Positions 1 through 38,243 of a DNA stretch of 38,243 nucleotides are shown piece by piece. The DNA is from Mariprofundaceae bacterium (GTDB lineage Bacteria > Pseudomonadota > Zetaproteobacteria > Mariprofundales > Mariprofundaceae). The stretch's first letter is position 1. Every line of letters begins with the position of its first letter. The stretch spans positions 1-38,243 of the forward strand of contig WFOK01000019.1 of assembly GCA_015488115.1 (NCBI GenBank), in the 5' to 3' direction. Below the pieces are notes generated by a model. That model was not told the origin of the DNA and searched no databases. It saw only the letters and a list, made by a program, of their open reading frames with translations. The position numbers and the translations under genes were made by a program.

Positions 1-119
1 CCGTTGCCAAGATTAAAAGCCCCGAAACCAATCCCCACATAAGGGTCCGTGGCATGGGCTGTGGCAACGAACGAGGTGAGCATCATGGCAACACATGCAA
101 GCTTCCAGAAGGCTTTCAT
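1..119 (-). CDS. Outer-membrane beta-barrel-like protein, N-terminal fragment
   Basis: The gene runs off the left edge, so only the first 39 codons are visible. The start at 119 is preceded by a clear AAAGGAG ribosome site. The first 23 residues form a classical Sec signal peptide: MKAFWK charged start, a hydrophobic core, and an AHA cleavage site. The mature protein begins TDPYVGIGFGAFNLGNG. The YVGIGFG pattern resembles the first strand of OmpA/OmpW-like or porin-like barrels, so an exported outer-membrane or periplasmic protein is likely. The exact family cannot be decided from this piece. A 10-bp palindrome GCTTCGAAGC lies about 35 bases upstream (152-161), and no convincing promoter hexamers were found. 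Confidence 0.6.
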   Translation of the reverse strand, partial: MKAFWKLACVAMMLTSFVATAHATDPYVGIGFGAFNLGN

Positions 120-248
120 CAGTTTCTCCTTTCCAAAACGTCAAAATGAACGCTTCGAAGCATGCACCCCTTGTCTGAAACGGAGCTGAAAGATCAGAAA
201 CCAATGCCTCACTTCGCAGCCATCTTGTCGGTTCGATCGTCCACAACG

Positions 249-281
249 AAAAAACCGCCCCGGCATGCCGGGGCGGTTTTT
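249..281 (-). terminator. Rho-independent terminator after the RRM protein gene
   Basis: A perfect GC-rich stem (ACCGCCCCGGC and its complement around 254-276) is flanked by A6 on one side and T5 on the other. Read on the minus strand it ends in a T run, 20 bases past the stop of the RNA-binding protein gene. The symmetric A/T flanks would also let it work on the plus strand. Confidence 0.85.
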
Positions 282-301
282 CAAGGCAGTGAGATACGAA
301 C

Positions 302-556
302 TCAGTAGCGCGGCTGGCGTGGGCGTGCCTCGTTCACGGTCAGGTTACGACCCATGTGCTCGCGACCATTGAGAGCCTCGATGGCAGCCAGGCCTTCATC
401 CTGGTTGTCCATGTCAACGAACGCAAAGCCACGGCTGCGGCCGGTCTCGCGGTCGGTGATGATCTTGGCCGAAGCCACGTCGCCAAACTGTGCGAACAAA
501 TCGATAAGATCTTCCTCGGTGGTCCGGAAAGAGATATTGCCAACATAAATATTCAT
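302..556 (-). CDS. RRM-domain RNA-binding protein
   Basis: This 84-residue protein is essentially one RNA recognition motif. RNP2 is seen as IYVGNI near residues 3-8 and RNP1 as RGFAFVDM near residues 42-49. The conserved aromatic residues that stack on RNA bases are present (Y4 and the two F of RNP1). It matches the small bacterial single-RRM proteins (cyanobacterial Rbp type) in length, but lacks a glycine-rich tail and ends RPRQPRY. It should bind single-stranded RNA in the cytoplasm. The start has an AGAGGA ribosome site. The gene stands alone between its own promoter (689-716) and terminator (249-281), with an untranslated leader of about 125 bases. In several bacteria such genes are cold-induced; nothing here proves that. 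Confidence 0.9.
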
Positions 557-688
557 CTAGAAAAGTCCTCTGTCTTCAAAAATACATTGAACCGATCAGC
601 GAGGGCGCCCGCTGTTTAACTCTCTTAACCGAAGACAGATCAGAAACGAAACAGCAGATTGCTCTGCACTCACCATTCAACCATGCCA

Positions 689-716
689 ACTATAGAGCCT
701 TGATCGCATATGCCAA
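689..716 (-). promoter_or_regulatory. Sigma-70 promoter of the RRM gene
   Basis: On the minus strand TTGGCA (711-716) and TATAGT (689-694) are separated by 16 bases. Each hexamer matches the consensus at 5 of 6 positions. Transcription should begin near 682, leaving a leader of about 125 bases before the start codon at 556. Confidence 0.65.
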
Positions 717-745
717 CAAAAACTTTTCCGTCTGTCGCCCCAGCA

Positions 746-773
746 AGGAAAAACCCGCTGAATGGCGGGTTTC
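746..773 (-). terminator. Terminator downstream of tRNA-Leu
   Basis: An 8-bp stem AAACCCGC/GCGGGTTT (751-758 and 765-772) with a 6-base loop is followed on the minus strand by a run of five T. It lies 24 bases after the 3' end of the tRNA and probably ends the tpiA-secG-tRNA transcript. Confidence 0.8.
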
Positions 774-796
774 CCTGTTGAGGTCAGACTTGAAAA

Positions 797-882
797 TGGT
801 GCCGGAGACTGGATTCGAACCAGCACGGGCTAGGCCCACCACCCCCTCAAGATGGCGTGTCTACCAATTTCACCACTCCGGC
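797..882 (-). tRNA. leuU: tRNA-Leu (anticodon GAG)
   Basis: The 86-base gene has a 7-bp acceptor stem GCCGGAG/CTCCGGC, discriminator A and an encoded CCA. The T-arm carries GGTTCGAATCC. The anticodon stem CCATC/GGTGG closes the loop TTGAGGG, giving anticodon GAG (846-848 on the plus strand, complement CTC). A long variable arm marks a class II tRNA, as expected for leucine. The E. coli leuU tRNA, which has the same anticodon, also lies just downstream of secG, so order and identity agree. Confidence 0.95.
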
Positions 883-908
883 ATCGCGAGCCAGTCTTCC
901 TAGCTCTC

Positions 909-1286
909 CTACTCGGCAGGCGGCAATGTATCGCCTGGCGCCTCATTCTTCAACTTCGAAGGATCAAAGCCTTCCGGCTGCCCTGTCTTCTGCTCCGTCT
1001 TCTCGAGCGGTGCACTCGACTGATCCACGACCGCACGCTCCACAACCGAACCTGCTTCCTGCTGTGAAAAGAAGGCCAAGGTCAGGCTGGTCAGCATGAA
1101 CGCCGCAGCCAACCCACCGGTCAGCTTTCCCAGAAAGGAGCCAGAGCCACGGCTGCCAAAAAGGGTCTGCGCACCACCTCCGCCAAAGGAAACACCCATT
1201 TCAGCGCCCTGTCCCTTCTGAATCAGAACCACGCCGATGAGCAGCAATGCCACCATCACGTGGATCACCACAATTACCGTTGTCAT
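909..1286 (-). CDS. secG: Protein translocase subunit SecG
   Basis: SecG is the small inner-membrane subunit that joins SecYE and helps SecA-driven protein export. The 125-residue product has the expected plan: a first membrane helix (about residues 3-22), the cytoplasmic loop with GVSFGGGGAQTLFGSRGSG near residues 31-49, and a second helix (about 53-73) followed by a polar tail of some 50 residues. The gly-rich loop with the LFGS.G motif is diagnostic of the family. It lies 16 bases after tpiA and before tRNA-Leu, the order typical of many Gammaproteobacteria, so it is probably co-transcribed with both. The tail is rich in E, K and P and is poorly conserved in the family generally. Confidence 0.97.
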   Translation of the reverse strand: MTTVIVVIHVMVALLLIGVVLIQKGQGAEMGVSFGGGGAQTLFGSRGSGSFLGKLTGGLAAAFMLTSLTLAFFSQQEAGSVVERAVVDQSSAPLEKTEQKTGQPEGFDPSKLKNEAPGDTLPPAE

Positions 1287-1302
1287 AATCGCACCTAACT
1301 CC

Positions 1303-2055
1303 TCATGATACGGCTCGTGCGGCCGCTTCTACAATACCCATGAACGAACGCGGGTCCAGCGATGCCCCGCCGACCAGGGCGCCATTCACGCCGGCGCAGG
1401 ACATCAGATCCTCCGCATTCGACGGTTTGACGCTGCCTCCATACAGCACCCTGCATGTCCGCCCGTAGCGCTTGAGCTCCTCATGAACAAAGGCATGCGT
1501 CTCCTCGACCTGCTCCAGCGTCGGGGTCACGCCGGTCCCGATCGCCCATACTGGCTCATACGCAACCGTCAGCGGAGCAGCAGGATCCGTACCCTCCAGG
1601 ATGGACAGTTGCTCGCGCAATACTTCATTGGTCTTGCCCGCTTCACGCTCATCGAGATGCTCTCCAATGCAGAGAATGGGCTCCAGTCCGGCCTTCCACG
1701 ATGCCTTGAGCTTCTTCAGGATGACCTCATTGGCCTCGTGCAAAATATCCCTTCGTTCGGAATGGCCGAGAATCACATAATGGCAGCCGGCGTCACGCAG
1801 CATCAGCGGAGAAATCGAGCCTGTAAACGCTCCCTTCTCTTCATAAAAGACGCTCTGCGCGCCAAGACGGATGCCCTTCCGCTCAAGGCGCTCCCCCATG
1901 GGGTGCAACAATGTAAACGGAGGCATGATGGCGATCTCGACCTTTTCTGGGGCCGGATTCTCCCCCAGAGCCTCGATATAGGCCATGGCCTCATCGAGCA
2001 AGCCATTCATCTTCCAGTTTCCCGCGACCAGACAACGCCTGTCTCCGCTGATCAT
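1303..2055 (-). CDS. tpiA: Triosephosphate isomerase
   Basis: The enzyme interconverts dihydroxyacetone phosphate and glyceraldehyde 3-phosphate in glycolysis, gluconeogenesis and the Calvin cycle. The start at 2055 is chosen because AAGGAGG lies 5 bases upstream; an open frame extends further 5' but without family similarity. The 250-residue product is normal in length. Catalytic residues are visible: N13 and K15 in GNWKMN, H98 in ILGHSERR, and E167 in AYEPVWAIGTG. The phosphate-binding loop LYGGSVKP is near residues 206-213. secG follows after 16 bases, and rsmA diverges upstream with 118 bases between the two start codons, so the intergenic region must hold both promoters. Confidence 0.98.
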   Translation of the reverse strand: MISGDRRCLVAGNWKMNGLLDEAMAYIEALGENPAPEKVEIAIMPPFTLLHPMGERLERKGIRLGAQSVFYEEKGAFTGSISPLMLRDAGCHYVILGHSERRDILHEANEVILKKLKASWKAGLEPILCIGEHLDEREAGKTNEVLREQLSILEGTDPAAPLTVAYEPVWAIGTGVTPTLEQVEETHAFVHEELKRYGRTCRVLYGGSVKPSNAEDLMSCAGVNGALVGGASLDPRSFMGIVEAAARAVS

Positions 2056-2137
2056 GCCGACCTCCTTGGACCCCAACAAACGGGTCGGGAAGTGTAGAAA
2101 AAAACCTTGGCATGGCAAGGGAAAAGCGATTGCGCCG

Positions 2138-2166
2138 CTGACCTTGCTCGCCTCGGCTGATACGAT
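2138..2166 (+). promoter_or_regulatory. Candidate rsmA promoter giving a leaderless mRNA
   Basis: CTGACC (2138-2143) and TACGAT (2161-2166) are 17 bases apart, each 4 of 6 against the sigma-70 consensus. The ATG at 2174 begins 7 bases after the -10 element, where transcription itself would begin, and there is no ribosome-binding site in front of it. Confidence 0.35.
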
Positions 2167-2173
2167 CCGGCCC

Positions 2174-3031
2174 ATGCATCAACATCAGGCCATGGCAAAA
2201 AAATCCCTCGGTCAGCATTTCCTGCGGGACCGACAGGCCATTGAGCGCATCCTTTCCCTGATGCCAGCCGCCTGCCGTGTGCTGGAGATCGGACCAGGCC
2301 CCGGAGCCCTGACGGTTCCACTGATGGAGCGTTGCGACAGGCTTGTGCTCATCGAAAAGGACGACCGTTTCGCCGAACACTGGCAACTCGTGGCCAGCAA
2401 GCATCCGGGGCTTCATGTCGTGCATGCCGACGTGATGCAATGCCTGACCGAAACCATGGCGCAGCACAGACCCGAATGGATCCTGGGCAACCTGCCCTAC
2501 AACATCAGCGGTCCGCTGACGGCCCTTCTGGCCTCGTTCCGGCTTGAAGGCGGCATGGTGCTGATGTACCAACGGGAAGTGGCCGACCGCATCTGCGCCG
2601 CGCCAGGCTCCCGCCTTTACGGGAGTCTTTCCGTGCTGGCCAGGCATTATTATGAACCGAAAGTGTGCCTGCGCCTCCCCCCCGGCGCCTTCAACCCACC
2701 CCCCAAGGTGCATTCCGCCGTGGTCTTGTTCAAGCCGCTTGACCGCACGCCCCCGTGCGCCTACAAGGCCCTGCAACATGCCGTCCGGCTGGGCTTTGCA
2801 CACCGCCGGAAAACGCTGCGCAACAATTTCAGGGGCATTCTTGACGAGGAACAGATCGCATCCTTGGGCATTGACCCGGGGCTCAGGCCTGAACAACTGG
2901 ACCAGGCATCCTGGTTCCGGCTGGCCCTGGCCCTGCAACGCCTCAGCCAGCCTGCTGCAGCCAATCCCGCAACTGCCCCGAACGGTCCAAGGCGTAGAGA
3001 TCATCACAGCCGCCCACATGGCGACCATTGA
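2174..3031 (+). CDS. rsmA: 16S rRNA dimethyladenosine transferase RsmA (KsgA)
   Basis: RsmA dimethylates two adjacent adenines in helix 45 of 16S rRNA during small-subunit assembly, using SAM. The N-terminus carries KKSLGQHFL, followed by the SAM-binding motif LEIGPGPGALT and the adenine-methylase signature NLPYNISGPL. The C-terminal domain ends in FRLALALQRL as usual. A 27-residue tail after that motif is unusual and is translated from DNA that also encodes the end of the glutaredoxin gene on the other strand (2943-3031). Two starts are possible, 2174 and 2192. Neither has a ribosome site, and 2174 fits a leaderless transcript. The 285-residue length is slightly above the family norm because of the tail. 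Confidence 0.95.
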   Translation: MHQHQAMAKKSLGQHFLRDRQAIERILSLMPAACRVLEIGPGPGALTVPLMERCDRLVLIEKDDRFAEHWQLVASKHPGLHVVHADVMQCLTETMAQHRPEWILGNLPYNISGPLTALLASFRLEGGMVLMYQREVADRICAAPGSRLYGSLSVLARHYYEPKVCLRLPPGAFNPPPKVHSAVVLFKPLDRTPPCAYKALQHAVRLGFAHRRKTLRNNFRGILDEEQIASLGIDPGLRPEQLDQASWFRLALALQRLSQPAAANPATAPNGPRRRDHHSRPHGDH

Positions 3032-3212
3032 TGAAGATTTGAGGGATGGTGCGCGCGCCACGGCTGCGCTGCAGCATTTCGACCCTCCGCTCCGGATGCC
3101 GTTGCACATCGTATTCGATGAAGGCGATACCGCGCTGTTTCAGCAAGGCCTTGGCCCGCAAGCAATACGGGCAGTAGTCTCCCGAATAGATCTCAACCTT
3201 TGGCTGATTCAT
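2943..3212 (-). CDS. grxC: Glutaredoxin (GrxC type)
   Basis: This 89-residue thiol-disulfide oxidoreductase has the dithiol active site CPYC at C14-C17 and the glutathione-binding cis-proline motif TIPQIFI, then GGCDDLYAL, in the usual order. It reduces protein disulfides with glutathione in the cytoplasm. The start at 3212 is supported by AGGAGG 4 bases upstream. The last 89 bases overlap the 3' end of convergent rsmA. comF begins its 3' end 13 bases further on, so comF and grxC may share a transcript. The length and motif order match proteobacterial GrxC. Confidence 0.95.
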   Translation of the reverse strand: MNQPKVEIYSGDYCPYCLRAKALLKQRGIAFIEYDVQRHPERRVEMLQRSRGARTIPQIFINGRHVGGCDDLYALDRSGQLRDWLQQAG

Positions 3213-3225
3213 GCAACCTCCTGGC

Positions 3226-3954
3226 TTATGCGCGGGCAAGACTGAGCACGCCCAATGGCAGGCCGAGACCTGCAGCGATGCGCGCCGCCTCTCTCATGGT
3301 CGCCCCGGTGGTCTGGATGTCATCGACCAGCCAAATGCGGGCAGGCTTCTGATGCAACGCATCCCATGCCCGCCAATCGAGATCGAACGCACCGCGAAGG
3401 TTCCGCCGGCGCTCCCGACCGCTGAGTTCGGACTGGCGTGGCTGGCTGCCCAATCGCCGCAGGATGCGCCAGTCCCAACCGCACCCGCCACGCCTGGCCA
3501 ACCATCGCGCCAGATCTGCCGCATGATGCTGGCCCATGCGGCGCATGCGCGCAAGCGGCATCGGAATGGGAAGCAGCAGATCCTTCGGACCCAGCACCTC
3601 CCGGATGTGCCCCCCTGCGGCGTCCAACAGCCAGTGAATCGCTGCCGGGTGGCCGCCGAGCTTCCACTGTAGGATCGCCTCACGCACAGGACCGTCATAA
3701 CGGAAAAGGGCCTCGTTCCACTGGAAAGGAGGAGGACGACGCAGGCAGGAACCGCACGGTCCGGGAGCCAGGGCCTCGCCAAGCACGACCCCACAGCGTC
3801 GGCAATGAGAACGCGGCCAAATGCGTATGCCCATCAGGCACTCCGGACAGCATCCATCCCGATCTGGCAAGGGTCTCTGGCAAAAGAAGCAACAAGGAGG
3901 AAACAGCATGCGCCGCAGCCCGTGAACCCCCTTGGCAATGAACGTTGACAGCAT
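3226..3954 (-). CDS. comF: ComF family phosphoribosyltransferase-like protein
   Basis: The 242-residue protein has the family plan: an N-terminal zinc-ribbon-like region with CxxC pairs (CCFFC, CPEC, CRRC, CGSC) and a C-terminal phosphoribosyltransferase fold. The PRPP loop reads WLVDDIQTTGATM near residues 202-214. Relatives (ComF, GntX) act in DNA uptake or DNA use; the precise reaction is not settled. The start at 3954 places about 20 residues before LFPPCCFFC, as in relatives; ATG 3909 is an alternative. bioF diverges from it with only about 16 bases between starts, so each promoter probably lies within or very near the other gene. Confidence 0.88.
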   Translation of the reverse strand: MLSTFIAKGVHGLRRMLFPPCCFFCQRPLPDRDGCCPECLMGIRIWPRSHCRRCGVVLGEALAPGPCGSCLRRPPPFQWNEALFRYDGPVREAILQWKLGGHPAAIHWLLDAAGGHIREVLGPKDLLLPIPMPLARMRRMGQHHAADLARWLARRGGCGWDWRILRRLGSQPRQSELSGRERRRNLRGAFDLDWRAWDALHQKPARIWLVDDIQTTGATMREAARIAAGLGLPLGVLSLARA

Positions 3955-3970
3955 CTCCATCGCCATCAGC

Positions 3971-5116
3971 ATGACGCACATGCCGGACAGTCGCAACTGG
4001 TTCACTTCCATGCCATCTCTCCGCAGGCGACATTTCCCGCGTACACGCGCGGACGGAAAGAAGATCCATGTCGGTGGACTCCAACTGATCAATTTCGCCT
4101 CCAATGACTATCTCGGACTGAGCCATCACCCAAGGGTCGTGGGGGCCGCACAAGAGGCCCTGGGCCGGCACGGACTGGGCAGCGGTGCCTCCCGGCTGGT
4201 CTGTGGCGATGCGCCAGTGTTTCACGAACTGGAACAGGCGCTGGCGGAATGGAAAGGCTACGAAGCGGCCCTACTGGTTGGCTCGGGCATGTTGGCCAAC
4301 ATCGGACTGCTTCACGCCCTCGCCGGTCGGCACGATGTGATGTTCACCGATCGCCTGAACCATGCCTCCCTTGTCGATGGTGCCCGCCTGTCGGGAGCAA
4401 GGGTCAGGCGCTTCCCCCACCGGGACACCAAAACCCTGGAAGCCTTGCTCGAGTCCACTGAGGCCAGGCGGCGCATCATCGTGACCGACGGCATATTCAG
4501 CATGGATGGCGACATGGCCCCGCTGACCGAGCTCAGGCACTTGGCCGAAAAACATGACGCCCTGCTCATCGTGGATGATGCACACGGCATCGGCACCCTG
4601 CCCGACCCACGGGGAGCCTGCGCCATGGCAGGCCTGAGCGGCCACGAGCGGCTGGTCGAAATCGGTACATTCGGCAAGGCCTTCGGAGGTTACGGGGCGT
4701 TCATCCTTGGCAGCCAGCCACTCATCGATGGCCTGCGACAGCGTCTGCGCACCATGATCTATTCGACCGCACTTCCCTACGCCATCGCCCAAGCCATGCT
4801 GGTGGCCCTTGATCTGATCCGGGAAGGTACCCTGACCGCGAGGCTGCAAAGAAACATCGGGGTATTCCGTCGCTGCTGCGCCGGCATTCCCGTCATGACA
4901 TCGGAAACGGCCATCCAGCCCGTCATGCTGGGTGATGACACAAGGGCGCTGAACACGGCGAAAAAACTGCGCGAAAAGGGCTTCTTCGTTCCCGCCATTC
5001 GTCCACCAACCGTTCCCGAAGGAACCTCGCGGCTGCGCATCACGCTTTCCAGCCACCATGAGGCAGAAGAGATCCGTGGCCTTGCCGAGGCCATCAGGGA
5101 CTGCCTGCATGAGTGA
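3971..5116 (+). CDS. bioF: 8-amino-7-oxononanoate synthase BioF
   Basis: BioF is a PLP enzyme that condenses pimeloyl-ACP with L-alanine in biotin synthesis. Counting from 3971 the PLP lysine in GTFGKAFGG is K236, the number used in the E. coli enzyme, which supports this start. SNDYLGL (residues 44-50), DRLNHASL and VDDAHGIG (201-208) are all conserved. The product has 381 residues. Upstream ATG 3938 and downstream ATG 3980 are possible starts, and no start has a clear ribosome site. A perfect TTGACA at 3945-3950 could be the -35 box, with a weak -10 CAGCAT at 3967-3972. The stop overlaps bioH by 8 bases (ATGAGTGA), so the genes form an operon. Confidence 0.95.
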   Translation: MTHMPDSRNWFTSMPSLRRRHFPRTRADGKKIHVGGLQLINFASNDYLGLSHHPRVVGAAQEALGRHGLGSGASRLVCGDAPVFHELEQALAEWKGYEAALLVGSGMLANIGLLHALAGRHDVMFTDRLNHASLVDGARLSGARVRRFPHRDTKTLEALLESTEARRRIIVTDGIFSMDGDMAPLTELRHLAEKHDALLIVDDAHGIGTLPDPRGACAMAGLSGHERLVEIGTFGKAFGGYGAFILGSQPLIDGLRQRLRTMIYSTALPYAIAQAMLVALDLIREGTLTARLQRNIGVFRRCCAGIPVMTSETAIQPVMLGDDTRALNTAKKLREKGFFVPAIRPPTVPEGTSRLRITLSSHHEAEEIRGLAEAIRDCLHE

Positions 5117-5825
5117 GATGCTGTTCGTTCATGGCTGGGGACAGTCCCGCCAGATCTGGAAACCGTGCATGAGCATCTGGCCAGATGCTCATTACATCAA
5201 CCTGCCCGGGCATGGGGGCGAGCCGGATGCGGAACCAGATAGCTGGCTGGATAGCCTGCCTGGCGAAAAACCCATGCTGCTCATCGGCTGGTCCCTGGGC
5301 GGCATGCTCGCCCTGAGGCTTGCGCTGCGGCTGCCTCGGCGCATCAAGGGACTGGTGCTTATCGCCACAACGCCCAAGTTCTGCATGACAGCGGACTGGG
5401 ACGCCGGCTGCCCGGCGCACGTCTTCAGCACATTCAAACGGCAGGCCATCACGGATCCGGAAAGATTGCTGCGCCGTTTTTTCGACCTCATGCTTCAGGG
5501 GGAAGAGCTGAGCATGTCCGCCCGGCGCCGCTTGCAGCAGGAGTGCATGAACACATCTGTCCTGCCCTCGATCGCCGCCATGAAGCACGGCCTGAGCCTG
5601 CTCCAAAGCCTGGACTTGCGTCCGCATCTGAACGAGATTCGCGTGCCCTGTCTGATCGTGCATGGCCATCGGGATGTCATCGTGCCGCACGCCGCCGGGA
5701 AATACTTATGCGAGCATCTTCCCCGTGCCGACATGCGAAGCCTTGAGTCCGCTGGCCACGCACCGTTTCTCAACCACACCCGAGCATTCCGGCAGACCCT
5801 GGAGGAATGGTGTCGAAAACTCTGA
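5109..5825 (+). CDS. bioH: Pimeloyl-ACP methyl ester carboxylesterase BioH
   Basis: BioH removes the methyl group from pimeloyl-ACP methyl ester, ending the BioC-disguised fatty-acid cycle and releasing the substrate of BioF. It is a 238-residue alpha/beta hydrolase. The nucleophile S62 sits in GWSLGG, with D189 in GHRDVIVP and H217 in SAGHAPF completing the triad. FVHGWG near residues 6-11 forms the oxyanion region. All triad residues are present, so the protein should be active. It overlaps bioF by 8 bases and bioC by about 19, which indicates tight translational coupling. Confidence 0.94.
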   Translation: MSEMLFVHGWGQSRQIWKPCMSIWPDAHYINLPGHGGEPDAEPDSWLDSLPGEKPMLLIGWSLGGMLALRLALRLPRRIKGLVLIATTPKFCMTADWDAGCPAHVFSTFKRQAITDPERLLRRFFDLMLQGEELSMSARRRLQQECMNTSVLPSIAAMKHGLSLLQSLDLRPHLNEIRVPCLIVHGHRDVIVPHAAGKYLCEHLPRADMRSLESAGHAPFLNHTRAFRQTLEEWCRKL

Positions 5826-6667
5826 ATCCCATGCAGGTGCGCAGGGCCTTCGGGCTCGCCAGCGCCAATTATGACCGTCATGCCGTGGTGCAGAGGGAAA
5901 TTGGCGATCGCCTGCTGCAGCACATGGCCTTCACGAAAATCGAGCCACAACGCATCCTCGATATCGGATGCGGAACCGGTTATTTCACCCGGCTGCTGCG
6001 TCAACGATTTCGGCGCGCTGACATCACCGGGCTGGACTTGGCGTTCTCCATGACGCAACAGGCAAGAAAGCAACAGCCTCGACGCCGTCCATGGCAGGGG
6101 CGCACCCGCTTTCTAGCTGCGGATGCATGCCTGCTTCCCTTTGCCGACGCCTCCTTCGACCTCGTCTGTTCAAACCTTGCCATGCAATGGGTCAGTGCGC
6201 CCGAGATCATGATGCGCGAAATGCGCCGCGTGCTTGCGCCGGGAGGGCTGATGCTCTTCTCGACCTTCGGCCGCCGCACGCTCACGGAACTTCGCCAGAG
6301 CCTGGCACACATTCACCCCGCCTACGAGCACAGCGTCCTCCGCTTCCCCGATGTCATGGACCTCGGTGATGCCCTGATGCAGTTGCCCGTCGCCGCGCCG
6401 GTAACCGATGCCGATCTCATCACCGTCAGCTACCCGAACGTGCATGCCCTGATCCGCGAGCTCAAAGGGCTTGGCGCATCCGCCTCGGCCATCGCCCGTC
6501 CCGTGAAGGGCCTTTATGGCCGCAGGCTGCTCCGCGAGCTCGAGCGGCGTTATCCCCGAGACGACTCGGGCCGCATCCAGGCCTCCTTCGAGGCGTTGTA
6601 TGCCCAGGCATGGTTCGAGGAAGACCCTCAGGATGGCCTGAACTGCATTCCGATACGCGCGGCATGA
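5807..6667 (+). CDS. bioC: Malonyl-ACP O-methyltransferase BioC
   Basis: BioC methylates malonyl-ACP with SAM so that fatty-acid synthase can build the pimelate chain. The SAM motif I is LDIGCGTGYFT (near residue 50). FDLVCSNLAMQWV and PGGLMLFSTFG, the later methyltransferase motifs characteristic of BioC, follow. The N-terminal segment VRRAFGLASANYDRHA is also a BioC hallmark. GGAGG at 5801-5805 lies too close to ATG 5807, so GTG 5810 may be the true start; the product is then 285 instead of 286 residues. It overlaps bioH upstream and bioD downstream (ATGA). Confidence 0.94.
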   Translation: MVSKTLNPMQVRRAFGLASANYDRHAVVQREIGDRLLQHMAFTKIEPQRILDIGCGTGYFTRLLRQRFRRADITGLDLAFSMTQQARKQQPRRRPWQGRTRFLAADACLLPFADASFDLVCSNLAMQWVSAPEIMMREMRRVLAPGGLMLFSTFGRRTLTELRQSLAHIHPAYEHSVLRFPDVMDLGDALMQLPVAAPVTDADLITVSYPNVHALIRELKGLGASASAIARPVKGLYGRRLLRELERRYPRDDSGRIQASFEALYAQAWFEEDPQDGLNCIPIRAA

Positions 6668-7332
6668 GCACGATTTTCGTCACAGCAACCGATACCGATG
6701 CCGGCAAGACCTATGTGACCTGCGCTGCAGTGCGTCAGTATCTGGACCTCGGCCTGGATGCCATTGCACTCAAGCCCATCGCATGCGGCGCGCACGAGGA
6801 GCGATATGCGGATATCGATCGTCTGCTCGCCGCCCAGGGACTCGATCATCCTGACCAAATCAACCTGTATCGCTTCCCGCTCGCGGCGGCGCCCGCCCAC
6901 GCAACCCCAGCGGGGCAAGCCATCGACCCCTCCAAGCTGGATGCATGGTGCCGCAAGCATGCGCAACGGCATGCTTGCACCCTGATTGAAGGCATTGGCG
7001 GCCTTCGCGTGCCCTTGCGGACAGGGTATGAAGTCCGTGACTGGATCAGGGACTGCAGGCCGGATCACCTCTGGCTGATCGTGCGCTGTCGCATCGGCGC
7101 CCTGAATCATTTACTGCTGACACTTGAGTCCCTGCAGGCCATTGGCCGCCAGCCGGATCACATCGTACTCAATGCCTTGCGCAAGGAGGACGAAGCCTAT
7201 CTGCCGGCACTTGCCGAAGGTTGCGCAACGGTTGCGGGGAGTGGCAAAATCCTTACACTCGGCTGCGGTGAAACGCTCGATGCTCGGGCGTTGCTGCCTG
7301 GCGGGGGGAGGAGAGGAGAGACTCAGGCGTGA
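6664..7332 (+). CDS. bioD: Dethiobiotin synthetase BioD
   Basis: BioD closes the ureido ring of dethiobiotin from diaminopelargonate, CO2 and ATP. The P-loop TATDTDAGKT occupies roughly residues 7-16, and LIEGIGGLRVPL carries the second conserved segment. In the usual motif the residue before GKT is V; here it is A. The start ATG 6664 overlaps the bioC stop as ATGA. The 222-residue length is normal. The stop overlaps the GTG start of the next gene, a receiver protein (GTGA). bioA and bioB are not in this window and must lie elsewhere. Confidence 0.94.
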   Translation: MSTIFVTATDTDAGKTYVTCAAVRQYLDLGLDAIALKPIACGAHEERYADIDRLLAAQGLDHPDQINLYRFPLAAAPAHATPAGQAIDPSKLDAWCRKHAQRHACTLIEGIGGLRVPLRTGYEVRDWIRDCRPDHLWLIVRCRIGALNHLLLTLESLQAIGRQPDHIVLNALRKEDEAYLPALAEGCATVAGSGKILTLGCGETLDARALLPGGGRRGETQA

Positions 7333-7718
7333 ATGTCCTGCTGATCGATGATGAAAAAACCATGCATGAAATCACGAGCGCGTTCCTGCGGCGTTACGCC
7401 AAGGAACACGATCTGCCCGTGAACATCACCTGCACGGCCGATCCGGTCAGGGGCCTGTTCGAGGCCACGGCTCATGGGGATCAATTCGACCTGATTCTGC
7501 TCGACATCCGCATGCCCAAGCTCACGGGCGACGAGATTTACAACAGCCTGATACAGATCAAGCCCGAACTGCTCGACCGCGTGCTGTTTGTCACCGGCTA
7601 CCGCCAGGACATCAAGGGCCGCTTCTCGGACCAGCCATTGCGCATCCTCGACAAGCCCTTCCGCTATGCGCAGCTCTCCGAGGCCATTTCAGCAATTCTC
7701 CGCCCCGACGCCCGCTGA
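7329..7718 (+). CDS. Stand-alone response-regulator receiver domain
   Basis: The 129 residues make up one CheY-like receiver with every key residue: acidic pair D7-D8, phospho-acceptor D59 in LLDIRMP, T89 in FVTGY and K109 in LDKPF. There is no output domain, so it would work by protein contact or in a phosphorelay. The GTG start overlaps the bioD stop (GTGA) and is preceded by GGAGAGGAGAG, so it is translated as the fifth gene of the biotin operon. That is an unexpected neighbour for it. Its last 30 bases overlap the end of the convergent Nudix gene. Its partner kinase is unknown; the hybrid kinases at 17.9-22.7 kb are possible partners only by guess. Confidence 0.85.
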   Translation: MNVLLIDDEKTMHEITSAFLRRYAKEHDLPVNITCTADPVRGLFEATAHGDQFDLILLDIRMPKLTGDEIYNSLIQIKPELLDRVLFVTGYRQDIKGRFSDQPLRILDKPFRYAQLSEAISAILRPDAR

Positions 7719-8294
7719 ACCGAGCCGGCCACGGCATCCGAACGCCAGCAACAGCCCCAGCATCGGGGCGCCCGAATGAATCCGTCCCTGCTCGAGCATG
7801 GCCATGGCCTCGTCTCTGCTGACCCAGAAAGCCCGGATGTCCTCCTGCTCTTCCAGTCGTCCGCCGCCACTCCCGCATGGTTTTTCCTTTTCGACCTCTC
7901 CGATGAACAGGTGAATCCGCTCGGATGAAGCGCCCGGTGTTGCGTAATAATAACCCAGGGGCTGCAGCCGCTTCGGCTCATACCCGGCTTCCTCGACACA
8001 TTCCCTGCGGGCCGCATCCGCCAGTTCCTCATCCGGCGCAACGACTCCCGCAACAATCTCGATCAACCACGGATTCTCCCCTCGCGCCACCGGACCGATG
8101 CGAAACTGCTCCAGCAGCAGTACCTCATCTCGGCGGACATCATACAGCACCACGGCCACGGCATCCCCGCGTTCGACATGTTCGCGCGTCACGACCTGAT
8201 GCCCGCCATCCATCGTTTCATGCTCGACCGTGATGGCCTCCAAGTGCAGAAAGCCATGATGCAGACTCCTGCGTCCGACGATCTGATAATCCAT
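7689..8294 (-). CDS. nudF: Nudix hydrolase, ADP-ribose pyrophosphatase type
   Basis: A complete Nudix box lies at residues 83-105 (G83-x5-E89-x7-R97E98-x2-E101E102-x-G104). The frame around it, with EQFR, ENPWLIEIVAG upstream and YYATPGASSERIHLF downstream, is that of ADP-ribose/ADP-sugar pyrophosphatases (NudF). The enzyme would hydrolyse ADP-ribose to AMP and ribose 5-phosphate with Mg2+. The 201-residue length is normal. The start at 8294 has GGAGGAGC just upstream. The 3' end overlaps the convergent receiver gene by 30 bases. The first base of the OmpR-type regulator gene lies 59 bases upstream on the opposite strand. Confidence 0.92.
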   Translation of the reverse strand: MDYQIVGRRSLHHGFLHLEAITVEHETMDGGHQVVTREHVERGDAVAVVLYDVRRDEVLLLEQFRIGPVARGENPWLIEIVAGVVAPDEELADAARRECVEEAGYEPKRLQPLGYYYATPGASSERIHLFIGEVEKEKPCGSGGGRLEEQEDIRAFWVSRDEAMAMLEQGRIHSGAPMLGLLLAFGCRGRLGSAGVGAENC

Positions 8295-8315
8295 TGCTCC
8301 TCCTTCTGCCGGGGC

Positions 8316-8345
8316 TTCACTTCCCGCCACCGGCAATGCTACACT
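8316..8345 (+). promoter_or_regulatory. Extended -10 promoter, probable leaderless start
   Basis: TTCACT (8316-8321), an 18-base spacer and TACACT (8340-8345) with an upstream TG make a plausible sigma-70 promoter. The -10 box ends 7 bases before the ATG of the response-regulator gene, and no ribosome site is present between them. Confidence 0.45.
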
Positions 8346-8352
8346 ATCGACG

Positions 8353-9036
8353 ATGAAGATTCTGGTCGTCGAAGATGAAGAGCGTGTCGCCCATTTCATT
8401 CAGAAGGGCCTGAAGGAAGAAGGCCATGCTGTGGATGTGGCCTATGATGGCGAAGAAGGCGAATTCCTGGGCGAGGTCAATGATTATGACCTGATCATCC
8501 TTGATCTCATGTTGCCGAAGAAAAACGGCATCACGGTCTGCCGCGAGCTCAGGGAGCGCGGTGTCTCCACGCCGGTGCTCATGTTGACCGCCAGGGACGC
8601 CGTGGAGGACAAGGTGCGGGGTCTGGATGCAGGCGCGGACGACTATCTCGCCAAGCCCTTTGCGTTCGAGGAGCTGCTCGCCAGGGTAAGGGCCCTTTTG
8701 CGCCGCAAGTCGGAAAACAAGTCGCCCATCCTGAAGATTGCGGACCTCGAGCTGGACCCGATCAGCCGCCAGGCAACGCGCGCGGGCAAGAACATCCGGC
8801 TGACGACCAAGGAATACGCGCTGCTGGAATACCTGATGCGCAACCCCGGCAAGGTCCTGTCGCGCACGCTCATCGGCGAGCATGTCTGGGACATGAATTT
8901 CGATCCGGAAAGCAATGTCATCGACGTTTACGTCAGTCACCTGCGCAACAAGATCGACAAAGGCTTCGACCCCCCCCTGATTCATACCCTGCGTGGACAG
9001 GGTTATATTCTGACCGACAAGCCGCCCACCGGCTGA
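8353..9036 (+). CDS. OmpR/PhoB-family response regulator
   Basis: The 227-residue protein has an N-terminal receiver (E7 D8, phospho-acceptor D51 in LDLMLP, T79, K101 in AKPFAF) and a C-terminal winged-helix DNA-binding domain. The latter shows LTTKEYALLEYLMRNPGKVLSR and NVIDVYVSHLRNKID. These features place it near the QseB/PmrA/CopR group, whose members control metal or envelope stress genes. The sensor kinase follows directly, so the two form a classical pair. The start ATG 8353 has no ribosome site but lies where transcription from the promoter at 8316-8345 should begin. The signal sensed cannot be told from sequence. Confidence 0.95.
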   Translation: MKILVVEDEERVAHFIQKGLKEEGHAVDVAYDGEEGEFLGEVNDYDLIILDLMLPKKNGITVCRELRERGVSTPVLMLTARDAVEDKVRGLDAGADDYLAKPFAFEELLARVRALLRRKSENKSPILKIADLELDPISRQATRAGKNIRLTTKEYALLEYLMRNPGKVLSRTLIGEHVWDMNFDPESNVIDVYVSHLRNKIDKGFDPPLIHTLRGQGYILTDKPPTG

Positions 9037-9135
9037 GGGACCCTTGCACTGGCTTCCCTGAATCCGCTCTCGATCTACTACTGGATTCGCTCCAACATTC
9101 TGCGCACGTTCCGCGGCAGACTGGCCCTGCTGTTT

Positions 9136-10560
9136 GTGGCGCTGGAATTCGGCATTCTGATGCTGACGGGCATTCTGCTGTACGCCGCGCTTGCCCATCG
9201 CGTGAATCAGAATGTCGACGACGAACTCTTTCGTCAGGCCGAAATGATCTCGAACCAGCTCGAGCGTTCGCACTTCTACCTATGGTCGCGCCATCTCAAC
9301 GAATTCGCGCGCCATTTTCAGGGCCCCGTTGAATTGATCAGCATCAACGGCAACGTGCTGTTCAACAGCCAGGGCACACTGATCGAGCGCGGCGGCAACA
9401 GCGTCAGCCAAGCGCTTGCACGCGCGTTCAGGAAGAATCAGGTCACCTTCGCATCCACGGCATCGCTGCTGCGCAAAACGAACCTGCGCATCATCGCGAT
9501 GCCGATCCATCTCGGCGGCGAGGTCGCCGCCGTCATCCTGCTGGCCAAGAGCACGGCAGACATTGCCGCCATCTTCAGGCTGATGTTCATCATCGGCGGC
9601 ATCCTCGGACTGATCATGATCCTGCTGAGCGCCCTGGCAGGCTACTTCATGGCCAAGAAGGCGCTGGCGCCCATTCAGGAAATCCTTTCCACGGCCAGGG
9701 CCGTGGCCGCCGGAGACCTGTCCAGACGACTCGAGTCCAGGGCCAGGGAGAAGGAAATCCAGACCCTGGTCAATGTCCTGAACAAGATGTTCGAGGAACT
9801 GGAGACAAGCTTCGTGGCCCAACGCAGATTCATCGCTGATGCGTCCCACGAGCTGCGGTTGCCCCTGACCATTCTCAAGGGAGAAATCGAGGTCGCCCTG
9901 AGACACCCGCGCAAACGCGAGGAATATGTCCAGATCCTCCGGCAGCAGTTGGACACCATCGAACGCATGCAACGTATCGTCAATGATCTGCTCACGCTGG
10001 CCCGCGCAGACGCTGGCCAGCTGGAACTCGTGCAGGAACCCGTTGATCTGTCGCTGTTGTTGCACGAGGTCGGCCAGCAACACCTGATCCTGTTCGCCAA
10101 TCACCATATCACGCTGGATATCGATGTGCCCGACGGCCTCGAGGTCATGGGCGATGCGGCGCATCTTGAGCGTGTGCTGATGAACCTGCTGAACAATGCC
10201 TACAAATACTCGCCGGATCATTCAACGGTCACGCTTTCGGCGCGCGTCGAGGATCAGAAATGGGCCGTCATCCGCATCCGGGATGAAGGCCCGGGCATTC
10301 CGCTGGAAAAGCAGAAGTACCTGTTCGACCGGTTCTACCGCGCCGATGACGCCCGTTGCCGCAAGGAAGGCGAAGGGGCGGGGCTCGGCCTGTCCATCTG
10401 CAAGCGCATCGTGGAGGCTCATGGGGGCACAATGGCTGTGGAAAGCCGGCCCGGAGAAGGCGCCACCTTCATCGTGCGCCTGCCCCTGTCCGGCCCAGAC
10501 CCCATGCATGACTCAAGATTGAGATCCATGCTGAAGCCAGCCAGACGCACGGGCCGATGA
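9136..10560 (+). CDS. Membrane sensor histidine kinase partnering the OmpR-type regulator
   Basis: From GTG 9136 the protein has 474 residues: one membrane helix at the N-terminus, a periplasmic sensor of about 120 residues, and a second helix (about 148-172). A HAMP linker (near 175-225), the dimerisation helix with H238 in ASHELRLPL, and the ATPase domain (NLLNNAYKYS, DEGPGIP, GAGLGLSICKRI) follow. The usual SHELRTPL has L for T. The same frame stays open upstream to the preceding stop at 9036 and reads like kinase N-terminus (IYYWIRSN, LRTFRGRLALLF). It contains no ATG, GTG or TTG. GAGGG at 9035-9039 is suitably spaced from CTG 9049, so the true start may be a rare CTG there. Confidence 0.9.
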   Translation: MALEFGILMLTGILLYAALAHRVNQNVDDELFRQAEMISNQLERSHFYLWSRHLNEFARHFQGPVELISINGNVLFNSQGTLIERGGNSVSQALARAFRKNQVTFASTASLLRKTNLRIIAMPIHLGGEVAAVILLAKSTADIAAIFRLMFIIGGILGLIMILLSALAGYFMAKKALAPIQEILSTARAVAAGDLSRRLESRAREKEIQTLVNVLNKMFEELETSFVAQRRFIADASHELRLPLTILKGEIEVALRHPRKREEYVQILRQQLDTIERMQRIVNDLLTLARADAGQLELVQEPVDLSLLLHEVGQQHLILFANHHITLDIDVPDGLEVMGDAAHLERVLMNLLNNAYKYSPDHSTVTLSARVEDQKWAVIRIRDEGPGIPLEKQKYLFDRFYRADDARCRKEGEGAGLGLSICKRIVEAHGGTMAVESRPGEGATFIVRLPLSGPDPMHDSRLRSMLKPARRTGR

Positions 10561-10565
10561 ACCAA

Positions 10566-10591
10566 GGCGGCGCCCGTTTCAGGGCGCCGCC
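10566..10591. terminator. Strong hairpin between convergent genes
   Basis: A 10-bp perfect stem GGCGGCGCCC/GGGCGCCGCC with a 6-base loop lies between the sensor-kinase stop and the stop of the beta-propeller gene. There is no T run on either side, so it is a likely transcription block or RNA-end protector and not a textbook terminator. Confidence 0.5.
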
Positions 10592-10596
10592 TGTGC

Positions 10597-11658
10597 CTAG
10601 CGGGCCTGCGGAAAGGGAACCTTCCAGATATGGAAGCCGCTCACGCTTCCGCGCACCTGATGCAGGGCGCGCTCCTCGCTGGAAACCTTGCGGTCGGAAT
10701 GAAAATAGACAAAGCCATCCCGGCCCACCGAAGGCGCACCGTCGCGCGCATCATCCAGGGTCAGCCTGGTCAGGTTCCGCCCCTCGCGATCGATGGCCCA
10801 AACGTCCCAGTTGCCGCGATGGGGATGGCGGATGTCCACATCGCCACGATTGGAGGTGAACACGATCCATTTCCCGTCGGCGCTCCAGGCCGGCTGAACA
10901 TCGATGCTTCGATCATCCGTCAGTTGCAAGAGTTCGGAACCGTCCACACGCATCATGAACAAATGCCGGCTGCGACCGGCTGCCATCGAAAACACGATCC
11001 ACTGGCCGTCCGGAGAAATGGCGGGATTCGTGCCCTCGCTGAGCACATGGTCAAGCCCGTTCTTGTCAATGCGTACCACATAGGACTTGAAGCCGGAGAG
11101 GTCCCAGTTCACGAAGGGGTCCCTGTGCGCCATCGAACCGCGCTGCCCGCTGCTGGCCTTCCCCTCCAGCCGGACGGCCAGCACGGAGCCGTCAGGCAGC
11201 ACCTGGGCCTGGGTCAGATTGCCATACAGTCTTTGCAAGCGCCGCACGACGCCCTGTCCGCTGGCCGACTTGGCCCACAAGCCGAGGCCGCCCGCCCTGG
11301 ATGACAAAAAGCTGACCTCCGACTTGCCGAGCCAGGAGATGGAATCAGCCGCATGAATGTCCTCGCTGACCACATTCAACGGGTCGCCATTTTCGGTCAG
11401 GCGGCGGGATACATACAGCCTGCGATGCTCGCTGACGGTCACCAGAAGATAACGACCGTCGGGCGAAACCTTCGGATACATCTCCTGCTGGCCGGGCTCA
11501 AGGGTCACGAGGATCGCATGATCCTTGGGCTTCTCGTGCTTGATCAGCGACGGGCCATGGGCCGATTCCAACCAGTCAAGAAGATTTTCGGCCTGGGCCG
11601 GCAGCGTAAAGGTGGTAAAGGCGATCATGCCCAGCAGCATGGCAAACGTGCGCTTCAT
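10597..11658 (-). CDS. Exported TolB-like PD40 beta-propeller protein
   Basis: The 353-residue product starts with a signal peptide of about 23 residues (MKRTFA, hydrophobic core, PAQA cleavage site). It is followed by several PD40/WD40-like blades: VSPDGRYLLV, ISPDGQWIVFS, WSADGKWIVFTSNRGD and YFHSDRK. These repeats are those of the TolB C-terminal propeller, but no TolB N-terminal domain is present. It should be periplasmic. AAGGGGGG precedes the chosen ATG 11658; ATG 11676 overlaps the upstream stop as ATGA but adds residues in front of the signal peptide. It is paired with a related gene upstream, 14 bases away. The function is unknown; the blades usually bind protein partners. Confidence 0.8.
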   Translation of the reverse strand: MKRTFAMLLGMIAFTTFTLPAQAENLLDWLESAHGPSLIKHEKPKDHAILVTLEPGQQEMYPKVSPDGRYLLVTVSEHRRLYVSRRLTENGDPLNVVSEDIHAADSISWLGKSEVSFLSSRAGGLGLWAKSASGQGVVRRLQRLYGNLTQAQVLPDGSVLAVRLEGKASSGQRGSMAHRDPFVNWDLSGFKSYVVRIDKNGLDHVLSEGTNPAISPDGQWIVFSMAAGRSRHLFMMRVDGSELLQLTDDRSIDVQPAWSADGKWIVFTSNRGDVDIRHPHRGNWDVWAIDREGRNLTRLTLDDARDGAPSVGRDGFVYFHSDRKVSSEERALHQVRGSVSGFHIWKVPFPQAR

Positions 11659-11672
11659 GATTCCCCCCTTGT

Positions 11673-13988
<2,316 letters not shown>

Positions 13989-14003
13989 ACTCTCTTGGAA
14001 TCC

Positions 14004-14038
14004 ATGCGGGGATCGGTCGTCTCGCCCGATCCCCGCAT
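14004..14038 (+). terminator. Terminator-like hairpin after ilvC
   Basis: A perfect 13-bp inverted repeat (14004-14016 and 14026-14038; ATGCGGGGATCGG and complement) with a 9-base loop begins 15 bases after the ilvC stop. It is followed by GTCGTTT, a short T tract. Confidence 0.75.
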
Positions 14039-14293
14039 GTCGTTTAGCCCGGATGTTTCATGTGATCGCGGATGGATGGCGCCGGATGAGCGAGGACGGG
14101 GCGCGCATGCAGGCAAGAAGCATGGCCGGCGCTATGGTCCGCAGCCAAAGGCGTGCATCCGGCCCGCGCCGACAAGCCAGGCGCCGCGAAATGCAGAAGG
14201 TCCATCTCCAAGTCATGCGTCCATGCCGATGCAACCCCTTTTTGGGTTTCAACATTTCAAATCCCGGCGCATGGTCATCATGAAAAATCCGGG
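14039..14293. other. Intergenic region without recognised gene
   Basis: Together with the hairpin before it this leaves about 305 bases between ilvC and smpB. Short open frames exist on both strands (for example 14053-14283 plus and 14058-14255 minus) but are rich in Arg, Met and Cys, lack ribosome sites and resemble no family. A small hairpin AACCC/GGGTT lies at about 14233-14247. No tmRNA-like ends were seen despite the neighbouring smpB. Confidence 0.5.
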
Positions 14294-14737
14294 TTAGTGC
14301 ATCTTGTACTTGCGCTGCAACTCCCGCCTCACATCCCGCTCCTTGAGCGCCTGTCGCTTGTCATGCAGCTTCTTGCCGCGAGCAAGGCCGATCTCCAGTT
14401 TCGCATAGCCTCGTTCATTGAAATAGAGCCTGAGCGGCACCAGCGTGAGCCCCTTTTCCTTGAGCTTGCCAATCAGCCTGCGTATCTCGGCCTTGTGCAA
14501 CAGCAACTGACGGGAACGCGCCGGATCCTTGGGATTGTGCATGGCGGCCGGCCTGTACGGACTGATATGACAACCAACCAGCCAAATCTGTTCCCCGCGC
14601 ACGATGCAGTGGGCCTCAGCGAGATTGACCTGCCCCGCGCGCACGCTCTTGACTTCGGGGCCGGTCAGCATGATGCCGGCCTCATAGGTCTCGAGGATAT
14701 GATATTCATGCCTTGCCCGGCGGTTGATGATGGCCAT
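14294..14737 (-). CDS. smpB: SsrA-binding protein SmpB
   Basis: SmpB binds tmRNA and carries it to stalled ribosomes for trans-translation. The 147-residue protein contains INRRARHEYHI at the start, AGIMLTGPEVKSVRAGQVNL, and the C-terminal LARGKKLHDKRQALKERD that contacts the ribosome decoding centre. All are family signatures. It has no ribosome site at ATG 14737. A TAGCAT -10-like element (14744-14749) ends 6 bases before the start codon, so the mRNA may be leaderless. The ssrA gene is not within this window. Confidence 0.97.
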   Translation of the reverse strand: MAIINRRARHEYHILETYEAGIMLTGPEVKSVRAGQVNLAEAHCIVRGEQIWLVGCHISPYRPAAMHNPKDPARSRQLLLHKAEIRRLIGKLKEKGLTLVPLRLYFNERGYAKLEIGLARGKKLHDKRQALKERDVRRELQRKYKMH

Positions 14738-14790
14738 GGGGGCATGCTATCCGAGCGGGCCACAGCTTGCACCCTGGAAACCGGTCGAAG

Positions 14791-14816
14791 AAAAAGGGGC
14801 GGCACAGCCGCCCCTT
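14791..14816 (-). terminator. Terminator of the cytochrome c gene
   Basis: A 10-bp stem AAGGGGCGGC/GCCGCCCCTT with a 3-base loop is followed on the minus strand by T5. It lies 20 bases after the stop of the cytochrome gene. Confidence 0.85.
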
Positions 14817-14835
14817 CCATGACAGAAGCCGGCTT

Positions 14836-15153
14836 TTACTTGAGCTGCTCCTCGAACCAGGCGCGGACCTCGGCCTTCTTCTCGTCGGACAGCTTGCGAT
14901 ACTTCTTCAGCTGCCCCTTCATGATGCCCTTCTTGGCGGCAAAGGCCGTAACCTTCGGCTCCAGCGGCTTGTCCGAGTTCAGGAACTCAAACACCGCATC
15001 CACGGAACCATAGGCCGCAACCACCTTCTCAAAGGACGGGCCGACCTTGTCCTTGTGGCCGGAATGGCAGCTGGCGCAGAACGGACGCGCATTGGCGCTC
15101 GTGGCGCCGATCATCATGGCAGCAGCAGCTGCCAGCATAAGTGCTTTCTTCAT
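14836..15153 (-). CDS. Small periplasmic mono-haem cytochrome c
   Basis: The 105-residue product has a signal peptide (MKKALML, alanine-rich core, SANA cleavage site) and a haem-binding motif C26-A-S-C29-H30 right after it. A methionine in KKGIMKGQLKKY, late in the chain, can serve as the sixth ligand, as in class I cytochromes c. It would carry electrons in the periplasm. GAGGAGG lies upstream of ATG 15153. It is a single-gene unit with its own terminator and no visible redox partner next to it. The closest described family is not clear from sequence alone; cytochrome c-552/c5-like carriers are the best comparison. Confidence 0.88.
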   Translation of the reverse strand: MKKALMLAAAAAMMIGATSANARPFCASCHSGHKDKVGPSFEKVVAAYGSVDAVFEFLNSDKPLEPKVTAFAAKKGIMKGQLKKYRKLSDEKKAEVRAWFEEQLK

Positions 15154-15276
15154 GGAACACTTCCTCCTCTCGAGATATGGGATTGGCGCATGCCAATCGA
15201 TGGTTTCAACTGTAGCTCTGCGCCGTCAACTGGCCAGACGGGAATGTTGCACCTGAAAGGCGCGAAATCTGCACCC

Positions 15277-17877
<2,601 letters not shown>

Positions 17878-17910
17878 ATGATCATCCTCCAAAAGCTTGG
17901 TTGCTTAAGC

Positions 17911-17939
17911 TTATGGGGTCACAAAACGGCAAATGCAAG
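17911..17939 (-). promoter_or_regulatory. RpoH (sigma-32) heat-shock promoter of clpB
   Basis: Read on the minus strand, CTTGCA (17934-17939) and CCCCATAA (17911-17918) are separated by 15 bases. The sigma-32 consensus is CTTGAA and CCCCATNT, so both elements match closely. The position 34 bases before the clpB start fits. Confidence 0.8.
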
Positions 17940-17946
17940 GCGCGGC

Positions 17947-20900
17947 CTAGGATGCATTCATCAAGCCCAAAACTGCCTCGACGAGTTCAGCTTGAACATA
18001 AGGCTTGCGCAGAAACCCGGTCTTGTGGTCTGGTCCGACCGGAACCGAGACCGACCCCTGTGCATAACCGCTGGAAACCAGAACGGGCACCCCAGGATTA
18101 CGCTTGCGGATCTCCGAGAAAAGCTGCGCCCCATCCATGCGCGGCATGCTCAAATCCAGCAGCACCAAATCGATGTCATGACGACCCAGCATGTCCAGAG
18201 CCCCTTCGCCATCTTCGGCCGTCAAGACCTCAAAGCCCGCGCGGCTCAGCATGGCCGAGGCCACCCTGCGCACGGGCGCCTCGTCATCGACGACCAAGAC
18301 GCACCCCTCCCCCTTGAGCCTCTGGCCGGGCAAGGCCGGCACCGGCCCAACCTGAGGCGGGGCACCATTCTCTTTCGCTGACCAGCTTGTCAGGGCAGGG
18401 AAATACACGCGAAAGCAGGTACCTTCTCCCGCTTGGCTTGCAACATGCACGCACCCGCCGTTCTGGCGCACGATGCCCATCACGGCCGACAGGCCCAGAC
18501 CCGTTCCGGTCTCCTTGGTCGTGAAAAACGGATCGAAGATGCGGTCGAGCACCTCTGGCTTGATGCCCCGGCCGTTGTCCCTGACCTCCAGCATCACGTA
18601 ATCTCCACCGCTGGCTTCGTAGGGCATCATGCTTCCGGCCTCCTCATCACTGAGCCGAACGCGCTCGCACCTGAGCCAGATGCAGGCCGACGGGCCTGAA
18701 ACCGCCTCGGCCGCATTGCCAACCAAGTTCAGCACCACCTGACGCATCTGGCTGGCGTCCACCTCCATCCAGCAGGCCTGGCCCGTGAGCTCAAACTCAA
18801 GATGCGCCCTGTCTCCGACCACGGTTCCGAGCAGGCTGGACATCTCACGAATCAGGCGGTTGCCATCTAGCCGCTCCAGCTGAATGCGTCCATGCCCAGC
18901 ATAGGCCAACAACTGCCGCACCAGTTCCGAGCCAAGCTGGGCCGACTGCACGATCTGCTGCAGATGTTCCCTGAGCCTCTGACGGTCCGAAAGATCCATC
19001 AGGGCCAGCTCGGCGCTACCCAGCACGCCGACGAGCAGATTGTTGAAGTCATGCGCGATGCCACCCGCCAGCAGCGCCACGCTTTCCATTTTCTGGGCCT
19101 GTTGGAACTGGTTCATCAACGACCATTTCTCCTCCTCGGCCCGCTTGCGCTCAGTAATGTCGCGCACCATGCCCTCGACGCCGATGATCGCTCCATCATC
19201 ATCATAGACATAATGCGAACTGGCCGACACCCAGACCACACTGCCGTCACGGCGCCGGAGACGGGTTTCATAATTGGTGATCACGCCATGATTGCGGCTC
19301 AGGGCCTGCAGGAAACGCTCGCGTCCGTCTGGGTCCGCATACCATTCATCGAGCCTTGTCCCCAGAATCTCGCCAGGCTCCACGCCCAGAAGTTGCCGCA
19401 CCGAAGGTGAGGCAAAGACCACCCTGCCTTCGTTGTCAGTCCGATAAAACGTATCCAGCATGTTGTCGAAAATGACCTCGAGCTCAGCCCTGGCCTTGCG
19501 CGCCATCTCCTCGGCCAGTACACGCCGCGAAATATCGCGAACATTGCCCTCAACCCCGATCACGCGACCCTTTTTGTCATGGATGAACTGGGAACTCGCC
19601 TCAGCCCAGATGCAACTCCCATCCTTGTGTCTGAGCTTGATGCGATAGTCATCCACCCTCCCGCCATTGGCCGCCAGCGCCTGCAGGAATTTCTTCCTGC
19701 CGTCCGGGTCGACATAAAGCTTGTCCAATGGCTGATGAATGAGTTCCTCGCGACTGAAGCCGAGCTTTTCCTTGACCGAGGCGGAAATCCACTGCAGGCG
19801 GCCATCGGCATCGGCTCGATAGTACACGTCCTGCATACGGTTGAGGATGCGCTCGAACTCCTCGCTGGCTTCCTTCAACTGACGTGTGCGCTGCCCAACC
19901 CTGTAACGGAGCAGCAGGGAATAGATGCCGAGCAGCAAGGCCACACCAAAAACCAGCGCCACGATGATCAGGGCACGGTATTCCCGCAAGATGGACAACC
20001 AGTCGATGGCAGGGCGATACAGGAAGCGATCCCAAGCCACGGAGCCAGTCCGAGGAAAGCCCGATGCGGCAAACGTTCGGGCAATGAGCTTCCAGCGCGC
20101 CTCATTGGACAGGCCAACGGGTATGACCTCCGGCTCCATGAGCCGGTGAATGGCGCGCGCCTCGAACAGCAGATGCTCCTTGCTCTTGTGCTGCGTGTTG
20201 TAACGCGCGAGGATCACGTCCACGGTTTCCTCGGGATGCTCCAGCGCATAAGCCCATCCCTTCAGTGTGGCCGCGCGAAACAATGCCGCGCGCTCGGGAT
20301 GCTGCCGCATCTCCCGTTCCGTCGTGGCCAAGACATCCCCATAGAAATCAATGCCAGCGTCCCTGGGCACAAACATGTGAAAGGGGATACCGCGCTGACG
20401 CAATGCAAAGGCCTCATTACTGCTGTAACCGGGAAAGGCGTCCGTGCGTCCCTCAATGAGATCGTCGATCGTGCCAATCGGTTGCCGCACGAAATCGCCC
20501 TGGTCCAGCCCGTAGGCCCGGAGCAGTGCGAGCACCTCGACCGTCAGATAGCCGTCCTGCATCATGACCCTGCGTCCCCGAAGCCCGGCAGGGGATGCGA
20601 TGTCCTCGCGCGTGTAGATCACCTGGGGCGAGTGCTGAAACAGGCAGGCAAGCGCAACAACAGGCCTGCCTGAAGCGCGGTACAGCAGCAGGCCGCTGTC
20701 TCCAACGGCGTAATCCGCCCTGCCCGCCAGCAGGGCCTCGATCGGCCGCTTGCCCGGGCCTCCCTCAAGCAGACGAACCTTCAGCCCGGCATCCTGATAG
20801 AAGCCCTTCTCGATGGCCATGTAAAAGCCTGCAAACTGGAACTGATGCAGCCATTTGAGCTGCACGCGGACCACATCCTCGCCCGCCCAGGCCTTGGCAG

Positions 20901-20961
20901 AAACAACGGAAAGCACGGCGCAGCCAAGCCATGCCAAGGCAACCATCACTCCACGGATCAT
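17947..20961 (-). CDS. Hybrid histidine kinase with NMT1/THI5-like periplasmic sensor
   Basis: The 1004-residue protein has a signal peptide (1-26) and an NMT1/THI5-like solute-binding domain (about 30-310; LKWLHQFQFAGFYMAIEKGFY, GDSGLLLYRASG). A single membrane helix (329-350) is followed by two PAS domains (about 365-480 and 490-605), the HisKA helix with H637 in GGIAHDFNN, a HATPase domain (GTGLGLSAVMGIV) and a C-terminal receiver (VVDDE, LLDLSMPRMDG, LRKPY). It would sense a small molecule outside the inner membrane, perhaps a pyrimidine or taurine-like compound by family analogy. Its receiver is canonical. The start overlaps the stop of the preceding kinase gene (ATGA). No histidine phosphotransfer protein is visible nearby. 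Confidence 0.9.
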   Translation of the reverse strand: MIRGVMVALAWLGCAVLSVVSAKAWAGEDVVRVQLKWLHQFQFAGFYMAIEKGFYQDAGLKVRLLEGGPGKRPIEALLAGRADYAVGDSGLLLYRASGRPVVALACLFQHSPQVIYTREDIASPAGLRGRRVMMQDGYLTVEVLALLRAYGLDQGDFVRQPIGTIDDLIEGRTDAFPGYSSNEAFALRQRGIPFHMFVPRDAGIDFYGDVLATTEREMRQHPERAALFRAATLKGWAYALEHPEETVDVILARYNTQHKSKEHLLFEARAIHRLMEPEVIPVGLSNEARWKLIARTFAASGFPRTGSVAWDRFLYRPAIDWLSILREYRALIIVALVFGVALLLGIYSLLLRYRVGQRTRQLKEASEEFERILNRMQDVYYRADADGRLQWISASVKEKLGFSREELIHQPLDKLYVDPDGRKKFLQALAANGGRVDDYRIKLRHKDGSCIWAEASSQFIHDKKGRVIGVEGNVRDISRRVLAEEMARKARAELEVIFDNMLDTFYRTDNEGRVVFASPSVRQLLGVEPGEILGTRLDEWYADPDGRERFLQALSRNHGVITNYETRLRRRDGSVVWVSASSHYVYDDDGAIIGVEGMVRDITERKRAEEEKWSLMNQFQQAQKMESVALLAGGIAHDFNNLLVGVLGSAELALMDLSDRQRLREHLQQIVQSAQLGSELVRQLLAYAGHGRIQLERLDGNRLIREMSSLLGTVVGDRAHLEFELTGQACWMEVDASQMRQVVLNLVGNAAEAVSGPSACIWLRCERVRLSDEEAGSMMPYEASGGDYVMLEVRDNGRGIKPEVLDRIFDPFFTTKETGTGLGLSAVMGIVRQNGGCVHVASQAGEGTCFRVYFPALTSWSAKENGAPPQVGPVPALPGQRLKGEGCVLVVDDEAPVRRVASAMLSRAGFEVLTAEDGEGALDMLGRHDIDLVLLDLSMPRMDGAQLFSEIRKRNPGVPVLVSSGYAQGSVSVPVGPDHKTGFLRKPYVQAELVEAVLGLMNAS

Positions 20962-22658
20962 GCTTGTTCCCGGTTGCAGCCCCCAGGCGGAGCGAGCACC
21001 GAAACAAGATCCTTGCTGCGGAAAGGCCTGTGCAGAAAGGCCGCGCCAGCGGTCCGGGCGTGTCGCACAGCATCCGACCCATCCAGGGCAGCATACACGA
21101 TGAGGCGTACCGCCGGCGCCAGACGCTGTGCCTGCCTGAGAAGGTCCTGCTGTCCTTCCACCAATGTTGCATCCAGCATCATGGCATCGATCCCATGGCG
21201 ACGGCGCTTCAACCTCTTCGTGGCGGACCTCACGCTATCCGCTTCGACCACGCTCGCCCCCAGACCCTCGAGCATGGACCGCAGTTCTGCGCGAGCGCCT
21301 GCCTGCTCATCGACAACAAGTACTGTGGCCTGGACGCCTGGAGGCAGCTTCCGGTCAGGCGGCGACACCTGCGTCGGTCCCGCGACGGGGAGCCAGATCG
21401 TGACCGACGTGCCGCAACCGCTGACCGCCTCAATGTCCACTGCACCATGCAAGCCGCGAACGAAACCGGCCAGCGCAGCCAGCCCCAGGCCGGAAGATGC
21501 CTGCTTGGTGGTGAAAAAGGGGTCCATCACCTTCGGCAACAGGGCTTTCTCGATCCCCTGTCCATGATCTTCGACTTGAATGAACAGGAAAGACCCCTCC
21601 CATCCGTCCGTTGCATCCATAAGCGCCCGCGTCGGCCTCGTCGCTTGTAGCCCCGTTCGAATCAGCACATCCGGAGCCTGCATGAGAGGCACGGCCTCTG
21701 CGGCATTGTTGACCAGATTCACCATGATCTGCTCGATCTGGCGCGGATCTGCCTTGACGTGAGGCAGTCCATTCTCGAGATCAAGCCGGAGCCGTCCCGC
21801 GGACGTCAACAGTGCCGCCAGGCCTGGGCGGATTGCTTCGAGAAGACCATTGACATCCACGGGGCCTTCCTCCCATCCACCCTTCCCTGCGAAATCCAGC
21901 AACTGCCGAACCAGGGATGCGCCCCGCTGGGCGGATGAAAGCATGCCCTTCAGTTGGGGATAGACCGGATGGTTCCGACCGAGATCCATCATGATCAGCT
22001 CGATGTTGCCGATGAGACCAACAAGCATGTTGTTGAAATCATGGGCCACGCCGCCAGCCAGCACGCCAATGCTCTCCATGCGCTGTGTCTGCAAGAGACT
22101 TTCACTCTGCCGGCTGACCGCGGCCTGCAACATTTCAAGCAGTCGCTGATAGAACAGGATACCAAGAATCACGAGCAGCAGAGAACCAAGCGTCGAGGCG
22201 AGAAAAAAATTGCTCGCAATCGGGATGCCCATGGCGCGACAGAGGATATATTCGGTCATGACCACGAACAAAAAGGCCAGGGACCAGCGCAAGCCCTCGT
22301 GACGACCGAGACCGAAGAAGACGGCCAGCGGAAACACGGGAAGCCATAGCAGAGGTAGCACGCTTATCGGAATCGTGCCCACGAACCAGAGCAGGAACGA
22401 AATGATACTGAAACGCATCCCCTGCTCGATATTGCCCGTGCGATGCATGTACAGCAGGGCCGCGATCAACAGACAGGCAAGGATCATGTCCGCCATGGCC
22501 AACGCCACGTAGCCCACCCGCAGATTGCTCGCGGCGAAACCGAGCAGGAATAGCACGCCCAGGCTGGTCATGGTCAGGGCAAAGCGCCCGCGAAACTGCC
22601 GCTGCAGATTGCCCGACGGATCGATGGGCCGCAGAAAGACATCCCAGATGCGCTTCAT
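20958..22658 (-). CDS. Multi-TM hybrid histidine kinase with degenerate receiver
   Basis: The N-terminal 175 residues hold about six membrane helices with no recognisable ligand domain. HisKA follows (H206 in GGVAHDFNN) and then a HATPase domain (NLVNNAAEAV, DHGQGIEK, SSGLGLAALAG). The C-terminal receiver keeps the acceptor D in MMLDATL but has VVDEQ for VVDDE and HRPF where the conserved lysine should be, so K is R. Its kinase core resembles that of the next gene (MES.G/A.LAGG.AHDFNN.LVG), which suggests duplication. ATG 22658 has AAGGAG 5 bases upstream. It overlaps the hybrid kinase downstream by ATGA. Confidence 0.88.
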   Translation of the reverse strand: MKRIWDVFLRPIDPSGNLQRQFRGRFALTMTSLGVLFLLGFAASNLRVGYVALAMADMILACLLIAALLYMHRTGNIEQGMRFSIISFLLWFVGTIPISVLPLLWLPVFPLAVFFGLGRHEGLRWSLAFLFVVMTEYILCRAMGIPIASNFFLASTLGSLLLVILGILFYQRLLEMLQAAVSRQSESLLQTQRMESIGVLAGGVAHDFNNMLVGLIGNIELIMMDLGRNHPVYPQLKGMLSSAQRGASLVRQLLDFAGKGGWEEGPVDVNGLLEAIRPGLAALLTSAGRLRLDLENGLPHVKADPRQIEQIMVNLVNNAAEAVPLMQAPDVLIRTGLQATRPTRALMDATDGWEGSFLFIQVEDHGQGIEKALLPKVMDPFFTTKQASSGLGLAALAGFVRGLHGAVDIEAVSGCGTSVTIWLPVAGPTQVSPPDRKLPPGVQATVLVVDEQAGARAELRSMLEGLGASVVEADSVRSATKRLKRRRHGIDAMMLDATLVEGQQDLLRQAQRLAPAVRLIVYAALDGSDAVRHARTAGAAFLHRPFRSKDLVSVLAPPGGCNREQA

Positions 22659-22700
22659 CGCCACTCCTTGATGAACAGCAGGGCTGAAATCCCGTCCTGC

Positions 22701-23099
22701 TTACTTGAGTTCCACAACATAAACCGAAACCTTGGCCGTCAACAGAGGATTCGAATTGGCGATCTCGACGATCAGGTCGTCATCTCCAGCCGGATTTCCG
22801 AACGGCGCCTGGAAACCGTGATTCCCCAGCCTGTAGCTCCGCCTGCGCACAATCAGATGCTCATGCTCACCCCTGACCCGCAGCACGCGAAACGTCAGCG
22901 GCCCGATGCCCTCTGAAAACACGGAAACCTCATAGCGGCCCGGCCTGTCCGGCATGTCGAAGAACTCCCTGAGCTTCTGATAGGGGGGGATGTTCACGTC
23001 GCGATAATAAAGGTAGTCCTGCAAGGCCTCCCCGGCCTGCAATCCAGCCGGTGCCAGCAGAAGCCATGCGCAGAAAAAGCAGCAGCCCCTCCATCTCAT
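22701..23099 (-). CDS. Small exported protein of unknown function
   Basis: The 132-residue product starts with a short signal peptide (MRWRGCCFF, hydrophobic core, LQAGE). It continues with a mostly beta-rich mature part: YEVSVFSEG, FRVLRVRGEHEHLIVRRRSY, DDLIVEIANSNP, AKVSVYVVEL. No catalytic motif or family was recognised. The start overlaps the stop of the PrsR-like gene by ATGA, so it is translated with the two-component pair. It may be an accessory sensor or the exported partner of the kinases. A 42-base gap separates it from the next kinase gene. Confidence 0.75.
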   Translation of the reverse strand: MRWRGCCFFCAWLLLAPAGLQAGEALQDYLYYRDVNIPPYQKLREFFDMPDRPGRYEVSVFSEGIGPLTFRVLRVRGEHEHLIVRRRSYRLGNHGFQAPFGNPAGDDDLIVEIANSNPLLTAKVSVYVVELK

Positions 23100-24529
23100 T
23101 CGGGGTCTCCGGCATCGATGGCATGCTTCTCGCACAGATACCGCATCTTGTCCTTGGCCCGGTCGCCAAAGCCCAGCCACCGCCCTGCACGGGCCTTGAT
23201 GTTCTGGTTGCGCTGCAGGGCGGTCAGCACAAGGCGGCGCTCAAATTCGGCCACGGCCTTTTCGGCGCGAATGCCGGTATCCGGCAATTGATCGAACCAC
23301 TGTTGCAGAAGATCTTCCTGCTGCTGCATGTGAGGCGAGCTCAGCGAGGGCAATTCCTCGATGACCTCGCTCTGGGCAAGCACGACAGCCCGCTCGATCA
23401 CGTTCTCCAATTCCCGGACATTACCCGGCCAGTTGTAATGCATCATGGCATCAAGCGCTCGCTGGCCAAGGCGCAGCCCGGCCTTGCCGCATTCAAGGGC
23501 CTTTCGGGCCAGCAAGGCCTGGGCGATCTCTGGCAAATCCTCCATGTGCTCGCGCAACGGAGGCACGACGATCTCGACGACCCGGATGCGGTAGTAAAGA
23601 TCGTCCCGGAAGCTTCCCTCACTGACCTTTTGTTCGAGATTCTCCCGCGTCGAGCAAATCAGCCGGACATCGGACTGAATCGTTGCTTCTCCTCCCAGGC
23701 GGCTGAACTCTGCGGACTCGATGGCACGCAGCAGCTTGGCCTGCACCGGCAGCGGAAGGCCCGCGACCTCATCCAAAAACAGCGTTCCGCCGCTGGCAAG
23801 CTCGAACCAACCGAGCTTGCGCTTCGTGGCACCGGCGAATGCTCCCTTTTCATAGCCGAACAATTCCGCCTCAAGATGCTCTGCACTGATGGCCGCGCAA
23901 TTGATGGCGATAAACGGGCCATCCCTTCGCGGACTTGCCCCATGCAGGCGCCTGGCCACGAGTTCCTTGCCTGTCCCCGTTTCCCCCCGGATCAGCACGG
24001 TCGAGGGCGCTGGCGCCACCTGCTCGATCATGCGCCGGAGATCCTGCATGGCTTTGGAAGTGCCCAGGATCTCATGATGCAGTTGGGCATCCAGCAATCG
24101 CTTGAGTTCCTGTTCCTTGAGCTGCTCCAGCCGGGTTTTCATGGCCCGATCGATGGTTTCCCGCACCTCATCGGGATCGAACGGCTTGCCGAAAAAGTCC
24201 AGCGCCCCCAGTTTTCTCGCCCGGAGCGCATAGGCCCGCTCGTCATGGCCGGTGATGACCACGACGGGCGTATCGGGACTTTCCTCCCGCAAACGGGCAA
24301 GGTAATTCAGTCCCATTTCCGGATTGTCCGGCTCCGGAGGCAGGGCGAGATCGAGCACAACGAGATCCACGCGATGCTTGCCCAGCATCTGATCCGCTGC
24401 AGCCAGATCACCCGCCTCCAGGACCTGATAGGCATCCTTGAGCAACAGTTTCAGATTCAGGCGATTGATCTCGTTGTCATCAACAACCAGAACCGTCTGT
24501 CGCATGCTCTCATCGCCCGCGCTACTCAT
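23096..24529 (-). CDS. PrsR-like NtrC-family response regulator
   Basis: The 477-residue protein has a receiver (D17 D18, acceptor D60 in VLDLALPPEPDNPE, K115), an AAA+ domain (Walker A GETGTGKE at 182-189, Walker B LFLDE at 250-254, arginine region FRDDLYYRIRV) and a C-terminal Fis-like helix-turn-helix. The receiver loop LPPEPDNPEMGL is of the PrsR kind, the regulator of PEP-CTERM exosortase systems. The sigma-54-contacting loop reads GAFAGA (229-234) in place of GAFTGA. The HTH (NIKARAGRWLGFGDRAKD) diverges from the usual Fis form. AGGAGG lies before ATG 24529, which overlaps the kinase stop (ATGA). No PEP-CTERM proteins are visible in the window. Confidence 0.88.
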   Translation of the reverse strand: MSSAGDESMRQTVLVVDDNEINRLNLKLLLKDAYQVLEAGDLAAADQMLGKHRVDLVVLDLALPPEPDNPEMGLNYLARLREESPDTPVVVITGHDERAYALRARKLGALDFFGKPFDPDEVRETIDRAMKTRLEQLKEQELKRLLDAQLHHEILGTSKAMQDLRRMIEQVAPAPSTVLIRGETGTGKELVARRLHGASPRRDGPFIAINCAAISAEHLEAELFGYEKGAFAGATKRKLGWFELASGGTLFLDEVAGLPLPVQAKLLRAIESAEFSRLGGEATIQSDVRLICSTRENLEQKVSEGSFRDDLYYRIRVVEIVVPPLREHMEDLPEIAQALLARKALECGKAGLRLGQRALDAMMHYNWPGNVRELENVIERAVVLAQSEVIEELPSLSSPHMQQQEDLLQQWFDQLPDTGIRAEKAVAEFERRLVLTALQRNQNIKARAGRWLGFGDRAKDKMRYLCEKHAIDAGDPE

Positions 24530-25908
24530 GCTGCCTCCTTCCCCCTGTTCTCTCGCACAAGCTTGTCGTCCATGCTCCACAATGGAAGTCGTATCGTGAA
24601 CGTGGCCCCCTGGCCAACGCCCGGGCTTTCCGCCGTGATATCGCCCCCGTGGGCCCGCATGATGCGCCGGCTCAGATACAGCCCCACCCCCAGACCATGG
24701 GCCTTGTTTGTGCCGAAAAGCTCAAACAGCCGGTGCTTGAGAAAATCCGGATCGATGCCGCAGCCAGTATCCTTGACGCGAACATAGGCCATCCGAGCCC
24801 CGGCATCGTCAGCCACTCCGGTCTCGATGCCCAGAACTCCCTGCGAATTCATGGCCTGCACCGCATTGTCGTACAAATTGTGCAGCACCCCGCGAAGCAA
24901 TTCCTCATCCCCTGCCGCGGCAGGGATCTCACCCAAGCGGGTTTCCACGCGGACCCCCTCGGGCCACAAGCGCTCGTGAACGGTCTTCTCGACGAGCCCG
25001 TTCAGGTCGAGAGGCGTCGGATGAACCTCCAATGGAGCATTGGGATCAGCCATGCGGTCCATGAGCGCCCTCATGCGGCCGGTGACACGCCCGATGGCCT
25101 GGACCAAGCGACGGACATCCTCATCGTCAAGCTTGCCGGATTCCAGATGATGCGCCAGAAAGGAAAGATCATGCAACCGGTTCTTCAGGTCATGGGAATG
25201 CAACTGCTGCGCAATGCGCGAAATCGAATCCAGACGGGCCTCGCGGGACTGCTGACGCGTCAGGCGGGCATGCTCCAGCGTGATGGCTGCAAACCGGGCA
25301 AGCCCTTCTAGGCTTCTGCGCTCCTCGGCATCAAGGGGCCACTCATCTTCCCGAGGTCCAAGTAGCAGATAGATGGGGGACTCATCATCCCTGAGCTTCA
25401 TGCATACCTCGTAAGCGTCCTGCGGCCCCGATTCGCATGGCTGGTCGGGTACCGGTGGGGCATCCGGGGGATACACAAACACCTTTCCGTCAGCAAGATG
25501 TCGCTCGTCAAGCGCCGCATACCGTCGGCGACTGACCTTGCAGATACGTTCAAGCAACGTGGTTTCAATGTTCTCGATCGACAAATCGGCCAGATCATCT
25601 GCACCGAGCTGACGAATCGCGGAAGCCACATTCAGATGCTGGGGAAAAAGCAGGCGGTCCATCCATCGATGCAGCCAGTTGACGACCGGGGCAAAGCCAA
25701 AGGCTGCCGAGACACCGGCGATGACCATGGCCCAGATGGATACCGACTCGCCGCTCAGCTCGTAGATGATGGCTTCCGAGACCATCAACACGAGCACGAA
25801 GAGCGCCATGGCCGCGAGACTCGCAAGGAAATAGGCCACGGAATGCAGCAGGCGCCTGAGGTAGTACCTCAGCCACCGGTAGGAAAGGATGCGATTACGT
25901 GCGGACAA
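24526..25908 (-). CDS. PrsK-like histidine kinase with GAF-type region
   Basis: The 460-residue kinase has two membrane helices (about 24-46 and 55-78), a WMDRLLFPQ linker at residues 82-90 and a GAF-like domain (about 100-215). An atypical phospho-acceptor site follows, H239 in HDLKN, which is the PrsK form. The ATPase domain has NLYDNAVQAM, DTGCGIDP and GLGVGLYLSRRI. It lacks the long N-terminal membrane region usual in PrsK. The start is TTG 25908, as no ATG or GTG exists nearby, and this overlaps the dapA stop by 14 bases. It forms an overlapping pair with the PrsR-like regulator. Confidence 0.87.
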   Translation of the reverse strand: MSARNRILSYRWLRYYLRRLLHSVAYFLASLAAMALFVLVLMVSEAIIYELSGESVSIWAMVIAGVSAAFGFAPVVNWLHRWMDRLLFPQHLNVASAIRQLGADDLADLSIENIETTLLERICKVSRRRYAALDERHLADGKVFVYPPDAPPVPDQPCESGPQDAYEVCMKLRDDESPIYLLLGPREDEWPLDAEERRSLEGLARFAAITLEHARLTRQQSREARLDSISRIAQQLHSHDLKNRLHDLSFLAHHLESGKLDDEDVRRLVQAIGRVTGRMRALMDRMADPNAPLEVHPTPLDLNGLVEKTVHERLWPEGVRVETRLGEIPAAAGDEELLRGVLHNLYDNAVQAMNSQGVLGIETGVADDAGARMAYVRVKDTGCGIDPDFLKHRLFELFGTNKAHGLGVGLYLSRRIMRAHGGDITAESPGVGQGATFTIRLPLWSMDDKLVRENRGKEAA

Positions 25909-26794
25909 GCTCCAGTCGTTCCAGGCCCGAGTCGAAGGCTTCCATGGCCTGCCGCAGCCTGTCCATGGCTTCGGGTGCCAGAGGAGTCAGGGGAAGACGC
26001 AATTCGTTTTCCATCCATCCCAGCATCCAGCAGGCAGCCTTGACCGGAATCGGATTGGACTGGATGAACAATGCCTCGATCAGGCGCCGCATGGCAAACT
26101 GCAGGCTGCGGGCCTCTTCCCAGGCGCTCCGTTGGGCCGCATGCGTGAGGGCATGCATGGTGCGCGGAGTCACGTTGGACACGACCGAAATGACGCCCTG
26201 CCCTCCCATGACCAGAAATGGAAGCACGGTCGCATCATCGCCCGAATAAAATTCCATGCGTCCCTCGGCAGCCTCCATGCTGGCTGCAAGCTGAGCCATG
26301 TCTGCCGTGGCGTCCTTGATACCGACGATGTTCGGAATGGCGGAAAGGCGACCAACCGTCTCGGGGGCGATGTTGGAATTTGTACGCCCTGGCACATTGT
26401 AAATGATCTGGGGCAGGTGAACGGCCTCGGCCACGGCCCGGTAATGCTCGTAGATGCCTTGCTGGCTCGGCTTGTTGTAATAGGGAGAGATCAACAAGGC
26501 CGCGTCCGCCCCCAATTCCTTGGCCGCACGGGTAAGCTCGATGGACTCCGCCGTATTGTTGCTACCCGTGCCGGCAATGACCGGCACCCTTCCCGCAGCC
26601 TGCTCGACGGCGATGGCAATCACCCGCTTGTGCTCTTCATGCGACAGGGTTGCCGCCTCACCCGTCGTCCCCGCAGGCACGATGCCATCCACGCCCGCTT
26701 CGATCTGGCGCTCGATATGGGCACGAAAGACGTCCTCATCAATGTTGCCTTCATGAAACGGCGTCACCAATGCCGTTATCGTGCCATGAAACAT
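25895..26794 (-). CDS. dapA: 4-hydroxy-tetrahydrodipicolinate synthase DapA
   Basis: DapA condenses pyruvate and aspartate semialdehyde in lysine and peptidoglycan-precursor synthesis. The 299-residue TIM-barrel has GTTGE (42-46), Y132 in IIYNVPGRT and the Schiff-base lysine K160 in IVGIKDAT. The start at 26794 has GGAGGTGG upstream. In most relatives bamC follows; here the stop overlaps the start of a histidine kinase. dapA therefore heads a string of signalling genes. A -10-like TATCAT lies upstream on the minus strand, at 26816-26821, but no -35 is convincing. Confidence 0.97.
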   Translation of the reverse strand: MFHGTITALVTPFHEGNIDEDVFRAHIERQIEAGVDGIVPAGTTGEAATLSHEEHKRVIAIAVEQAAGRVPVIAGTGSNNTAESIELTRAAKELGADAALLISPYYNKPSQQGIYEHYRAVAEAVHLPQIIYNVPGRTNSNIAPETVGRLSAIPNIVGIKDATADMAQLAASMEAAEGRMEFYSGDDATVLPFLVMGGQGVISVVSNVTPRTMHALTHAAQRSAWEEARSLQFAMRRLIEALFIQSNPIPVKAACWMLGWMENELRLPLTPLAPEAMDRLRQAMEAFDSGLERLELVRT

Positions 26795-26898
26795 GCGGCC
26801 ACCTCCAACAAATGCGATGATACATCGAGCGCATCAAAAAAAGCATCCTTCAGCATGCAATCGATCCTGCCGGGATCCAGGGCTTTTGCTGGACCGAT

Positions 26899-26933
26899 GG
26901 GGCTTCCGCCTGACCGGACCAACCGCAAGCCCC
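26899..26933 (-). terminator. Candidate hairpin after oxyR
   Basis: A 7-bp outer stem GGGGCTT/AAGCCCC closes a 21-base loop that itself contains the imperfect dyad TGACCGGACCA. It begins just past the oxyR stop and precedes dapA. There is no T run, so the terminator role is uncertain. Confidence 0.35.
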
Positions 26934-26943
26934 GTTGCCAAGC

Positions 26944-27888
26944 CTAGCCGGCCTGCCGACGAAGGCCAGCCCCGCCTGGCGGCGCCTTCCCCGCCAAGCT
27001 GGATTTCAGAAACCCGGCCAAATCCAGGAAATCACCCCGCCGGACGGACCCCTTGCGCCAGGCCAGGCCAATCCGCCGTCCTGCCGGAGAGGCCAATCCA
27101 TGAACCTCCAGACACCCGCCCGGCACCATCAGCGAGTCGCTGGCCATGGCGGGGATGAAGGTCACGCCCAGATCCTCTGCGACCATATGCAACAGGGTCG
27201 GCAGGCTTGTCGCTGCAAAACGACTGACCTGATCGCTCTCACGCAGCGCACAGGCCTGCAAGGCATGATCGCGTAGGCAGTGTCCGTCATCGAGCAGCAG
27301 AATGCTTTCGCTCGGAAGACGGGCGGGGTCCACGGGCGTCGAGACCCCTTCCAGCCAACGCGAATTCGGCGCCGTGGCAAGAAGAAACGGATCATCGAAC
27401 AGGGCCATGCTCTCCGTCCTGGGCAAATCGAACGGCAGGGCCAGCATCAGAAGATCGAGATGTCCTCCGAGCAGTTGTTCGTGAAGAACGCGGGTCTTTT
27501 CCTCCCGAAGATAAAGCTTCAAGCTCGGAAAAGCCTGACGCAGAACGGGCATGAGTCGGGGAAGAAGAAATGGCGCAATCGTCGGTATGACGCCCAGCGT
27601 CAAACGCCCGGACAACGATGCCTCGCTTTCCCTGGCCAGATCAACAAGAGCCTCCACATGCCCCAGACAGATCCTGGCCCGGTCAGCCACGGCCCGACCT
27701 GCCTCGGTGAACACAAGCTGCCGGTTCGTGCGCTCGACAAGACTCACACCCAGCCGCTGCTCCAGATTCCTGATCGCAATGCTGAAGGCCGAAGCGGACA
27801 TGCAGCACGACTGGGCCGCGCGACCGAAATGCCTGTGTTCATCAAGGGCCACCAAACACTGCAGTTGCTTGATCGATGGATAGGGCAT
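26944..27888 (-). CDS. oxyR: Hydrogen-peroxide sensor OxyR
   Basis: This 314-residue LysR-type regulator has an N-terminal winged helix (residues 1-60, with FGRAAQSCCMSASAFS). The effector domain has C204 in DDGHCLRDHALQAC and C213 nine residues later, the pair that forms the peroxide-induced disulfide in E. coli OxyR (C199-C208). That pair and the GHCLRD motif identify it with confidence. The start at 27888 is preceded by GGAAGAGG. A cytochrome c peroxidase gene is divergently transcribed 103 bases away, a likely target. A promoter with a 5/6 -10 box lies in the gap. Confidence 0.94.
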   Translation of the reverse strand: MPYPSIKQLQCLVALDEHRHFGRAAQSCCMSASAFSIAIRNLEQRLGVSLVERTNRQLVFTEAGRAVADRARICLGHVEALVDLARESEASLSGRLTLGVIPTIAPFLLPRLMPVLRQAFPSLKLYLREEKTRVLHEQLLGGHLDLLMLALPFDLPRTESMALFDDPFLLATAPNSRWLEGVSTPVDPARLPSESILLLDDGHCLRDHALQACALRESDQVSRFAATSLPTLLHMVAEDLGVTFIPAMASDSLMVPGGCLEVHGLASPAGRRIGLAWRKGSVRRGDFLDLAGFLKSSLAGKAPPGGAGLRRQAG

Positions 27889-27906
27889 GCCTCTTCCTTC
27901 TATAAT

Positions 27907-27935
27907 TTGGAACATAGTAATCGATTCATTCAAAT
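27907..27935 (+). promoter_or_regulatory. Candidate promoter of the peroxidase gene
   Basis: TTGGAA (27907-27912) and TCAAAT (27930-27935), 17 bases apart, each match 4 of 6 consensus positions. They lie within the AT-rich oxyR/ccp gap and overlap the oxyR promoter on the other strand, so OxyR bound here could act on both. A full OxyR operator was not found. Confidence 0.35.
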
Positions 27936-27941
27936 TTACAA
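27914..27941 (-). promoter_or_regulatory. Candidate oxyR promoter
   Basis: On the minus strand TTGTAA (27936-27941) and TACTAT (27914-27919) have a 16-base spacer; the -10 matches 5 of 6. Transcription would begin near 27907, about 19 bases before the oxyR start codon. Confidence 0.5.
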
Positions 27942-27991
27942 ACTGAAGGTATGCCCTATGATGGCATGATCAAATGCTGAAGGAGGAAGCG

Positions 27992-29008
27992 ATGACGATA
28001 CGGCATGCGTTCTGGCTCTTGGCCATCCTGACCGGTGTTGCGCTCACGGCCCAGGCGGAAGATCTGTCCGACTGGAGACTTCCACCCGTGCCAGTGCCGG
28101 CGGACAATCCCCAGACGGAAGAAAAAATCGCGCTTGGCCATCAATTGGCCTTTGACACCCGACTTTCAAAAAACGACTCGATCAGCTGCGCGGGCTGCCA
28201 CCTGCCATTCGCGGGCGGGGGTGGGCACACGCCCAGGGCCTTCGGCCATGGCGGAGAGCTGGGGCGCTGGGCCCCGACATGGGACAATGCCGCCTATGCT
28301 GAAACCCTGTTCTGGGATGGACGCGCCAACTCGCTTGAGGAACAGACTGGTGCACTGCCCGGTCACATGGGGCCGATCAGTTCTCCCGATGAAATGGCGG
28401 GGGATATCCAGGCCATCGTGAAAAAACTGAATGCCATCGAGGGCTATCGGAAACAATTCAAGAAGGTGTTCGGCGGGCCTGCGACGCCGCAAAACATTGC
28501 CAAGGCCATTGCCGCCTTCGAACGCACGCTTGTTGCAACGCAGTCTCCTTTCCAGCGTTACGTGCGGGGAGAGAAAGACGCCATCTCGGAGGCTGCCAAG
28601 CGCGGCTTCCGCCTGTTCCGTGGAAAGGCGCGGTGCATCACATGCCATGCACCGCCATTGCTGACCGACAATGGCTTTCACAATATCGGCGTACCCCAGG
28701 TCGGCCCCCTCAGCGAGGATGTCGGCCGCTTTGCAGTCACAAAGGATGAAGACGACCTTCGGGCTTTCAAGACACCGACACTGTACAATGCGGCCTCCCT
28801 TCAGTTTTTCATGCATGACGGAGCCTTTGCCACGCTCGAAGAAGTCATCGAACACTATGACCGCGGCGGCAATCCCAAGGACCCCAAACAGGACCCTCTG
28901 ATCCAGCCGCTCAGATTGAGCAAACAGGAGAAGGAGGATTTGCTGGCCTTCCTGAAATCACTAACCGATCCCCGGCTGGACCGCATCCAGCGACCAAGGC
29001 TTCCCTGA
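27992..29008 (+). CDS. ccpA: Di-haem cytochrome c peroxidase (CcpA/MauG family)
   Basis: The enzyme reduces hydrogen peroxide to water in the periplasm with electrons from a cytochrome. The signal peptide (about 1-22, TAQA cleavage site) and two haem motifs, C66-A-G-C69-H70 and C215-I-T-C218-H219, give the family. The 338-residue length is normal. ETLFWDGRANSLEEQ and the long linker between haems are usual in these proteins. ATG 27992 is chosen because AAGGAGG is 5 bases upstream; ATG 27974 is less well placed. The gene diverges from oxyR, which senses the substrate. A hairpin follows it. Confidence 0.92.
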   Translation: MTIRHAFWLLAILTGVALTAQAEDLSDWRLPPVPVPADNPQTEEKIALGHQLAFDTRLSKNDSISCAGCHLPFAGGGGHTPRAFGHGGELGRWAPTWDNAAYAETLFWDGRANSLEEQTGALPGHMGPISSPDEMAGDIQAIVKKLNAIEGYRKQFKKVFGGPATPQNIAKAIAAFERTLVATQSPFQRYVRGEKDAISEAAKRGFRLFRGKARCITCHAPPLLTDNGFHNIGVPQVGPLSEDVGRFAVTKDEDDLRAFKTPTLYNAASLQFFMHDGAFATLEEVIEHYDRGGNPKDPKQDPLIQPLRLSKQEKEDLLAFLKSLTDPRLDRIQRPRLP

Positions 29009-29040
29009 CGGGCCTCCGTCTCATTCATAGCCTTCAAGGG

Positions 29041-29058
29041 GCGGGCCTTCGGGCCCGC
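29041..29058. terminator. UUCG-loop hairpin between convergent genes
   Basis: GCGGGCC, TTCG loop and GGCCCGC form an 18-base very stable hairpin between the peroxidase gene and the convergent RquA-like gene. There is no T tract; it may stop transcripts from one or both sides. Confidence 0.5.
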
Positions 29059-29096
29059 TCCAAGGCGCCCGGTGGATGCCTGGTGGCAACGCCCCT

Positions 29097-29810
29097 TCAT
29101 GCTCTCCTGAGCCGATAGCACACCACTCGATAAAAGCCACCGAAAAAATGCCGCGATGCAAGCCTTTCGAGACGCTTTCCATACCGCGCCATGGCACGCT
29201 CCATCTCGCGATCATGATCCTCATTCCAGAAGCCGGCCAGAAACGGTTCCATGCGGCACAGCAGCCAACGCAGCAAGGAGAAACGGAACATCCAGTGATG
29301 GCGCGGCAGTTCGGCATATTCGGCCACGACCAAGCGGCCGCCAGGCTGCAGGATGCGCGCGATTTCCCCGCGCACCCGTGAGCGGGCCTCCATGGGCAAC
29401 TCATGGAAAAGGAAAAAGACAAGCACCCTGTCAAATGCGTTATCGGCGTAGCCCAGGCATTCGGCATTCATCCTGCACAGCCTAAGACAGCCTTCCGGGC
29501 ATTTTCCTCGAACCCGTTCGAGCTGCTGGTCAGCCACATCCGCCAGAACCATCCCCTGCGGCAGGGTTTCGAGAAGTCTTGGCGTCAATGAACCGTACAC
29601 GGCGGTCAGCTGCAGTACACGGGCCTTCTTTCCGGCCTGAAGCAATGCCGACGCCGCCTCAGCCAATCGGGCATACTGGCCGAACAAAATCGCATTGATG
29701 ATCCACCCGTGATCGAAAAACCAACTGCCGGGAGACCACAGATAGGCCCACCAGTAATGCCGGGCCAGATATTCCGGCACGCCGCCAAGAAACCGGCGAT
29801 ACAGGGGCAA
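29097..29810 (-). CDS. rquA: RquA-like methyltransferase, rhodoquinone biosynthesis candidate
   Basis: The 237-residue protein has the class I methyltransferase fold but its first motif reads VLQLTAVYGSLT, without the glycine-rich loop. The segments YWWAYLWSP, NAILFGQYARL and VLVFFLFHELP are those remembered from RquA, which makes rhodoquinone from ubiquinone in anaerobic or mixed respirers. The late motif ILQPGGRLVVAEYAEL is conserved. No ATG is near: the start is TTG 29810 with GAGG 7 bases upstream, one base after the stop of the TPMT-like gene. It is the last gene of the sqr run. If it is not RquA, a related quinone methyltransferase is the alternative. Confidence 0.6.
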   Translation of the reverse strand: MPLYRRFLGGVPEYLARHYWWAYLWSPGSWFFDHGWIINAILFGQYARLAEAASALLQAGKKARVLQLTAVYGSLTPRLLETLPQGMVLADVADQQLERVRGKCPEGCLRLCRMNAECLGYADNAFDRVLVFFLFHELPMEARSRVRGEIARILQPGGRLVVAEYAELPRHHWMFRFSLLRWLLCRMEPFLAGFWNEDHDREMERAMARYGKRLERLASRHFFGGFYRVVCYRLRRA

Positions 29811-29811
29811 G

Positions 29812-30423
29812 CTAGATCCTCGTCAGCACATAGCCCAGCTCGAAGCGACCGCTCGATTGCGGCACAAACAGCGGCGCATCATCTGGCCACAACCAACTTG
29901 CTTCCGCAAACAGATGTCGCATGTCCAGCAGATCACAATGGTATGGCGGCCCACCCGGCTTGCCCGTCTGCATGAACAGTGCAAACATCCGGCCTCCAGG
30001 CCTGAGCCAGTCGCGGCACAAATGCGCATATGCAAGGCGATGTTTCGGCTCGATGGCGCACAGGCAGGTCTGTTCATACAACATGTCATAAGCATGCTCG
30101 GCCTTATGCGTGAACAAATCCTCCTGGATCACGCGCGCATGCACCTGCTCCCGACTCAGAAGGGACTGCAGCGACGCAATCGCGCTGGGAGCGATATCAA
30201 TCGCGGTCACATCGAAGCCCCGCCTGGCCAGTTCCACGACTTCATATCCCCTGCCGCATCCCGGAACCAGCACGCGGCATGGTTCCATATGCTCAAGCCA
30301 TTGCATCAATGCAGGGCTGGCCGAGCCCCGATCCCAGCCAGTCTCGCCACGCTGATAGCGTGCTTCCCATTCTCGAAGCGCCGCCATGGCATCCAGGGCA
30401 TTGCGGCCCTCAGTTTCGAGCAT
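29812..30423 (-). CDS. Thiopurine S-methyltransferase (TPMT)-like SAM methyltransferase
   Basis: The 203-residue protein has WDRGSASPALMQWL near the start, the SAM motif VLVPGCGRGYEV, DVTAIDIAPSAI and YEQTCLCAI, which together identify the TPMT family. Such enzymes methylate thiols, and in bacteria also selenium or tellurium compounds. Its place among sulfide-handling genes suggests a thiol or sulfide acceptor, which is inference. ATG 30423 overlaps the upstream gene by 14 bases; ATG 30387 is another possible start and neither has a strong ribosome site. The next gene begins 1 base after its stop. Confidence 0.78.
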   Translation of the reverse strand: MLETEGRNALDAMAALREWEARYQRGETGWDRGSASPALMQWLEHMEPCRVLVPGCGRGYEVVELARRGFDVTAIDIAPSAIASLQSLLSREQVHARVIQEDLFTHKAEHAYDMLYEQTCLCAIEPKHRLAYAHLCRDWLRPGGRMFALFMQTGKPGGPPYHCDLLDMRHLFAEASWLWPDDAPLFVPQSSGRFELGYVLTRI

Positions 30424-30730
30424 TGCAGGAACCGCGCCGCTTTTGTTCTTCCTCGATGGACCGCATGGCATCAAGCCCCAGGGTCATGGCCAACACGATC
30501 CCGGCGGCCCCACTGGCATGCCATCCATGGGTGTTCAGCCAGTGACAGAACAGCAACCAGCCGACGACCAGTGGACCAAACCGCAACCATTGCCCCCAGA
30601 AGCCGTGTCCCCTGACTTGGTGCATCAGCCACCCGACAAGCATGCGCAACCATGAATCGCGTTGTCCGTATCCCCGCCAGCAGGCCGTCGCGACGACCAC
30701 CAGCACCAGGATGTCCAACACGGCCTTCAT
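30410..30730 (-). CDS. Small integral membrane protein
   Basis: From ATG 30730 the product has 106 residues with a first helix near residues 4-16 (LDILVLVVVATACW), a second near 43-65 (FGPLVVGWLLFCHWL) and a third around 70-82 (SGAAGIVLAMTLGL), then a charged tail with EEEQKRRG. No family was recognised. The start overlaps the preceding stop as ATGA and the end overlaps the TPMT-like gene, so it belongs to the operon. The function is unknown. Confidence 0.7.
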   Translation of the reverse strand: MKAVLDILVLVVVATACWRGYGQRDSWLRMLVGWLMHQVRGHGFWGQWLRFGPLVVGWLLFCHWLNTHGWHASGAAGIVLAMTLGLDAMRSIEEEQKRRGSCNARN

Positions 30731-30978
30731 CGCACGGGAAGGCGGCAATGAGCAGCCGCCGAAGGCGTCAACAGGCGCAACATCATCCACGCCATCGGCC
30801 AGGCATGCCAAACGAGGTCCAAGAGGTCGATCGGGCGCACAAGCCCACCTCGCATGAGCACGCGCATCTTTTCGATCAGATGCGGCTCGCCCGAAAACGG
30901 CGACAAGCCGAGCAGAACAGCTGCGACGACCAGCAGGCCCCAGGATGGGCAGTGCAGCCAGCCAAGCAGTCTCGTCAT
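30727..30978 (-). CDS. Small hypothetical membrane protein (often labelled RND transporter)
   Basis: The 83-residue product has a helix LLVVAAVLLGLSPF, a conserved stretch EPHLIEKMRVLMRG and RPIDLLDLVWHAWP, and a second hydrophobic segment. I recall proteins of this type with the SPF...EPHL.EK...RPID.FDL pattern in many proteobacteria, often called RND transporter without support. The start ATG 30978 overlaps the TrxC stop by one base (TGATG). Its stop overlaps the next start (ATGA). The role is unknown. Confidence 0.75.
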   Translation of the reverse strand: MTRLLGWLHCPSWGLLVVAAVLLGLSPFSGEPHLIEKMRVLMRGGLVRPIDLLDLVWHAWPMAWMMLRLLTPSAAAHCRLPVR

Positions 30979-31424
30979 CAGTCCAGCCATGGACGAATTT
31001 TACTCAACAAGGCATCAAGGGGCATGGCGCCAAGCAGGGTCTCAACAACGCGGCCTTGTCGGAACAGCATCATCGTCGGCACCGAGCGCACGGAGAAGCG
31101 GTCGGCCAAGTGAGGGTGAACATCGATATTGACCTTGACGACCATCAGGCGGCCGGGCCATTGCTTCGCCAGGCGCTCCAGCACGGGCCCAAGCATGCGA
31201 CATGGCCCGCACCAGGGAGCCCAGAAGTCGACAAGCACGGGCAATGGCGCATGCATGACCACAGCATCGAAATCGCGCCCGCCAAGCTCGAGCGGTTCAT
31301 CCGGAAACACCTTGCTGCGGCACTTGCCGCAAACGATCTTATGTCCGTCGCCAGCCGCCAGCCGATCGGCAGGCAAGCGATTGACGGCACCGCAGGCCGG
31401 ACACGGATACAACACCGCTTCCAT
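30978..31424 (-). CDS. trxC: Thioredoxin 2 (TrxC) with N-terminal zinc motif
   Basis: The 148-residue protein has a zinc-binding head with C8-x2-C11 and C32-x2-C35, then a thioredoxin fold with active site W71-C72-G73-P74-C75 and the cis-proline motif SVPTMMLF. This is the TrxC plan. Thioredoxins reduce disulfides and also persulfides, which would suit the adjacent sqr and rhodanese genes. The start ATG 31424 lies 4 bases after the osmC stop with AAGGA upstream. In E. coli trxC is under OxyR control; here it follows sqr. Confidence 0.95.
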   Translation of the reverse strand: MEAVLYPCPACGAVNRLPADRLAAGDGHKIVCGKCRSKVFPDEPLELGGRDFDAVVMHAPLPVLVDFWAPWCGPCRMLGPVLERLAKQWPGRLMVVKVNIDVHPHLADRFSVRSVPTMMLFRQGRVVETLLGAMPLDALLSKIRPWLD

Positions 31425-31428
31425 CACG

Positions 31429-31827
31429 CTATTCCTTCGCTTCCCCCAGCTTCACCGATACATGCGGCTGGGCATGGAGCGTGGCATGGATCAGGCAGCG
31501 ATTGGCCACCCGTTCGATGGCCTTGCGCCTGTTCTCCGGCAAGCCGGGCAGCGTCACGATGACATCGAACGATTCGATGCACTTCGGCTCGCCGCCCACC
31601 TTCCAATCACACTCCACGCGCAACCCCGTCGTATCAATACCGGCCTGCTGGCAGTAACGGACCACATAGAATCCCACACACGATGCCAGTGAGGCCGCCA
31701 TCAGCTCCGGCGGCGTCATGCCGGCGTCACTGCCCCAGTTCTCCCTGGGCTGGTCGATGGTGATCGAATGGCCGCGGCTCGTGGCCGTGAAACGGACTCC
31801 GTCTTCCCATTGTACCTGCATGCGCAT
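31429..31827 (-). CDS. OsmC/Ohr family protein
   Basis: The 132-residue protein has the OsmC signature GMTPPELMAASLASCVGFYVV and a second conserved cysteine at NRCLIHATLH. Family members reduce organic peroxides through these cysteines, and some act on persulfides. Both cysteines are present. The start ATG 31827 overlaps the sqr stop (TGATG). Its place between SQR and thioredoxin suggests a role with low-molecular-weight persulfides, which is inference. Other OsmC-like proteins have unknown roles. Confidence 0.9.
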   Translation of the reverse strand: MRMQVQWEDGVRFTATSRGHSITIDQPRENWGSDAGMTPPELMAASLASCVGFYVVRYCQQAGIDTTGLRVECDWKVGGEPKCIESFDVIVTLPGLPENRRKAIERVANRCLIHATLHAQPHVSVKLGEAKE

Positions 31828-33104
31828 CACTTCAACCTCTCGATGCCCAGGCGCTTGAGCAAGGCCTTCTCATAAAACGGCTCGGAGACGCCCGTCTTCA
31901 TCTTCCTCATGAAATATTTCTCGAAGAACACCTTGGCCGTGTGCACCCATTTGCCGCCCTTGGCCCAGGTGATGTTGCGCGGCGGAATCTGCGGATACGC
32001 GACAAACGCCACGCCCCTGTCGCCAAGATCAGCCAAGCAAATCGCTCCCCAAGTGCCGCATTTCTCCGGCTTTTCGCCCTTGATGTCGTGAATGATGTTG
32101 TGCACTGCTGCGGTCGTCATCGATTCGATCATGAAGCCTGTTTTTGGCGTGCCTACCGGCACCGGCGTGCTTTCCACCGGAGGAATCGCGCAAATCACGC
32201 CGGTCGAGTAGATGTTCGGAAATTTCGGATTCTGCTGGTATTCGTTGATCACAGCAAACCCCATCGGGTTGGCCAGCCCCTCGCAATTGGCAACCGCGGG
32301 AATGCCGCGGAATGGCGGCATCAGCATGGCAAACTTGTGTTCGAGCGAACCACTGGCCACAACCTCGCCGTTCCGGTCGACTTCCTCATAGTCCAGGCTG
32401 TGCTCATGCACGGCGATGGTCTTGCAATTCGTGATAAACTTGATGTCCCGCTTGCGCAGTTCGGATTCAAGCAGAAGCTTCGAGTCCTCCACCCCACCGA
32501 GACCAAGGTGACCGATGTACGGCTCCGCAGTAATGAAGGTCATCGGTACCTTGTCACGGATCTTGCGCCGACGCAACTCGGTATCCACGATCATCGCGAA
32601 CTCATAGGCCGGTCCGAAGCAGGAAACGCCCTGCACGGCCCCGATCACGATTGGCCCCGGATTTTTGCAAAACTCCTCGAATGCATGATAGGCCTTCTCG
32701 GCATGATCAACATGGCAGATCGAGTGCGTATGCCCTTCCGGCCCCAGACCCGGAACCAGCTCAAAAGCCAGCCTTGGCCCCGTCGCAACAATCAAATAAT
32801 CATAATCCAGAAACTGACCATTGGCCAGACGCAGCCTGTTCTCGTCTGCAAGAATTTCATCAACGCCGGATGCGACAAAGTTGATACCCTTCTTGTTCAG
32901 GAACGGCGCACACGGGAAACTGATTTCCTCGCGATCACGCCACCCCACGGCAACCCAGGGGTTCGACGGCGTGAAATGGAAATAATCGGTGTTCGACACC
33001 ACGGTAACCTCATGCTGACCGCCCAGCTTCTTCAGCGCATCTTTCATTTCATAAGCTGCCGGCATCCCACCGATGCCCGCTCCCATGATCACGACATGTG
33101 CCAT
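31827..33104 (-). CDS. sqr: Sulfide:quinone oxidoreductase
   Basis: SQR oxidises sulfide at the membrane surface, passing electrons to quinone through FAD. The 425-residue protein has the FAD motif GAGIGG (8-13) and the three catalytic cysteines C130 (HSIC), C162 (GVSCFGPAYE) and C356 (GTWGAICLADLGDRG). The equivalents in Acidithiobacillus ferrooxidans SQR are C128, C160 and C356. The C-terminal FFEKYFMRKMKTGVSEPFYEK is a membrane-associated segment like that of the same enzyme. AAGGAG lies before ATG 33104. It is the first gene of a seven-gene overlapping run and has its own structured upstream region (33186-33299) with an FNR-like site. Confidence 0.96.
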   Translation of the reverse strand: MAHVVIMGAGIGGMPAAYEMKDALKKLGGQHEVTVVSNTDYFHFTPSNPWVAVGWRDREEISFPCAPFLNKKGINFVASGVDEILADENRLRLANGQFLDYDYLIVATGPRLAFELVPGLGPEGHTHSICHVDHAEKAYHAFEEFCKNPGPIVIGAVQGVSCFGPAYEFAMIVDTELRRRKIRDKVPMTFITAEPYIGHLGLGGVEDSKLLLESELRKRDIKFITNCKTIAVHEHSLDYEEVDRNGEVVASGSLEHKFAMLMPPFRGIPAVANCEGLANPMGFAVINEYQQNPKFPNIYSTGVICAIPPVESTPVPVGTPKTGFMIESMTTAAVHNIIHDIKGEKPEKCGTWGAICLADLGDRGVAFVAYPQIPPRNITWAKGGKWVHTAKVFFEKYFMRKMKTGVSEPFYEKALLKRLGIERLK

Positions 33105-33187
33105 ATGTACTACTCCTTTGTTGCAGCCCGCGACTGCCTTCCATGAACTGAACGGAACCAGCAGGACCTCATGCCCCGCCGTTCCGG

Positions 33188-33201
33188 TTGATTTTTATCG
33201 G
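33188..33201. promoter_or_regulatory. FNR-like box upstream of sqr
   Basis: TTGAT-TTTT-ATCGG has one perfect FNR half-site and 3 of 5 bases of the other (consensus TTGAT-N4-ATCAA). It is centred about 90 bases before the sqr start codon. The Crp/Fnr protein encoded at 33609-34256 has the E-x2-SR recognition residues that read this half-site. Confidence 0.45.
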
Positions 33202-33219
33202 GGTGGATGACCCACCCCG
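33199..33219 (-). repeat. Hairpin in the sqr upstream region
   Basis: CGGGGTGG and CCACCCCG form an 8-bp stem around a 5-base loop, partly overlapping the FNR-like box. On the minus strand no T run follows, so it is not a simple terminator. Confidence 0.5.
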
Positions 33220-33270
33220 TTTCTGCCTGCTTCCGGGTGTTTTGCTGAATGACTCAAATGCAGGCAGAAA
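33220..33270. repeat. 11-bp inverted repeat in the sqr upstream region
   Basis: TTTCTGCCTGC (33220-33230) and GCAGGCAGAAA (33260-33270) are perfect complements, 29 bases apart. It sits directly between the hairpin 33199-33219 and the terminator 33275-33298. It could fold in the sqr transcript leader or be a protein site. Confidence 0.6.
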
Positions 33271-33274
33271 ATTC

Positions 33275-33298
33275 GCGCCTGGCCAGTCGGCCAGGCGC
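33275..33298 (-). terminator. Terminator after the DUF2892 gene
   Basis: GCGCCTGGCC and GGCCAGGCGC form a 10-bp stem with loop AGTC. On the minus strand it is followed by GAATTTTC. It begins 18 bases after the stop at 33317 and probably separates the upstream cluster from sqr. Confidence 0.75.
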
Positions 33299-33316
33299 CT
33301 TAAACATGGAGCTTCT

Positions 33317-33520
33317 TCAGCCCTTCTTGCAGGTGTTGATGCCGAGCAACGGATACAGCGGACAAAACCGCATCAACGCCGTCAGCACCAACACACCCCC
33401 GGCGATGCCCGCGACATAGTTCCATGGTGAAACCAGACCGCCGACAAATACCCAAGCAATCAAAGCCAAGCCGGCAACCAACCGGACCGCCCGATCCACA
33501 CCTCCGACATTTGCTTTCAT
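33317..33520 (-). CDS. DUF2892 small membrane protein
   Basis: The 67-residue protein has two membrane helices and the DUF2892 pattern: MKANVGGVDRAVRLVAGLAL at the start and MRFCPLYPLLGINTC at the end. The same domain makes the membrane part of YgaP, a rhodanese fused to a membrane anchor. GGAGGAGG lies before the start. Two cysteines (FCP and NTC) are conserved in relatives and may carry sulfane sulfur or bind metal, though this is inference. It follows the Crp/Fnr gene with 88 bases between, containing palindromes. Confidence 0.88.
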   Translation of the reverse strand: MKANVGGVDRAVRLVAGLALIAWVFVGGLVSPWNYVAGIAGGVLVLTALMRFCPLYPLLGINTCKKG

Positions 33521-33563
33521 GACTTCCTCCTCCTTCTGCAGGATATGAGCATTTTATTGACTT

Positions 33564-33592
33564 CTAATATATTAGTCTGTAACAAAGTCACA
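33564..33592. promoter_or_regulatory. Palindromes before the DUF2892 gene
   Basis: CTAATATATTAG (33564-33575) is a perfect 12-bp palindrome. TGTAAC-AAA-GTCACA (33578-33592) is an imperfect dyad with Crp-like TGTGA character on the minus strand. Both lie 44-72 bases before the DUF2892 start in an AT-rich stretch. A -10-like TAAAAT is seen on the minus strand at 33551-33556. They are likely operators or promoter parts, with the regulator unproven. Confidence 0.45.
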
Positions 33593-33608
33593 TAACGTGC
33601 AGAAAGCA

Positions 33609-34256
33609 TCAGCCCAGATCCCTCAGCGCCGAAGATTCGAGCAATTCAATCCGCCCCCGGCCAAGCGCAATCCAGCCTCGCCGTTCGAAGTCTTTCAACA
33701 GACGGCTGACCACCTCCCGTGCCGTGCCCAACTCGACAGCCAATGCGTAATGAGTGGTTTGCACAACCTTCCCCTGTTCCTCACCAAGCCGGATCAGAAC
33801 CTTGGCCAAGCGATGGTCCATGCGACCAAAGGCGATATCCTCGATCAACCCAAGCAGGTCAGCTACCCGGTTGCCGACCTCCCCAAGGACTTGCCTCCGG
33901 AACCCTTCCGAACGCACCAAATGATGCTCAAAACTGGCCGGAGGCAACATGTACAGCTCAGCATCGGATTCAACGACGCCATCCGCCGGATAATGCCGCC
34001 CGCCCATCAGGCATAATGTGGTCAACATACAGCCTTGCCCTTCTTCGACGCGATACAGCAGAATCTCGCGCCCTTCCGGGTCCATCTTGGACACCCGAAT
34101 GCGCCCGGATCGCACAACGACATAGCCAAGAGAGCGATCCCCCTCGCGAAACACGACATCCCCCGCCTGCAGGTGCAGCACGCGGGCGCGTTGCATGACC
34201 TCCCGAAACCCGTCGTCCTGCAACACGCCATGCCAAACGACGTCGATGCTGCGCAA
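33609..34256 (-). CDS. Crp/Fnr-family regulator with a Cys-x5-Cys pair
   Basis: The 215-residue protein has an N-terminal cyclic-nucleotide-like beta-roll and a C-terminal HTH. The recognition helix contains E181, S184 and R185, the FNR residues that read TTGAT. The N-terminal iron-sulfur cysteines of FNR are absent. The only cysteines are C76 and C82, in GQGCMLTTLCLMGG, where cNMP-binding Crp proteins keep other residues. They may form a thiol switch for sulfur or redox signals, which is inference. The start is TTG 34256, 3 bases after the DUF302 stop, with only a weak ribosome site. Its place inside the sulfur cluster suggests control of it. Confidence 0.85.
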   Translation of the reverse strand: MRSIDVVWHGVLQDDGFREVMQRARVLHLQAGDVVFREGDRSLGYVVVRSGRIRVSKMDPEGREILLYRVEEGQGCMLTTLCLMGGRHYPADGVVESDAELYMLPPASFEHHLVRSEGFRRQVLGEVGNRVADLLGLIEDIAFGRMDHRLAKVLIRLGEEQGKVVQTTHYALAVELGTAREVVSRLLKDFERRGWIALGRGRIELLESSALRDLG

Positions 34257-34259
34257 CGC

Positions 34260-34661
34260 TCAGCTCGCAACGGCCTCCAGCGCCTGCTGCAGCAAGGAGC
34301 CAACCTCATCAGCAACCGAATCCAGATCCCTGTTGCGCACCACGGACAGCATCGCAGCCGGATCAATCGCCGACACCTTGGTCCGTCCGTCGGCATCCTG
34401 GTACACAATCACATTACATGGCAGCAACAGACCTAGCTCCTCCTCCATCTCCAATGCCCGGGAGGCAATCTTGGGATTGCAGGCCCCGAGAATCACATAG
34501 GGCCGCCGTTCAAGCCCCAACTTTTTCTTCAAGGTTTCGGCGACATCAATGCGCGTGAGCACGCCAAAACCGACCGACTTCAGCGCATCGGTCACCGCCT
34601 GCTCTGCTCTCGCGACATCGCCATCATAGATCACCGTCATTCCGTATGCATGCCGTTCCAT
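34260..34661 (-). CDS. DUF302 family protein
   Basis: The 133-residue product has the DUF302 pattern: AYGMTVIYDGDVARAEQAVTDALKSVGFGVLTRIDVAETLKKKLG across residues 5-49, the YVILGACNPKIASRALEMEEELGLLLPCNVIVYQ region and a short helical end. The two cysteines in ACNP and PCNV are typical. Its function is not known, though the family often occurs beside sulfur-oxidation and metal genes. AAGGAGG lies 6 bases before ATG 34661, which overlaps the rhodanese stop (TGATG). Confidence 0.9.
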   Translation of the reverse strand: MERHAYGMTVIYDGDVARAEQAVTDALKSVGFGVLTRIDVAETLKKKLGLERRPYVILGACNPKIASRALEMEEELGLLLPCNVIVYQDADGRTKVSAIDPAAMLSVVRNRDLDSVADEVGSLLQQALEAVAS

Positions 34662-34999
34662 CAACAACCTCCTTGAGCCACCGGATAGCCTGCCTTTGCC
34701 CAGGCCAAGGTTCCGCCTTCGACATTGACGAGATTGGCTCGGCCGTGCTGCCGCATCAAGTAATCGCAGGCCTGGGCCGAGCGTCCCCCGGAATGGCAGA
34801 TCAGAAATACGGTACCATTCTCGGGGATTTCCGCAACGCGCGCAGGCAGACTCGCCAATGGCATCAGCATGGCGCCGGGCACATGCGCCTGCGCAAACTC
34901 CTCGGGCGTGCGCACGTCAATCAGCGTCAGCTCACGCCCGTTTTCCTGCGCCGTCAGCCAGCGCGGGTACAATTCATTCACGTTAACCGATGACCACAT
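34661..34999 (-). CDS. Cytosolic rhodanese
   Basis: The 112-residue single-domain rhodanese has DVRTPEEF, AHVPGAMLMPL and the active cysteine C68 in ICHSGGRS. It moves sulfane sulfur from thiosulfate or persulfide to an acceptor such as thioredoxin. It has no signal peptide, so it is cytosolic. The start at 34999 follows the stop of the exported rhodanese by one base. An in-frame longer reading (to 35134) would overlap that gene and is not favoured. Its end overlaps the DUF302 start. Confidence 0.92.
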   Translation of the reverse strand: MWSSVNVNELYPRWLTAQENGRELTLIDVRTPEEFAQAHVPGAMLMPLASLPARVAEIPENGTVFLICHSGGRSAQACDYLMRQHGRANLVNVEGGTLAWAKAGYPVAQGGC

Positions 35000-35000
35000 A

Positions 35001-35414
35001 TCAATGCACCACCGGATAGCCCGCAGCTTTCCAGGCTTCGATGCCGCCAAGCATGTTCTCAACACGGTCAAAGCCATGGGTCGCCAGCATCTTTGCCGCA
35101 CGCGCCGAACGCCGCCCGGAGCGACAATAAACATAAATCTGCCTGTCCTTGGGCAAGGCCTTCAAATGCCGTTCCAAATCCTGCACCGGGATCAGGCGCG
35201 CGCCCTCGATATGCCCGGCCGCGAACTCCTGCGGCGTCCGCACATCGAGCACAATGAACGGAATCGGCGAACGCTCACCCTGTTTCCAATGCTGATACAC
35301 ATGTTGCACCGGCACATTCTCATAACCTTCTGCTGTCTGCTCGCCGATGCCGCACGCCCCTGCTGCAACAGGCAAGGCAAAAAGCATCCACAGTCCAACC
35401 ATCCAACGTTTCAT
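35001..35414 (-). CDS. Exported rhodanese
   Basis: The 137-residue protein has a signal peptide (MKRWMVGLW, core, VAAGAC). A cysteine (C21) at the cleavage region could make it a lipoprotein, though the box AGAC is not ideal. The rhodanese domain has VLDVRTPQEF and active C97 in YCRSGRRSA. It would work in the periplasm or at the outer face of the inner membrane. GGAG lies upstream of ATG 35414. It is the middle one of three consecutive rhodaneses, which differ in their location. Confidence 0.9.
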   Translation of the reverse strand: MKRWMVGLWMLFALPVAAGACGIGEQTAEGYENVPVQHVYQHWKQGERSPIPFIVLDVRTPQEFAAGHIEGARLIPVQDLERHLKALPKDRQIYVYCRSGRRSARAAKMLATHGFDRVENMLGGIEAWKAAGYPVVH

Positions 35415-35447
35415 GTTCCATGCTCCTTTGTCATTCTTATCCATGGT

Positions 35448-35858
35448 CTACCTCCCTGTCTTGACCGGCAGGCCAGCCGCCCGCCATGCAGCCATGCCAC
35501 CGGAAAAGTTGTAGACCGGTGCAATCCCATGCCTTGCCAGTACTGTCGCAGCCTGCGCCGAACGCTGGCCAGAGGCGCAGATCACAACGACGGGCACATC
35601 ACGCGGGATCGCATCAAGCCGGCGGGAAATCTCGGCCAGCGGTATATGCTCCGCCTGTGGCGCATGGCCGCCACACCATTCGGCCTCGGTACGCACATCA
35701 ATCAGCGCATGCGGACGGTTGCGCATGCCCAGATAGTCGGTGACACTGATGTTCCTGACACCGGCCAGCCTCGGCGCAATCATGCGTTGCCATAGCACCC
35801 AGCCCACGAGCAACGCGAGAAACAGATAAACCGCATTTTGTTGCATCCATACTTGCAT
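35448..35858 (-). CDS. Membrane-anchored rhodanese
   Basis: The 136-residue protein starts with a membrane helix (about residues 8-27) and continues with a rhodanese domain, with IDVRTEAEWCGGH and active C94 in ICASGQRSA. An uncleaved anchor is likely, since no cleavage site is evident. GGAG lies 7 bases before ATG 35858. It precedes the exported rhodanese by 33 bases and follows a DUF2892 gene by 97. Together they resemble YgaP split into separate rhodanese and membrane genes. Confidence 0.9.
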   Translation of the reverse strand: MQVWMQQNAVYLFLALLVGWVLWQRMIAPRLAGVRNISVTDYLGMRNRPHALIDVRTEAEWCGGHAPQAEHIPLAEISRRLDAIPRDVPVVVICASGQRSAQAATVLARHGIAPVYNFSGGMAAWRAAGLPVKTGR

Positions 35859-35897
35859 TCAGCATCTCCATGCACTCAATGTTGAGAAAAGACCGGC

Positions 35898-35911
35898 GCA
35901 GACGAGTCTGC
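35898..35911. repeat. Short inverted repeat between DUF2892 and rhodanese genes
   Basis: GCAGAC-GA-GTCTGC is a perfect 6-bp dyad in the 97-base gap. It could be an operator or mRNA hairpin; it is too short to decide. Confidence 0.3.
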
Positions 35912-35955
35912 AGAAGGGAGGGGAATGCGAAAAATCGCCTGCACCGGCCAATCGG

Positions 35956-36177
35956 TCATGCCCTGTCGCAACAGGGCTTCATCCCGAGCTTCTTCAGAAT
36001 CTGCTCCATCAGGCACCAGCGGGTGATGCCGGACTGGAACAGGTTTGCACCGACAAACAGCGTAAACCATAGCCACGTCGGCCGGGACAGATCCACGCCG
36101 TTGTAGATCGAAGCCAGAATAACCGACAGCATGATAAAGCTTCCTGCAATAATCCGAATGGCTCGTTGTATCGTCAT
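35956..36177 (-). CDS. DUF2892 small membrane protein (second copy)
   Basis: The 73-residue protein has IQRAIRIIAGSFIMLSVILA and WFTLFVGANLFQSGITRWCLMEQILKKLGMKPC, the DUF2892 layout with its conserved cysteines and two membrane helices. The start at 36177 overlaps the RND stop (ATGA), and AAGGAG is upstream. It ends with PCCDRA, an extra cysteine pair. It differs clearly from the copy at 33317-33520, so it is not a recent duplicate. Confidence 0.9.
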   Translation of the reverse strand: MTIQRAIRIIAGSFIMLSVILASIYNGVDLSRPTWLWFTLFVGANLFQSGITRWCLMEQILKKLGMKPCCDRA

Positions 36178-38243
36178 GAGTTTGCTCCTTGGTTTGGGGT
36201 TTCGCGCGGTGGCAGCGGACAACTGTCTGCATCCAGAGGCTTGTCCTTCTGCCACAGGTAATAAATCAGCGGAATGATGAACAGAGTCAGCATCGTCGAG
36301 GCCAGGGTTCCGAAGGCCATGGACACCCCCAGACCTCCGAATACCGGATCGCTGATCATGATCGAGGTACCCGCGATGACGGCCAGCGCGGTCAGCAGAA
36401 TCGGCCGGGCACGCACCGCTCCGGCCTCCAGCACGGCGGCCTTCACATCATGTCCCTGGCGGCGGTAATCGAGGATGAAATCGATCAGCAGCGTGGAATT
36501 GCGCACGACAATGCCGGCCAGGGCAATCATGCCAATCATCGAAGTTGCCGTGAACGGTTGACCGGTGATCATGTGACCGGGGAAAATGCCGATCATCGTC
36601 AGGGCCGTCGGCGCCATGACCAGCATTGGCAGCAAAAACTGGCCGTAATACGCCACCATGAGCAGATAAATCAGCACCAGGGCCACGATGAAGGCTGCCC
36701 CCAAATCGCGGAACACGTCCAGCGTCAGGCGCATTTCTCCATCCCAGAGCAAATGATAGCCAAACGTGTCCTCGGGTTCCGTTTCAGTGAAGCGCATGCC
36801 ACCCGTTTTCAGTCGCACGCCGGGAAGGACTTCCTGACCGTCCAGCTTCCCGTCCATTTCCAGCAGAGGATAGACCTGCGAGCCCTTCTCTGGCTCCCCT
36901 GTCACATAGGTCACCAGATGACCGTCCTTGCTGAAAATCGGCTTCGGCGCCATGGTTTTCTCGACCGTTGCTATGGCTGACAGCGGAATCGGTCCATGCG
37001 GCGAGCTCAGGTAAATCCGATCCAAGTCCTCCACATGCGCCCGCAAGGCACGCGGCAGTTGCACATGCAAGCGCACAGAATGACGCTCGTGGGCGACATG
37101 CACTGCGCCAAAATTGTAGCCCTGCAAAAAGTCCCGCAACACGGTGTCGACCTGGCTTGTTTGAATGCCCAGGCGCGAAGCCTTCTCCTTGTTCACCCGG
37201 ATATCGTATTGCACCTGATCATCGCCGACCGAATCATCGACATCGGTGACATCATAGGTCTCGGCAAAGAGCTCGCGCACCTTGCCGGCGATGCGCCGCT
37301 GCACCTCGTAGTCTGGTCCGTAAATCTCGGCCAGCAAGGTCGCGCGCACCGGTGGACCCGGTGGATCCTCCACCAGCTTGATCGATGCCCGCGGATGGGC
37401 CTGCATCACCGGCTGCAGCATCTTGCGCAATTGCAGCACAATCTCGGCGGAGCGAATATCCCGCTTGTGCTTGTCCAGCAGGTTCACCCTGATCTCGCCC
37501 AAATGGGGGCCTTCCCTGAACAGGGCGGCTCCGCGCAGCATGCCGTTGAAATCAATCGGGCCCGCCCGACCGATAAACACCTCATAATCCTTGACCATCG
37601 GGTGCCGTCTCAACACATCGCCAACTTCGCGGGCAACCCGGTCCGTTTCCTCCAGCGTCGAGCCTTCGGGAAGATCGATGGTGATGTTGAATGTGTTCTG
37701 GTTGCCCTTGGGCAACATCTTCAACTCCACTGCGCCCGGGGTCAGCGGTCCATTGATGCCGGACGGACGAATGAACTGCCAGGCTGGCTCCCACATGGCA
37801 GCCAGAAACAAGACGACCACGACAGCCCAGAAAATCCGGCGCGTTCTCCTGCTTTCGATCAAGGGCACGGCCAAACGCATGTATGTCCTGTGGACCCAAT
37901 CCTTCGGTTCCGCGTCCCGTTCTTCCAGCGTCGGCGTCGTTACCCTGCACGGCATCCAGCGCTGGGCGATCCATGGCGTAAAGGCATAGGCAATGATGAG
38001 CGAAGCTGCCATGGCCAACGGCGCATTGAATGGAATCGGCCCCATGTAAGGGCCCATCATGCCCGTGACGAAGGCCATCGGGATGAACGCCAGAATCACG
38101 GCGATCGTCGCCACAATCGTCGGTTTCCCGGTCTCGTTGGTGGCCTGAATGATCAGGCGCGCCTTGTCGGACAGCTTGGTGACGCCGCGATGCAGATGAC
38201 GGTGAATGTTTTCAATCACAACAATGGCGTCATCCACAAGCAG
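36174..38243 (-). CDS. RND-family efflux permease, C-terminal part
   Basis: The gene enters from the right edge, so about 689 residues of roughly 1,070 expected are visible. The first visible part, LLVDDAIVVIENIHRH, is the RND signature in the middle of the first membrane half. Later MIGMIALAGIVVRNSTLLIDF shows the second-half signature, and the periplasmic domain lies between. The end of the protein is after the last helix (LTLFIIPLIYYLWQKD). It is closest to HAE-type or generic RND pumps. Its stop overlaps the DUF2892 start (ATGA), which joins it to the sulfur cluster. The substrate is unknown. Confidence 0.9.
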   Translation of the reverse strand: MLVDDAIVVIENIHRHLHRGVTKLSDKARLIIQATNETGKPTIVATIAVILAFIPMAFVTGMMGPYMGPIPFNAPLAMAASLIIAYAFTPWIAQRWMPCRVTTPTLEERDAEPKDWVHRTYMRLAVPLIESRRTRRIFWAVVVVLFLAAMWEPAWQFIRPSGINGPLTPGAVELKMLPKGNQNTFNITIDLPEGSTLEETDRVAREVGDVLRRHPMVKDYEVFIGRAGPIDFNGMLRGAALFREGPHLGEIRVNLLDKHKRDIRSAEIVLQLRKMLQPVMQAHPRASIKLVEDPPGPPVRATLLAEIYGPDYEVQRRIAGKVRELFAETYDVTDVDDSVGDDQVQYDIRVNKEKASRLGIQTSQVDTVLRDFLQGYNFGAVHVAHERHSVRLHVQLPRALRAHVEDLDRIYLSSPHGPIPLSAIATVEKTMAPKPIFSKDGHLVTYVTGEPEKGSQVYPLLEMDGKLDGQEVLPGVRLKTGGMRFTETEPEDTFGYHLLWDGEMRLTLDVFRDLGAAFIVALVLIYLLMVAYYGQFLLPMLVMAPTALTMIGIFPGHMITGQPFTATSMIGMIALAGIVVRNSTLLIDFILDYRRQGHDVKAAVLEAGAVRARPILLTALAVIAGTSIMISDPVFGGLGVSMAFGTLASTMLTLFIIPLIYYLWQKDKPLDADSCPLPPRETPNQGANS

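Follow-up and report, generated by a model that had tools for sequence, protein, structure and literature searches.

A Crp/Fnr-family regulator with a conserved effector-domain cysteine in a sulfur gene cluster of a Mariprofundaceae bacterium: a candidate activator of sulfide-handling genes

In the Crp/Fnr superfamily, the operator of FNR is TTGAT-N4-ATCAA. The persulfide sensors known so far have ArsR, CsoR, MarR or sigma-54 activator folds. The ordinary Crp of A. baumannii has been reported to be persulfidated (PMC7315123), and PgRsp of Porphyromonas gingivalis, a Crp/Fnr protein with a Cys76 that was modelled on the structure 3DV8 and described as a separate family, has been reported as a heme-binding oxidative-stress regulator, with no sulfur regulon reported (PMC6955866). 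PgRsp is compared here by its published description. The DNA analysed in this work, referred to below as the window, is a stretch of 38,243 nt from a Mariprofundaceae bacterium (contig WFOK01000019.1 of assembly GCA_015488115.1), which encodes a Crp/Fnr-family protein among sulfur genes. With a probability of about 55%, we consider that this protein is a local activator of a regulon for sulfide and sulfane-sulfur handling, responding to reactive sulfur via Cys76, as judged from sequence comparison.

The regulator and its neighbourhood

The regulator gene starts with a TTG codon 3 nt past the stop codon of a DUF302 gene. The features of the neighbourhood, with the basis of each assignment, are as follows.

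30978..31427, minus strand: thioredoxin, TrxC-like, predicted in the same operon (NF008229, above cut-off)
31429..31830, minus strand: OsmC-like protein, predicted in the same operon (domain match)
31827..33104, minus strand: sulfide:quinone reductase (SQR)-like flavoprotein, type III SQR-like, predicted target (match to NF049943 at E 1e-27, under the curated cut-off)
33317..33520, minus strand: DUF2892/YgaP-like transmembrane protein, predicted first target (Pfam E 2e-24; neighbourhood conservation)
33609..34256, minus strand: Crp/Fnr-family regulator, 215 aa (ORF, Pfam domains, AlphaFold2 model)
34260..34667, minus strand: DUF302 protein, encoded immediately before the regulator (domain match)
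34661..35134, minus strand: rhodanese (domain match)
35001..35444, minus strand: rhodanese with a signal-peptide-like start, whose orthologues elsewhere have the operator upstream (domain match and site search)
35448..35858, minus strand: rhodanese with an N-terminal membrane helix (domain match)
35956..36255, minus strand: second DUF2892/YgaP-like transmembrane protein (domain match)
36174..38237, minus strand: C-terminal portion of an RND efflux pump, truncated where the contig ends and continued on contig C24 (ORF and 151-bp overlap)

The regulator lies inside a sulfur cluster, where the initial annotation had placed it, with the DUF302, three rhodanese, two DUF2892, SQR-like, OsmC and TrxC genes all on the minus strand. 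The presence of two YgaP-like membrane proteins and three separate rhodaneses in one operon looks as if the domains of YgaP had been split and multiplied.

The cNMP_binding (residues 27-111) and HTH_Crp_2 (149-214) domains of the regulator both scored above the Pfam cut-offs, and the protein has the build of the superfamily, namely an N-terminal cNMP-binding beta-roll, a long dimer helix and a C-terminal Crp-type HTH. No specific NCBIfam model was found for it, every equivalog match being far under its cut-off, and the curated cAMP-CRP model NF008732 was not matched (score 24.7 versus a cut-off of 266). Cys76 and Cys82 are the only cysteines in the 215 residues, and the protein does not have the [4Fe-4S] set of FNR, which consists of three N-terminal cluster cysteines and one in the beta-roll. 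In the AlphaFold2 model (mean pLDDT 90.6), a short helix in the beta-roll domain comprises residues 77-85; Cys76 directly precedes this helix and Cys82 lies within it. The initial annotation, which had described a Crp/Fnr regulator with a Cys76-x5-Cys82 pair in the effector domain and without iron-sulfur cysteines, is borne out in all these respects. Its further claim, that the DNA-reading residues of FNR are kept, holds for Glu181, Ser184 and Arg185, but Arg180 is CRP-type and the half-sites are GTGA, not TTGA. The recognition helix reads A179-R180-E181-V182-V183-S184-R185, in which R180, E181 and R185 are CRP-type contacts and S184 is an FNR-type contact; all four residues are nearly invariant across the clade, and R180-E181-x-x-S184-R185 is a mixture of the CRP and FNR types.

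Candidate operator, promoter and regulon

A candidate operator, TGTGACTTTGTTACA at 33592-33578, received the top score across all 38 kb of the window. The predicted elements ahead of the DUF2892 gene are listed below.

33578..33592, minus strand: candidate operator TGTGAC-TTT-GTTACA, with the dyad GTGAY-N3-RTYAC (family motif; best-scoring site in the window)
33574..33579, minus strand: putative -35 CAGACT, which forms part of the dyad's conserved NGA(C) tail (inferred from sequence and position tally)
33551..33556, minus strand: putative -10 TAAAAT, 17 bp after the -35 (recurrent hexamer distance)

Such a dyad, which is specific to the clade, was found just past the regulator stop codon and ahead of a DUF2892 gene in 60 of 84 homologous loci, as GTGAY-N3-RTYAC in 51 and as the N4 form in 9, where shuffled sequences lead one to expect 0.22 and 0.14, respectively, or about 0.4 together. 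The usual centre is one base shorter than in CRP and FNR sites. Loci with a 4-bp centre (GTGAC-N4-GTCAC) downstream of the regulator include L013, L064, L080, L266, L280 and L283. A TTGA-type dyad after the regulator gene was found in none of the 84 loci. Simple FNR-type regulation was ruled out, there being neither cluster cysteines nor TTGA sites.

In 25 of 70 loci a -10-like hexamer starts at position 37, the count running from the site's first base, and the best 4-nt window for such a hexamer takes in 32 of the 70, whereas the maximum in 200 shuffles was 16. The centre of the dyad falls near -41 relative to the putative promoter of the DUF2892 gene, and near -41 is the class II activator position of CRP/FNR proteins. 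From this geometry we infer that the regulator activates this promoter, which is predicted to serve the DUF2892-SQR-OsmC-TrxC genes in the window. The putative promoter, whose -35 is poor, obtained no score in a generic promoter scan, as is expected of an activator-dependent promoter of this kind. A perfect 12-bp palindrome, CTAATATATTAG (33564-33575, minus strand), is situated between the putative -35 and -10, and TA-rich elements resembling it (CTAATATAAT, TTCGCTAATA) are found ahead of the ArsR genes as well as in the Crp-type promoters of relatives; these elements are possibly an ArsR operator.

In 66 of 86 loci a DUF2892 gene is found no more than 5.5 kb from the regulator, mostly right after it, and at locus L074 the site stands ahead of DUF2892-SQR though an insert puts the regulator about 2.7 kb away. 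At the Mariprofundus-type loci L004 to L006, neither DUF2892 nor a site was found beside the regulator. Exact operator matches in the genomes of ten relatives numbered 28, versus 4 for a reversed control pattern; in a second genome set the excess was smaller. Many of the matches lay inside coding regions. Many exact matches in conserved coding sequences (e.g. an inositol-monophosphatase-like gene; L152, L161, L192) were set aside as due to chance or codon-driven. A broad regulon in the bacterium's own genome was likewise rejected; the site looks local there, because the only other exact match is within a coding region.

Intergenic exact sites precede DUF2892 genes, even where these are unlinked to the regulator (L115, L186), and, in relatives, the gene for a periplasmic rhodanese orthologous to the 35001-35444 protein of the window. 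One such site each was found ahead of cydA (L116), a multicopper-oxidase-like gene (L157) and a small lipoprotein-like gene (L137). Sulfide has been reported to induce cydAB in A. baumannii, E. coli and M. tuberculosis (PMC7315123). When a matrix trained only on post-regulator sites was applied upstream of the best rhodanese match in each genome, strong sites, mostly unlinked to the regulator, were detected in 11 of the 16 genomes that have the regulator and in none of the 9 that lack it (Fisher p = 0.001, uncorrected for genome relatedness; one of the nine has a divergent copy only).

On annotated plasmids of Rhodobacterales and Hyphomicrobiales (Ruegeria, Thioclava, Paracoccus, Pseudosulfitobacter and Chelativorans), the regulator gene comes first in an operon of the order DUF2892 - YeeE/YedE - DUF6691 - MBL hydrolase - TIGR01244/SQR - SulP, some genes of which are absent in some records. 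The MBL protein has a match of 1e-109 to the dioxygenase portion of the Blh model, which is below the full-length cut-off, and no ArsR is annotated in or beside these operons. This operon has the content of a bigR operon, with the Crp/Fnr gene standing in the place of BigR/SqrR. Elsewhere, the surroundings of the Azospirillum lipoferum homologue are different or plain, and the Thiothrix homologue is accompanied by DUF2892 only. Across these comparisons, the operator stands ahead of DUF2892(-SQR), rhodanese and persulfide-dioxygenase operons.

Since the neighbourhood recurs in several bacterial classes and the operator precedes rhodanese genes only where the regulator exists, the link of the regulator to sulfur metabolism is strongly supported. 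That it controls sulfur genes is well supported by these comparisons; control of sulfide/persulfide detoxification genes, a property of persulfide sensors, is indicated by operator and neighbourhood alone.

Cysteine conservation and candidate signals

Homologues were collected by a GTDB contig scan, by searches of relatives and from 399 Pseudomonadota genomes, 86 of which contain a clade member at E < 1e-22; the clade spans the zeta-, alpha-, beta- and gammaproteobacteria. Of 112 homologues sharing under 90% identity, 111 have Cys76, a Thermus outgroup being the single exception, and every Pseudomonadota member read from a search not seeded on the Cys76 peptide keeps it. Cys82 is found in 94 (about 15% lack it) and a third cysteine, Cys42, in 76; position 42 is Ser in the window regulator and Cys in a 76%-identical congener (L036). 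Eight homologues without Cys82 are also without Cys42 and have Cys76 alone of the three (e.g. L012, L018, L260, L272, L277 and L289); most of them retain the DUF2892 partner and several retain the operator site.

Family-wide conservation, as in thiol-based persulfide sensors, is thus seen for Cys76 and, for the most part, for Cys82. The invariant of the family is Cys76 alone and not the Cys76/Cys82 pair, and the two-cysteine thiol switch suggested by the initial annotation, if made specifically of these two residues, is less well supported. Two divergent members of about 30% identity, L083 (G005) and L084 (G048), keep GETC at position 76 and are without Cys82, and the L084 regulator gene adjoins a gene resembling the cytochrome-c-peroxidase-like ORF of the window; they are possibly a sister clade with another target.

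An invariant cysteine in this place could also belong to a heme- or redox-based sensor of the CooA or PgRsp kind, with Cys76 as a heme ligand or as a general thiol oxidation switch, which would govern the same regulon and time sulfide oxidation by reporting O2, NO, CO or redox state. PgRsp, for which 3DV8 served as the modelling template, binds heme and its authors probed Cys76 (PMC6955866); 3DV8 is the best PDB match of our regulator in sequence, the heme ligand of RrCooA is Cys75, and the sites before cydA and the multicopper-oxidase-like gene would fit oxygen or redox control. However, the single substitutions C76A, M78A and H85A left the heme spectrum of PgRsp unaltered (PMC6955866), the regulator has no His close to Cys76 where CooA has His77 and no N-terminal Pro, and its putative targets are sulfur genes far more often than respiratory genes. 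We regard this explanation as unlikely.

The intact cNMP_binding fold would also suit a small ligand held non-covalently in the cNMP-type pocket, such as a thiol of low molecular weight or its persulfide, with the cysteines tuning the pocket. PrfA and Vfr are activated by glutathione (PMC7315123), and in members with Cys76 alone no intramolecular bridge to positions 42 or 82 is possible. Such a ligand would nevertheless leave unexplained why Cys76 is invariant when much of the pocket helix is variable, and we hold it to be very improbable.

A second candidate sensor is encoded at the head of the operon. The right end of the window (36174-38243) overlaps contig C24 of the same genome (L302, G000) by exactly 151 identical bp; this contig continues the cut RND gene upstream and carries a gene for an ArsR protein of 100 aa, then a TolC-like gene, so that a YgaV/BigR-type ArsR gene and a TolC-like gene come before the RND pump. 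The order ArsR-TolC-RND leading to the Crp gene is found also in L300, L304 and L074, and an ArsR gene lies ahead of the Crp gene in four relatives. The best PDB matches of the ArsR protein are YgaV and BigR, and its cysteines, LC29H and YC95P, which are kept in orthologues, match the two sensing cysteines of YgaV, ILC31ML and VYC98P (PMC9774250). No CsoR/CstR was found in the genome as an alternative sensor. Because the ArsR keeps both sensing cysteines, sulfur could be sensed here by the ArsR protein, by the Crp protein or by both, and the role of sulfur sensor need not fall to the Crp protein. There are probably two sulfur regulators at work here.

It may be, in consequence, that the ArsR is the sulfur sensor and that the Crp protein, binding DNA constitutively or according to its amount, is a downstream amplifier in which Cys76 is kept for folding. 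The position of an ArsR gene with conserved sensing cysteines at the head of the operon that includes the Crp gene, the AT-rich element between the -35 and -10 of the Crp-type promoter with its counterpart upstream of the ArsR genes, and the dispensability of Cys82 in 15% of homologues all agree with this. Against it, the Crp gene stands by itself at the head of the dioxygenase operon in Rhodobacterales, with no adjoining ArsR annotated, and a purely structural role would be unusual for an invariant effector-pocket cysteine amid variable residues; we think this account quite unlikely.

Direct persulfide sensing by Cys76 is plausible. In the reading that we prefer, activation by the Crp protein in response to reactive sulfur, a dimer would bind the operator centred near -41 and recruit RNA polymerase by class II activation. 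Cys76, which caps the N-terminus of the short helix occupying the place of the phosphate-binding cassette of CRP, would be persulfidated or else bridged through (poly)sulfide to Cys82 (in other members possibly Cys42), and this modification would shift the beta-roll into the DNA-binding form. DUF2892, SQR, OsmC and thioredoxin would then be made when sulfide is oxidised to persulfide. The regulator gene itself probably belongs to a transcript that starts upstream and is governed by the YgaV/BigR-type ArsR at the operon head, which would give a two-step control.

No paper describing the clade as a sulfur regulator or sensor was found in the open-access literature, and it has apparently been undescribed until now. 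We give even chances to the wider proposal that this widespread alpha-, beta-, gamma- and zetaproteobacterial clade, with its invariant effector-domain cysteine and odd-spaced GTGAY-N3-RTYAC operator, is an as yet unrecognised system for sensing persulfide, taking the place of BigR/SqrR and FisR or adding to them before sulfide oxidation genes. If this is true, the Crp/Fnr proteins would add a fold to the persulfide sensors, as a sigma-70-type activator; sulfide control would be explained in many bacteria without an annotated ArsR in their sulfide operons, the predicted operator would let regulons be read from genomes, and the unannotated solved structure 3DV8 would be a starting point for the mechanism.

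Comparison with known systems

The best PDB sequence match of the regulator is 3DV8 (E 1.4e-23), the putative Crp/Fnr protein EUBREC_1222 of Eubacterium rectale, which is third by fold and has the same C-x5-C (CLLSASCIM versus CMLTTLCLM in the window); it comes from a Firmicute, and its recognition segment is HREVITR versus AREVVSR in the window regulator. The regulator may belong with a 3DV8/PgRsp-like group: it matches 3DV8 in sequence and fold and has a cysteine at about position 76, PgRsp being compared through its published description. CooA has the heme ligands His77/Cys75 and an N-terminal Pro2, and our regulator has a Cys in the corresponding region without the His or the Pro. E. coli FNR is alike in fold and in the Glu, Ser and Arg of the recognition helix, but the regulator is without the N-terminal cluster cysteines and has the extra CRP-type Arg180, and its operator has GTGA half-sites, usually with a 3-bp centre, in place of TTGAT-N4-ATCAA.

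Among sulfur regulators, FisR, a sigma-54 sulfide activator, likewise activates SQR/PDO operons in response to sulfur, but it is an unrelated AAA+ protein and the promoter described here is sigma-70-like. The ArsR proteins BigR, SqrR and YgaV head or accompany the same kind of operon, with DUF2892/YgaP, rhodanese, YeeE/YedE, Blh dioxygenase and SQR. They are repressors of a different fold whose two cysteines form a tetrasulfide or disulfide bridge, whereas the site geometry of the Crp protein is that expected for an activator.
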